Assembly: GCF_010672085.1 (NCBI RefSeq)
Contig: NZ_JAAHHT010000013.1
Coordinates: 48,288 to 86,454, forward strand
DNA length: 38,167 nucleotides
Origin: Okeania sp. SIO3I5
GTDB lineage: Bacteria > Cyanobacteriota > Cyanobacteriia > Cyanobacteriales > Microcoleaceae
Direction: 5' to 3'
Positions 1-38,167 of the stretch are shown here, piece after piece. Made by a program: the position numbers and the translations under genes. The notes below the pieces were generated by a model that ran no database searches, had not been told where the DNA came from, and saw only the letters and a program-made list of their open reading frames with translations. Position 1 is the stretch's first letter. Each line of letters starts with the position of its first letter.

Positions 1-10
1 TAGGGAGTAG

Positions 11-391
11 GGAATAGGGAATAGGGGGAAATAATTGATTATTTATCTAGGATAATTGATTTGATTTTTGATTGTTGGAGATGTCTATTAGTTATCAGTA
101 CCAATTGCTGAAGCTCTAGACTTGAAACGGCGTTTTTAACTAATTTTTTCAACCTTTCCTACTCAATAACTCCTAATAATAATTATTCATAGATTTCTGG
201 CAGAAGTTAGGGAATAGGGAATAGAGAATAGGGGGAAATAATTGATTATTTATCTATGATAATTGATTTGATTTTTGATTGTTGGAGATGTCTATTAGTT
301 ATCAGTACCAATTGCTGAAGCTCTAGACTTGAAACGGCGTTTTTAACTAATTTTTTCAACCTTTCCTACTCAATAACTCCTAATAATAATT
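11..391. repeat. Tandem duplication, period 207 bp
   Basis: The block from about 24 to 184 recurs almost unchanged from about 231 to 391, each copy preceded by GGAATAGGGAATAG-type sequence. Each copy carries the phrase GGAGATGTCTATTAGTTATC, whose reverse complement recurs near 2265 and whose partial form recurs near 6085, so the duplicated block contains a genome-dispersed repeat. No coding frame is evident. Confidence 0.9.
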
Positions 392-728
392 ATCAATTAG
401 CATTTCTGAATCCTTGATTGTTCAAAACTTGTTCAAAACTTGTTTAAAACTTGCTGATAAAAATTAGTTATTTTTGAGAAAAATTTAGGAGTAATTATGT
501 CTAACGAATCAGAAATAAAAGAACCAATAACATCTACTTACATTGATGATTCTGTATCAGTATCAGAATTATCAATTGGCATTTCTGAATCCTTGATTGT
601 TCAAAACTTGTTCAAAACTTGCTGATAAAAATTAGTTATTTTTGAGAAAAATTTAGGAGTAATTATGTCTAACGAATCAGAAATAAAAGAGCCAATAACA
701 TCTACTTCCATTGATGAGTCTGTACAAG
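391..728 (+). repeat. Second tandem duplication, covering a gene 5' end
   Basis: Sequence 391 to about 560 is repeated at 570 to about 728. The unit holds the upstream region (TTCAAAACTTG direct repeats, three in copy 1 and two in copy 2), the ribosome binding site AGGAG, the ATG, and about 20 codons of the following GUN4 gene. The ATGs lie at 497 and 665. The 11-bp difference in offset is the lost TTCAAAACTTG unit. Confidence 0.9.
497..625 (+). pseudogene. Truncated 5' copy of the downstream GUN4 gene
   Basis: The frame starts with the same ATG context and the same first residues (MSNESEIKEPITST) as the intact gene at 665. It runs into the duplicated upstream sequence and stops after 42 codons at TGA 623-625. 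It has its own AGGAG ribosome binding site, so a short peptide could be made, but it has no GUN4 domain. I infer a by-product of the tandem duplication. It may also act as an upstream open reading frame for the intact copy, because the second promoter-like region and ribosome binding site lie inside it. Confidence 0.75.
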
Positions 729-1276
729 TACAACAGAATTCCAGAGAGTTAGAATTATCAGAAAGAGTAGCTGAATTAGAAAAACAATTAGAGCGAGCAC
801 TAATGTTAATTTCTGATATTTACCTTTATGGAAAATTGAGAGACTTACTAGCAGCAGGAAAATGGAAACAAGCCGATCAAGAAACTGCAAGAGTTATGTT
901 AGAAATATCTGGTAAAACTGATAAGGAAAACCTGATTCCAGATGATGTTATAAAATTTCCATGTAGTGTAATTCATTTAATCGATCAACTTTGGATTAAG
1001 TATAGTAATGGACTGTTTGGCTTTAGCGTACAAAAAAAAGTTTACGAAAGTACGGGTGGAACTTTTGATATTTCTCAAATCAATATGAAAGTTTTGCACA
1101 AAACTGCTGAAGAACTTGGATTGCGGTTAAATGGTAGAGATATACCTTATGAAGAGCTTAATTTTAGTCTAGAAGCGCCGAGGGGTTCTTTTCCTGTTGC
1201 TTGGTGGAATTCTCCTTATGGAGCTAAGTTAATAGTCTATTTTTTAGCTCGCTTGAATGCTTGTAATATTGATTGA
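665..1276 (+). CDS. GUN4 domain-containing protein
   Basis: A 203-residue protein. Residues about 20-50 are polar and coiled-coil-like (heptads around ELSERVAELEKQLERAL). Residues about 53-200 form a GUN4 domain, recognised from YGKLRDLLAAGKWKQAD, IDQLWIKYSNGLFGFSVQ and the C-terminal region ending in FLARLNACNID. True GUN4 binds porphyrins and stimulates Mg-chelatase. Cyanobacteria carry many extra GUN4-domain proteins with signalling-type N-termini whose ligands are mostly untested, and this is one of those rather than the housekeeping GUN4. The start is fixed by AGGAG eight bases upstream and by the duplicated leader. It resembles the C-terminal half of the protein at 13948 (same YSNG.FGFSVQ core). 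Confidence 0.85.
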   Translation: MSNESEIKEPITSTSIDESVQVQQNSRELELSERVAELEKQLERALMLISDIYLYGKLRDLLAAGKWKQADQETARVMLEISGKTDKENLIPDDVIKFPCSVIHLIDQLWIKYSNGLFGFSVQKKVYESTGGTFDISQINMKVLHKTAEELGLRLNGRDIPYEELNFSLEAPRGSFPVAWWNSPYGAKLIVYFLARLNACNID

Positions 1277-3207
1277 ATTTTTATCAATTTTTTGACTGTT
1301 AACAAGTAAAAATAGTCAAAACTATACTATAGGAAAGATATAAGTAAATAGTTGATTAATGGGTAATTGATAATGAATAATGAATAATCGATAATTACCT
1401 CTGGTTAAAACCGCAACGCAATTGAATATAAGGAAATATCGTAGCACTTTTTTTCCCTTGAAAGGGGGATACTTTTAACCTAAATTATTTAATTATTAAT
1501 TATTCGGTAAAATTATTTTATTGGCATTGCTAATTTGAGATATGAGGTAAGTATTTGAGGTAAATTAACAGTCATTAATAGGAGAGTAAAATTATATTTG
1601 GTTTATAATAAATTTCCAGAAAAATACTTTGATAACTCCTGACTTATGACTGTTTACTCCTAAGAAATTATCATCTATATCATACATTCATTCAGCACAG
1701 CAATGGCAAATTATTTATAGATTGCGACTCTCATATTAATGAGGTACAAAATTTTTTTCTCTTTCATATTCCCTATTCGCTATTCCTGATTCTCTAAAAT
1801 CAAAAAATTGTGGACTTGAGTAGGCAGAAAAAACATAGGACTACTATTGAGCTAGAGAGTGTTTTTCAACACAGTATTAATACTTGAACTGGTGGGATAA
1901 ATTTACTTACATTTATGGCTAATAGTAAAGGTAGAGATTTAGTCACTAAATCCCTCAAGAAAACTAGCTATGTTTTGGTCAATATTTACGGAGTATTTTT
2001 TAATTGTCAATAGTTGTATATTTTTGTTTGCTTCCTATTTTATAATCCGTAATCCTTTCGACAAAGAGAAAATAAACTTTAGTATTTTAATCCCAATGTT
2101 TTAACCAGAGTTGCTGATAACTGATAACTGAAATGACTTCCTACTGCCTATTACCTTTTTTAGATTTAGTGATACATTAAGTATATTAATATTTAGATTT
2201 TCTAGTAGCTTTTTGGGTATTACTTCTAAATCAAAATTCACTGGTTATTTTTCATAGGTACTCATTAGACATCTCCAATAATCAAAAATAAAATCAATTA
2301 TTTTCTCCTATTCCCTACTCCCTCTTTTCCGCGGAGGTCTATTATATATTATCGGATTTACATTTTAGATGTGAATAGAGATAGAGAATTATATATTTGA
2401 GAGAATAGAAAATAAGATGGTTTTTGGCAGAAGTAAAAATGACAATAATTATTTTACAACTCATCTGGAAATACTATATTAAATAGGTAGATCATTTCAG
2501 TTATCAGTTATCAGTACCTTATGCAATAGGAAGACTTGCAATACTAAGCGCGAATATTTTTTTTATCCCCTTAAAAAAAAGGCTTGAGACCTTATTTTTT
2601 GGTCAAATTAAATATAAAATGATGATTGATATAGAAAACTGGAATATCAGTAGATAGACCAAATTATACTAATTAATTACCATAAACTTTCCTATAATTG
2701 GATTTTATATTTATCAATATTATTTGTTCAAGTAAATACTTGATATTTGGTAACTTCGGTTATGAGGGAACATTATTTTGGCTCGCTGCCAAGTATTAGA
2801 AGAATGCATGAGAATTAGTATTATTTTTGCTAGACTTGTCAAGTATCGCAATCCTAAATAGGTTGCGGGTAATCAAAAAGTAGAAATAAACTCCTAAACT
2901 CTTACCAAAAAATGAGGGTATGCGCCTCCTCTTTTAAGAGGATGAAAAAAATATTTAATTCAGTATTTCAAGCCTCCGACTTCAGTCGGAAGTTCACTCT
3001 CTACTGATAACTGATAACTGATAACTGAAATGACCCATTGCCCATTGCCCATTCCCTATTCCCAAAAAGTAGCAAGATTTTTAACACGAATATGCGGAGG
3101 ATTGCTATATATTTTTTCCCCAACTCCCTACTACCTACTCTCTGAAAAAATGTTAAATTAATGTTGCACGGGTACTTAATATATATAATTTTAGAGGTTA
3201 CTTGATA
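1277..3207. other. Repeat-rich intergenic region
   Basis: About 1.9 kb without a convincing gene. It holds heptamer (CAGTTAT / ATAACTG) runs near 2115, 2495 and 3003, and an inverted copy of the GGAGATGTCTATTAG phrase near 2265. A composite dispersed repeat lies at 2904-3036. A 32-codon frame at 1915-2013 has a start and stop but no recognisable product. Several stretches of TAGGGAATAGGGAATAG type, or their complement, are present. Confidence 0.7.
2904..3036 (+). repeat. Composite dispersed repeat, copy 1
   Basis: Modules in order: ACCAAAAAATGAGG, then a CCTCTTTTAAGAGG palindrome, then GATGAAAAAAATATTTAATTC, then a CTCCGACTtcAGTCGGAag hairpin, then three ACTGATA heptamers, ending in CTGAAATGACC. 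The same module order recurs at 23371, 24163 and, rearranged, 32791. Confidence 0.85.
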
Positions 3208-3462
3208 ATGGAGGAAAAAAAACTTAATTTGAAACAAGTTATATTTTCTGGAGTAATGATGGCTTTGATAGGTTCAGTAATTGGATTAGCCACAGCTGAG
3301 ATGAGTAAAAATCGTTATCAATGTTGTAATTTGATTAAAATAGATAAAGGGTTTAGTAGCGCAAAAGCACCTCGTATTTATGCGACAGTAGGTGCAATTT
3401 TTGGATTTGCTATTGGGTCAATTCAAGAAACTGTGAGGTCTCTAACGCCAGAAGATGAATAA
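3208..3462 (+). CDS. Small two-helix membrane protein, unknown function
   Basis: An 84-residue protein when started at ATG 3208, which has AGAGG about ten bases upstream; a TTG at 3202 is an alternative two codons earlier. Two hydrophobic, glycine-rich segments (about residues 12-30, VIFSGVMMALIGSVIGLA, and 56-72, ATVGAIFGFAIGSIQ) flank a polar loop with a CC pair. The tail is acidic (TPEDE). I do not recognise a family. The layout suggests a helical hairpin in a membrane. It stands alone between repeats, so context gives no function. Confidence 0.55.
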   Translation: MEEKKLNLKQVIFSGVMMALIGSVIGLATAEMSKNRYQCCNLIKIDKGFSSAKAPRIYATVGAIFGFAIGSIQETVRSLTPEDE

Positions 3463-3571
3463 AAGTAATTTCAGTTATCAGTTATTATCAAAAATTTTGA
3501 TTACTTTTGGCATTATATTATATATATCTATAAAAGATGCAAAATATTAACGATAAACTGTGGTAATTATT

Positions 3572-4606
3572 TCACGGGATAGAGGATGTTTGTTGCCAAG
3601 GATCTAAGATATCTTTGAATAAAGTTTCCTCAATCCAAGTTTTAGCTACTACTGTTAAAGGCAAAGCCAAAATCAAACCTAAAATTCCAAAAAAAGTAGT
3701 GAAGAAAATTTGGGATGCTAGGGTAACAGCAGGTAAAAGTGATACTTGTTTTGCCATAACAGTTGGACTTAGCCAATAACTTTCAATATTCTGAATAATA
3801 ATATATAAAATTCCTACAGCAGCTATTTTCCAAGGAGCATCTAAAAGAGCAATCATTATGGGAAAAACGACACTCATAGTCGGACCAATATTAGGAATAA
3901 AATTGAGTAAACCTGCCAGTAAAGCATGAGTCAAAACTAAATCAATTTGTAATACTAATAAACCAATACCACTAAAAGTTGCCACAAAAAGAGAGTTAAT
4001 TACTATTCCACCAAACCAATTTCCTAAAGCTACTTCGCACTTTGATAAAATTTCATCTGCACGTTGCCGATAAAAAGAAGGAAATAAAAGTAATCCTACT
4101 CCTCGATAAGCTTGAGCATTAACTAAAAACATTATGGTTAATACAAATACTAAAAGTACCTGCAAGAATACTATAAAAGTATTAGAAAAAATCTTAAAAA
4201 AGTTGCTAAATAATTGAGTACCTAATGTTTGTGTTTGTACTAGCATATCAGTGGCAGTGGGTGGTGCGGGAAATAAATCAGGTCTTTGTCGATATAATTG
4301 CACAAGTTGAGAGCGGACTTCTGTAAATACATCAGGTATTAGGGCAACTAATTTTTGAAACTGGGTAATAAAAGGTGGTACAACTAGCAACAAAAATAGG
4401 AGCATAATTAATGCTGCTAAACTTAAAGTAGCAATTACAGCTAAGTTTCTTTTAATACCCCATCTATTAAATTTTTGTACTAATCTATTCAAGGCAGTTG
4501 CTAAAATTATTGCAGCAAATATTAATAGTACAAGTCGTCTAATTTCCCAAAGGATATATAAGGAAATAAGTAAACTAAAAAAGCCTAACCATTTACCAAA
4601 ATTCAT
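3572..4606 (-). CDS. AI-2E/PerM (UPF0118) family permease
   Basis: A polytopic membrane protein of about 344 residues. There are N-terminal helices (WLGFFSLLISLYILW; LVLLIFAAIILATALNRLVQ), a long soluble loop (ITQFQKLVALIPDVFTEVRSQL), and a helical C-terminal half with LLNFIPNIGPTMSVVFPIMIALL and IGPT-type motifs characteristic of this family. Members export or import small molecules; the substrate in cyanobacteria is unknown. An open frame extends to a GTG at 4756, but those extra 50 residues are low-complexity (SSISNCHSSSNSHNS) and partly encoded in an inverted repeat, so ATG 4606 (residues MNFGKWLG) is preferred. Confidence 0.85.
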   Translation of the reverse strand: MNFGKWLGFFSLLISLYILWEIRRLVLLIFAAIILATALNRLVQKFNRWGIKRNLAVIATLSLAALIMLLFLLLVVPPFITQFQKLVALIPDVFTEVRSQLVQLYRQRPDLFPAPPTATDMLVQTQTLGTQLFSNFFKIFSNTFIVFLQVLLVFVLTIMFLVNAQAYRGVGLLLFPSFYRQRADEILSKCEVALGNWFGGIVINSLFVATFSGIGLLVLQIDLVLTHALLAGLLNFIPNIGPTMSVVFPIMIALLDAPWKIAAVGILYIIIQNIESYWLSPTVMAKQVSLLPAVTLASQIFFTTFFGILGLILALPLTVVAKTWIEETLFKDILDPWQQTSSIP

Positions 4607-4741
4607 ATTTTTTGTTGTTTTGGAGTTGTGGGAGTTACTACTGCTGTGACAATTCGAAATTGAGGAATAAACCATTAAATTTTCTCTGTTATCTACTTCC
4701 CCCGTTTGTTTTCTCAGTAAGTCTCTCAACTTATCAATATA

Positions 4742-4790
4742 ACCCACATTCCGCACTTCAAAATGTAATATTAAAGTGCGGAATGTGGGT
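4742..4790. repeat. Perfect 17-bp inverted repeat
   Basis: Positions 4742-4758 (ACCCACATTCCGCACTT) pair exactly with 4774-4790, with a 15-base spacer. In the leftward direction it lies upstream of the permease gene and would form a strong hairpin in its 5' leader. There is no T-run directly after it in either direction. It could be a short mobile palindrome or a transcript-stability element. Confidence 0.85.
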
Positions 4791-4828
4791 GATAACGGGA
4801 GTCCCTAACAGCTATTTTCAGATGGAAA

Positions 4829-5046
4829 AGTTCCTCAGCAGTTGATTTTTTGGAAGCTCCAGAGAATGATTGGCGGTAATCTTAGGTTTTGGTAGCGATC
4901 GCTTTGATTAAAAATACTCTGATTTTGTGTTGAATAAATGGTCATATACATAGGCAAACGACCCCATCTAAATAAACTGTATCAGAATTTTTGAGGAAAT
5001 GCAAGGCTAATATCTTGGGAGTTTTTTCAGGAGCTTACGAGAATGA
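4829..5046 (+). repeat. About 220-bp dispersed repeat, copy 1
   Basis: Starts TTCCTCAGCAGTTGATTTTTT and ends at CAGGAGCTTACGAGAATGAAG. It carries a GGTAGCGATCGCT site and the phrase GTTGAATAAATGGTCATATAC. A direct copy lies about 300 bp downstream and a partial inverted copy near 20226. Confidence 0.85.
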
Positions 5047-5126
5047 AGATTTTGGTTGTGGGGATGGATGGCGATCGCTTCTAGAAATTTACAGATAATT
5101 GGAACTGTGAGGATAGGAATATGAAA

Positions 5127-5350
5127 AAATTCCTCAAAGGTTGATTTTTTCGAGTAGCTCTCACAGAATGATTTTGAGTAATTTTAGGTTTTGGTAGCGA
5201 TCGCTCTGATTAAAAATACTCTGATTTTGTGTTGAATAAATGGTCATGTACATAAGCGAACGACCCCAGCTAAATAAACTGTATCAAAATTTTTGAGGAA
5301 ATGCAAGGCTAATCTCTTGGGATTTTTTTGAGAGCTTTAGAGAATGATGA
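5127..5350 (+). repeat. About 220-bp dispersed repeat, copy 2
   Basis: Close direct copy of 4829-5046 (shared GGTAGCGATCGCTCTGATT-type core, GAATAAATGGTCATGTACAT and the GAGAGCTTTAGAGAATGATG end). Both ends of the unit carry a variant of AGCTC.AGAGAATGA, which may mark its boundaries. No coding frame spans either copy. Confidence 0.85.
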
Positions 5351-5417
5351 AGAAAGAGAGAATAGGGAACGTCAGGATTCTGCCACGGATGCACAGATGG
5401 ATTAACGAATTTAATTT

Positions 5418-6062
5418 TTACTTTTTTTGAAATTCTTTTAATAACCAAGGATAAACTTGACCTTGGTTTGTTTGACAACTGCGCTGAAGTGCTTCTTCTA
5501 ATAAAGAAATAGCTAAACCAGGCAAAACTTGAGACTGATCGATTTTTCTACTTCCTCCATTAGCAACTGTAAAAGCAATAATTTCTATATTTTGTACGTC
5601 AACTATCCAATATTCAGAAACATTCATTGCTTCATACAACAAACGTTTTTCACCTTTATCATCTAATAGGGAAGTATTAGCAACTTCAACTACTAGGGTT
5701 GGTGGAGGATAAATATCTAGATCGATAATAGAAGTTCCCCTAGGAATAATATTTGCATTTTCAGCAATGTAATAAGAGACATCAGGTTGAGCTTCTCGAA
5801 ATCCAGTTTTGCGGTAGCTACAGTTATCTTTACAATTGAGGTTAATATTTCTGGTAGCAGCAAAGATACTAATAGCACCGATAATAACTGCATGGTCATT
5901 AGCGTGGTCATTTCCTACGGGAGACATTTCTATTCTAAGTTTTCCGTTATTGTAGTAACTTTTAGCTTTGTCGTAAGTTAGGTCTTGAATAGTTTGGATA
6001 TATTCTTGCCAAGTTGCTGTTACCCAGGTGTCTGTGGGTAGTTGGGTTTGGGTTTGATTCAT
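5418..6062 (-). CDS. Uma2 family (DUF820) PD-(D/E)XK nuclease-fold protein
   Basis: A 214-residue protein. It has the usual Uma2 layout: an N-terminal helical start, GKLRIEMSPVGNDH, QPDVSYYIAENA, then YPPPTLVVEVANTSLLDD and GEKRLLYEAMNVSEYWIVD. The PD of QPDVSYY and the E of VVEVANTS are the acidic residues of the restriction-endonuclease-like core. Cyanobacterial genomes hold dozens of these genes; a biological substrate is not established for most. ATG 6062 fits the family's N-terminus. A repeat-rich spacer lies on each side, so no operon partner is evident. Confidence 0.85.
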   Translation of the reverse strand: MNQTQTQLPTDTWVTATWQEYIQTIQDLTYDKAKSYYNNGKLRIEMSPVGNDHANDHAVIIGAISIFAATRNINLNCKDNCSYRKTGFREAQPDVSYYIAENANIIPRGTSIIDLDIYPPPTLVVEVANTSLLDDKGEKRLLYEAMNVSEYWIVDVQNIEIIAFTVANGGSRKIDQSQVLPGLAISLLEEALQRSCQTNQGQVYPWLLKEFQKK

Positions 6063-6162
6063 TGTTGAATAATTTTAATTTTTGGAGATGTCTATTAGTT
6101 TGTTAGTTAGAGCAGATTTTATCTTAGTGCAGCATTGGGAAAAGAGAAGCACACAAGGATTT

Positions 6163-6394
6163 GGTCACGGATGCGCTCACACGGATTTGGCCACGGATGC
6201 GCTCACACGGATTAGGCCACGGATATACGGATAGATTAACGAGTTTCTTTTTATTTCTGCTCACACGGATTAGGCCACGGATGCGCTCACACGGATTAGG
6301 CCACGGATATACGGATAGATTAACGAGTTTCTTTTTATTTCTGCTCACACGGATTAGGCCACGGATGTACGGATGGATTAACGAGTTTTCCCTC
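6163..6394 (+). repeat. Tandem repeat, period 84 bp, with CACGGAT sub-repeats
   Basis: Units carry GGATTAGGCCACGGAT, a variable ATACGGATAGATTAACGAG stretch and TTTCTTTTTATTTC. Two full and one partial copy are present (CCACGGATAT at 6217 and 6301). CTCACACGGATT recurs as a shorter sub-repeat. Related sequence is at 5383-5410 and 33247-33260. Long frames on both strands here are only a result of the repeat length being a multiple of three. Confidence 0.9.
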
Positions 6395-6420
6395 ACTTTC
6401 GACGGACTAACGCGCGACTC

Positions 6421-6477
6421 AAAGGAAAGAGGAAAGAAGGAAAAAGGGAAAAAGGAGAAAAGAAAAGAGGGGAAGAA
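6421..6477 (+). other. 57-base homopurine tract beside the 6480 gene end
   Basis: Positions 6421-6477 are purine only on the plus strand, that is, polypyrimidine immediately after the stop codon on the coding strand. The paralogous gene at 8620 has an equivalent tract (8565-8617), so the tract belongs to the duplicated gene unit. It could form triplex-prone DNA or act in termination. Confidence 0.85.
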
Positions 6478-6479
6478 TC

Positions 6480-8459
6480 CTAGGAACGAAAGGCAGAAAA
6501 CACCGGAGAAGATGAGACGATCCGAAAACCCCTAATGTAGTTGAGGAAGTCGGCATCGTTATAGGAGCGTCTGGCACTGCGGCAAAGCCAAGAATAGTAG
6601 TTCCAGCTACCACCACGGAGCACTCTTATATTACTATGTCCTTCAGTTTCCCAAGCACTTCCGTCAGTAGGTGCTCCGTTATAATTATCGTGCCAAATAT
6701 CCTGACACCATTCCAACACATTGCCGTGCATATCGTATAAACCAAAAGCATTAGGTGGAAAACTTCCTACATCAGTTGTTTCTTCTCTATATTTACCTTT
6801 AGGAGCGTTGCCATAAGGATAATTACCGTCGTAGTTAACTAACTCAGACGTTATAGTTTTTCCAAAATAAAATGGTGTTGTTGTTCCTGCTCGACAAGCA
6901 TATTCCCACTGACTTTCACTGGGCAGTCTATAGGTTTTCCCAGTTCTCAAAGATAACTTTGTACAAAACTCTCTAGCGTTATGCCAATTTACATTTTCTA
7001 CTGGGCGGTTTTCTCCTTTAAATTTAGAAGGATTTTCTCCCATAATAGCTAAGTATTGTTCTTGAGTAATAGGGTATTTGGTCATATAAAAAGGTTGGAG
7101 AGTAACTTGATGTTGAAGACTTTCACTTTGATCTCTTTCCTCCTCATTTTCTGGCGAACCCATAAGAAAACTTCCTCCAGGAATATAAACCATTTCTAAC
7201 TTAATATCACTACCTAAATCTTCTATTTTTTGCCTAGCACTTCCCTGGGTACGGTTAGTAATATAGCCTGAATTATCGACAGTAAAAACATTAAAAGTAA
7301 ATACCTCTCCTTTTTCTGATTCTGTTAAAGAAAAAACACAGGGCATTGATGATTGAGATATTTCTGGTGGAGAAGTAAATTGTTTTTGTGGTTGAGAAGT
7401 AAATTGAATAATTGATGGTTGAGATATTTGCGGTGGAACAGCAGACCGTGGTTTTATTTGATATTTAGGCTGAATAAAAGACAAAATTTCTCCTACATTT
7501 TTAAACCTTTTCTTAGTCGCTGCGACAATCATTTTATCCAAGATTTTTCCAACTTCATCACTCACTCTCGACTTTAAATAATCTCGCCAAACCCAATCAC
7601 TTTCACTCACATCAAATAAATCAAAAGGTTCTACTCCAGTTAATAAATGAATACAAGTCACACCCAAACTATAAATATCGCTAGAAAAAGTTGCTTTTCC
7701 TACTGCCTGTTCTGGTGCAGCATATCCCGCAGAACCTATCACAGTTCCGGTTACAGCTAAAGCAGTCATAGTGGCATATTTAGCTGCCCCAAAATCTACC
7801 AATATAATATTATTCTCTGGCGAGATAGAAGTTTGAACTGGATTAATTTTCTCTGGCGAGATAGAAGCTTGAACTGGATTAATTTTCTCTGGCGAGATAG
7901 AAGCTTGAACTGGAGCTCCCATTGGATAAAATTGATTATTATTCTTTCTCCTAATAATATTCTCTGGTTTAATATCTCGATGAATTACCTGTTGAGAATG
8001 AATAAATTCCAACACGGGCAACAAACTTTTTAATAATTCTAAAATTTGACTTTCATCAAAAGCACCCGACTCTTCTAATTCCTGTTGTAAATTTTGCCCG
8101 TCGATAAACTCTTGTACTAAATACTGTCGATTATCCTGAGTAAAATATGCGAAAAGTTCGGGAATTTGTAGATGTCTACCTAAACTATCCAAACGTTCAG
8201 CTTCTCGATCAAATAATTCAGCAGCTTTTTCCAAACTTTTAGTTCCTTGTACTTGAGGAAAAAACTGTTTAATTACGCAAAAAGGCTTTGAAGGTTTGTC
8301 TTCATCTACAGCTTGAAAAGTTATGCCAAAACCTCCTTGCCCGATAATTTTTAGAGCGCGATAACGTTCTCTTAAAACTAATTTTTCACCACAGCTTTGA
8401 CAGAATATTGTTTGTGGAGGGTTAAGTTTTAAACAGTCAGGATTTAAACATTGAGTCAT
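6480..8459 (-). CDS. Zinc-ribbon Ser/Thr kinase with C-terminal FGE-sulfatase/CLec domain; candidate DGR target
   Basis: A 659-residue protein. A Cys4 ribbon (C4, C9, C20, C23) is followed by a Hanks-type kinase: GQGGFGITF 40-48, Lys64 in VIKQFF, HRDIKPEN 160-167, DFG 222-224, and an APEQ motif. A linker leads to a formylglycine-generating-enzyme-like domain from about residue 422 (YIPGGSFLMGSPENE, YRLPSESQWEYACRAG, FGLYDMHGNVLEWCQD, LRGGSW). That fold in non-enzymatic form is the C-type-lectin scaffold used by DGR variable proteins. Between RDIKPEN and DFG lies a 37-residue insert of three 12-residue repeats that is absent from the paralogue at 8620. The last 40 codons differ from the paralogue in a DGR-like way. 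I infer a signalling receptor with a diversified ligand-binding end. Confidence 0.9.
   Translation of the reverse strand: MTQCLNPDCLKLNPPQTIFCQSCGEKLVLRERYRALKIIGQGGFGITFQAVDEDKPSKPFCVIKQFFPQVQGTKSLEKAAELFDREAERLDSLGRHLQIPELFAYFTQDNRQYLVQEFIDGQNLQQELEESGAFDESQILELLKSLLPVLEFIHSQQVIHRDIKPENIIRRKNNNQFYPMGAPVQASISPEKINPVQASISPEKINPVQTSISPENNIILVDFGAAKYATMTALAVTGTVIGSAGYAAPEQAVGKATFSSDIYSLGVTCIHLLTGVEPFDLFDVSESDWVWRDYLKSRVSDEVGKILDKMIVAATKKRFKNVGEILSFIQPKYQIKPRSAVPPQISQPSIIQFTSQPQKQFTSPPEISQSSMPCVFSLTESEKGEVFTFNVFTVDNSGYITNRTQGSARQKIEDLGSDIKLEMVYIPGGSFLMGSPENEEERDQSESLQHQVTLQPFYMTKYPITQEQYLAIMGENPSKFKGENRPVENVNWHNAREFCTKLSLRTGKTYRLPSESQWEYACRAGTTTPFYFGKTITSELVNYDGNYPYGNAPKGKYREETTDVGSFPPNAFGLYDMHGNVLEWCQDIWHDNYNGAPTDGSAWETEGHSNIRVLRGGSWNYYSWLCRSARRSYNDADFLNYIRGFRIVSSSPVFSAFRS
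6531..6617 (-). other. Candidate DGR variable region of the 6480 gene
   Basis: Covers the codons from RGGSW to the R before GFRIV. Compared codon by codon with 8671-8757 (same length, no gaps), most differences fall in the first and second positions of codons whose third base is the same C or T in both. Examples are AAC/TAC, TAC/AGC, CTT/AAT, TCC/AAC, GAT/CTT and TTC/AAC. That is what adenine-specific mutagenesis of AAC/AAT template codons yields. The flanking GGTTTTCG..TCGTCTC is conserved and could be the initiation-of-mutagenic-homology end. The template repeat and reverse transcriptase are not in this window. Confidence 0.7.
7809..7913 (-). repeat. Three 36-bp in-frame tandem repeats inside the kinase domain
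   Basis: Encodes PVQASISPEKIN, the same again, then PVQTSISPENN. It is inserted between the catalytic loop and DFG of the kinase (residues 183-217). The paralogue reads directly from RKNNNQ to LILVDFG. The copies are nearly identical in DNA, so the expansion is recent. Confidence 0.9.
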
Positions 8460-8564
8460 TTCTGAAAATATGGGGATAAACTTCTATCTCATTCCCATTC
8501 TCTAAATGGAAATTTAGGGTATTTGTTCATAATTTTGATGGTGATTTTTTCCACACGCTAAAGT

Positions 8565-8617
8565 GGGAGGGGGAGAGGAAAGAGGAAAAAAAAAGACAAA
8601 GAGAAAAAGGGGAAGAA
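8565..8617 (+). other. Homopurine tract beside the 8620 gene end
   Basis: Purine only apart from one C at 8597. It ends in the same GGGGAAGAATCCTAGGAAC context as the tract at 6421, directly after the stop codon on the coding strand. Confidence 0.85.
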
Positions 8618-8619
8618 TC

Positions 8620-10389
8620 CTAGGAACAAAAGGCAGAAACTACCGGAACAGAGGAGACGACACGAAAACCCCAAAAGTTGTAGAAGTTTACGGCAAGGAT
8701 GCAGTTACGCCTGGCACTCCGGCAATTCCTAGAATAGCTGTACCAGCTACCGCCACGGATCACTCTGTATGCTCCAAAGAGCGATTTCAAAAATCCCTTT
8801 TCTTCAGATTCCCAAGCACTACCATCATTAGGCGCTCCATTATAATTATTGTGCCAAAGATCCTGACACCATTCCCAGACATTCCCGTGCATATCGTATA
8901 AACCAAAAGCATTGGGTGGGAAAATTCCTACTTCAGTTGTTTCTCCTAGACATTTACCTTTAGGAGCATAAGCATAAGGAAATTTACTGTCGTAGTTAAC
9001 TAAGTCCGACGTTATAGTTTCTCCAAAATAGAAAGGAGTAGTTGTCCTGGCACGACAAGCATATTCCCACTGACTTTCGCTGGGCAGTCTGTAAACTTTC
9101 TCAGTTTTCTCAGATAGCTTTTGACAAAACTCTCTAGCGTTACGCCAGTTCATATTTTCTACTGGGCGCTTTTTTCCTTTAAATCCAGAAGGATTTTCAC
9201 CCGTAATGACTTGATATTGTTCTTGAGTAATGGGGTATTTACTCATATAAAAAGGTTGGAGAGTAACTTGATGTTGCGGACTTTCATTTTTATCTCTTCC
9301 TTTTTCATTTTCTGGAGAACCCATGAGAAAACTTCCCCCAGGAATATAAACCATTTCTAATTTAATTCCATTACCTAAATCTTCTATTTTTTGCCTAGCA
9401 CTTTCCTGGGTGTGGTTAATAATATTGCCTGAGTTATCGACAGTAAAAACATCAAAAGTAAATAGCTCTTCTTTTTCTGATTCTGCTGTTGATTGTTGAG
9501 ATATTTGTGGTGAAGAAGTAGACAGAATCAGAGACAAAATTTCTCCTACATTTTCAAACCTTTTCTGAGTTGCTCCAACAATCATTTTATCCAATATTTT
9601 TCCAAGTTCATCACTCACATTTGACTGTAAATAATCTCGCCATATCCATTTACCTTCAATATTGTCAAATAAATCAAGAGGTGTGACTTGAGTTAATAAA
9701 TGAATACAAGTTACACCCAAACTATAAATATCGCTAGCAAAAGTTGCTTTTCCTACAGCTTGTTCCGGTGCAAGATATCCAGCAGAACCTATAACAGTTC
9801 CCGTCACAGCTAAAGCACTCATAGTGGCATATTTAGCCGCCCCGAAATCTACCAATATTAATTGATTATTATTCTTTCTCCTAATAATATTCTCTGGTTT
9901 AATATCTCGATGAATTACTTGCTGAGAATGAATAAATTCCAACACGGGCAACAAACTTTTTAATAACTCCAAAATTTGACTTTCATCAAAAGCACCCGAC
10001 TCTTCTAATTCCTGTTGTAAATTTTGCCCGTCGATAAACTCTTGTACTAAATATTGTCGATTATCCTGAGTAAAATATGCGAAAAGTTCGGGAATTTGTA
10101 GATGTCTACCTAAACCATCCAAACGTTCAGCTTCTCGATCAAATAATTCAGCAGCTTTTTCCAAACTTTTAGTTCCTTGTACTTGAGGAAAAAACTGTTT
10201 AATTACGCAAAAAGGCTTTGAAGGTTTGTCTTCATCTACAGCTTGAAAAGTTATGCCAAAACCTCCTTGTCCGATAATTTTTAGAGGGCGATAACGTTCT
10301 TTTAAAACTAATTTTTCACCACAGCTTTGACAGAATTTTGTTTCTGGTGGGTTAGGTCTTAAACAGTCAGGATTTAAACATTGAGTCAT
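8620..10389 (-). CDS. Zinc-ribbon Ser/Thr kinase with C-terminal FGE-sulfatase/CLec domain; paralogue and candidate DGR target
   Basis: A 589-residue paralogue of the upstream-numbered gene at 6480, in tandem and on the same strand. The Cys4 ribbon and first ~170 kinase residues are almost identical (GQGGFGITF, VIKQFF, HRDIKPEN), which implies recent duplication or gene conversion. DFG follows RKNNNQLILV with no repeat insert, and the linker before the FGE-like domain is shorter. The C-terminal domain keeps YIPGGSFLMGSPENE, YRLPSESQWEYACRA, YDMHGNVWEWCQD and VIRGGSW, then diverges sharply in the terminal 40 codons. It carries an extra segment (EEKGFLKSLFGAY) just before VIRGGSW. Probable role: kinase signalling coupled to a diversified ligand-binding domain. 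Kinase activity is predicted because the catalytic residues are present. Confidence 0.9.
   Translation of the reverse strand: MTQCLNPDCLRPNPPETKFCQSCGEKLVLKERYRPLKIIGQGGFGITFQAVDEDKPSKPFCVIKQFFPQVQGTKSLEKAAELFDREAERLDGLGRHLQIPELFAYFTQDNRQYLVQEFIDGQNLQQELEESGAFDESQILELLKSLLPVLEFIHSQQVIHRDIKPENIIRRKNNNQLILVDFGAAKYATMSALAVTGTVIGSAGYLAPEQAVGKATFASDIYSLGVTCIHLLTQVTPLDLFDNIEGKWIWRDYLQSNVSDELGKILDKMIVGATQKRFENVGEILSLILSTSSPQISQQSTAESEKEELFTFDVFTVDNSGNIINHTQESARQKIEDLGNGIKLEMVYIPGGSFLMGSPENEKGRDKNESPQHQVTLQPFYMSKYPITQEQYQVITGENPSGFKGKKRPVENMNWRNAREFCQKLSEKTEKVYRLPSESQWEYACRARTTTPFYFGETITSDLVNYDSKFPYAYAPKGKCLGETTEVGIFPPNAFGLYDMHGNVWEWCQDLWHNNYNGAPNDGSAWESEEKGFLKSLFGAYRVIRGGSWYSYSRNCRSARRNCILAVNFYNFWGFRVVSSVPVVSAFCS
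8671..8757 (-). other. Candidate DGR variable region of the 8620 gene
   Basis: Codons from RGGSW to the W before GFRVV. Variable codons include TAC, AGC, AAT, AAC, ATC, CTT and TTC, set in conserved frames (TGCCG.AGTGCCAG is common to both paralogues). See 6531-6617 for the comparison. Third positions of the variable codons are conserved whereas first and second positions are not, the reverse of ordinary coding drift. Confidence 0.7.
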
Positions 10390-10710
10390 TTTTAGTTATC
10401 AGTTATCAGTTAAAAGCTCTTTCAGTTATTAGTTTATCAGCAAAATTTGTAGGGTGCATTTAATTTTTTAAATTTCTTATCAGTAATGCCAATAACTCTT
10501 TTTATTTATTTTGGGTAGTTATTGAGATATTCTAATAGAAAGAAACAGGTAGAAACAAGCTGAAATATTGACATTCCTATGTGGGAGTTTGGAGTAGGGT
10601 TTGGAGACCAAACCCCTACCTTAGTTTTGGTGTTCAAGCTTTAATATTATTTTCATGTATCATTACATATAAAAATAGTCGTCTAATTCTGAAGAACTCT
10701 CGATTTATTT
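10390..10710. other. Intergenic region with short repeats upstream of glgX
   Basis: Contains CAGTTAT heptamers at about 10393-10435, a GTAGGGTGCATTTAATTTTT stretch at about 10450 resembling the end of the element at 12936, and an inverted repeat at 10594-10619 (GTAGGGTTTGG, three-base loop, CCAAACCCCTAC). No gene seen. Confidence 0.7.
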
Positions 10711-12834
10711 ATGTATGTACCTCTTTGGCCTGGAAAACCATATCCCCTCGGAGCATCCTGGGATGGTAAAGGCACTAACTTCGCTATATTTTCTGAAAAT
10801 GCTACTAGCGTTGAACTTTGCCTATTTGACAAGCAAAACCAAGAAACACGACTCACCCTGACTGAAGTTAGTAACTTTGTCTGGCATGGTTATGTACCAG
10901 GTATAGGTCCAGGTCAAAGATATGGATTTCGAGTACATGGCCCCTACGAACCATCCCAAGGTCATCGTTTTAACCCCAATAAACTACTAATTGACCCTTA
11001 CGCCAAAGCAATAGATGGGGATATCCTTTATGGTCAAGAAATATTTGCTTATTCTTGGGATAATCCAGAAAAAGATTTAGGCTGCACCTTAGATGATGAT
11101 GCTCATCTAATGCCAAAATCTTTGGTGATTGATGAAAGTTTCGATTGGGGAGATGACCAACTATTAAATATTCCCAACCACAACACAATAATTTATGAAA
11201 TTCATCTTAGGGGGTTTACTAAACTCCATCCTGAGATTCCAGAAAATCTGAGGGGTACTTATGCTGGATTGGCACATCCTAGGGCGATCGCTTATCTCCA
11301 ATCTCTAGGGATTACGGCGGTGGAGTTAATGCCAGTTCATCATTTTCTCCGATACCCAGGACATTTAGTTGATAAGGAGTTATCTAATTATTGGGGTTAT
11401 GACTCGATTAATTATTTTGCTCCTTACAGTGGCTATAGTTCTAGTGGTAAGGCAGGGGAGCAGGTTCGAGAATTTAAAGAAATGGTCAAGGCTTTGCATA
11501 AGGCTGGTATTGAGGTGATATTGGATGTGGTTTATAACCATACAGGGGAGGGTAATCATCTGGGTCCGACTTTATCTTTCAAGGGTATTGATAATGCTGC
11601 TTATTATCGTCTAGTAGAAGATTACCCCCGCTACTATATGGATTTTACTGGTTGTGGTAATTCTCTGAATGTTCGTCACCCCCAGGTATTGAAGTTAATT
11701 ATGGATAGTCTGCGCTACTGGGTGACGGAAATGCACGTTGATGGTTTTAGGTTTGATTTAGCTTCAGCTTTGGCGCGGGAATTATATGAAGTAGATAGTT
11801 TGGCAGCTTTTTTTGATATTGTGCATCAAGATCCGGTTATTTCTAATGTGAAATTAATTGCTGAACCTTGGGATGTTGGAGAAGGTGGTTATCAAGTTGG
11901 AAATTTTCCTCTATTGTGGTCGGAATGGAATGGTAAATATCGAGATGCAGTTAGAGATTTTTGGCGAGGGGAAGAGGAGACATTAGCTGAATTTGCTTAT
12001 CGTTTTACGGGTAGTTCTGATTTATATGCTGCTAATGGTAGGTTGCCTCATGCGAGTATTAATTTTGTAACTGCCCATGATGGTTTCACTCTCAACGATT
12101 TAGTTAGTTATAACGAAAAACATAACGAAGCAAATGGGGAAGATAATAATGATGGAGAGGAACATAATCGTTCTTGGAATTCTGGAGAGGAAGGAGAAAC
12201 TGAGGACTCAGATATACTAAGTTTAAGAAATCGTCAAAGGCGGAATTTTTTGGTGACTTTAATGTTGTCTCAGGGCGTACCGATGTTATTAGGTGGAGAT
12301 GAATTTGGGCGGACGCAAAATGGTAATAATAATGCTTATTGTCAGGATAATGAAATTTCTTGGTTGGATTGGAATTTACAGGTAAAAAATTCTGATTTAT
12401 TAGATTTTACTCGGCAGTTAATTTATTTCCGTTTTCAACATCCGGTATTTCATAGACGTAAGTGGTTTCAAGGTCGTGCAATTCATGGTTCGGATGTGAA
12501 TGATATAGGTTGGTATAATCCTGATGGTGGAGAAATGACTGAGGAACAATGGAATATTGATTTTGCTAAAGCTGTTGGTGTGTTTTTAAATGGAGAGGAA
12601 ATTCCTGCAAGTGGTGAGCGTGGGGAAAGGATTATTGATGATTGTTTTATGATATTTTTTAACGCTCATTATGAATTGATAGAGTTTACAATTCCTCCTA
12701 AGTTTCAAGATAGAAATTGGGTAGTTGTTGTTGATACGAGTAAGTCTCGTTTTGTGGAAAATGGTAAGCATTATCAAGGTGAAGTTCCTATTCCTGTGAT
12801 GGAACGTTCAATTGTTGTTTTAAGGCGTTTATAA
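10711..12834 (+). CDS. glgX: Glycogen debranching enzyme (GlgX/TreX type)
   Basis: A 707-residue protein of full family length. The N-terminal CBM48-like beta domain starts [22 protein letters not shown] and includes [16 protein letters not shown]. The GH13 barrel follows, with [14 protein letters not shown], nucleophile Asp in [10 protein letters not shown] (about residue 347), acid/base Glu in IAEPWDVG (about 383), and the transition-state Asp in [19 protein letters not shown] (about 453). [11 protein letters not shown](N)[11 protein letters not shown] near 530-550 is typical of GlgX/TreX. It hydrolyses alpha-1,6 branches of glycogen, releasing malto-oligosaccharides that TreY and TreZ use. 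The start at ATG 10711 matches the [14 protein letters not shown] family start; no strong ribosome binding site is visible. Confidence 0.95.
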
Positions 12835-12935
12835 GCATTTAGGTATTAGCAGTCAGCTATCAGATTTTTAAGGAATGAAAAATTATTTGTAAGCATTTAC
12901 TTATTAGCTATCAGCTCTCAGTTTTTTAATTAATA

Positions 12936-13044
12936 GGGTGCATCTGAATATTTGTAAAAATACTTTTTTTCTATTGCCTGTTGCTTATTACTTTTTCCTA
13001 AAATGCTATAAATTTTTGGCTTTGTTTAAAATTTAGATGCACCC
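12936..13044. repeat. Candidate 109-bp MITE-like element
   Basis: Terminal inverted repeats GGGTGCATCT (left, 12936) and AGATGCACCC (right end, 13044), flanked by AATA on both sides (12932-12935, 13045-13048) as a possible 4-bp target duplication. There is no coding frame inside. A related end-like sequence occurs near 10450. Confidence 0.55.
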
Positions 13045-13084
13045 AATAAATGAAAAAATCATTCGTTTAACTTCCTGTTCAAAT

Positions 13085-13210
13085 TGATTCTTAATTATAG
13101 GTCATCCGGAATTAGTAATTTATCAATTGATATATAAAGATGTGCCACTAACCAATCAACATAGTATGGGAGAAGCAACTATTTTAAGCTTGGGTACTGC
13201 ATCTCTATAG
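13085..13210 (+). pseudogene. C-terminal gene remnant, possibly patatin-like
   Basis: An open frame without a start codon reads LIIGHPELVIYQLIYKD, then NQHSMGEATILSLGTASL and TAG at 13208. The ATILSLGT ending after a (N)HPELVIYQ stretch resembles the segment of patatin-like phospholipases that precedes their LSLGTG motif. The assignment is weak; the bias towards a sensible protein sequence is what supports a remnant. Confidence 0.35.
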
Positions 13211-13301
13211 GTCTTTTAGGACTAAAGGATAAAGAGTAGAGCTTTCTATTCGCGTTCAATAAAAGAAATTAAATAAAGTAAATATCTGGTACTTCAAGAA
13301 A

Positions 13302-13937
13302 ATGGCAAGAAACTATTTACAAGCTTTAGCTAAAGCACTTTCTAAATTAGCTGGTCCTTTGGGCAGTCCTCTTGAATTTTTCCTTAGTCTCTATCAAGAT
13401 AAACAAACACAAAAGCGTAAAGCTGAATTAGATGAAATGATAGTCGAAGGGCAAAACCTGAGCCGTGAAACTCTTGCTGAAATATTTGAAGCTAGAAGCG
13501 AAATTAAAGAATTAAGAGAACAATTTATCTTGGAAATGGAAATTGGTTTTTCTATTCTGGCTAAAAATACGGCATTAATATCTAGTTCAGATTTAGAAGA
13601 AAGTCTTCCTGGTTTGATGGAAGCATATAAGGAAAAGTTAGAAGCAAGTGGGTTGATTACATATGAAGTTTTAGCTGATGAGCTTTATAAGTATTATGAG
13701 AAAGATGCCTTACTTTTTTTAGCACATATTTCTCCTTATTTTCCTGTAGGAGAAGTTCACAGTTGTGCAGCTTTACCAGTTATTATTTCTGATTTTTTAA
13801 CTAGGTGTTCTGGTAAAGAATTAAAGCAACAAGCTAAAATATTTAATGCTTTAAGTAAAAAAAATCCAGGTAGTGAACCTTTAAAGGTAAAAAGCTTAAT
13901 GCTTCAAGAACAAGTTATTAATCAAATAGGGGAATGA
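13302..13937 (+). CDS. Helical protein of unknown function, first gene of an operon
   Basis: A 211-residue, mostly helical, charged protein. Residues 1-30 are hydrophobic/amphipathic (LQALAKALSKLAGPLGSPLEFFLSLY), 34-80 are coiled-coil-like, and 156-195 contain LPVIISDFLTR followed by ELKQQAKIFNALSKKNPG. That last block is matched in the next gene by LRVIISDFLSQ...ELYKIFSKLYKRNNG, so the two share a small helical module. It ends ten bases before the next ATG, with GAGGAAA between the genes as ribosome binding site. The module may be an adaptor (effector-associated or death-like), but I cannot name the family. Confidence 0.65.
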   Translation: MARNYLQALAKALSKLAGPLGSPLEFFLSLYQDKQTQKRKAELDEMIVEGQNLSRETLAEIFEARSEIKELREQFILEMEIGFSILAKNTALISSSDLEESLPGLMEAYKEKLEASGLITYEVLADELYKYYEKDALLFLAHISPYFPVGEVHSCAALPVIISDFLTRCSGKELKQQAKIFNALSKKNPGSEPLKVKSLMLQEQVINQIGE

Positions 13938-13947
13938 GGAAATATTT

Positions 13948-14943
13948 ATGGCTAGTGAATTTCAAAAGGTTCTAGACGAGGTTAGAAAACGAAGTGATAA
14001 TTATGAAGATATTGAAGATGTTAAGGGGGAGATTATTGACAATCTTGTAGACGTTTATCAAACACAGCCATCTTTATTTACTACTCATCTAAAAGAAGGG
14101 GGATTTGATATTGGTAATTTGAGTATAAATCAACCTCTGCGAGTAATTATATCTGATTTTTTAAGTCAATCTAATGGTCTAAATATAGATGAATTATATA
14201 AGATTTTTAGTAAGTTATATAAAAGAAATAACGGTATTAAGCTATTAAAGGAAATTAGAGATACATTAGAACCAGCTAAAAATTCAACAACTAATTTTTC
14301 TGCTAAAAATACACCACTACCAGATTTATCAATACTATCAATATCAGCTCCTCCTATAGAGTTTCCTATAGATAGCAAGGTTCCAGAAAAACCAGAAGAA
14401 ACTACTATTTTAGAGCCAAATTTAGACCCAGAAATTTATGGGAAACTAGAATATTTTCTGCAAAACCAGCAATGGAAAGAAGCTGATTTGGAAACGATGA
14501 GATTAATGATAGAAATTGCTGACAGTATTGAAGGCTATAATTATGTTCAAATAAATAGAGATTTGATAACATGGCTAAACCGTGAAGAAATTAAAAAAAT
14601 ACCTGATGAAGCCTTAAAAATCATAGATGAACTTTGGTTTAAATACAGCAACGGTAATTTTGGCTTTAGTGTTCAAACAAAAATTTGGCGCGAATCTAAA
14701 GGCAGGCAAGGAGAATTTAATTTTACAATTTACCAGAATAAATTTGCTAAATCTATCGGTTGGTATGATGGTAAAAACTGGATAAAAAAGTACGATGACT
14801 TTAATTTTTCCAGTGAAGCAAAACCAGGGCATCTTCCTTCTTTAAGTTTTCCCAATCAAAAAAATAACGAGATTAAGTGGAATTTATGGAAGGAAACTTT
14901 TGAACATTTTTTACCACGTTTATTTAATTGTGGATTAATTTAA
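13948..14943 (+). CDS. Protein with N-terminal helical module and C-terminal GUN4 domain
   Basis: A 331-residue protein. Residues 1-110 are helical and acidic, with the VIISDFL...IDELYKIF module shared with the preceding gene. Residues 115-165 form a low-complexity Pro/Ser/Thr linker. Residues about 167-331 form a GUN4 domain (EIYGKLEYFLQNQQWKEAD, IDELWFKYSNGNFGFSVQ, ending FLPRLFNCGLI). It resembles the 665 protein in the GUN4 core but has a longer insert. In architecture the helical module could dock this protein to its neighbour while GUN4 senses a ligand. Gap to the next gene is 20 bases with AAGGAA in it. Function is inferred only. Confidence 0.8.
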   Translation: MASEFQKVLDEVRKRSDNYEDIEDVKGEIIDNLVDVYQTQPSLFTTHLKEGGFDIGNLSINQPLRVIISDFLSQSNGLNIDELYKIFSKLYKRNNGIKLLKEIRDTLEPAKNSTTNFSAKNTPLPDLSILSISAPPIEFPIDSKVPEKPEETTILEPNLDPEIYGKLEYFLQNQQWKEADLETMRLMIEIADSIEGYNYVQINRDLITWLNREEIKKIPDEALKIIDELWFKYSNGNFGFSVQTKIWRESKGRQGEFNFTIYQNKFAKSIGWYDGKNWIKKYDDFNFSSEAKPGHLPSLSFPNQKNNEIKWNLWKETFEHFLPRLFNCGLI

Positions 14944-14963
14944 TAAACTAAGGAATCAAAAAT

Positions 14964-17792
14964 ATGAAAAAAAGGGTGATTTTGGCAAAAGCAGCTATCC
15001 TCCTAACCATAGCTAATATTGGTTCTTTGAGTTTAGTAAATAAGTCTAAAACACAAGCATTAGCGGAGGAATCTAATCAAGTATTTATAAATGAAAATTT
15101 CTCTCCATCAAAGCTTTCAAGTACAAATTTATCAACTCTAACTACCCAGCAAGTAAGAAATTCTCTAAATAACCAGTCACCACCTGTTGTTTTAGCACAA
15201 GTTTCAGGGGGGGTAGGAGCAATAATTTTCGTACTTATTTTGATAGTTGGTACAGCAATAGTCATTTTCATCTTTATGACAAGAAAGATGATTGGCAATG
15301 ATGAAGTTGGAATTGTCTACAAGAAGTTTGCCTTAAATCCTTTTCTTAGTCTTCTTCCAGGAAAAACAATTGCTCTTAATGGAGAACCGGGTATTCAAGC
15401 TAAAGTTCTCTCTCCCGGACTACATTGGGGATATTTTCCTTGGATGTATGAAATTACAAAAGAAAAAGTTACCAGAATAGGTGAAGGCAAAATTGGTTTA
15501 GTAGAAGCTTTAGATGGTCAACCTCTTCAAGTAGGACAAAATTCTGGTAAAGCTGTCGAATGCAATAACTTTCTAGATGTACGAGCCTTTTTTGATAATG
15601 GGGGTCAACGGGGAAAACAGCGAGCAATTTTAACTACTGGTACTTATCGAATTAATACAAAAATGTTTCTTGTTAAGCAAGTTCCTGTGACTGAAATTAG
15701 CCCTAATGAAATAGGATTAGTAGAAGCTTTAGATGGCTCTCCTTTAATTGGTCAAAGTTTTGCTCAGAGAGTTAATTGTAAAGATTTTCAGGATGCACAA
15801 GCCTTTTTTGATAATGGAGGTCAAGCAGGTCAACAACTGGCTCATCTAACAGTCAAAAAATATCAAATTAATATAGATATATTTAGAGTGAAAAAAGTCT
15901 CCATTACTACAATCAATGCTGGAGAAATTGGGTTAGTAGAAGCAAAATATGGAAAACCTTTAGCACAGGGAAAAAATTTTGCCGAGAAAGTTAATTGTGA
16001 TAATTTTCAAAACGCACAAGCCTTTTTTGAGAATGGAGGTCAAGCAGGTAAACAGCTTGCTACTTTAGAACCAGGCAATTACGACATTAATACTGAAATA
16101 TTCAAAATTCGTAAAGTCTCTATTATTTCAATTCCTCCAGGAGAAATAGGACTGGTAATAGCTAATGATGGAATTTATATTTCAACCGAACAAATATTAG
16201 GTAAGGTGGTGGAATGTGACAATTTTCAGGATGCAGAAGCATTTATCAAAAACGGAGGACAGAAAGGTAAGCAGCCTGCTATTTTGACGGAAGGTCAACA
16301 CAAAATTCATACTGATTTCTTTACTGTAATTACTACTGCTAATGCTCATGAATATAATGAACATCCAAAGAATTTAAAGGTTTGTAAAATCAACAAAGGT
16401 CAAATTGGTATTGTAACTACTATGGCTGGGCAAACCCTCCCTAAAGAGGAAATTGCTGGACAAGAAATTGAGGGACATGATAATTATCAAAATGCGCAGA
16501 AATTCCTAGATTCAGGAGGATACAAAGGCTTACAAGAGGAAGTTCTCAAAGAGGGTGAGTGGAAGCTAAATCCTTGGTTTGTCACAGTTGAACAGATACC
16601 AGTAACTGAGATTGAGCAAGAAGAGGTAGGGGTTGTGATTTCTTCTGTTGGGAAAAAATATGACATACATGATGATGATCCGAGTAGCTCCCAATATCAA
16701 CAATTAGTTGACCCTGGGTATAAGGGAGTTGAAAACAAACCTCTTACTGCTAATACTTACCCCATTAATACCAGAGTTAAACAAGTTAAGCGAGTTCCAA
16801 GTACCCAAATTATACTTAACTGGTCAGATAAGGAAAAAAATCCTTTTAGTTATGATTATGAACTGAAAACAATGAAGCTAACTTCATCGGATGGTTATAA
16901 AATTTCTGTAGAGTTTACTCAAATTATTCGTATTCTTCCTGAAAATGCTCCTAAAATGATTTGTCTATTTGGTTCTAAAGAAGACAAAATACCTTTTATT
17001 AATCAATTTGGGGAAAAAATTTTTACATATCCGGCTGTGAAAAATCTAGTTTCTCGTGTACTGACAAAAGTCGTTTCTGGTTATTTTAAGCAAGCTGCTA
17101 CTGGTAAAACTGCAATTGAATTTCAAAATGGAAGAGCTAGTTGTCAAGAAGAGGCAGAGGTATATATAAATTCGCGTCTGGCAGATATTGGTGTTGAAGG
17201 ATGTGGCACTGTTATTGATGAAATTGATTTGCCCAAAGAATTAGATGAACATAGACAAAGATTAGAGAAACAAAAGCAAGAGAAAAAAGAAGCTCAAGCA
17301 AAAACTGAAGCAGAAAAACAACGTCAAGAACTGGCTAAAGCAGAAAAAGATAGACAAGAATTTGAATTAGTAAGAGATGCTGAAATAAATAATAAACTTT
17401 CTCAAATGGATACTCAGGCTAAATTACAGAAAGAACAATCAGAGTTAGAAATATATCAAAAACGGCTAGATATTGAAACCTCTCAACAAGAAAAAATTAA
17501 TCGAATAGAGCTTGATGCTCTGCGTGCCAGAATTACTGCTCTTAGTCCTGAACTTTATGCTCAACTAGAATCACAAGGAAAATGGGCGGATGCACTAGCT
17601 CAAATGAAAATTACTTTTCCTCAAATTATGATGACTGGTGGTAATAGTGGTTCGGGAGACTCTGCGAATTTATTTAATTTATTAGAAATAGAACATTTAA
17701 CTGGACTTGCAGACCGCCTTCAGCTTAACCAAGGAACATCCACACCTTCACTTTCTATGCCAGCAACAAAAACTTCTCTTCCCCCAAACTAA
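14964..17792 (+). CDS. SPFH/band-7 (flotillin-like) membrane protein with internal repeats
   Basis: A 942-residue protein. There is a signal-like N-terminus (KRVILAKAAILLTIANIG) and a second, stronger membrane helix at about 80-107 (VGAIIFVLILIVGTAIVIF). Next come EVGIVYKKFALNPF and SPGLHWGYFPWMYEITKE. About five repeats of roughly 78 residues follow, each with the consensus IGLVEALDG..L, a (D/N)FQDAQAFF.NGGQ.G.Q segment and Y.INT..F. Next is an SPFH core (about 610-730: STQIILNWSDKEKNPFSYD, MICLFGSKEDKIPF). The C-terminal coiled coil is rich in K/E/Q (about 750-860). Such proteins form membrane scaffolds. The stop TAA is followed in the same frame by a vWA-like sequence, so an ancestral fusion or a lost start codon downstream is possible. 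Confidence 0.85.
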   Translation: MKKRVILAKAAILLTIANIGSLSLVNKSKTQALAEESNQVFINENFSPSKLSSTNLSTLTTQQVRNSLNNQSPPVVLAQVSGGVGAIIFVLILIVGTAIVIFIFMTRKMIGNDEVGIVYKKFALNPFLSLLPGKTIALNGEPGIQAKVLSPGLHWGYFPWMYEITKEKVTRIGEGKIGLVEALDGQPLQVGQNSGKAVECNNFLDVRAFFDNGGQRGKQRAILTTGTYRINTKMFLVKQVPVTEISPNEIGLVEALDGSPLIGQSFAQRVNCKDFQDAQAFFDNGGQAGQQLAHLTVKKYQINIDIFRVKKVSITTINAGEIGLVEAKYGKPLAQGKNFAEKVNCDNFQNAQAFFENGGQAGKQLATLEPGNYDINTEIFKIRKVSIISIPPGEIGLVIANDGIYISTEQILGKVVECDNFQDAEAFIKNGGQKGKQPAILTEGQHKIHTDFFTVITTANAHEYNEHPKNLKVCKINKGQIGIVTTMAGQTLPKEEIAGQEIEGHDNYQNAQKFLDSGGYKGLQEEVLKEGEWKLNPWFVTVEQIPVTEIEQEEVGVVISSVGKKYDIHDDDPSSSQYQQLVDPGYKGVENKPLTANTYPINTRVKQVKRVPSTQIILNWSDKEKNPFSYDYELKTMKLTSSDGYKISVEFTQIIRILPENAPKMICLFGSKEDKIPFINQFGEKIFTYPAVKNLVSRVLTKVVSGYFKQAATGKTAIEFQNGRASCQEEAEVYINSRLADIGVEGCGTVIDEIDLPKELDEHRQRLEKQKQEKKEAQAKTEAEKQRQELAKAEKDRQEFELVRDAEINNKLSQMDTQAKLQKEQSELEIYQKRLDIETSQQEKINRIELDALRARITALSPELYAQLESQGKWADALAQMKITFPQIMMTGGNSGSGDSANLFNLLEIEHLTGLADRLQLNQGTSTPSLSMPATKTSLPPN

Positions 17793-18003
17793 GAACAGAA
17801 AAGTTTACCAGCACATTCGGCTGAACTTAAGATTCCAGTTGTGTTAGTAGTAGATACATCTACATTCCATGTCTGGCGAACGTATTGATTCCTTGAATTC
17901 TAGAATTTCTGCTTTTAAAAAAGAATTTGAACCGAGTAGCAAAATCTCCCAATCTGTGGAATTAGCCATCATAACTTCTAATATTGACTACTCCCCTGGC
18001 TGA
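17793..18003 (+). pseudogene. 5' part of a vWA (TerY-like) gene, frameshifted and IS-interrupted
   Basis: Directly after the SPFH stop, the same frame reads ELKIPVVLVVDTS. A one-base shift near 17866 then moves to the frame MSGERIDSLNSRISAFKKEF and SVELAIITSNID. Joined, this is the start of a vWA domain: beta strand, D-x-S-x-S-like metal site (DTS..MSGE) and the following helix and strand. It stops at 18001 where the TnpB element begins. The 3' half is at 19559-19955. No start codon is visible for the fragment. Confidence 0.8.
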
Positions 18004-19540
18004 AGCCGAAGGGATTCTAAGTAGATACTACGCAACAGGATAAATCCTTGTTGCTTCGTCTTTTTTTAGCTGACCAAAGATATATTCTTTGGGGACAAGT
18101 CAAAGTGCCCCTACACAGTCGCCTTAAGTCTAAACTTAGCTTTCTGCTTACTTTTGTGATTATATTTGCAGCCCCATTACAGTCTGCATTAATTAACCAA
18201 TTATTACTACTCCTATACAAACCACGCTTTATTCTTTTTCCTGATGGTTTCCAATCATCGGGTTTTTCACCATAATTAGGCAGATCATCACCATCTAAAA
18301 ATGAAGCAATACTTGTATAACTTTCTTCTGTTTCTACAAAAATAATCCCAGACTCTTCACATAATTGAGCAATTCTTTGTTTGAGTCTAGCAGTAGGAAT
18401 TTGTACAAATTCTGAGTTGTTTTTCTTTCCTAATTCTATTTGATTTTTACTACCTTGATTCCAGCCAAAAACAATTGTACCAATCTGATTTTTCAAACAA
18501 TGATTAATGACTATTCTAGCTGCTTTGTGAATACCGTCACGCATTTGGCGGTTACGCTTTTCTGTAATTGCAGCTAGTTTATTTGACCAAAACCCTTGAG
18601 GTTTGTTTTCTTTAATAGTTGATATCTGTTTGTTGTACCAACGATTCATTGATTTGAGCTGTTTACCATCTACTATCAAGCTAGTATTTACATTAGATAC
18701 ACAGGTCAACCAATTATTTAAACCATGGTCTATTCCTAATACATTGTCTGGATTTAACAGAGTTTTAACTACTACTTCTTTTTCATAGACAAATTCCCAA
18801 TAAAAACATCTGTTTCTCGGTAATAGCCTCAGCTCTTTGATCGAAGCAAAGTTGAGATTGCTTGGTATGGGAATGAAAAAGCTATCTATTCCAAACCAGC
18901 GTTTACAGGTATTGCCTAATGGTATTCGGATTTGATTACCTTTTAATTTTAGTGATTGTTTGGGATAACTAACTGTAGCCATTCCTCCTTTTTTTCTATA
19001 GTTAGGTATTCTGGGTCGGTCTGAGATTTTACCTGCAAGATATGCTTTAATTAGACCATAATAAGACCGAAACGATTCAGTTACAGTTCTGAGTATTTGT
19101 TGTGCAGCTTGGGAATAGAAAACTTTATAGTGATTGTTGTGTTTGTAGACCTTTTCCAGGTCATACTTGCCAATAGCTTTATGAGACTTAAAAAATAATT
19201 GCCGAGCATAATATATGCCCATGTTAGTTAGCTTGTGAGACTGTTCGCACAAGAATGTTAAAATAGGAATTAGATGAGAGTTTTTACTTACCTTAAGTTG
19301 CTGACAACCATACATTTTTTCACCTTAAAAGTTAAGTTAATTATACTATAGCAACGCCGAATCAGATGTGAGAATCTAATGGACAATCAATCAAGACATT
19401 TTCTGATTCCCACAACTATTGATGTATAGTTCTTTCTGATGAATCATTCCTGAGTGCTATATAAGAGAGGACGACTAAAGTGGTCTGGCCTCAACGGCTA
19501 GCTCGTTTTCATCCCCGCTCTGAAAGAGACGGGGCCTTCA
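17994..19540 (-). mobile_element. IS200/IS605-type tnpB-only element inserted in the vWA gene
   Basis: The element separates the two halves of the vWA gene. The tnpB 3' side carries a hairpin at 17994-18013 (CCC.GGCT ga AGCC gaa GGG). The tnpB 5' side has a hairpin at 19513-19534 (CCCCG...CGGGG) of the type found at IS605 ends. There are no terminal inverted repeats or target duplication, as expected for this family. No tnpA is present, so mobilisation would need a partner in trans. Exact ends are estimates. Confidence 0.7.
18017..19315 (-). CDS. tnpB: TnpB RNA-guided nuclease of an IS605-type element
   Basis: A 432-residue protein. The N-terminal helical and beta region includes KISDRPRIPNYRKKGG. 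RuvC-like catalytic blocks are present: GIDHGLNNW (Asp), FVETEESYTS (Glu) and INADCNGAANI (Asp). The zinc-finger CxxC pairs usual between the second and third blocks are absent; that segment reads IASFLDGDDLPNYGEKP, as in a subgroup common in cyanobacteria. The last ~50 residues extend past the usual end. TnpB is guided by a right-end RNA; the guide scaffold should lie at the tnpB 3' end, around 17994-18060. The frame is intact. Confidence 0.9.
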   Translation of the reverse strand: MYGCQQLKVSKNSHLIPILTFLCEQSHKLTNMGIYYARQLFFKSHKAIGKYDLEKVYKHNNHYKVFYSQAAQQILRTVTESFRSYYGLIKAYLAGKISDRPRIPNYRKKGGMATVSYPKQSLKLKGNQIRIPLGNTCKRWFGIDSFFIPIPSNLNFASIKELRLLPRNRCFYWEFVYEKEVVVKTLLNPDNVLGIDHGLNNWLTCVSNVNTSLIVDGKQLKSMNRWYNKQISTIKENKPQGFWSNKLAAITEKRNRQMRDGIHKAARIVINHCLKNQIGTIVFGWNQGSKNQIELGKKNNSEFVQIPTARLKQRIAQLCEESGIIFVETEESYTSIASFLDGDDLPNYGEKPDDWKPSGKRIKRGLYRSSNNWLINADCNGAANIITKVSRKLSLDLRRLCRGTLTCPQRIYLWSAKKRRSNKDLSCCVVST

Positions 19541-19558
19541 ACGTCGCCTTTCGGTAAT

Positions 19559-19955
19559 AAGCGAGAAATTCAAGATTTTGTAAATTATAGATGAATTTGC
19601 TCTATATCCTCTCAAAACTGAAGGAGAAACTATGATGGGTAAGGGAATTAATTTAGCATTACAAGAAATAGAAAATTATCAGGACTATCAAAAACCTTGG
19701 TTATTTTATATTATAGGCCCCGCAACGAACAACAATTGGCAACTAATGGATAAGGATTGGCAAAAATCTACGCAACGTGCTTGGAAAGCTGTAGAGGAAA
19801 ATAAACTCAATTTTTTTGTAGTCAATGTTCAGGGAATAGATAGGATTAACCTGATAAAATTTGCCTCTCCTAAAACATCTCCCAAGTTATTCGATGAATT
19901 TCAGCAATTATTCCACTCGATAGCTGAAAATCTCAAAAAAAGTTTCCAGGAGTGA
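19559..19955 (+). pseudogene. 3' part of the interrupted vWA gene
   Basis: From about 19559 one frame reads REIQDFVN. After a frameshift near 19585 the frame IIDEFALYPLKTEGETMMG leads into the open frame from ATG 19632, which encodes 107 residues (GKGINLALQEIEN, KPWLFYIIGPATNNNW, NFFVVNVQGIDRINLIKF). This matches the second half of vWA proteins: metal-site Thr in EGET, the PWLF.I strand with DG(E/P)-like loop changed to GPAT, and the FF.V.V.G strand. A 107-residue product could still be translated from 19632 (AAGGAG upstream), but it lacks the first half of the domain. Confidence 0.75.
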
Positions 19956-20574
19956 AGAAGGAAGTCCTACTATTTAGATTCTCTCTATTACAGAATCCGC
20001 AAAAGATGAGGATTGATTATTAGACACTATTCTGTAGGGGCGAATAGCTATTCGCCTCTAGTGGTCTACCAAAATGAAAACCGTTGTAATATTATTGTCT
20101 TCCCTCAAGAGAGTTTCTAGTTAAGGATGAGCGATCGCCAAACATTTTTCTCCAAATCTAGCCAAAAATAGTAGAACCCCTGAAGGTATCTTTAAAAACT
20201 TAGGCAATAAAGAATTACAAACTTTTTCATTCTCTGAAGCTCCTGAAAAAAATCGGCGCGTCAAAAGATTATCGGTTGCATCCTCACAAAAATTGTGATA
20301 CCATAAAAATCATCAGGGGTCGTTCGCCCATATACATGATTTTTTATTCAACCAAAAATAGCATTGTTTTTCAGCGATAGGGCGACCTTCCCCTTTGCTA
20401 CCCAGATGAAACGCGAACTCGAACGCTGCAGAAAAGAAAATCAACCTCTCAAGATATCAAATGGGTTCTATGGGTTCTATAGATTATGAGCGATCGCCAC
20501 AAATCTTACTCAAAATTCATCCAAAAACGCTATATATAGTAGTGAAAAACTATAACGTTGCAGATATATAGTGT
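19956..20574. other. Intergenic region with palindrome and repeat fragment
   Basis: Holds an 18-bp perfect palindrome GGCGAATAGCTATTCGCC at 20039-20056 in a GTAGGGGCGAA context typical of cyanobacterial dispersed repeats. Also present are an inverted partial copy (20226-20358) of the 220-bp repeat seen at 4829 and 5127, and several GCGATCGC sites. No gene seen. Confidence 0.75.
20226..20358 (-). repeat. About 220-bp dispersed repeat, partial inverted copy 3
   Basis: Read on the minus strand it carries GGTTGAATAAA, a TCATGTATATGGGCGAACGA stretch and CAGGAGCTTCAGAGAATGA, matching the second half of the copies at 4829 and 5127 with moderate divergence. Confidence 0.7.
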
Positions 20575-21093
20575 TTAACCTTTCGACTTTTTCCTTTTTG
20601 CCCGCTGCTGAAGCACTTCCGGAGGAGGACCATAATCTCCATCACTAAAATATACTCGCTCTACTATATGTTCCGGTTCTACTTCAATCCACAGACGGGC
20701 ACCTCCGGCTTGACTATTATTAGGTTGATGAGGTTGATAAACGATTTGGCAAGGTCCTTTGATTTTCAGAGCGTGGCAATAATCCTTTTTATCTCCTACC
20801 TTCACAGCAAGTGCTGAATAAGAAGTTCCATGATCTCGGTTGTAATCTATAGTCTTTCGTAGAACATGAACAAAAGTATTAGCTGTACGCCTATTTTTAT
20901 TCCAAGAGCCTTCAGGACCACGGCGACCTGGTGTAATTTCTGGCATTCCCCGTTTGTTTAATGGAATCATCCAACGTCTCCCATCTTTGTAAGCATCTCG
21001 AACACGACCTTCATTCAGTAATGTTCGTAATCTACCTGTGGAAATATTGAGTAAAAATGCTGCTTGTGTTGTAGTTGCTTTTTCTATAGTCAT
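20575..21093 (-). CDS. Small DNA-binding protein with helix-turn-helix, unknown regulon
   Basis: A 172-residue protein from ATG 21093; an in-frame TTG at 21141 would add 16 residues, but ATG is preferred. Residues about 5-45 (TTTQAAFLLNISTGRLRTLL, then DGRRWMIPL) are an excisionase/MerR-like winged helix-turn-helix of the HTH_17 type. The middle (TPGRRGPEGSWNKNRR) is basic, and the rest is a small mixed domain ending in a Lys/Arg tail (QQRAKRKKSKG). It is divergent from treZ with 174 bases between the starts, so it could regulate treZ; that is inference from position only. Such proteins may also belong to mobile elements. Confidence 0.65.
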   Translation of the reverse strand: MTIEKATTTQAAFLLNISTGRLRTLLNEGRVRDAYKDGRRWMIPLNKRGMPEITPGRRGPEGSWNKNRRTANTFVHVLRKTIDYNRDHGTSYSALAVKVGDKKDYCHALKIKGPCQIVYQPHQPNNSQAGGARLWIEVEPEHIVERVYFSDGDYGPPPEVLQQRAKRKKSKG

Positions 21094-21267
21094 AACTATA
21101 ACGTCTGGGTTTTTAGATTTTAGAATATTAACTCTTAGCAATTAGACCGAGAAACTGAAAACCAAATTTCATCAATTTCAATTATAATTTTTTGGATAAT
21201 CATAAAAAACATATATTCTCAAATAATATTTGATCGAAAACTTAACCGTCTAAGGAGATTTCAATTT

Positions 21268-23091
21268 ATGAAAATTGGTAGCTATTTTTCAGCAGAAACA
21301 AATAAATGCCAATTTACTGTGTGGGCACCTCTACGAGAAAATTTAGCTGTACATATTGTACATCCTCAAGAGAAATTAATAGCTCTGCAAAAAGATGAAT
21401 GGGGATATTGGCAAGGAGAAGCAAAAGACATTCACCCGGAAACTCTCTACTTTTACCAACTAGACGGAGAAACTGACCGACCAGACCCTGCCTCTAACTG
21501 GCAACCCCAAGGAGTACATGGTCCTTCTAAAATAGTAGACCATCTACAATTTACCTGGAATGATACTTCTTGGCAAGGCATCCCTTTGGCAGAAATGATT
21601 ATCTATGAACTTCATGTCGGTACTTTTACTCCTGAAGGAACTTTTGGAGCAATTATTCCCAGGTTGCCAGAATTAAAAGATTTAGGGATAAACACTATAG
21701 AAATAATGCCCGTAGCCCAATTTCCAGGCGATCGCAACTGGGGCTACGATGGAGTTTATCTTTATGGAGTCCAACATTCTTATGGTGGGCCGGATGGTCT
21801 AAAGGAACTTGTTAATGCTTGTCATCAAATTGGCATTTCTGTAATTTTGGACGTTGTTTATAATCATTTTGGTCCAGAAGGAAATTATCTCTGGGATTAT
21901 GGTCCCTATTTTACCGATAAGTATCATACTCCCTGGGGAAATGCTGTTAATTTTGACGACGCATATAGTAATGAAGTCCGTAATTTTTTTATTGAAAATA
22001 CTTTGTATTGGTTAGATAAATATCATATTGATGGTTTACGTTTGGATGCTGTTCATGCCATTTATGATATGAGTGCCGAACCATTTTTACAACAGTTAGC
22101 TGCGAGGGTAGAAGAGTTTAGTAAAAGTGATGGAAGGAAGCGTTATTTAATTGCGGAAAGTGACTTAAATGATGTGCGAGTTTTACGTTCAAAAGAACAA
22201 GGAGGTTTTGGTCACGATGCTCAATGGTGCGATGATTTTCACCACTCTTTGCACAGTCTTTTAACAGGAGAAAGTTCTGGATATTATTCTGATTTTAAGA
22301 GTATAGAATCTCTGAAAAAATCTTACAAAGAAGGATATGTTTATACTGGAGAATATTCGCCTCACCGTCAGAGAAATCATGGTAATTCGACTCTAGGTTT
22401 TGCGGGAGAAAAATTTGTAGTTTGTATTCAAAACCACGACCAAATAGGTAATAGGTTAATCGGGGAAAGATTATCAGCATTAGTAAATTTTGAAGGATTA
22501 AAATTAGCAGCAGGAGCATTTTTAATTTCTCCTTATGTACCAATGTTATTTATGGGAGAAGAGTATGGAGAAGAAAATCCTTTTATGTATTTTGTTAGTC
22601 ATGGAGATCCTAACTTAGTTGAAGCAGTGAGAAAAGGCAGGGCAGAAGAATTTAAGTCTTTCAATTGGTCTGGAGAGGTGCCAGATCCTCAAGGAGAGAA
22701 AGTATTTATGGAGTCTAAACTGAATTGGGAAAAATCTAGGGAAGGGAAATATAAAATTTTGCGTTCTTTCTATAAAAGGTTAATTGAGCTACGGAAAAAA
22801 ATTCCGGCATTAGCTAAATTAGATAAAACTCAAACTGAGGTCTATAGTTATGCTGAGAAAAATGTTTTACTGCTTCACAGGTGGGAAGAAAAAAGTGGTG
22901 TATTAAGCGTGATGAATTTTGAAAAGCAGTCTGTCACATTTGAACCTAAGCTACCTGAAGGAAATTGGCAAAAGCTACTTAATTCCTCCGACCAAGAATG
23001 GATGGGAAATGGTGCTGTTTTACCTGAAAAATTGTTATCTGGACAAACTGTGACAATTAATCCTTTAAGTTTTGCTGTTTATCAGGGATAG
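21268..23091 (+). CDS. treZ: Malto-oligosyltrehalose trehalohydrolase
   Basis: A 607-residue protein of normal length. The N-terminal domain starts MKIGSYFSAETNKCQFTVWAP and has PASNWQPQGVHGPSKIVDH. The GH13 barrel has [33 protein letters not shown], nucleophile Asp in DGLRLDAVHAI (about residue 257), Glu in LIAESDLND (about 293) and Asp in IQNHDQIGNR (about 392). MFMGEEYGE is typical of TreZ. It cleaves the trehalosyl end from maltooligosyl-trehalose made by TreY, releasing free trehalose in the cytoplasm. AAGGAG lies 12 bases before the ATG. The gene is 1.8 kb upstream of treY on the same strand, separated by repeat DNA. Confidence 0.95.
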   Translation: MKIGSYFSAETNKCQFTVWAPLRENLAVHIVHPQEKLIALQKDEWGYWQGEAKDIHPETLYFYQLDGETDRPDPASNWQPQGVHGPSKIVDHLQFTWNDTSWQGIPLAEMIIYELHVGTFTPEGTFGAIIPRLPELKDLGINTIEIMPVAQFPGDRNWGYDGVYLYGVQHSYGGPDGLKELVNACHQIGISVILDVVYNHFGPEGNYLWDYGPYFTDKYHTPWGNAVNFDDAYSNEVRNFFIENTLYWLDKYHIDGLRLDAVHAIYDMSAEPFLQQLAARVEEFSKSDGRKRYLIAESDLNDVRVLRSKEQGGFGHDAQWCDDFHHSLHSLLTGESSGYYSDFKSIESLKKSYKEGYVYTGEYSPHRQRNHGNSTLGFAGEKFVVCIQNHDQIGNRLIGERLSALVNFEGLKLAAGAFLISPYVPMLFMGEEYGEENPFMYFVSHGDPNLVEAVRKGRAEEFKSFNWSGEVPDPQGEKVFMESKLNWEKSREGKYKILRSFYKRLIELRKKIPALAKLDKTQTEVYSYAEKNVLLLHRWEEKSGVLSVMNFEKQSVTFEPKLPEGNWQKLLNSSDQEWMGNGAVLPEKLLSGQTVTINPLSFAVYQG

Positions 23092-23370
23092 GCTTATGTC
23101 AGTTATCAGTTACCAGTTAACAGTTAACAGTAAATTTGTTTCTTCTATTAAAAACTGCCATGAGTTAAGTGACTTACCTACAGGTCGTTTGCTTTTTCGG
23201 CAACAGCATCTACTCTGTTAAAGAGTTAAAAAAATGCAGCATCTTCCCAAGATTTATTTAACCCAGACTTGGAGATTGATCATTAGGTAAATATTTCTCA
23301 TCTTTATCTTGTTTAGCTTTATTTCTGCGAGTTAAACCTGTTAAATTTATTTTCTTATTGAAAAATACTT

Positions 23371-23530
23371 TTTTTACTAAAACTAGGAGGTCTTAAGCCT
23401 TCTCTTTTAAAGGGATAAAAAAAATATTCAACTCAGTATTTCAAGCTTCCGACTTCAGTCGGACGTACTGATAAATTTTAACGTAGTTCCTCCGCAGGAG
23501 GCTAACTGATTAACTGATAATTGAAATGAC
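23371..23530 (+). repeat. Composite dispersed repeat, copy 2
   Basis: Same module order as 2904-3036 (ACTAAAACTAGGAGGTC, TCTCTTTTAAAGGGATAAAAA, CTTCCGACTTCAGTCGGACG hairpin, ACTGATTA/ACTGATAA units, TTGAAATGAC end), with an insertion carrying CTCCGCAGGAGG, itself a small palindrome. Confidence 0.8.
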
Positions 23531-23606
23531 TTGTTTGAATTAATTTGTAAGCTGTTTTGTACTGAAAATATTTACCAAAAAATTAAGGTATAAACCCTTT
23601 CAATTC

Positions 23607-23693
23607 ATGGAGAAAAAAGCGGTTGTTTGCCGAGCATTCCGAAGGATAGGATGCCGAGGTCTCCTCGGCATATCCAATCAACCAAGAAAAGAA
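23607..23693 (+). repeat. Hairpin module also embedded in copy 4 of the composite repeat
   Basis: AAGCGGTTGTTTGCCGAGCA, TCCGAAGGATAGGATGCC and CATATCCAATCAACCAAGAAAA match 32833-32908. Contains a perfect hairpin ATGCCGAGG-TCT-CCTCGGCAT. A plus-strand frame through it (from 23607) looks random and is not a gene. Confidence 0.8.
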
Positions 23694-23795
23694 AAAAATT
23701 CTTTTAGCTCAATCCTCTTCTTTCATCGACCAAGAGAAATAAATTTTTTCCCTACCGCGTCAATCCTTTCTCTTTGGGGGAGAGGTAATTATCCA

Positions 23796-24027
23796 TTATC
23801 CATTAATGAATACCATGCTTGCGTTTTTCTTGCCTTGATAAGCTTTTGTTAGTTTGTCTTGATTTATTCTTAAATGTTGAAGAGAAAATAATTTACTTCT
23901 TTCTGATGTGGCTAGATAAATATCTTTTTCTAGTACAGGATATAAACATAAAGAGTTTTCCCAAATAGGTTGAATATTGTCAGTTTTAAACTCAGGAATT
24001 GACTTATTCTCTAAACTTAAATTTATC
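23796..24027 (-). pseudogene. C-terminal gene remnant, unknown family
   Basis: On the minus strand an open frame of about 77 codons without a start codon reads LENKSIPEFKTDNIQPIWEN, then LATSERSKLFSLQHLRINQD and KKNASMVFING before TAA 23796-23798. The composition looks protein-like and unlike the random frames around it. A TAG precedes it at the upstream end, so it is most likely the tail of a decayed gene. Family not recognised. Confidence 0.4.
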
Positions 24028-24162
24028 TACCAAACATCAGTTTTTTTGATTAGTGAAACTTGTTTTATGTTGGCTCTGTTAGGTATTAGTCTATGGGTTA
24101 TAGCCCTTTGATCTGTTAAAGGGTAATACTATTTCTTTTTAACAATGCCCTTAATAATTTTT

Positions 24163-24282
24163 ACCAAAAAATGAGGTCTAAAGCCTCCCCTTTTAAGGGG
24201 ATGAAAAAAATATTTAATTCAGTATTTCCAGCCTCCGACTAAAGTCGGAGGTTCACTGATAACTGATAACTGAAATAACCCA
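24163..24282 (+). repeat. Composite dispersed repeat, copy 3 (most complete)
   Basis: Shows all modules cleanly: ACCAAAAAATGAGGTC, CCCCTTTTAAGGGG palindrome, GATGAAAAAAATATTTAATTC, CCTCCGACTaaAGTCGGAGG hairpin, ACTGATAACTGATAACTGA heptamers, AATAACC end. Confidence 0.9.
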
Positions 24283-24867
24283 GACCTGAATTTTACTAAT
24301 AGCTATTATCTTTTATTAATCGCAACTTCGTGAAGAAATGATATAAGATGTAATATCATGTCTCTTTGAATAACCAGAATAAAAAATTTAGAGAGTAGGG
24401 AGTAAAGAGTAGGGAGCGAAAAAGATTTTCGCTTGGAGAGAAGAAGATTTTTATTATGGCTAATTAATGAGACTTGATATAAGTATTTCGCAGGAAATGT
24501 TGCCCAAACAGCGGTCAGCTAGCCTCTTATAGAGGAACTGCGTTATTAACTATGAGCTTGATGATTTTTAAAGGAGGAAAAAGCAATTGAGAGATTTTCC
24601 AGAATTAGAATTAGTTTTAAAATTTAGTAGAAGTTAAACAAATGCTTGTTTAATTGATTAAAAACCTGATAGCTGAATGTTTACGGTAAAATCATAAACC
24701 AGAACAAAAATAAAATATAGGAATTCTAAATCGGTTGTAAAAATTTTGATAGCAGTTAATTTTAACGGAAAATCTAGGAAATTATGAATTCATAATTCTG
24801 ACTTATAATTACAACTCGAATAGGATTCCTATACTTAACCAATCATAACTTATATCTCTTAAATCTT

Positions 24868-27714
24868 ATGCGAATTCCCGTAGCGACTTATAGAATTCAA
24901 TTTAGTCCTAGTTTTGACTTTGAAGCAGGCAAAGTTATCGTTCCATACTTAGCTGAACTAGGAATTTCTGATATTTATGCCTCTCCCATATTCAAAGCAA
25001 AAACAGGCAGTACCCATGGATATGATGTAGTTAATCCTAATCAAGTTAATCCTGAATTAGGAAGTAAAGAAAAATTTGAAGAACTTGCTTTAGAAATCAA
25101 AAATTATGAAATAGGATGGCTACAGGATATTGTGCCAAATCACATGGCATTTAATAGCCAAAATCATATTCTTATTGATGTTTTAGAAAATGGTTCTGAA
25201 TCTCAATTCCGAGACTATTTTGATATTGACTGGAATCATCCTTATGAAGGTATTAGAGATAGAGTTTTAGCTCCTTTTTTAGGTAAATTTTATGGAGATT
25301 GTCTGGAAAGTGGAGAGTTACAACTACAGTATGCTCAACATGGATTAACTGTTAATTATTACGATCATCAGTTTCCCATCAAAATTGATTCTTATACTCA
25401 GGTTTTAACTTACGATATAGGCAGGTTAAAAAATAAATTAGGCAGAAATAATCCAGATTTTGTTAAGTTTCAGGGAGTTCTTTATAGTTTAAAATATATT
25501 CCTTCTGGCTCGGAAGGTAGAGAAAGATACGACCAAATTAGCTTCATTAAAGGGATGTTGTGGGAGTTATGGAATGAAAATTCAGAGATTAAAGAATTCA
25601 TTGAGGAAAATATCAATACTTTCAACGGAGTTCCAGGAAAACCAGAAAGTTTTGACTTGTTAGATAAATTATTATCCGATCAATATTTCCGCTTATCTTT
25701 CTGGAAGGTTGGTAATGAAGAATTAAATTATCGACGGTTTTTTACAGTCAACGATTTAATCTCAGTTAGAGTAGAAGACGATAAAGTTTTTTATACTAGC
25801 CATGCTCTAATTTTAGAAATGTTGAAAGAGCAAAATTTTACAGGTTTGAGAATAGATCATATTGATGGATTATACGACCCTGCTCAATACTTAAACAGAC
25901 TCAGACAAAAAGCAGATGCTCCATATATTGTTGTGGAAAAAATTCTCGAACCTGATGAAGATTTACCTGTTAATTGGCCGGTTCAAGGAACTACAGGTTA
26001 TGACTTTTTAAATTATGTAAATGGTTTATTGTGCGATAATTCCAACGAACAAGAATTTAATCAAATTTACTCTCGGTTTATTCGAGGTAGTTCTAATTAT
26101 GAACGCCTAGTCGATGAAAATCAAAGACTAATTATTAATAAGCATTTGGCTGGAGATATTGATAATTTAGCTCACTTACTGAAGGATATTTCTAGTAAAT
26201 ATAGATATGCTAGTGATTTTACGACTTTTGGTTTAAAAGCTGCTTTAGTAGAAGTTATGTCGGTATTTCCTGTGTACAGAACTTACATTAGTAAAGAAGG
26301 AGTAAGTAAAGCTGACCGAGAATGTATTCAAGGAGTAATTGCTACAACCAAAGAAAGAATACGCACTTTTATCGATGAACTTTTGAATGAATTAAATTTC
26401 ATTGAGAAGTTTCTCTTATTAGAATTTGATGAATATTTAAACCAGGAAGATAAGGATAAATGGCTACACTTTGTGATGCGTTTACAACAATTTACCGGAC
26501 CTTTAATGGCAAAGGGTGTAGAAGATACTGTTTTATATATTTATAATCGCCTTATTTCTCTGAACGAAGTTGGTTCAACTCCCAGTAAATTTGGAGTTTC
26601 AATTGATGAATTTCATGGATTTAATCAACATCGTATTGCTTATTGGCCTCATGCTATGAATGGAACTTCTACCCATGATACAAAACGTGGAGAAGATGTC
26701 AGAACTAGAATTAATGTACTTTCAGAAATTCCTGAAGAGTGGGAAAGTTATCTCAAAAAATGGCAGGAAATTAATGCTCCTCAAAAAGATTGTGTTGGAG
26801 GTTTAGATGTGCCTTCCCCTAATGATGAATACTTTTTATATCAAACTTTACTGGGAGCTTTTCCTTTTGATGAAACTGAATATCAAACTTTTGTCGAAAG
26901 GATTAAAGAATATATTATTAAAGCAATACGAGAGGCAAAAGTTAATACTGGTTGGTTGAGACCAGATTGTGGTTATGAAAATTCATTGCTGAAATTTGTA
27001 GAACATCTACTTAAAAATTCAGAAGAAAATGAATTTTTAGCAGCTTTCCGACCTTTGCAACGTAAGGTTCAAAATTATGGAATTTTGAATTCTTTATCTC
27101 AAACTTTTCTGAAGATTACTTCTCCTGGAGTTCCTGATATTTATCAAGGTACAGAATTATGGAATTTGAGTCTTGTCGATCCTGATAACCGTCGCCCTGT
27201 TGATTTTGAAAAAAGGGTAGAATTTATCCAGGAAATTAAGACAAAAATTGAATCAAATATTTTGGGATTAATTGAGGAACTTTTAGAAACTCCAGAGACT
27301 GGTAAGATTAAAATGTTTTTAACTTATCAAACTTTACAGGCACGTCGAGAGTATGTGGAATTATTTCAACGTGGAGATTACCAAAAGTTAATTGTTATGG
27401 GGAGTTTGAAAGATCATATAGTTGCTTTCTCCAGAAAATGGGGAGATAGTACGGCTATTATTATTGCTCCTAGGTTATTAACTAAATTGGTGCAAGAAGG
27501 AGAATATCCTTTAGGAGAACAAGTGTGGCATGAAACTAGAATTGGTTTACCTTCCGGTTCTTCTTTAGTGTGGAAAAATGTGATTACTCAACAAGAGTTA
27601 CAAAGTGAACAAGAGGATACTTTGTGGATTAGAGATGTGCTAAGTCATTTTCCTGTGGCATTATTAATTAATGAGGGTGGGGAAACAAGTAATGATTCTG
27701 ATTTTGATAATTAA
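24868..27714 (+). CDS. treY: Malto-oligosyltrehalose synthase
   Basis: A 948-residue protein, in the family's range. The N-terminus MRIPVATYRIQFSPSFDFE matches the family start. Key motifs are YLAELGISDIYASPIF, STHGYDVVNPNQVNPELG and VPNHMAFNSQNH. Nucleophile Asp lies in LRIDHIDGL (about residue 330), Glu in YIVVEKIL (about 356) and Asp in GTSTHDTKRGEDVR (about 600). DIYQGTELWNLSLVDPDNRRPVDF near 755 is also characteristic. It isomerises the reducing-end alpha-1,4 bond of malto-oligosaccharides to alpha-1,1, producing the TreZ substrate. There is no clear ribosome binding site before the ATG. Trehalose in cyanobacteria mainly serves against salt and drying stress. Confidence 0.95.
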   Translation: MRIPVATYRIQFSPSFDFEAGKVIVPYLAELGISDIYASPIFKAKTGSTHGYDVVNPNQVNPELGSKEKFEELALEIKNYEIGWLQDIVPNHMAFNSQNHILIDVLENGSESQFRDYFDIDWNHPYEGIRDRVLAPFLGKFYGDCLESGELQLQYAQHGLTVNYYDHQFPIKIDSYTQVLTYDIGRLKNKLGRNNPDFVKFQGVLYSLKYIPSGSEGRERYDQISFIKGMLWELWNENSEIKEFIEENINTFNGVPGKPESFDLLDKLLSDQYFRLSFWKVGNEELNYRRFFTVNDLISVRVEDDKVFYTSHALILEMLKEQNFTGLRIDHIDGLYDPAQYLNRLRQKADAPYIVVEKILEPDEDLPVNWPVQGTTGYDFLNYVNGLLCDNSNEQEFNQIYSRFIRGSSNYERLVDENQRLIINKHLAGDIDNLAHLLKDISSKYRYASDFTTFGLKAALVEVMSVFPVYRTYISKEGVSKADRECIQGVIATTKERIRTFIDELLNELNFIEKFLLLEFDEYLNQEDKDKWLHFVMRLQQFTGPLMAKGVEDTVLYIYNRLISLNEVGSTPSKFGVSIDEFHGFNQHRIAYWPHAMNGTSTHDTKRGEDVRTRINVLSEIPEEWESYLKKWQEINAPQKDCVGGLDVPSPNDEYFLYQTLLGAFPFDETEYQTFVERIKEYIIKAIREAKVNTGWLRPDCGYENSLLKFVEHLLKNSEENEFLAAFRPLQRKVQNYGILNSLSQTFLKITSPGVPDIYQGTELWNLSLVDPDNRRPVDFEKRVEFIQEIKTKIESNILGLIEELLETPETGKIKMFLTYQTLQARREYVELFQRGDYQKLIVMGSLKDHIVAFSRKWGDSTAIIIAPRLLTKLVQEGEYPLGEQVWHETRIGLPSGSSLVWKNVITQQELQSEQEDTLWIRDVLSHFPVALLINEGGETSNDSDFDN

Positions 27715-27767
27715 CTATCTATAGGTCTGTGAGTTTAAAAGTAAGTTGAAACCTACTGCTAAAAATT

Positions 27768-29715
27768 TTATTGGTAAAAATTAGGATTACCATACGGAGC
27801 TAGAGATTTTTGTCGATTTCTCTTGTGCTGAAAGTTTCCACAAACAGAATGATTGTCTGGCGGAAAAACAACTTTCTCAATATCTCTGAAATTCCTGATT
27901 ATTTGCTCAAAAGTTTCAAGGGGAAAATTGGAATTACCATACTGAGCTAGAGATTTTTGTCGGTTTCTCTTGTGCTGAAAGTTTCCACAAACAGAATGAT
28001 TGTCTGGCGGAAAAACAACTTTCTCAATATCTCTGAAATTCCTGATTATTTGCTCAAAAGTTTCAAGGGGAAAATTGGAATTACCATGCGGAGCTAGAGA
28101 TTTTTGTCGATTCCTCTTATGCTGAAAATTTCTACAAGCAGAATAATTGTCTCGTGGAAAAAAAACTTTCTCAATATCTGGGAAATTCCTGATTATTTGC
28201 TCAAAATTTTCTCGGTAAAAATTAGAATTACCATAGGGAACTAGAGATTTTTGTCGATTCCTCTTGTGCTGAAAATTTCCACAATGCAGAATAATTGTGT
28301 GATGGAAAAAAACTTTCTCAATATCTCTGAAATTCCTGATTATTTGCTCAAAATTTTCTCGGTAAAAATTGAGATTACCATAAGGAGCTAGAGATTTTTG
28401 TCAATAGTTTATCGGTAAAAATCTAGAGATTTTTGTCGATTATTCTTGTGCTGAAAATTTTCACAGACAACATGATTGTGTGGTAAAAAACAACTTTCTC
28501 AGTATCTGGGAAATTCCTGATTATTTGCTCAAAATTTTCTCGGTAAAAATTAGGATTACCATAGGGAACTAGAGATTTTTGTCGATTCCTTTTGTGCTGA
28601 AAATTTTCACAGACAGAATGATTGTGTGGTAAAAAACAACTTTCTCAGTATCTGGGAAATGTCCTGATTATTTGCTCAAAAGTTTCTCGGTAAAAATTAG
28701 GATTACCATAGGGAACTAGAGATTTTTGTCGATTTCTCTTGTGCTGAAAATTTCCACAATGCAGAATAATTGTGTGATGGAAAAAAACTTTTTCAAGTTC
28801 TGGGAAGTTCGTGATTATTTGCTCAAAATTTTCTCGGTAAAAATTAGGATTACCATAGGGAACTAGAGATTTTTGTCGATTTCTCTTGTGCTGAAAATTT
28901 CCACAAGTAGAATAATTGTGTCGTGGAAAAGCAACTTTATCAATTCCTCTTGTGCTGAAAATTTCCACAATGCAGAATAATTGTGTGGTGGAAAAAAACT
29001 TTCTCAATATCTCTGAAATTCCTGATTATTTGCTCAAAATTTTCTCGGTAAAAATTAGGATTACCATACTGAGCTAGAGATTTTTGTCGATTTCTCTTGT
29101 GCTGAAAATTTCCATAAGCAAAATAATTGTGTGTTGGAAAAGCAACTTTCCCAATATCTTGAAAATTCCTGATTATTTGCTCAAAATTTTCTCGGTAAAA
29201 ATTAGGATTACCATACTGAGCTAGAGATTTTTGTCGATTTCTCTTGTGCTGAAAATTTCCATAAGCAAAATAATTGTGTGTTGGAAAAGCAACTTTCCCA
29301 ATATCTTGAAAATTCCTGATTATTTGCTCAAAATTTTCAAGGGGAAAGTTGGAATTACCATATTGAACTAGAGATTTTTGTCGATTCCTCTTATGCTGAA
29401 AATTTCTACAAGCAGAATAATTGTCTCGTGGAAAAAAAACTTTCTCAATATCTCTGAAATTCCTGATTATTTGTTCAAAATTTTCTAGGTAAAATTATAA
29501 TTCCCATAGGGAGCTAGAAATTTTTGTCTATTCCTCTTGTGCTGAAAATTTCCATAAGCAAAATAATTGTGTCGTGGAAAAACAACTTTCTCAAACTCTC
29601 TGAAATTCCTGATTATTTGCTCAAAATTTTCTCGGTAAAAATTAGGATGACCATACTAAGCTAGAGATTTTTGTCGATTCCTCTTGTGCTGAAAATTTCC
29701 ACAAACAGACAAAAA
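27768..29715 (-). repeat. Tandem array of about 13 copies of a 147-bp (49-codon) repeat
   Basis: The landmark TAGAGATTTTTGTC occurs at 27801, 27948, 28095, 28242, 28389, 28424, 28570, 28717, 28864, 29075, 29222, 29369 and 29662 (TAGAAATTTTTGTC at 29515). Spacing is 146-147 bp except for one 35-bp fragment and one 64-bp partial duplication. On the minus strand each unit reads like protein: NFQHKRNRQKSL, (V/A)PYGNPNFYREN, FEQIIRNFRDIEKV, then FP..N.S.CG. One unbroken frame runs from about 28408 to a TAA at 27768-27770 with no ATG, GTG or TTG in it. Elsewhere stops and shifts break the frame. It may be a decayed repeat-protein gene or a non-coding array. Confidence 0.9.
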
Positions 29716-29790
29716 TAGTTGTTTCCAAAAATCTTGCTGTCTCAACTTTTTTTTAGTAGGCAGAGAATTAGTAGATTTGGGAAATAACAT
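29656..29790 (-). pseudogene. Start of the 49-residue-repeat gene, nonsense-truncated
   Basis: ATG 29790-29788 opens a 44-codon frame beginning MLFPKSTNSLPTKKKLRQQD and running into the first repeat unit (GNFQHKRNRQKSLA). A TAG follows where other units have CAG (GCTTAG against GCTCAG), a single C-to-T change. This supports the array once being a translated gene on the minus strand. The sequence upstream of this start (29735-29830) is duplicated at about 29910-30025. No good ribosome binding site is visible. Confidence 0.5.
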
Positions 29791-30025
29791 AAGTAGGAGA
29801 TATTTCAATTTGGCAATAGGGGGAAATTCAACAAGAATAGCAGATTTTTCTCTATCTATTCCTTATTTTATATCACCCATATTTTGACTTTTAATATTCT
29901 CAAGAATACCTGCTTCCCCAAATATTGCTTGATCAACTTTTTTTAGTAGGCGGATAATTGTTCAATTCAGGAAATACATAAGTAGGATATATTTCGATTT
30001 GGCAATAAGGAGAAATTAAAGAAAG
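29735..30025. repeat. Duplicated leader of the 147-bp array
   Basis: 29735-29830 and about 29910-30025 share CAACTTTTTTTAGTAGGC, GGAAATA.CATAAGTAGGA and TATTTC.ATTTGGCAATA. The duplication lies at the putative 5' side of the minus-strand repeat gene. 30030-30178 holds no further feature apart from TACTCCCTACTCCC-type repeats. Confidence 0.7.
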
Positions 30026-30178
30026 ATAGCAGATTTTTCCCTATTCCTAATTCTTTCAACTTCTATAATACCTGCACTTTTTTTTTCCTTAGTCTTGTTA
30101 CAACTAGAAAGTAAAAAACCTACACTTGTAAGCAGCTACTTCCCCTCCCTACTCCCTACTCCCTACTCCCTCAATTAA

Positions 30179-31834
30179 TTAATCAAAAATATCAAAAAAT
30201 ATCCCTAAAATTCTATTAATTGGACTGAAAGGAGCTAGAACACCTCCTACATTATCAGTAAAAGTTGTCCTACCAGAACGACCAACTACAATTACATCAT
30301 TATTTAGCAAAGTTGGATTAGTTTCTTCATTAACTTTTGCCGAAAAATCTATCTCTACCTTTCGCCTAGTAACTGTACCATTAGGATTAAGACGAATAAG
30401 TTCTATTTCCTTTGTTTCTGCCCTTCTTGGATTAAAACCTCCTGCTGCTAATAAAGCTTGATTAAGTGTACTATTAGGACTTACAAAAATTGTTCCAGGT
30501 TTAACTACCTCCCCAATAACATTAATCTTGAAATTACCTGGAGAAAAACTTGAAGCATTAACTTCAGCTAACTCATCTAAATTAACCTCATCTGCAACTG
30601 GCACATAAATCGTATCTCCAGATTCTAAAACTATATCTTGGCTTAAATCCCCAGTTTGAAGAAGTTGCCAAAGATTTACTTTAATAACTTGCTCAGTACC
30701 AGCACGAGTTAACCGACGCACCCTAATTTCCCGAATATCCGCCGCCGAAGTAATACCCCCTGCCATCTTAATAGCCTTAGTGACAGTATGTAACCTAGTA
30801 TTCTCAGGCGGTAAAATATTACCATCTGCCTCACTAGAATCTAAATTTTCTCCCGTAGGCAAAACTTGACTTTGGTCAATATCTGTTTCTAATATATATG
30901 GACCAGGACGTGCAACTTCTCCAACCACTGCAATATTAAGAGGTTGAGTATTAGTACCAGCAAAATTGGCACTTGCTAGTTGATTTGACTCTACTGGATT
31001 AATTTCTGTAATACTAGGAACAAATAAAGTATCCCCATCCCGCAGAGAAATATCTTGGACTAAGTTGCCACTTTGTAAAAGTTCCCATAAATTGATGTTG
31101 ATTATCTGTTCTGGGACATTGAGTTGGAGGCGACGAATTTTGATTTGTCTGATGTCTGCTGAAGTTGTTATTCCACCCGCCACCTGTAATGCTTTAGTAA
31201 CTGTAGGTAGTTGGGTGCTACTTTCACTATTACCCCCTTGACTAACTATCGGAGAAATTGTGTACGAACCAGGATGTTGAACTTCTCCAGCGATCGCTAC
31301 TTTTAATGGACGTGCTGCTAATAGATTGAGATTAACTATAGGTATTTGTAGATACTCACCGTATTTTTCTTGAATTAAATTTTTGGCTAACTCTAAAGTC
31401 ATTCCCTGAACAGAGACATTACCTATTAATGGAAGATTGAGAGTCCCATCAATTTGTACTTGATGTTGTCCATTTTTTCCACTATATTCTGGTACATTGA
31501 AGATGTCTATTTGAAGGCGATCGCCTGCGCCTAGTGTGTATCCTTTTGAATCTGGCAAAGGTGTTTCTGGTTCAGGAATCAATATTGGTTCTGGAGGTGG
31601 AGGTAGGAGAGGTGTTTGTGGTTCTTTACCTTTAGGCCAAGGTTCTGTTAGTTTTGGTAAGGTTAAGTTCTCTAATGTTGTTTGGCTTTTCTGAGAGAGA
31701 GTTTGAGCTTTTACAGCAGAAGAGACTTCCCAGCAAATGTATAGTACAACCATTGTTCCACAATTTAAAATTTGGAATAAAGACGATTTTTTGCTGAGGA
31801 TATCTTCTTTATTTTTGGATTTATACTGCTTCAT
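30179..31834 (-). CDS. Polysaccharide export protein with SLBB repeats (Wza-like)
   Basis: A 551-residue protein. An N-terminal hydrophobic segment (TMVVLYICWEVSSAVKA) acts as a signal sequence, and a Pro-rich stretch (LLPPPPEPILIPEPETPLP) follows. The polysaccharide-export domain (YTLGAGDRLQIDIFNVPEYS, GTLNLPLIGNVSVQGMTLEL) spans about residues 97-175. Three SLBB domains follow, marked by VAIAGEVQHPGSYT, IAVVGEVARPGPYIL and INVIGEVVKPGTIFV. The repeated segment LWELLQSGNLVQDISLRDGDTL / LWQLLQTGDLSQDIVLESGDT belongs to these domains. It likely forms an outer-membrane or periplasmic conduit for exopolysaccharide or sheath material. The 22-bp gap from cysC on the same strand suggests co-transcription. 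Confidence 0.9.
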   Translation of the reverse strand: MKQYKSKNKEDILSKKSSLFQILNCGTMVVLYICWEVSSAVKAQTLSQKSQTTLENLTLPKLTEPWPKGKEPQTPLLPPPPEPILIPEPETPLPDSKGYTLGAGDRLQIDIFNVPEYSGKNGQHQVQIDGTLNLPLIGNVSVQGMTLELAKNLIQEKYGEYLQIPIVNLNLLAARPLKVAIAGEVQHPGSYTISPIVSQGGNSESSTQLPTVTKALQVAGGITTSADIRQIKIRRLQLNVPEQIININLWELLQSGNLVQDISLRDGDTLFVPSITEINPVESNQLASANFAGTNTQPLNIAVVGEVARPGPYILETDIDQSQVLPTGENLDSSEADGNILPPENTRLHTVTKAIKMAGGITSAADIREIRVRRLTRAGTEQVIKVNLWQLLQTGDLSQDIVLESGDTIYVPVADEVNLDELAEVNASSFSPGNFKINVIGEVVKPGTIFVSPNSTLNQALLAAGGFNPRRAETKEIELIRLNPNGTVTRRKVEIDFSAKVNEETNPTLLNNDVIVVGRSGRTTFTDNVGGVLAPFSPINRILGIFFDIFD

Positions 31835-31856
31835 TGCTCAATCTCCCCTATTTTTT

Positions 31857-32384
31857 TTAAACCAAATAACCTAACTTTTCTAGACTACTAATTATATGAG
31901 TTACGCTTTCGTCTAAAGTTTCTTTATCTGTATAGCAAGTAATTTCGGGATTTTCTGGTGCTTCATAAGGATCGTCAATACCAGTAAAATTTTTAATTTC
32001 TCCAGCTCTAGCTTTAGCATATAACCCTTTAACGTCACGTTGTTCACATACTTCTAAAGGTGCATTTATATAAACTTCTATAAAATTTCCATCCATTTCT
32101 CTAATTTCATTTCGTATTCCTTTGTAAGGACTAATTGCTGCAGTAATAGCTACCGCTCCATTCCTACTTAGGAGATGAGCGACAAAACCAATTCGCCGGA
32201 CATTTATATCTCGGTCTTCTTTACTAAAAGTCAACCCTTTTGATAAATTTTCTCTGACTATATCTCCATCTAATATTTCTACTTTCTTACCTCTTTCTTT
32301 TAATTTTTCTGCCACAACTTTGCTGATAGTTGTTTTACCAGCTCCACTTAATCCTGTAAACCAGAGAATAAATCCTTTTTCCAT
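31857..32384 (-). CDS. cysC: Adenylylsulfate kinase
   Basis: A 175-residue single-domain enzyme of normal length. The Walker A motif is GLSGAGKTT at 11-19, followed by [20 protein letters not shown] and [20 protein letters not shown]. The lid region [20 protein letters not shown] and [11 protein letters not shown] are family signatures. It phosphorylates APS to PAPS, the sulfate donor. It lies directly upstream of the exporter gene, which fits production of sulfated extracellular polysaccharide rather than only sulfur assimilation; that link is inferred from position. Start ATG 32384. Confidence 0.95.
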
Positions 32385-33267
32385 TTGAATTGAATTTTTG
32401 TAAGTTTTTACTAAAGTTATATTTTACCTGTATTTGTGAATTAACAATTAATGTATATTGTCAAACATTTAACCACTTCAAAGCTATGAACTTTAAATCT
32501 CTATAGAATCATCAGTTAAAGTCAGAGCTGTTCACCTAGTCTAACTTAATTTTTTGCCATAGAACAGTGATATTTTCGGCCATTCAGGTATTAGAGCTGA
32601 TTTATAAAGTCAATATTAAGGCGCTGAATCACTTCCTATACTTAGGTTTTAGGAGTTATCGTCAAGTAGCCCGCTAATTGCTCAAAGCTAGGTAATATAG
32701 GACTTTTAGCGAAGTTGACAAATCAGCTCTTCATACTCTTATTTACTATTAGAAATCTCCAATAATCAAAAAAATTAAATTCATTATTTTACCAAAAAAA
32801 TAGGATATACGTCTCCCCTTTTAAGGGGATGAAAAAGCGGTAGTTTGCGGAGCAGTCCGTAGGATGGGATGGATAGGTTACCGGCGCCATATCCAATCGA
32901 CCAAGAAAAAATCAATTTCCGTATTTCAATCCCAATGGTGAGCGCCAGAGGTACTGATAACTGATAACTGATAACTGATAACTGAAATAACCTACTCCCT
33001 CTTTTCTGGATATTTCTATTCATTAGTGAGGGTAAAAACACCCGGATAATTATGGGAATAAAATTTTAATTTTACTTGCTAATTATAGAATCTGTAGGCA
33101 AATTTCAAGTTCTAACTTTATATCTGATTCGGCAGTAAATCCTCTTTAATATATTTGTACACTACATCCTTTCCTATATATTGAACTGACAAATTATTTC
33201 CTAACTATCCTGATTTTTCCCTCAAAGTCCGTATCAGAGAATAGACACTCTCACACGGATAAAACCT
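32385..33267. other. Intergenic region upstream of patX
   Basis: 32385-32750 is AT-rich with no feature recognised. 32745-32790 carries an ATCTCCAATAATCAAAAA repeat (complement of the GGAGATGTCT family). 32791-32993 is a composite dispersed repeat. 33050-33267 is the probable patX promoter region and ends in CTCACACGGATAAAACCT before the ATG; no clear NtcA-type GTA-N8-TAC site was found. Confidence 0.7.
32791..32993 (+). repeat. Composite dispersed repeat, copy 4, with extra hairpin module
   Basis: Begins ACCAAAAAAATAGG, has the CCCCTTTTAAGGGG palindrome, then the AAGCGGTAGTTTGCGGAGCA module shared with 23607-23693, then CGTATTTCAATCCCAATGG, and ends in four ACTGATA heptamers plus CTGAAATAACC. 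It shows that the modules recombine as separate blocks. Confidence 0.85.
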
Positions 33268-33525
33268 ATGCGCAATTATACACCAATCATTTTCTCTTTT
33301 TTATTATTACTTGGTAATGCTTCTAGTAGCCAAGCTCTAATTAGTGGAAATGAAGTTGAATTATCTGCAACATTTTTCAGAGGTAATACTAAGAACGATC
33401 ATGGAGATGTAAAGTCTCCTCCTCAAAGAGGAAGTATCCGAAAAGGATATAAATTTGTCAACACAATTTCTACTTCTGGATTAGACGATCAGGATATTTT
33501 TCCTCATCGTGGTAGTGGACGCTAA
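33268..33525 (+). CDS. patX: PatX-like secreted peptide precursor ending in HRGSGR
   Basis: An 85-residue protein. The signal peptide is MRNYTPIIFSFLLLLGNASS followed by SQA, with likely cleavage after Ala23. The remainder is short and polar, with the exact C-terminus PHRGSGR (codons at 33505-33522). RGSGR is the pentapeptide carried by PatS and PatX that binds and inhibits HetR. PatX proteins pair a signal peptide with a terminal (H)RGSGR and occur in most HetR-encoding filamentous cyanobacteria, including those without heterocysts. hetR lies 2.5 kb downstream on the same strand. The export-and-processing route is inferred from the family. An internal RGSIR at residues 54-58 resembles a degenerate copy. 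There is no strong ribosome binding site. Confidence 0.88.
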   Translation: MRNYTPIIFSFLLLLGNASSSQALISGNEVELSATFFRGNTKNDHGDVKSPPQRGSIRKGYKFVNTISTSGLDDQDIFPHRGSGR

Positions 33526-34050
33526 AACTGTTTCCTACTTTTTAAGTTTCGGAACAAACATTAAACCTCTTCCAAATGTCAAAGTTGGTTGAGTCTTTAG
33601 ATTTACAATGTTTGCTCTATTGTATAGATCGAAAATTGTGAAAAATTATCTTTTTAAATTACATAAGATAGTAACCATTTATCCTTCTGGCACAAGTAGG
33701 ATGAATGGTACTTTAGTATGTGACTGAAAAATTAGGTTAAAAGCCTCTCCCCTTATCGGGTGAGTTTGTGTTATTATTATATTTATTAGAATGTCCTGAT
33801 TTTTGGTAAACCCTCAAACTGCGAAAGTTAGTATAATAAACGTTGTACATAAATATAGTCTTATGTAGTCAAATAATGTCAAATATCTTGGTTGATTTGT
33901 ACAAGCATAGCTACTAAGTATTTGACAAAATGTAATAACTCTCGACCTAATGTTTAATGGTACAATGAAATTGGCTCAGAATTGCTGACTCAATAATTAT
34001 AAAAATTCTGAACTCAAGAGAGCCTAATCGTAATTTTACCCCTTTGATTT
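33526..34050. other. Spacer between patX and the inserted tnpB
   Basis: Contains a degraded copy of the first module of the composite repeat near 33735 (AGGTTAAAAGCCTCTCCCCTT). A GTCAAATAATGTCAAATATC sequence near 33870, with GTCATATTTGAC past the far side of the element near 35387, may mark the element's ends. No gene seen. Confidence 0.6.
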
Positions 34051-35226
34051 ATGAGGTTAGTTGAAAGACATATTATTCAACCAACACATCGGTTTTATGC
34101 TGAAATTGATCGACTGTGTTTCTTGTCGAAAAATCTCTATAACTATGCTAATTATTTAGTTCGTCAATCTTTGATATTTGAAAATAAAAATCTATCCTAC
34201 TATGACCTACAAAAAAGACTTTCTACTCAAGCCGACTATCAAGCAATGCCAGCTAAAGTATCTCAACAAACCTTGATGATACTAGATAGAAACTGGAAAA
34301 GCTTTTTAGCCGCGAACGAAGTTTATAAACAGAATCCATCAAAGTTTAAATCTCGTCCTCGTCTTCCTGGATATAAAAATAAAATAACGGGAAGAAATCT
34401 GATAATTTATACGACACAAGCTATCAGCAAGAGGCAACTAAAACAAGGAATTATTAATCCTTCTCAAACAGGGATTTATCTCAAAACATTAGTACCTACT
34501 TCACAAATTAAACAAGTTCGTCTCGTCCCTAGACTTAATCATTATGTAATTGAAGTGATTTATGAAAAATGCAAAAAACAATACGAGCTAGAAAAAAATT
34601 GTTGTGCCAGCATTGATATTGGATTAAACAATTTAGCTACATTAACTTTTAATCAAGCCGGAATTAAACCCAAGAGTGATAAATGGCAGACCGTTAAAAT
34701 CTATTAATCAATACTATAATAAAGTTAAGTAGCTCTCCTACAATCTCAAATCCGGGAAAATCAATCAAGTCTGAGACTAAAAAAGCTTTGCAATCAAAGA
34801 GAATTTAAAATCAATGATTATCTTCATAAAGCATCTCGTTTGATTATTGATACTTTAATTAATCAGAAAATAGGAACTCTGATAATAGGGCATAATGAAG
34901 ACTGGAAACAGAAGATAAATCTAGGGAAAAGAAATAATCAAAATTTTGTATCTGTCCCCTATAACAAGTTAATAGAAATGTTATCTTATAAAGCTGAGAT
35001 GGTAGGAATAAATGTGATTATTACAGAAGAATCTTATACCTCTGCATCAAGTTTTATAGATAATGATTTGATTCCAGTTTACAAAAAAGGTCAGAAAATA
35101 AGAGTCAACTTTTCAGGAAAAAGAGTAAAGCGATGCAGCGCGGTCTTGGGGGTTCCCCCCATGAGGACTGCATCAAGACAAAGAGGTTTGTATCGCAGTG
35201 CCAGCAAAGGATTAATCAATGAGTAA
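34051..35226 (+). pseudogene. tnpB: Decayed tnpB of an IS605-type element between patX and hetR
   Basis: The first 218 codons (MRLVERHIIQPTHRF, RPRLPGYKNK, CASIDIGLNNLATLTF with the first RuvC Asp) end by a frameshift near 34675. A second frame continues NGRPLKSINQYYNK and stops at about 34729. The next open part (from about 34840) has GTLIIGHNEDWKQ and VIITEESYTSASSF (RuvC Glu). The GKRVKR/RGLYRS junction is split by a 48-base insertion at 35132. The frame ends in GLINE, so the third catalytic Asp block is lost. The protein is inactive, though its end sequences may still be mobilisable. No tnpA is present. Confidence 0.85.
35132..35174. repeat. 43-bp G/C-run palindrome inserted in tnpB
   Basis: GATGCAG ... 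GGGGGTTCCCCC ... CTGCATC, an imperfect palindrome. It lies in a 48-base (16-codon) in-frame insertion that splits the conserved KRVKR-GLYRS segment of the tnpB remnant. It is a short mobile-looking palindrome of the sort scattered through large filamentous cyanobacterial genomes. Confidence 0.85.
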
Positions 35227-36988
<1,762 letters not shown>

Positions 36989-37016
36989 TTTAGCTACTTG
37001 CTAGCTTTGATAGCTT

Positions 37017-37042
37017 AGGAGCTAGAATAAGTTCTAACTCCT
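37017..37042. terminator. Candidate hairpin downstream of hetR
   Basis: AGGAG-C-TAGAA-TAAG-TTCTA-A-CTCCT forms a ten-pair stem 29 bases after the hetR stop. A T-run (TTTTTTT) follows only about 32 bases later, after ATCAGG, so this is not a textbook terminator. The remaining sequence to 37230 shows no gene. Confidence 0.4.
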
Positions 37043-37230
37043 GATCTATAAGCAATTATAATTTAACTATCAGGTTTTTTTGTTAATTTCGTTTGATAAG
37101 TAATAGCGACAAAATTAATTACAGATTGCGAATCCTTTCTTGCCTTTTATATGTATTGTTGTGATTGTATTTTTTATTTGAGATTGAACAGGTTTCTAGA
37201 GTTAAAATTTTGAGTTATTCTGCTGTATTT

Positions 37231-37749
37231 TTAATTTAATTCTCGTGTTTGACATAGTTCTACCCATGAAATTACAGGAATGGGTGAAGACTTTAAGTGT
37301 GGAGTAGATAATTCTTCATCTGTTACTATAATTGCTTCAACTTTCCAATTTAGATTGGGGTCTAAACCAAGCCAGATTAATATTTCTTGTAGATGATTAT
37401 TAACCCATTTAACTCTTTCTTGATGATGTTCAATAGTCGATTTTTTCTGACTTTTACCTTTGTTTTTTCCTATAAATAAATTGTCTAATTCATTTTTCAT
37501 TTGGTGTGGAGCGCGAGCCATTGAAAAATTTTTACATTCAACCATTTTAATACATAAATTTTTAGAGTCAGCTACTAAGACATCTATATCACCTAACGGT
37601 TTTCCTTTTTCTTCCTCAATCTTAATTTCACCAATTTTTTCAACCTTTCGATGCACAATTAGCGTTGAATCTTGTTCAAACCAATCAGCTATTTTATTGT
37701 TGAAGTCTTCCCCTGCTTGGGTTGTTATCTTACTGATTACTTCCTTCAT
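37231..37749 (-). CDS. PD-(D/E)XK nuclease-like protein or C-terminal fragment of a larger one
   Basis: A 172-residue protein. GDIDVLVADS (Asp54/Asp56) and MVECKN (Glu71, Lys73) form the D...ExK core of restriction-endonuclease-like nucleases. The rest includes HHQERVKWVNNHLQEIL and VEAIIVTDEELSTPHL, then SPIPVISWVELCQ. It starts directly with a helix and the core follows at once, which is short for a stand-alone enzyme. The open pieces upstream at 37811-38143 could be earlier parts of the same original gene. The start at ATG 37749 lacks a clear ribosome binding site. Confidence 0.6.
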   Translation of the reverse strand: MKEVISKITTQAGEDFNNKIADWFEQDSTLIVHRKVEKIGEIKIEEEKGKPLGDIDVLVADSKNLCIKMVECKNFSMARAPHQMKNELDNLFIGKNKGKSQKKSTIEHHQERVKWVNNHLQEILIWLGLDPNLNWKVEAIIVTDEELSTPHLKSSPIPVISWVELCQTRELN

Positions 37750-37810
37750 TTCTTGACTTTCTGCTTAAAATTTTCCAGTCAAACAAAGTTGAATGAGGTA
37801 TTTTTTTACT

Positions 37811-38143
37811 TCATATAAATAGTGAATCTTCGATGTTATCCCAGACTGCGGTACTATAAGATTTTACTAGCTCATTTTTCACACCATGCTCAATAGCAAG
37901 ACGAATCAATTCATTCCTAGTAGCTGTTAACAATATTCCAGGAATTGCAACAATAAATTTGCCATAAATTTGAACAATAGGTTTGGCTAACAACTCACCA
38001 TTATCAATGTTGTAATTGTTAATTGAAACATTACCAAGTTCTAATATCAAATTTTATATTGCCTCAAAAATAATACCATTTTCAGTTAGTAAGTTAGTTA
38101 ACTCTGACTTAGTAAAAGATACAGATTTTTTCAATTGATTCAT
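37811..38143 (-). pseudogene. Broken frames upstream of the nuclease-like gene
   Basis: In one frame, ATG 38143 opens MNQLKKSVSFTKSELTNLL up to ENGIIFEAI and meets TAA at 38056-38054. The same frame then continues (NLILELGNVSINNYNIDNG, KPIVQIYGKFIVAIPG, NELIRLAIEHGVKNELV) to TGA at 37811. A shifted frame at 37760-37810 reads YEVKKYLIQLCLTGKF. The pattern suggests a once longer protein interrupted by a nonsense codon and a frameshift, with its nuclease-like end at 37231-37749. Separate small genes remain possible. Confidence 0.45.
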
Positions 38144-38167
38144 GTATTGAGAAGTTGGGAAATAGGA

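What the first reader, a model, noticed from the sequence alone, without database searches (positions are those of the whole stretch)
6480..10389. Tandem kinase-lectin paralogues whose last ~40 codons look like DGR variable regions
The N-terminal halves are nearly identical, yet the C-terminal stretch from RGGSW to GFR is highly divergent with no length change. About a dozen differing codons keep the same third base (C, T or G) while positions one and two change (for example CTT/AAT, TCC/AAC, TTC/AAC, TAC/AGC). Neutral drift would vary third positions most; adenine-directed mutagenesis of AAC/AAT template codons gives exactly this. The FGE-sulfatase/C-type-lectin fold is the known scaffold of DGR variable proteins, and kinase fusions fit a diversified signalling receptor. 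The reverse transcriptase and template must be elsewhere, making these remote targets.
Basis: partly seen in the sequence, partly recalled or inferred. Interest (0 to 1): 0.88.

Follow-up and report, generated by a model that had tools for sequence, protein, structure and literature searches.

The report
Orphaned hypervariable kinase-receptor gene pair
Two neighbouring cyanobacterial kinase genes end in a patch that was scrambled by a known targeted-mutation system, but the machine that did it appears broken in this genome, and one of the scrambled patches is kept unchanged in another species.

Summary
Against the templates of an intact DGR in a related Okeania genome, window VR1 differs at 12 of 29 template adenines and 2 of 67 other bases; VR2 at 12-13 of 29 and 6 of 67. 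The 450 nt upstream show no adenine bias. The window genome holds 18 strong paralogues ending this way.

The prediction that RT and template lie elsewhere in the genome is not met in this assembly. The only DGR-type RT found is a 113-aa C-terminal stub on contig C526; its 5' two-thirds and the adjoining template are deleted. No template, template flank or above-cut-off Avd was found. In 12 genomes (the window's and 11 relatives) one RT of this lineage is intact, five are broken, one is deleted with cassette flanks left, five have none; 11 of 12 carry variable regions. Window VR2 matches its counterpart in an RT-less species except for one silent base, so it looks frozen.

A new member of a known kind (remote kinase-CLec DGR targets), in an apparently generator-less state only hinted at in print.

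The parts
6480..8459 (-). Gene A: 659-aa Ser/Thr kinase + FGE-sulfatase/CLec domain, carries VR1
   Evidence: ORF; Pfam Pkinase 33-319 and FGE-sulfatase 422-648; 4-Cys prefix (NF045510)
8620..10389 (-). Gene B: 589-aa Ser/Thr kinase + FGE-sulfatase/CLec domain, carries VR2
   Evidence: ORF; Pfam Pkinase 33-278 and FGE-sulfatase 345-578; 4-Cys prefix (NF045510)
6522..6617 (-). VR1, 96-nt DGR variable region (RGGSW...RGFR)
   Evidence: 12/29 A sites vs 2/67 non-A sites changed against the G027 downstream template TR2
8662..8757 (-). VR2, 96-nt DGR variable region (RGGSW...WGFR)
   Evidence: 12/29 A vs 6/67 non-A against TR2, 13/29 vs 6/67 against TR1; same as the G030 VR except one silent base
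6469..6521 (-). Conserved 3' end of VR1 over the stop codon (TTCCTAG-GATTCTTCCCC), candidate initiation-of-mutagenic-homing site
   Evidence: TTCCTAG in 13 of 18 G000 paralogues, TTCCTAGGATTCTTCC in 11 of 18; three of four templates carry TTCCTAG-CACTCTTCATT instead, the G004 template is intermediate
8609..8661 (-). Same conserved 3' end for VR2
7503..8363 (-). Kinase domain of gene A
9556..10293 (-). Kinase domain of gene B
6516..7196 (-). FGE-sulfatase/CLec domain of gene A, scaffold of VR1
8656..9357 (-). FGE-sulfatase/CLec domain of gene B, scaffold of VR2
   Evidence: matches Treponema denticola variable protein 1 (2y3c) E=1.1e-20

Best explanation
The two genes are target genes of a diversity-generating retroelement. 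The DGR reverse transcriptase copied a template RNA into cDNA with random bases opposite template adenines, and the cDNA replaced the 3' end of the target gene up to a conserved site over the stop codon. That rewrote codons (mostly AAC/AAT in the template) of a C-type-lectin-like domain fused to a Ser/Thr kinase, giving receptor kinases with different binding faces. Shown here: adenine-directed divergence from a related genome's template, the scaffold, the conserved 3' site, the deletion stub that is the only DGR-type RT detected in the window genome, and that VR2 has not been rewritten since it shared an ancestor with the G030 copy. Inferred from known DGRs: the copying mechanism, ligand binding, and control of the kinase. 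In this genome the generator is most likely dead, leaving up to 18 orphaned variant genes that now evolve as ordinary genes.
For: Intact DGR in G027 (Okeania sp. SIO2C9 by equal contig length): Avd (NF033474, 137 bits against a cut-off of 80), RT of 353 aa with GNLTSQ and YVDD, one template on each side. VR-template mismatches: over 11 window-genome VRs (each against the better-fitting of the two templates) 149/319 A sites vs 85/737 non-A sites, p=5e-34; 9 of 11 individually p<0.01. Positive controls with the genome's own template: G027 local VR 10/29 vs 0/67, G027 remote VR on C24 14/29 vs 0/67, G001 14/29 vs 4/67, G004 12/30 vs 2/66. Codon-position and upstream controls. Mean column entropy over 13 VRs 1.42 bits at 28 template-A columns, 0.44 at 66 other columns. 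RT stub colinear with the G027 cassette: VR, template 5' flank up to CTCCGTG, ~1.9 kb missing with a 15-bp filler, then RT from the DD of YVDD. Template 3' flank in 3 of 12 genomes, not the window's. Avd above cut-off in 4 of 12, not the window's. VR2: 1 silent difference in 96 nt against G030, flanks 94-96% identical.
Against: Absence is from a 562-contig draft; repeats such as templates and VRs break assemblies, and a 100-N gap lies ~0.6 kb past the RT stub. One search scored only 40 of 414 first-look candidates in the window genome, so a diverged relic could be missed. Two of 11 VRs (C335, C335b) show no significant A bias, and for the 4 paralogues of the 33-codon class no template was available to test. 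VR2 has 6 non-A mismatches, more than the G027 VRs on C2 and C24 have to their own templates. The frozen comparison for the window rests on one locus whose coding sequence differs less between the two genomes (37 mismatches in a 1770-nt gene) than glgX does (6.7%), so it may have been exchanged between lineages. VR1 has no clean orthologue. No expression, binding or kinase data.
Confidence: 0.75

Rival explanations
1. The genes are live remote targets: an intact RT, Avd and template exist in the organism but are missing from this draft assembly.
For: Draft of 562 contigs. Trichodesmium erythraeum IMS101 has two DGR-RTs and remote targets, and at least 11 of 18 template/VR loci are hypervariable in ocean metagenomes (PMC8867640, passages). 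Window VR1 has only 2 non-A mismatches to a related genome's template, so its rewriting need not be old.
Against: Genome scored 99.98% complete. Queries for RT, Avd, template and template flank missed except for the stub. The stub's deletion junction lies inside a contig. A similar loss pattern is seen in relatives, including the 110-contig G030. VR2 is unchanged against G030.
Confidence: 0.2
2. Ordinary paralogue divergence with positive selection on a ligand-binding surface, no DGR.
For: The scaffold is a ligand-binding fold and amino-acid change is concentrated at its C-terminal end. Two of 11 paralogues show no significant A bias.
Against: Changes fall on template adenines while other bases at codon positions 1 and 2 stay (VR1 0 of 35, VR2 1 of 35). 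A template with those adenines sits beside an RT and Avd in a related genome. Upstream control regions show no A bias.
Confidence: 0.02
3. In addition to the above (not exclusive of it): recombination between the paralogues moved VRs around, so some differences between copies reflect gene conversion rather than local rewriting.
For: Gene A is mosaic against G030: its first ~530 bp align at ~96% identity, the rest at 78%. 3' intergenic flanks are shared among paralogues.
Against: It does not create the adenine pattern, only moves it. At the VR2 locus the 2.9-kb alignment to G030 runs through without a break in identity.
Confidence: 0.3

Closest known systems
Remote variable proteins of cyanobacterial DGRs (Vallota-Eastman et al. 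2020, PMC7517822; abstract, sections 5 and 6 and passages seen)
   Same: Ser/Thr kinase fused to a C-terminal CLec domain with a VR at the gene's 3' end; many dispersed paralogues; filamentous cyanobacteria including Trichodesmium
   Different: In the window genome no intact RT or template is found. The paper reports one paralogue (all3226) with remnant homology and no RT nearby, but in Nostoc PCC 7120, which has two DGRs, and one degraded cassette (RT only, Anabaena sp. 90); [quoted passage not shown] Here the whole set appears orphaned and one VR is shown unchanged between species
Trichodesmium erythraeum IMS101 DGRs (PMC8867640, passages seen)
   Same: Same group of organisms; two DGR-RTs, 18 loci with template/VR homology, remote targets
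   Different: There at least 11 loci are hypervariable in ocean metagenomes; the window genome's only DGR RT is a deletion stub
Treponema denticola variable protein 1 (TvpA, PDB 2y3c)
   Same: Same fold by sequence, E=1.1e-20; DGR variable protein (recalled)
   Different: Different phylum and not a kinase fusion (recalled)
Two-template DGRs (PMC6642488, passages seen; e.g. Stenotrophomonas sp. SKA14 with two TRs)
   Same: More than one template per DGR, as in G027, where template 1 fits the local VR and template 2 fits remote VRs
   Different: In G027 the templates stand on either side of Avd and RT and fit different targets; the window genome has no template

Membership tests
DGR target gene (variable protein) | VR differing from a template almost only at template adenines | tested here: met
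   Against a related genome's template: VR1 12/29 A vs 2/67 non-A; VR2 12-13/29 vs 6/67. The genome's own template is not available
DGR target gene (variable protein) | VR at the 3' end of an ORF on a CLec/FGE-type scaffold | tested here: met
   Pfam FGE-sulfatase match reaches to 11 residues from the C-terminus in both proteins; 2y3c match. Structure prediction was too poor to place the variable residues
DGR target gene (variable protein) | Distinct site at the VR 3' end that differs in the template (IMH versus IMH*) | tested here: met
   TTCCTAG-GATTCTTCC at both window VRs; TTCCTAG-CACTCTTCATT at three of four templates, the G004 template is intermediate. By sequence only, function not tested
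Complete DGR in the window genome | Intact DGR RT | tested here: not met
   Only a 113-aa stub. Other RTs of the window genome are 26% identical or less to the G027 DGR RT
Complete DGR in the window genome | Template repeat | tested here: not met
   The 11 pattern hits lie in FGE-type reading frames; 10 hits of the longer pattern fall at places already known as gene ends; template 3' flank 0 hits. Draft assembly
Complete DGR in the window genome | Avd accessory protein | tested here: not met
   Best NF033474 score 26.5 bits against a cut-off of 80
Active diversification | VR variation within a population or between strains while flanks are constant | tested here: inconclusive
   VR2 vs G030: 1 silent change in 96 nt, so no rewriting there. 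VR1 has no clean orthologue; no population reads
Hanks-type Ser/Thr kinase | Pkinase domain above cut-off | tested here: met
   120.3 and 131.1 bits, cut-off 31.7; activity not tested

The most novel reading that the evidence does not exclude
In this Trichodesmium/Okeania clade the DGR acts as a disposable generator: it builds a repertoire of diversified receptor kinases and is then lost repeatedly by different lesions, while the diversified receptors are kept as fixed genes, some unchanged across species.
Probability: 0.35. Interest if true: 0.7.

Novelty: new member of a known kind. Interest (0 to 1): 0.47.

Why it matters
Cyanobacterial DGR targets are thought to tune signalling, and PMC7517822 suggested that the generator may be removed once a good variant exists. 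This clade offers a comparison of genomes with intact, broken and undetected generators, with variable regions still in place in 11 of 12, and a variable region shared unchanged between two species. It makes the question of whether DGRs make permanent receptors or only transient variants testable from sequence and by binding assays on a fixed variant.

Tried and rejected
A structure prediction of the FGE domain with a 29-sequence alignment gave mean pLDDT 60 and below 50 through most of the VR, so it is not used. The C201 contig first looked like a second cassette remnant because it matches the block between template 1 and Avd, but that block recurs in many places, so no claim is made. A motif scan for the DGR-type SQ versus SP matched in only 12 of 40 loci, so I rely on the identity searches instead. 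In the count, C335 and C335b were kept although not significant; C38 (30 codons), C218 and C117 (missed by the motif), the four 33-codon copies and C301 (not VR-like in my view) were left out, and each VR was scored against whichever template gave fewer non-A mismatches, which favours the DGR reading somewhat; one search shows all four templates for the window's two VRs. VR1 was compared with G030, but gene A is mosaic there, so it gives no fair between-species test. Purifying selection on frozen VRs: 4 of 4 changes in two pairs are silent (chance 0.0016), but gene B overall has 23 replacement to 14 silent changes and only ~2 changes are expected in its VR, so I claim only that rewriting has not happened, not strong constraint. 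The Rfam scan of the window found nothing. The primary Pfreundt 2014 paper is not held and is known to me only through PMC8867640. Literature on broken, orphan or Okeania DGRs: one search listed 6 papers (listing and abstract starts only, none on this case), searches found 0; this covers only the held library and these search words. Passages of PMC10907252, PMC3521204 and PMC8144416 were also seen and are not used as support.

Full report
Observation. The window carries two minus-strand genes, 6480-8459 (659 aa, gene A) and 8620-10389 (589 aa, gene B). Both have a 4-Cys prefix, a Ser/Thr kinase domain and a C-terminal FGE-sulfatase domain. In the first 180 alignment columns 7 of 176 aligned residues differ. 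The RGGSW...GFR stretch differs at 27 of 96 nt, 12/8/7 by codon position, with no indel. Of 15 codons changed at position 1 or 2, 13 keep the third base (my count).

Copies in the genome. A pattern built on the two stretches found 11 copies in the window's genome (G000, 10.5 Mb, 562 contigs) with up to 3 mismatches, against 0 for the reversed control pattern; all 11 lie near the end of an FGE-type reading frame. A protein search with the end of gene B found 24 rows. Eighteen score above 200 bits, and these 18 all end in an RGG...GFR stretch (16 by motif; C218 and C117 by eye). The other six rows are C301, three pieces of a broken copy on C1, C213 and C332. Two of the 18 (C335, C92) have an in-frame stop in the matched stretch and some sit in short frames, so part of the family is decaying. 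The 18 fall into 14 with 30-32 codons and 4 with 33 codons (C539, C111, C92b, C161) and a different 3' end; variable A-containing columns in those 4 suggest another template, for which I had no sequence to test.

Template. In a set of 59 genomes (the window's own included) 15 have a match to the RT stub described below. G027, by equal contig length Okeania sp. SIO2C9, holds an intact cassette: a TPR-FGE target gene, template 1, Avd, an RT of 353 aa with GNLTSQ and YVDD, then template 2. Window VR1 against template 2: 12/29 adenines changed, 2/67 other bases, both at third positions. VR2: 12/29 and 6/67 against template 2, 13/29 and 6/67 against template 1. Counting only codon positions 1 and 2, against template 2, VR1 is 12/29 vs 0/35 and VR2 12/29 vs 1/35. 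The 450 nt upstream show no A bias in four comparisons. Over 11 VRs of G000, each against the better-fitting template: 149/319 vs 85/737 (p=5e-34); 9 of 11 have p<0.01; C335 (p=0.13) and C335b (p=0.26) do not. Controls with the genome's own template: G027 local VR vs template 1 10/29 and 0/67; G027 remote VR on C24 vs template 2 14/29 and 0/67; G001 14/29 and 4/67; G004 12/30 and 2/66. Further G027 VRs: C250 vs template 2 9/29 and 1/67; C256 fits neither cleanly (8/29 and 6/67, 9/29 and 5/67). So the two G027 templates appear to serve different targets.

Machinery in the window genome. RVT_1 gave 31 matches. The only DGR-type RT is a 113-aa C-terminal stub at C526:36263-36601; the other RTs of G000 are 26% identical or less to the G027 RT. 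The stub follows a VR and is colinear with G027: VR, template 5' flank up to CTCCGTG, ~1.9 kb missing, a 15-bp filler that looks like the ACTGATA-type repeats found elsewhere, then RT from the DD of YVDD to near its end; no template 2 stands behind it. The template 3' flank pattern has no hit in G000, and the best Avd score is 26.5 bits against a cut-off of 80. A DNA search with the whole G027 cassette again gave the stub as best hit, but only 40 of 414 first-look candidates were scored.

Relatives. Of 12 genomes examined, the window's included (details): an intact RT of this lineage in G027 only; broken in G000 (deletion), G001 (frame breaks), G002 (N-terminal part not found plus a stop), G003 (frame break) and G004 (frame break plus stop; a second, 61%-identical DGR RT there has a stop too). 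None in G005, G006, G012, G018, G023 and G030, where matches are 34% identical or less. In G018 cassette flanks remain around a deletion: VR, template 5' flank, heptamer repeats, then the sequence downstream of template 2. 11 of 12 genomes have hits to the long VR/template pattern; G002 has none. The lesions differ between genomes, which suggests repeated loss, but these are drafts of 110 to 1510 contigs and single absences or frame breaks may be assembly faults; G030 (110 contigs) is the best of the RT-less ones.

Frozen variable region. The glgX-anchored locus in G030 holds the same gene pair. Its VR2 counterpart is identical in protein and differs by one silent base in 96 nt, with flanks 94-96% identical. 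A second pair, G012:C35 and G018:C44, differs by three silent bases. The other five candidate pairs that passed the same filter (88-92% upstream identity) differ at 23-30 of 96 nt and 14-19 residues, including G001 and G004, where the VR sits in the cassette; some of these may be paralogues. Gene B as a whole has 37 mismatches between G000 and G030, 14 silent and 23 replacement, one of them between the VR start and the stop, so the VR is simply not being rewritten. glgX differs more (6.7%), so exchange of the locus between lineages is possible.

Mechanism. By established DGR biology (recalled), RT copies the template RNA with random bases opposite A, and the cDNA replaces the VR up to a 3' site. 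Here both window VRs end in TTCCTAG-GATTCTTCC and three of four templates in TTCCTAG-CACTCTTCATT (the G004 template is intermediate), which fits an IMH/IMH* pair; 13 of the 18 G000 paralogues carry TTCCTAG and 11 the full VR form. The scaffold matches Treponema denticola variable protein 1 (2y3c, E=1.1e-20). That the variable face binds a ligand and steers the kinase is inferred.

What is known. PMC7517822 (abstract, sections 5 and 6 and passages seen) describes kinase-CLec remote variable proteins in cyanobacteria, a paralogue with remnant homology and no RT nearby, a degraded cassette, and the idea that the generator may be removed. PMC8867640 (passages) reports two DGR-RTs and 18 template/VR loci in T. 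erythraeum IMS101. PMC6642488 (passages) reports multi-template DGRs. The window genes are therefore a new member of a known kind; the apparently generator-less repertoire and the cross-species unchanged VR are the new parts. Literature searches gave nothing on this case in the held library.

Noticed in passing
L061:6120-8800 (G027:C2): Intact DGR with two templates, one on each side of Avd and RT; template 1 fits the local VR with no non-A mismatch, template 2 fits a remote VR on C24 with no non-A mismatch.
   Followed up: partly
window 7813-7914: In-frame 36-bp tandem repeat (2.8 copies) inside the kinase domain of gene A, between the HRD and DFG motifs, absent from gene B.
   Followed up: no
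L039:4234-4248 (G000:C526) and L224 (G018:C61) after the VR: In both broken cassettes the template is cut near its start and ACTGATA/TTATCAG-type heptamer repeats stand at the break.
   Followed up: partly
window 27776-29709: Long array of ~147-bp tandem repeats, about 13 copies estimated from length and period; no Rfam match in the window.
   Followed up: no
window 20575-21141 (-): 188-aa protein that by eye resembles the ORF just downstream of template 2 in G027 (L061:8943-9491).
   Followed up: no
G000:C539, C111, C92, C161, C1: A second VR-like family (33 codons, different 3' end) suggesting another template, with no matching RT found in the genome.
   Followed up: partly
L066 (G004:C237): A second, more distant DGR (RT 61% identical to G027's) with three VR/template-like copies; its RT has an in-frame stop.
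   Followed up: no
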